8,269 nucleotides of DNA from Kiritimatiellia bacterium (GTDB taxonomy: Bacteria > Verrucomicrobiota > Kiritimatiellia > RFP12 > UBA1067), in contig JAKSOY010000199.1 in the NCBI GenBank assembly GCA_024405255.1, positions 1 to 8,269 of the forward strand, in the 5' to 3' direction. The notes beneath the pieces were generated by a model. That model searched no databases, was not told the origin of the DNA, and worked only from the letters and a program-made list of their open reading frames with translations. Shown here piece after piece: positions 1 through 8,269 of the stretch. Position numbers and translations under genes: made by a program. Every line of letters begins with the position of its first letter. Within the stretch, counting starts at the first letter, position 1.

Positions 1-93
1 ATGAGGAACAATGACATATTCACTACGACATATTCACCGGGGTCCCTCTTAGACCACGGAAACCGTGATGAGCAGAAATGGAGGACTGTATGA
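1..93 (+). CDS. Possible C-terminal tail of an upstream gene
   Basis: Frame 1 is open from the first base and ends in TGA at 91-93. This stop overlaps the likely ATG of the next gene (90-92) as ATGA, the usual layout of translationally coupled genes. The visible 30 residues start MRNNDIFTTTYSPG and match no family I recognise. The stretch includes two copies of an 11-base repeat, which argues against ordinary coding sequence. It could be the end of a gene that begins before the window, a short ORF starting at base 1, or chance. Confidence 0.2.
   Translation: MRNNDIFTTTYSPGSLLDHGNRDEQKWRTV
13..37. repeat. Two direct copies of GACATATTCAC
   Basis: GACATATTCAC occurs at 13-23 and again at 27-37, a 14-base period with only three bases between copies. 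The pair sits about 50 bases before the start of the lipoprotein gene. It could be a tandem operator for that gene or leftover from a mobile or repeat sequence. No convincing -35/-10 pair is seen next to it. Confidence 0.5.
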
Positions 94-920
94 GAAAAAC
101 AAATATAAGGATCATCGCCCGCCGCGCGATTGTCATGGCACTTTTGTTAGGTACAACGGGTTGCGTCTATTCTTACTATGAGGTTCGTGTCAAGAACGGA
201 CAAACTACGACGGATATGATTTTAAGCTGTGACAAAGAAAATGGCGTTCTAGATGTCGTTTGTTTGAATGCTAAGCGGACTATCTTCTATCCAGAGGATT
301 TTGAGTACGTTCATCGGTATAGCGATGGAGACAATTGGTACTTTTGGAAAGAAGCATTGTGCCGTTTGCCGACGATATTTATAGAGTTGCCATTCTATTT
401 TATTAATCTTCATCGTGAAGAAATTCCCATACAATTTGATATGCTCGGCATTGCGGATGTTTCATTGGATAAAAATATATCATGCTATAAGGTTCCATGG
501 TGGCGTTTAAACACTGAAACGAGTTGTCTTGCTATCACAAATAAGATTGGGTGTGTTGGGGACGATGTAGCTGCGATGTATGTGGAAGAGTCTAATGCGG
601 ATTCAATGGATATCTCGACATCGAAGCGTTCATTAATCAAGATGACATATAGATATATGACATCTGGAAAATCATTTGATGTTCCCGTAGCAACTGATAG
701 ATTTTGTAGTAGGATATATTTTACAGATATGTATAAATGTTATGCGTTAAGTGATGTTGTTAAATTAGAGACTTGTAGTTTTTGCGGGATAATGATTAAA
801 TGCGATGAAAAGGTTCCTTTTCTGTGGCGAATCGATCTCAAAACAGGCAATCGTGAGCCTGTCGCATGGCTAGACAAGGGGAAGGTCACATACGCCACAC
901 GAAAAACGAAGATAAAGTAA
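90..920 (+). CDS. Putative cysteine-rich lipoprotein, unknown family
   Basis: I chose the ATG at 90 over the in-frame ATG at 78 because GGAGG (80-84) lies five bases before it, and because it gives a clean signal sequence. The product is 276 aa. It has a basic N-terminus (MRKTNIRIIARR), a hydrophobic stretch (residues 13-21) and a lipobox-like TTGC with the cysteine at residue 25. The Thr at -3 is not the usual Leu/Val/Ile, so lipidation is likely but not certain. No Asp follows the cysteine, so sorting to the outer membrane would be expected if it is a lipoprotein. The mature part is rich in aromatic residues and has 11 further cysteines, including CSFC and CDEK near the C-terminus, so it may form disulfides or bind metal. 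The gene is visibly AT-rich compared with the operon after 2700, which suggests acquisition from elsewhere. I recognise no domain and assign no function. It converges on the toxin-antitoxin pair. Confidence 0.75.
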   Translation: MRKTNIRIIARRAIVMALLLGTTGCVYSYYEVRVKNGQTTTDMILSCDKENGVLDVVCLNAKRTIFYPEDFEYVHRYSDGDNWYFWKEALCRLPTIFIELPFYFINLHREEIPIQFDMLGIADVSLDKNISCYKVPWWRLNTETSCLAITNKIGCVGDDVAAMYVEESNADSMDISTSKRSLIKMTYRYMTSGKSFDVPVATDRFCSRIYFTDMYKCYALSDVVKLETCSFCGIMIKCDEKVPFLWRIDLKTGNREPVAWLDKGKVTYATRKTKIK

Positions 921-1003
921 GGCGCAGCAGTGGCATACAACTCACATGGCAAGCGGATTCGAAGCGAAAACCTCGCCGGTCAGGTCACGACAAAGTGATT
1001 TCT

Positions 1004-1333
1004 TCAATTAAACCCCATCGCCATCTGTGGCGACTTTTGCAAATCGTATTCGTAACCATCAATCAAGACGCGCAACGATAGTTCTCCACCAAGCGCAGTA
1101 ACGATTTTTTGCAATGTGCCAAGGCGCATATTGTCAGAGTTCTCAAAACCTGCATAAGCAGGTTGAGAGACATTGAGCTTCTCCGCCATTTGACACTGGG
1201 TGAAGCCAGCTTGACGGCGAATCTCCGATAAGGTGTATTCGCGATGCATTTTGTCGGCTTCGGCTTTAATCCGCGCCTGACGCTCGGGCGACATCTTCGC
1301 CCGCAATTCTGACCAAGGATGATGTCCGCTCAT
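1004..1333 (-). CDS. higA: XRE-family antitoxin, HigA-like
   Basis: This 109-aa protein has a helix-turn-helix of the XRE/Cro type in its C-terminal half. The segment LSEIRRQAGFTQCQMAEKLN (about residues 36-55), followed by VSQPAYAGFE, fits the pattern of helix 2, turn and recognition helix. The N-terminus is a charged helix (SPERQARIKAEADKMHREY), as in many antitoxins that precede or follow HigB-type toxins. The ATG overlaps the toxin stop by four bases (1330-1333). A strong AGGAGG (1341-1346) lies seven bases upstream, inside the end of the toxin gene. It should neutralise the toxin by binding it and repress the shared promoter. The assignment rests on the HTH, the small size and the gene order (toxin first), which is typical of higBA. 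Confidence 0.85.
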   Translation of the reverse strand: MSGHHPWSELRAKMSPERQARIKAEADKMHREYTLSEIRRQAGFTQCQMAEKLNVSQPAYAGFENSDNMRLGTLQKIVTALGGELSLRVLIDGYEYDLQKSPQMAMGFN

Positions 1334-1689
1334 TTCTTTTCCTCCTTCAGCTCATTCAAATACTGCTCGTAAATCTTTTCTGCCTTCGGCACGTACTCTT
1401 CATACCATCTGGCATTCCCCGTCTTGTCACCACCAAGAATCAGCAATGCGTTTCGCGCAGGATCAAATGCATAGAGAATCCGATAGGGATGTCCGCTGCA
1501 TTGAATCCGCAATTCCCGTAATGCGATCTTTGAGCCAACAATCTCCGACGAATAAGGAAAGCGAAGCGTCGGCCCTTCACGTTCCAACATATCGACTACA
1601 GCCGCACATCTGTCTTGCACGGTTTCCGTTAGTTCCATCCACCAGGAATAGAACTCATCGGTATACTCGATCTGCCAATTTCCGTTCAC
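1330..1689 (-). CDS. higB: HigB/RelE-type toxin (phage Gp49-like family)
   Basis: This 119-aa protein has the pattern of the Gp49-like/HigB branch of the RelE superfamily. It starts IEYTDEFYSWWMELTE, continues with a helix (VQDRCAAVVDMLEREGP), then IALRELRIQCSGHPYRILYAFDPARNALLILGGDKTG, and ends in a Lys/Glu-rich helix. Family members cut mRNA on the ribosome. The basic residues in RELRI, HPYRILY and GDKTG are where the family carries catalytic or RNA-contact positions. The start is GTG at 1689-1687, with no Shine-Dalgarno sequence. A promoter ends seven bases before it, so the message may be leaderless. The next in-frame Met is residue 17 and would remove the first beta strand, so the GTG is preferred. 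Transcription runs from this gene into the antitoxin. Confidence 0.85.
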   Translation of the reverse strand: MNGNWQIEYTDEFYSWWMELTETVQDRCAAVVDMLEREGPTLRFPYSSEIVGSKIALRELRIQCSGHPYRILYAFDPARNALLILGGDKTGNARWYEEYVPKAEKIYEQYLNELKEEKK

Positions 1690-1725
1690 GATGCATATTA
1701 TAACATATTACTTATAAGCAGACAA
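1690..1725 (-). promoter_or_regulatory. Promoter of the toxin-antitoxin operon
   Basis: On the minus strand TTGTCT (1725-1720) and a perfect TATAAT (1702-1697) are separated by 17 bases. Transcription would start at about 1690-1689, on or one base before the toxin GTG. Two TTATAA palindromes, at 1698-1703 and 1712-1717, cover the -10 and the spacer. They are good candidates for the operator through which the HTH antitoxin represses its own operon. Confidence 0.7.
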
Positions 1726-1740
1726 TGGTAAATTGAAGAA

Positions 1741-1760
1741 GAAGTCGAACTTATGTCCGA
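1741..1760 (-). other. Degenerate copy of the ssrA T-arm (possible att remnant)
   Basis: Read on the + strand, 1743-1760 matches ssrA 2286-2303 at 15 of 18 positions: AGTCGAAC, three mismatches, then TGTCCGA. The matched part of ssrA is the T-stem and T-loop next to the gene's 3' end, a common integrase target. The two copies are in direct orientation and flank the four-helix gene and the repeat patch. The rest of the ssrA 3' end is not convincingly conserved here, so chance similarity remains possible. Confidence 0.3.
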
Positions 1761-1770
1761 GCCGCTTTGA

Positions 1771-2137
1771 AGAGAGATTACTCCGCTTTCGCCGTCTTGA
1801 CACTCGCGGTCAGCATCTTGATGAGTTCCGTACAATCTTCGCAGATTGAATCAAACGCCGGACCGGGCTCGACGAGTTTGGCGTCACGCAGGAGTTCGAG
1901 CCAGTATTCTGTTTCCGCAGCCTCCTTAAGCGCGATCTGAAGCTTCGAGGCAAAATCGGACTTGCTCTGCGCGTAACGGCTTTCGGCGATGTTCGTACCA
2001 ATCGACGTCCCCGAGCGCAGAATCTGCTTCGCAATGACCGATTCCTTGTGCTCGCGCATATATTTGTAGAGCCGCACAATGCGTAGCGCGAAGGCCTTGG
2101 ACTTCTTCAGCATGATAGATTCGGTCATAATCTCTCT
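1771..2137. repeat. 10-base inverted repeat bracketing the four-helix gene
   Basis: AGAGAGATTA at 1771-1780 and its exact reverse complement at 2128-2137 lie at the stop and start of the four-helix gene, and each includes bases of those codons. The upstream copy also holds purine-rich bases that could serve as ribosome binding site. The sequence is low in complexity, so the match may be chance, but flanking inverted repeats are known for IVS elements encoding this protein family. Confidence 0.35.
1778..2128 (-). CDS. Four-helix-bundle protein (S23 / 23S rRNA IVS family)
   Basis: This 116-aa, almost entirely helical protein carries the family signature: a first helix (KSKAFALRIVRLYKYM), then ILRSGTSIGTNIAES, which matches the usual R-S-x-x-S-I-x-x-N-I-A-E pattern. 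Two further amphipathic helices follow (SKSDFASKLQIALKEAAETEYWLELL and FDSICEDCTELIKMLTASV). Relatives are encoded in intervening sequences of 23S rRNA genes, stand alone in many genomes, or serve as the Avd accessory protein of diversity-generating retroelements. The biochemical role of stand-alone copies is unclear, although a basic surface suggests nucleic-acid binding. No reverse transcriptase, rRNA or variable repeat is seen in this window. The ATG at 2128 is preceded by purine-rich GAGAGAG. The gene lies between two 10-base inverted sequences and next to the repeat patch that abuts ssrA. Confidence 0.85.
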   Translation of the reverse strand: MTESIMLKKSKAFALRIVRLYKYMREHKESVIAKQILRSGTSIGTNIAESRYAQSKSDFASKLQIALKEAAETEYWLELLRDAKLVEPGPAFDSICEDCTELIKMLTASVKTAKAE

Positions 2138-2163
2138 CTTCCTCTCTTTCCCGTGTGGCAGGC

Positions 2164-2268
2164 AGGTTATAGGTTAAAGTGAATAACGAATAGGTTCCAT
2201 ATCACCGAATAGGTTCATTTGACATTTCATTCGTCAACCTATTCACTCTAACCTATAACCTATTCGTT
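2164..2268. repeat. Nested inverted and direct repeats, unit GAATAGGTT / AGGTTATAGG
   Basis: The outer arms, 2164-2184 and 2241-2261, are reverse complements at 20 of 21 positions. AACGAATAGGTT (2185-2196) is an exact reverse complement of 2257-2268. GAATAGGTT at 2207-2215 pairs exactly with 2236-2244. CGAATAGGTTC is also repeated directly at 2187-2197 and 2206-2216. The arms can therefore pair in more than one way. The patch ends five bases from the ssrA 3' end and contains no ORF. A transcript of either strand would fold strongly. No T-run follows the stem on either side, so it is not a standard terminator. Confidence 0.85.
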
Positions 2269-2272
2269 GATA

Positions 2273-2624
2273 TGGAGGTGAGGGGAGTCGAACCCCTGTC
2301 CGAAATGGAATCAACCAAACTTCTACGCGTGTAGCCGGCCTTTAATCTCGAAACGGGACTGCCGACAGGCGGGCGATTCCCGAATCATCCACTCGGTTGT
2401 ACGAGCCTCGAACGCGCGAGCGGAGCGCTTCCGGACAAGTCCTGCTAAATGATGCCGCGGCGGCTTAGCAGGCGTCTGCCGGGCGACATGCGGGCTATAA
2501 GTTAGGCCGCGAGAGCGTAATCGTTGTTCGCAATTACTGTTTTTCCCGTTTTTTAACGAGGCCAACGAGAATCCTCGACGCGCGATCTGACCTCAACACA
2601 TCCCGTCGAAACCGGATCACCCCC
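2273..2624 (-). ncRNA. ssrA: Transfer-messenger RNA (tmRNA)
   Basis: This RNA of about 352 nt rescues stalled ribosomes: it enters as an alanyl-tRNA mimic, supplies a short reading frame and tags the nascent chain for proteolysis. The 5' end GGGGGUG (2624-2618) pairs with CACCUCC near the 3' end, as in the tRNA-like acceptor stem with one G-U pair. A UCCGGUUUCGACGGG block follows the 5' end, and the 3' half contains CUACACGCGUAGA and an AGGGG-UUCGACU-CCCCU T-arm. The discriminator A is at 2273. The following bases are TAT, so CCA is not encoded and must be added. The tag frame lies at 2531-2502. This is a standard one-piece tmRNA. The stated ends come from pairing of the acceptor stem. Confidence 0.96.
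2502..2531 (-). other. tmRNA tag reading frame, ANNDYALAA
   Basis: Inside ssrA the frame GCG AAC AAC GAT TAC GCT CTC GCG GCC TAA encodes ANNDYALAA. The YALAA end is the usual degron recognised by ClpXP-type proteases and matches the E. coli tag end. At nine codons it is one residue shorter than the ten encoded in E. coli (ANDENYALAA), with the middle reduced to ANND. The resume codon is GCG. Confidence 0.9.
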
Positions 2625-2653
2625 TTAAAGAAAGACTTCCTGAAGGGAAAGCG

Positions 2654-2689
2654 GCGCGCATTATACATCATTTTGAGCATTTAAGTCAA
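2654..2689 (-). promoter_or_regulatory. ssrA promoter
   Basis: On the minus strand TTGACT (2689-2684) and TATAAT (2665-2660) are 18 bases apart. Directly after the -10 comes GCGCGCC, a GC-rich discriminator like those of stable-RNA promoters under stringent control. Transcription should start at about 2653, giving a precursor with roughly 30 bases of 5' leader to be trimmed. Confidence 0.8.
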
Positions 2690-2697
2690 GGGTGATT

Positions 2698-2715
2698 TAT
2701 GATAAAATATACGGC
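2698..2715 (+). promoter_or_regulatory. Extended -10 promoter of the TPR-VWA-ribBA operon
   Basis: TATGATAAAAT (2698-2708) is a close match to an extended -10 element (TG at 2700-2701, one base, then TAAAAT at 2703-2708). No good -35 is present at the usual distance, which suits an extended -10 promoter. Transcription would begin at about 2715-2716, on the ATG of the next gene. It overlaps the upstream side of the divergent ssrA promoter. Confidence 0.5.
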
Positions 2716-4989
2716 ATGTTCAAACAACTCATAATTCTTGTTTTTCTCGCGGCCTCCCTTCCGCTCGCCGCGCAGTTGGCGTCGGCCCTTCCAACGGACC
2801 GTCTGGCACTCGCCAAACAGTTGGCGAACCGCGGTCTCTACGCGGAAGCGCTGAAGGAATTCGAGGCCATTCGCGGCGACACGTCCGTCCCGGGCGACGA
2901 GGTCTGCTATCGCCTCGGCGAAGCCTATCGCAGCGCGAAGCGCCCGAAAGACGCCCTTGCCGCCTACGACGAGCTGCTGAAGAAATATCCGCAGTCCCGC
3001 TTCGTCGACTTCGCCCGCCTGAACCGCGCACTCCTGCTAGACGGCGACGCCCGCACCAAGGAGCTGATGGCCCTCAACCATGTGGGCGCCTCCGAACAGA
3101 TCCGCGTGACCGCGCTCTACTGGCTGGGCGCCGCGGCCGAACAGGCCAAGGACCCGCGCTCGGCCCTCGTCTGGTACGAACGCGCCGCCGCCCTTTCGTC
3201 CACCAACGAAGTCGGCCGCCTTTCGCGTCTGCGCTGCGCCGGACTTCTCGCCGCCTCGGAGGACACCGCCGACCGCCGCAAGGCACAGGCCATCTATCTG
3301 GACATGTCGATGAGTGCAGACCAGGCGCTCGCCCAGGAAGCGCTCTATCTCGTCGCCATGCTGAGCTACCGCGAGGGACGCTACAAAGAGGCCGCCGACC
3401 TTTTCAACCGCCTCTCGACGCGCTTTCCGCAATCGCCCCGCATGAAGGAATGCAGTCTCTTCGCGGCCTGGTCCAACTACCTGTCGGGACGCTACGCCGA
3501 AACCCTCAAGCTCGCCGTGCCGTTGCGCGAGGCCAAGGTCGAGGACGCCTATTATCTGGTGGCCTCATCCTTGCGCTACCTCGAGCGCCGCTCGGACGCA
3601 CTCGACGCCTACACGCTCGCGCTCAAGGACTTCCCGAACGGCAAGCATGCCGACAGCGAATGGTTTGAACGCCTCAGTGTGCTCGCCGCCAACGGCGACC
3701 ACAAAGCCATCCTCGCCACGCTCGAGCAGCGTCCGCATCCGCCGAAGCGCATGGCCGCACGCGCCTGGAGCTACGGCTGCGAAGCGGCCATTGCCGTCAC
3801 CAATTTCCCGCAGGCCATTGAATACGCCCGTCTCGTCGCCGCCGAACCCGACGTGAAGACGGCCTCGAGCGCCGTGCATCGTCTGGCGTGGCTCTATGAA
3901 AAGACGAGCGACTGGCCGCGTTCCGCCCTCGCCTACCGTTCGCTCGCCGAGAAATGGCCGAACGATAAAATCGCCCCGCAGGCGCTCTACCAGGCCGGTG
4001 TCACGGAAACGCGCGCCGGTCGCCCGGAACAGGCGCGTGCCGACTGGACCAAGCTGCTCGCCAAATACCCCGACTCGCCTTTCGCCGGCGAGGCCCTCGC
4101 CTCCCGCGCAATGGCGGAACTGCGCGTGAAGGAATACCGCGCGGCCGAGCGTTCCATCTCCGAACTCGCCACACGCTTCCCCGACCGCGCCAAGACGGCG
4201 GAGATGCTCTACTGGTGGGGCGTCGCGGCGAACGGCATCGACGATGCGCCTGAAGCCGAGAAGCATTTCCGCGCCGCCCTCGTGGCCCATCCGACGGCGG
4301 AGTTCGAACGCGAGATCAAACTCGAGCTTGCGTCCATCCTGCAGAAGCGGAACGAAAAGCAGGAAGCCGCGAAGATCTTCAGCGAACTGTTGAACACGAA
4401 GGCCGTCGACCGGTTGCCGCCCGCCACGCTCGCGTGGGTTTCCGAATCGATGCTCGCCCTCACGAACTACACGGCCGCCTTGTCGGCGGCGAAGGTCATC
4501 GAGTCGCGCAAGCTCGATGCCGACTGGCAGCAAGTCGGCGCCACATTGGCCGGCATGGCCCACGAGGGACTTGACGAACGCGACGCCGCAACGGCCGCCT
4601 ACCAGCGCGCCCTCGCATCCGGCGCCCAGACCGTGCGCGGCGCCCAGGCCGCACTTGCACTGGGACGCATCGAATCCGCGAGCGGTCTCTTCGACGAGGC
4701 CAAGACGCATCTGTCGGACGCCGTCCAGCGTGCCGCCCCCCAGAACCTGCTGGCCCTTCGTCTGCAAGCCTACGTGGCGCTCGCCGCCAATGAAGAGGAA
4801 CGCGGCGACCTCGCGGCGGCCCTGGGCTATCATATGCTCGTCGGGACCTTGTTCGACGATGCCGAGGTCGTGCCTCATGCCCTCGCCCGTGCCGCCGCCA
4901 TCATGCGCAAGCAGGGCCGTGCCGCCGAAGCGACCAAGCTTGAGTCCGAGCGCAAACAGCGTTATCCGAAAGCCCCACCTGAGAAATGA
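2716..4989 (+). CDS. Exported tetratricopeptide-repeat protein
   Basis: The protein is 757 aa from the ATG at 2716, which gives a proper Sec signal peptide: MFKQLIILVFLAASLPLAA, with likely cleavage after Ala19 or Ala24. A GTG at 2692 is in frame but would put eight polar residues ahead of the signal and lies upstream of the probable transcription start. The rest is a chain of TPR-type helical hairpins, for example RLGEAYRSAKRPKDALAAYD, SYREGRYKEAADLFNRLSTR and TETRAGRPEQARADWTKLLA, many ending in a KYP/RFP/HP turn typical of YbgF/BamD-like periplasmic TPR proteins. Repeats run from near residue 25 to the C-terminus, with no enzyme domain. It probably acts as a protein-binding scaffold in the periplasm or at the outer membrane. 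The VWA gene starts 15 bases after its stop, so the two products are likely partners. It has no Shine-Dalgarno sequence and may be translated from a leaderless mRNA. Confidence 0.9.
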   Translation: MFKQLIILVFLAASLPLAAQLASALPTDRLALAKQLANRGLYAEALKEFEAIRGDTSVPGDEVCYRLGEAYRSAKRPKDALAAYDELLKKYPQSRFVDFARLNRALLLDGDARTKELMALNHVGASEQIRVTALYWLGAAAEQAKDPRSALVWYERAAALSSTNEVGRLSRLRCAGLLAASEDTADRRKAQAIYLDMSMSADQALAQEALYLVAMLSYREGRYKEAADLFNRLSTRFPQSPRMKECSLFAAWSNYLSGRYAETLKLAVPLREAKVEDAYYLVASSLRYLERRSDALDAYTLALKDFPNGKHADSEWFERLSVLAANGDHKAILATLEQRPHPPKRMAARAWSYGCEAAIAVTNFPQAIEYARLVAAEPDVKTASSAVHRLAWLYEKTSDWPRSALAYRSLAEKWPNDKIAPQALYQAGVTETRAGRPEQARADWTKLLAKYPDSPFAGEALASRAMAELRVKEYRAAERSISELATRFPDRAKTAEMLYWWGVAANGIDDAPEAEKHFRAALVAHPTAEFEREIKLELASILQKRNEKQEAAKIFSELLNTKAVDRLPPATLAWVSESMLALTNYTAALSAAKVIESRKLDADWQQVGATLAGMAHEGLDERDAATAAYQRALASGAQTVRGAQAALALGRIESASGLFDEAKTHLSDAVQRAAPQNLLALRLQAYVALAANEEERGDLAAALGYHMLVGTLFDDAEVVPHALARAAAIMRKQGRAAEATKLESERKQRYPKAPPEK

Positions 4990-5004
4990 CGGGAGAAGTG
5001 AGTC

Positions 5005-7005
5005 ATGGTAGACAATTATGGCATTGCCGTTGAAGAGGAAGAATCCGAGCGCGCCGAATCGGGAACCCGTGGCGCGTTGCTCGCCTTCGTCCTGCTCCTC
5101 TCCTGCGCGGCCCACGTGGGATTGATGTACTCTTGTTCGGACTGCGCGTTCGCCCCCCTGCCCGGTGAAGTCAAGACGGACCGCAAATGGACCAAGCAGC
5201 TTCCGACCATGCAGGTCAAGAAGATGACCGAGGATCCGCTCGTGCGCGCCCTTCACGAGGCGCGTCCCGTCGCCGCCCCCGTGGTGGAGCAGCAGGAACA
5301 GCTTGTGAACCGCCTCGCCCCGGTGACGGAAAGTTCGCTCACGCCGGAACTGCCGCGTGCCGCCTCAACAGCACCGACGGCCGACACCATACCCGAACCG
5401 GCCAAGGCAGAAGCTGCAGCCTGGCAGCCCCGCCAGGAGATCGCCGCTATCGAGGTCCCGGTCGTCAAGGACGAAGAAGCCGCCCTTCCGCGTCTCGTCA
5501 TTCCGAAAGTCGACCGCGTCGCCAATGCCGCCGATATCGTACCGGCATTCGATCCGGCCATCCTGCCCACAGGACCCGATGGCGACGGCAAGGGCGGCGC
5601 CACGCGTGTGCCTAAGGCCACCTCGCTTGTCGCCGCCGTCGAGGAGGCGAACAACGTCGGCATCGCGCCGATCGCCCCGCCGGCCGCACTTCCCCCTCCT
5701 CCGACGGGACTGGGCAACGGCGGTGCCACGGGGACCAACCCGCAGCAGTCGTTGACGGCGATCGCCGCCGCCGAAAAGGCTTCGCTGACAGCCGACCTCA
5801 AGTCGGATGAAGCCAAGAAGGCCGAAGAAGCCGCCAAGAGGCTCAAAGAAACGGCCTCCACCAAACCGCCACCGGCGCCCGATGCCGCGGCGACTGTGGA
5901 CGAGAAGGTCATCGCCCAGGAAAAGGAAGCGGTCAAGACCCTGCGCGACGAGACCGCCGTGCAAGGTGCGCCCTTCGACAAGAATGTCTCTTTCGGACTC
6001 GGCGCCTGGGTTGATCCCGCCCACCCGAAGGAGAAGTATTTCCGCCTGACGATGAACAGCAAGTCCGACAATCCGCTGCCGGTCATTTCAAAGGACATCG
6101 TCTATCTGCTCGACGCATCCGGGTCGATTGCCAACGACCGTCTGAAATACTGCCGCAAGGCCGTCTCGAAAGCCTTGACCCTGCTGAATACGGGCGACCG
6201 TTTCAACATCATCGCCTTCCGCGACAAGTTCACCTACGCCTTCAACGATGTCGCCTGGAAGGAAGTCTCCGAAAAGTCGCTCGACCAGGCCGAGGAATTC
6301 ATGTTCCATCTCACCGCCCATGGTCAGACGGACGTCTTCCGCACCTTGCGCGGCGTGCTCGCCATGCCCCGCGATCCGGCACGTCCCGTCGTGGCGCTCG
6401 TCATCACCGACGGCGAAGCGACAAGCGGCATGACGCAGAGCGCCGAAATCATCTCGAAGTTCAACGAGCTCAACGGCGGCCTCATCTCCGTCTACATGTA
6501 CGGCGTCAAGGAAAACGCGAACGCCTACTTGATGGACATGGTCACACGCGGAAGCCGTGGCAGCTGGTACCGCCACGAAGGCATGCGCTGGACGGCGGCC
6601 AGCGGCATCCCCACGCTCGCCAAGAAGTTCGAGCGTCCCGTTCTCACCGACATTTCGGTGCTCTTCGCGTCTTCCTCGCGCGCCGAAACCTATCCGCAGC
6701 TCGTCTCGCATCTCTGCGAAGGCGAACCGCTTGAAATCTACGGGAAGTGTCCGGCCGATCAAAAGGAACTCGTCTTCTCCATGCGCGGCCTGAACGGCGC
6801 CAAGGTTTACGAGAACGTCTTCCGTCTCTCGTTCGGCAAAGCCCAGCCGCTGAAGGATACGACGCGTACGGAATGGGCCCAACGGCGTATGTACGCCCTC
6901 ATCGCGGCCTACACGCAAAAGCCCGATCCGCAGCTCAAGCGCGAGATCCATGCCTTTGCCAAACAGTATCAGATTCAAATTCCCTACGAAAAGGAAATCA
7001 AGTGA
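5005..7005 (+). CDS. VWA-domain protein with a TonB/TolA-like membrane anchor
   Basis: This 666-aa protein starts at the ATG at 5005, with GGGAG (4991-4995) upstream. Residues 1-23 are acidic and probably cytoplasmic. Residues 24-42 form one membrane helix with S33-x3-H37, the spacing of the Ser and His that TonB and TolA use with their proton-driven partners. CSDC (44-47) follows at the periplasmic face. Residues from about 50 to 250 are Pro/Ala-rich and extended, and about 253-285 form a Lys/Glu/Ala helix like TolA domain II. The VWA domain begins near 364 with a full MIDAS set: D370-x-S372-x-S374, T442 and D469, so it should bind a divalent metal and a ligand. The C-terminal part (LTDISVLF, CEGEPLEIYGKC, EWAQRRMYALI, AKQYQIQIPY) resembles the tail of VIT-VWA proteins, but no VIT domain is present. 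It is probably a periplasm-facing adhesion or scaffold protein working with the TPR protein. Energy transduction is inference from the anchor alone. Confidence 0.88.
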   Translation: MVDNYGIAVEEEESERAESGTRGALLAFVLLLSCAAHVGLMYSCSDCAFAPLPGEVKTDRKWTKQLPTMQVKKMTEDPLVRALHEARPVAAPVVEQQEQLVNRLAPVTESSLTPELPRAASTAPTADTIPEPAKAEAAAWQPRQEIAAIEVPVVKDEEAALPRLVIPKVDRVANAADIVPAFDPAILPTGPDGDGKGGATRVPKATSLVAAVEEANNVGIAPIAPPAALPPPPTGLGNGGATGTNPQQSLTAIAAAEKASLTADLKSDEAKKAEEAAKRLKETASTKPPPAPDAAATVDEKVIAQEKEAVKTLRDETAVQGAPFDKNVSFGLGAWVDPAHPKEKYFRLTMNSKSDNPLPVISKDIVYLLDASGSIANDRLKYCRKAVSKALTLLNTGDRFNIIAFRDKFTYAFNDVAWKEVSEKSLDQAEEFMFHLTAHGQTDVFRTLRGVLAMPRDPARPVVALVITDGEATSGMTQSAEIISKFNELNGGLISVYMYGVKENANAYLMDMVTRGSRGSWYRHEGMRWTAASGIPTLAKKFERPVLTDISVLFASSSRAETYPQLVSHLCEGEPLEIYGKCPADQKELVFSMRGLNGAKVYENVFRLSFGKAQPLKDTTRTEWAQRRMYALIAAYTQKPDPQLKREIHAFAKQYQIQIPYEKEIK

Positions 7006-8210
7006 TTTCGGAATCCCCTGCGTTCGACACTGTCGAGGACTGCCTCGCCGCGCTTCGCCGTGGCGAGATCATCGTGGTGACCGACGACGAAGACCGCGAA
7101 AACGAGGGCGACTGCATCTGCGCCGCCGAGTTCGCCACACCTGCAAACGTCAATTTCATGGCGAGCCACGCCAAGGGCCTCATCTGCATGCCGATGTCGG
7201 CGGCCTGGTGCGCAAAGCTCGATCTGCCGCAGATGGTCACGACGAATACGGACAACCATCAAACGGCGTTTACCGTCTCGATCGATGCCGCCGAGACAAC
7301 GACCGGCATCTCCGCAACCGAGCGCTCGATGACCGCACTCGCGACCGTGCGAGACGGAACTCGACCTTCGGACTTCCGTCGTCCCGGCCACATGTTCCCC
7401 CTTCAGGCGCGCGCGGGCGGTGTGTTGAAGCGCGCCGGACATACGGAGGCGACCGTCGACCTCTGCCGTCTTGCCGGACTCAAGGAAGTCGGCCTCTGCT
7501 GCGAAATCATGAAGGACGACGGCACGATGGCCCGTCTGCCCGAGCTGACGCGCTTTGCAGCAGAACACAAGCTCAAGTTCATGACGATCGCCGATCTCAT
7601 CGCCTATCGCCGTCGAACCGAAAAGCTGGTTGAAAACGTCGTCGAGGAAGTCGACCTGCCGACCGACTGGGGCCACTTCCGCCTGCGGATGTACAAGTCC
7701 CTCACGACCGGACTCGAACACCTGGTTCTGCTCAAGGGCGACTACGCGAACGGCGAACCCGTGCTCGTGCGCGTTCATTCGGAATGCTTCACGGGCGATG
7801 TGCTCGGCAGTGAGCGGTGCGACTGCGGCCACCAGCTGCACAACGCCATGCGCATGATCGAGCGCGAGGGTCGCGGCGCGATTCTCTATATGCGCCAGGA
7901 AGGACGCGGCATCGGACTGCAGAACAAGTTGCGTACCTATCACCTGCAGGAAAACGGCCTTGACACCGTCGAGGCCAACGTGCGTCTCGGCTTCGCCCCC
8001 GACCTGCGTGAATATGGCGAGGGTGCCCAGATTCTCGAAGATCTCGGCATCCGCCAGATCCGCCTGCTTACGAACAACCCGTGCAAGGTCAAGGGACTCG
8101 CCGGCTACGGCATTGAAATCACCGAACGCGTACCGATCGTCGTGCCCGCCAACGAACACGACAAGCGCTATCTTGAAACGAAGAAAGAACGCATGGGCCA
8201 CCTCATTTGA
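7002..8210 (+). CDS. ribBA: Bifunctional DHBP synthase / GTP cyclohydrolase II
   Basis: This enzyme performs two first steps of riboflavin synthesis: ribulose 5-phosphate to 3,4-dihydroxy-2-butanone 4-phosphate, and GTP to the diaminopyrimidine precursor. The start is GTG at 7002, overlapping the VWA stop as GTGA, with AAGGAA (6991-6996) five bases upstream. The reading frame is open further upstream, but that part overlaps the VWA gene. At 402 aa it has the usual RibBA length. The RibB domain (1 to about 203) shows TDDEDRENEGD (27-37), TTGISATERS, DFRRPGH, RAGHTEATVDL and DDGTMARLPEL. The RibA domain (about 215-400) shows VHSECFTGDVLGSERCDCG with zinc ligands C262, C273 and C275 at the spacing of the E. 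coli enzyme, then MRQEGRGIGL and LLTNNPCKVKGL. Both halves look active. No FMN riboswitch precedes it. Its place behind two envelope genes ties it to their promoter by translational coupling. Confidence 0.97.
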   Translation: MISESPAFDTVEDCLAALRRGEIIVVTDDEDRENEGDCICAAEFATPANVNFMASHAKGLICMPMSAAWCAKLDLPQMVTTNTDNHQTAFTVSIDAAETTTGISATERSMTALATVRDGTRPSDFRRPGHMFPLQARAGGVLKRAGHTEATVDLCRLAGLKEVGLCCEIMKDDGTMARLPELTRFAAEHKLKFMTIADLIAYRRRTEKLVENVVEEVDLPTDWGHFRLRMYKSLTTGLEHLVLLKGDYANGEPVLVRVHSECFTGDVLGSERCDCGHQLHNAMRMIEREGRGAILYMRQEGRGIGLQNKLRTYHLQENGLDTVEANVRLGFAPDLREYGEGAQILEDLGIRQIRLLTNNPCKVKGLAGYGIEITERVPIVVPANEHDKRYLETKKERMGHLI

Positions 8211-8269
8211 CGGTCGGCAACAGCTCGCCGAGCTTCATCCCATGCGAGGCCTTCACGAGAACAATCGTT
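8203..8269 (-). CDS. murF: C-terminal end of a MurF-like ligase (partial)
   Basis: The minus strand is open from the window edge to TGA at 8205-8203 and encodes TIVLVKASHGMKLGELLPTV plus a final Lys. The VLVKxSxxM pattern followed by a short amphipathic helix is how MurF (UDP-MurNAc-tripeptide:D-Ala-D-Ala ligase, the last cytoplasmic step of the peptidoglycan precursor) usually ends. Only 21 residues are visible, so the call rests on this motif alone; a related Mur ligase is possible. The gene converges on ribBA, and the two coding ends overlap by eight bases (8203-8210). Confidence 0.65.
   Translation of the reverse strand, partial: TIVLVKASHGMKLGELLPTVK

Follow-up and report, generated by a model that had tools for sequence, protein, structure and literature searches.

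The VWA gene and its neighbours

The window, that is, the whole stretch of 8,269 nucleotides that was analysed, originates from a relative of gut Kiritimatiellia; cultured Kiritimatiellota, such as Tichowtungia and Pontiella, also exist. On the forward strand it carries a gene for a VWA protein, preceded by a TPR protein gene and followed by a RibBA gene, with the following features:

2692..4989, +: TPR protein with a signal-like N-terminus, directly 5' of the VWA gene; the start is possibly the ATG at 2716
5005..7005, +: membrane-anchored VWA/MIDAS protein P0001, 666 aa
5065..5136, +: N-terminal transmembrane (TM) helix, residues 21–44 (AF2 helix and hydrophobic stretch)
5101..5115, +: S33-x3-H37, putative TonB/TolA-type motor-contact pair (homologue conservation)
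5152..5964, +: Pro/Ala-rich linker, residues 50–320, mostly low-confidence, with short K/E/A helices at 252–283 and 300–316
5209..5217, +: M69-x-V71, candidate motor box, with M69 at His+32
5977..6996, +: VWA domain in an ITIH1-like beta-sandwich, plus C-terminal helices, residues 325–664
6112..6126, +: MIDAS DxSxS (D370, S372, S374)
6328..6330, +: MIDAS T442
6409..6411, +: MIDAS D469
7002..8210, +: RibBA; its probable GTG start and the stop codon of the VWA gene share nucleotides (GTGA)

The architecture proposed in the initial annotation was borne out. The single N-terminal helix bearing S33-x3-H37 and the Pro/Ala-rich spacer are both present, the latter with low model confidence; the TolA-like Lys/Glu/Ala helix is represented by short helices, which are a minor and variable element. 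The set of MIDAS residues in the VWA domain is complete, and the solved folds best matching the head are 4fx5, ITIH1, and ArnAB. No Pfam match to TonB_C or the TolA C-terminal domain was found in P0001, and the VWA head does stand where TonB and TolA have their own C-terminal domains. Like ITIH heavy chains, VIT-VWA proteins, and TIGR03788 sortase-target proteins, the window protein combines a VWA domain with a flanking beta-sandwich and a tail, but it differs from them in having no VIT domain match, in its TM anchor, and in the motor operon of its relatives; its TIGR03788 score of 118.6 bits lies below the cut-off of 551.65 bits. The exported nature of the TPR protein agrees with its signal-like N-terminus, in which no lipobox Cys was seen by eye. 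RibBA is a neighbour in the window clade and lies outside the conserved unit. No motor gene is linked to the TPR-VWA pair in the window, and the same holds for the loci nearest to it.

The reverse strand contains an HTH_3 gene and a Gp49/DUF891 gene with a 4-nt overlap (1004–1689), resembling a toxin-antitoxin pair, as well as a four-helix protein of the 23S rRNA-intervening-sequence type (1778–2128) and a tmRNA (2273–2624) with the tag ANNDYALAA.

Conservation of the Ser/His pair

Among the proteins that use ExbBD-type motors, TonB and TolA are the best known. The window protein resembles them in topology, in the Ser-x3-His of the TM helix, and in an M-containing stretch about 30 residues past the His. 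In cryo-EM structures of TonB-ExbBD and TolAQR, as described in the available part of PMC12215075, the corresponding residues (Ser16/His20 and Ser18/His22) contact TM1 of ExbB or TolQ.

The survey of homologues that had been set as a test of S33/H37 favoured the pair in all three unfiltered counts. S-x3-H lies within the N-terminal hydrophobic stretch in 229 of 241 proteins, namely, P0001, 120 listed of the 460 matches of a first search, and 120 listed of the 125 matches of a second one; 11 of the 12 misses have no TM helix (annotated start 3' of it, fragment, or fusion), and the remaining one, P0241, is a VIT-VWA protein. Among 81 loci (the window plus the best 80 of 379, whose titles name MAGs or uncultured isolates, many of them from gut or rumen), 76 have the pair; four of the others (L010, L053, L074, and L080) are cut at contig ends, and L029 has another N-terminus. 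A survey of the phylum gave 33 matches, of which 30 loci were taken in (G001, G009, and G115 being outside them); the pair was found in TM context at 25 of these 30 loci, which corresponds to 25 of 26 family members, since L137–L140 carry VIT domains and were excluded from family counts as VIT-VWA proteins. In the alignment of homologues, whose rows were picked for S-x3-H (P0087, P0089, P0090, P0109, P0119, and P0120 were dropped), the TM residues beside the Ser and His vary, while the pair itself is kept.

Two loci depart from this pattern and weigh against a motor-driven role. L133 (6194–7915) is a VWA family member that has lost the pair; the motor type is nevertheless present in its genome, with 144 bits. 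At L029 (4665–6314), the VWA half is fused in frame, via a K/E/R-rich helix, to a different, signal-like N-terminal region at a contig end; the fusion may be real, or the contig may be chimeric. Single-anchor VWA proteins are common, and P0001 could be an ordinary one of this kind (an adhesin, chaperone, or sensor), with a Ser/His pair that plays no part in a motor. L133, L029, and the background occurrence of S-x3-H among hydrophobic stretches at other N-termini (6 of 307) would suit such an anchor. However, the retention of the pair, with misses that are mostly cut or fused sequences, as well as the motor operon of relatives and the genome co-occurrence described below, makes an ordinary anchor highly improbable.

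The second half of the SHLS motif is not conserved: the window protein has C44 and A48 at the positions of the Leu and the second Ser, which counts against a force transducer, and among the 229 listed homologues with the Ser/His pair, these positions are L in 48 and S in 75. According to the available part of PMC12215075, both residues are also less conserved in Ton systems.

The linker contains a further possible contact. By eye, M69 has the same spacing from the His as M54 of E. coli TolA (His+32), while M49 of TonB is at His+29. M69 is kept in 176 of 191 rows, and M-x-[VILM] in 275 of 305 rows versus 41% in shuffles; no strand was predicted for M69-x-V71 in the monomer model. These data are suggestive of a motor box that could meet ExbD.

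Motor genes in relatives and across genomes

Among the 58 loci with at least 4.2 kb of upstream sequence (57 from the best 80 of 379, plus the window), the gene order ExbB-ExbD-TPR-VWA was found in 37, and the same TPR family precedes the VWA gene in 54, in line with the earlier emphasis on the TPR protein just upstream. Of the 42 linked loci, short ones included, 35 have a TPR/VWA overlap of 4 nt, and all 42 have a single ExbD ORF (E 1e-3, no filters). We designate the ExbB subtype preceding TPR-VWA as type C. A TM1 Ser that corresponds by eye to Ser34 of E. coli is present in 52 of 52 type-C ExbB rows fitting the N-terminal pattern, and the proton-carrying Asp of ExbD is kept in 53 of 53 hits with at least 140 bits (45 by pattern, 8 by eye), repeat fetches being included in both counts. 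The equivalent of E. coli Trp38 is mostly Leu in type C, which is a point against a force transducer, and therefore no Trp contact is claimed. When the neighbourhoods of the 81 loci (best 80 of 379, plus the window) were screened for an outer-membrane partner that is conserved, nothing proved as widespread as ExbB, ExbD, TPR, and VWA, the next family being present in 15 of 81.

The operon is not uniform, and this also speaks against the force-transducer reading: the VWA gene does not adjoin the TPR gene at L004, L006, and L007, and only L111 and L115 among the 26 family members fetched in the phylum survey have linked motor and TPR genes. In the L004–L007 subclade, a gene of family F17, not a TPR gene, lies upstream of the VWA gene.

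The position of the VWA gene in the operon would also fit a regulatory or assembly subunit that acts with the TPR protein to tune the ExbBD pair and carries no load, and signalling from the Ser/His residues to the ExbB pore has been put forward (PMC12215075, available part). Nevertheless, the length of the linker, about 270 residues, and the MIDAS of the head suggest reach and grip, and we consider such a subunit improbable.

The unlinked copies, including that of the window, may be explained by the genomic context of the motor. The order argH-ExbB-ExbD-TPR-VWA was found at L021, L022, L023, L026, and L043, while in five of the six window-side genomes (G001, G003–G006), argH-ExbB-ExbD is present with TPR-VWA or VWA elsewhere; the exception is G002, for which about 1 kb upstream was examined. 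Since the argH-anchored motor occurs both with and without TPR-VWA, the simplest reading would be that TPR-VWA moved and the same motor stayed behind argH. The VWA gene is unlinked in 8 of 12 genomes searched, and a type-C pair was found elsewhere in all 8. On a quick midpoint-rooted tree, at least five changes of linkage were counted among 62 rows of known state; therefore, linkage was lost, or gained, several times. A lineage without ExbB, ExbD, or TolQR, which would have reduced the anchor to a simple membrane helix, was not encountered, as all 12 genomes checked contain several ExbB and several ExbD genes.

Across the phylum, the VWA family was detected at E 1e-40 or better in 29 of 115 genomes. 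A type-C ExbB profile score of at least 119 bits was obtained for 29 of 29 VWA-positive versus 17 of 86 VWA-negative genomes, and a score of at least 150 bits for 18 of 29 versus 3 of 86, the cut-offs, four of which are reported, not having been fixed beforehand. Both the VWA-negative genomes with type-C ExbB and the incomplete recovery at 150 bits tell against the force-transducer reading, and the co-occurrence is not independent, because the genomes are related to one another and MAGs are numerous among them. We infer the window genome's own ExbBD pair from its relatives, a further reservation about the force-transducer reading. Altogether, the TonB/TolA-type anchor of the initial annotation stands in that the pair is near-universal in homologues, an ExbBD subtype is genetically tied to the family, and most observations that could have overturned it did not appear; L133, without the pair, and L029, with its different N-terminus, are where it does not hold.

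Possible function and relation to known systems

A special case of a force transducer would be a substitute for TonB or TolA, whose VWA head either drives a so far unrecognised receptor of the outer membrane or stabilises this membrane. According to the available part of PMC12204202, Tichowtungia has no discernible TolA or TonB, and three of the 12 genomes searched (G001, G003, and G010) have neither TonB_C (PF03544) nor receptor-Plug matches, an absence that is soft for MAGs. However, TonB_C over the cut-off and Plug matches occur beside the VWA protein in 8 of the 12 genomes, and G001, whose VWA protein (L001) is the nearest to that of the window among the loci (75% identity), has by eye a separate TolQ-TolR-TolA-like set at L083, TolB and Pal being outside that look. 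A TonB-receptor role as a general duty is weakened by the three genomes without Plug or TonB_C matches, and a TolA substitute by the set in G001; we regard the substitute reading as unlikely.

Two other loci contain motor genes. At L082 (1755–5231), ExbB-ExbD-ExbD precedes a TM protein that has a Pro-rich linker and gives a weak squalene-hopene-cyclase-like match, which at 25.0 bits is slightly below the cut-off; TPR-like genes lie in front by eye, and this could be another motor-driven device. At L092 (1365–7001), ExbB-ExbD is followed by a TolA-like coiled coil of 908 aa, whose TM helix contains S-x3-H, and then by a bacterial alpha-2-macroglobulin gene.

A Myxococcus gliding system combines a TolQR-type motor and the VWA adhesin CglB in one trans-envelope machine, but there the VWA protein and the motor anchor are separate proteins, and the relation to the window protein is one of analogy only. 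A much closer precedent are the vWA motor-driven force transducers proposed in June 2025 by Williams-Jones et al. from Tichowtungia aerotolerans (PMC12204202, considered here from its available part). They are described from PVC bacteria as having a Ser/His TM helix, a disordered, Pro-rich linker with a motor box, and a vWA C-terminal domain, often with TPR and tolQ/tolR-like genes in synteny, and no ligand or phenotype is reported for them in that part of the text. The window protein shares the Ser/His helix, the vWA C-terminal domain, and the TPR neighbour, and its low-confidence Pro/Ala linker with M69-x-V71 may correspond to the published one; the motor genes are linked in its relatives. 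The differences are that a tolR-like pair is frequent in the published class, while linked loci here have a single ExbD; that motor genes lie nearby, while the window copy is unlinked; that only half of the SHLS motif is present in the window protein; and that YfbK is the fold match named there, in place of the folds found here. The fit stands despite the missing paired tolR and second half of SHLS, because PMC12204202, as far as its available part goes, makes neither universal, SHLS being present in many but not all vWA transducers. The TPH-vWA family described in the same text is similar in its TM-tethered vWA and nearby tolQ-like genes; however, it has no SHLS, a helix Asp, and no ExbD gene, while helix 21–44 is free of Asp, and our linked loci contain ExbD.

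Therefore, by the traits described, the window protein is probably a further member of the published class and not of a new one, since the class is already in print in the available text of PMC12204202. The initial reading of the anchor is supported, and that of a VWA domain in place of the C-terminal one of TonB/TolA is right. Tichowtungia is absent from the named matches among the 120 of 125 listed in the second protein search. No further title or abstract joining vWA with a TonB/ExbB motor was found in a search of titles and abstracts, a search in which subscription journals and preprints were mostly uncovered. Beyond the available part of PMC12204202, the present data add broad Ser/His counts with their exceptions, the single-ExbD operon, an argH-anchored motor explaining unlinked copies, genome co-occurrence, and an ITIH-like head.

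The conservation of the Ser/His pair, the motor operon, the co-occurrence, and the combination in G001 of a TolQRA-like set with the lack of TonB_C and Plug make it very likely, on sequence grounds, that the window protein is a proton-motor-driven force transducer of the envelope, and the evidence that it has a proton motor of its own is strong. What is seen is a Ser/His TM helix, a long linker, and a VWA-sandwich head whose MIDAS is intact. A TPR gene is tightly linked to the VWA gene, and the operon of relatives contains a single ExbB and a single ExbD, the latter with its proton-carrying Asp. By analogy with the TonB-ExbBD and TolAQR structures, S33 and H37 would dock on TM1 of a dedicated type-C ExbB, and proton flow through ExbB/ExbD would drive the linker. 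Alone or together with the exported TPR protein, the VWA head could then grip a periplasmic or outer-membrane ligand via the MIDAS metal, and the motor would pull on or remodel this ligand, as TonB acts on receptor plugs and TolA on TolB-Pal; the ligand, the direction of the force, and the role of the TPR protein are what we infer. An adhesion or assembly function, as raised in the initial annotation, is conjecture. Since an integrin/ITIH-like beta-sandwich holds the VWA head, the metal-dependent grip might open or close under motor tension, and one may tentatively imagine, as a rather doubtful extension, a proton motor pulling a MIDAS metal clutch. Such a clutch would catch and release in a force-gated manner at the outer membrane, with a TPR adaptor and a dedicated ExbBD pair.

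The likely dedicated motor can now be named even where the genes are separated, and S33, H37, and D370 are residues that can be mutated, so that a function can be tested directly. If true, a metal-dependent grip driven by a proton motor would be a new way of applying force across the envelope.
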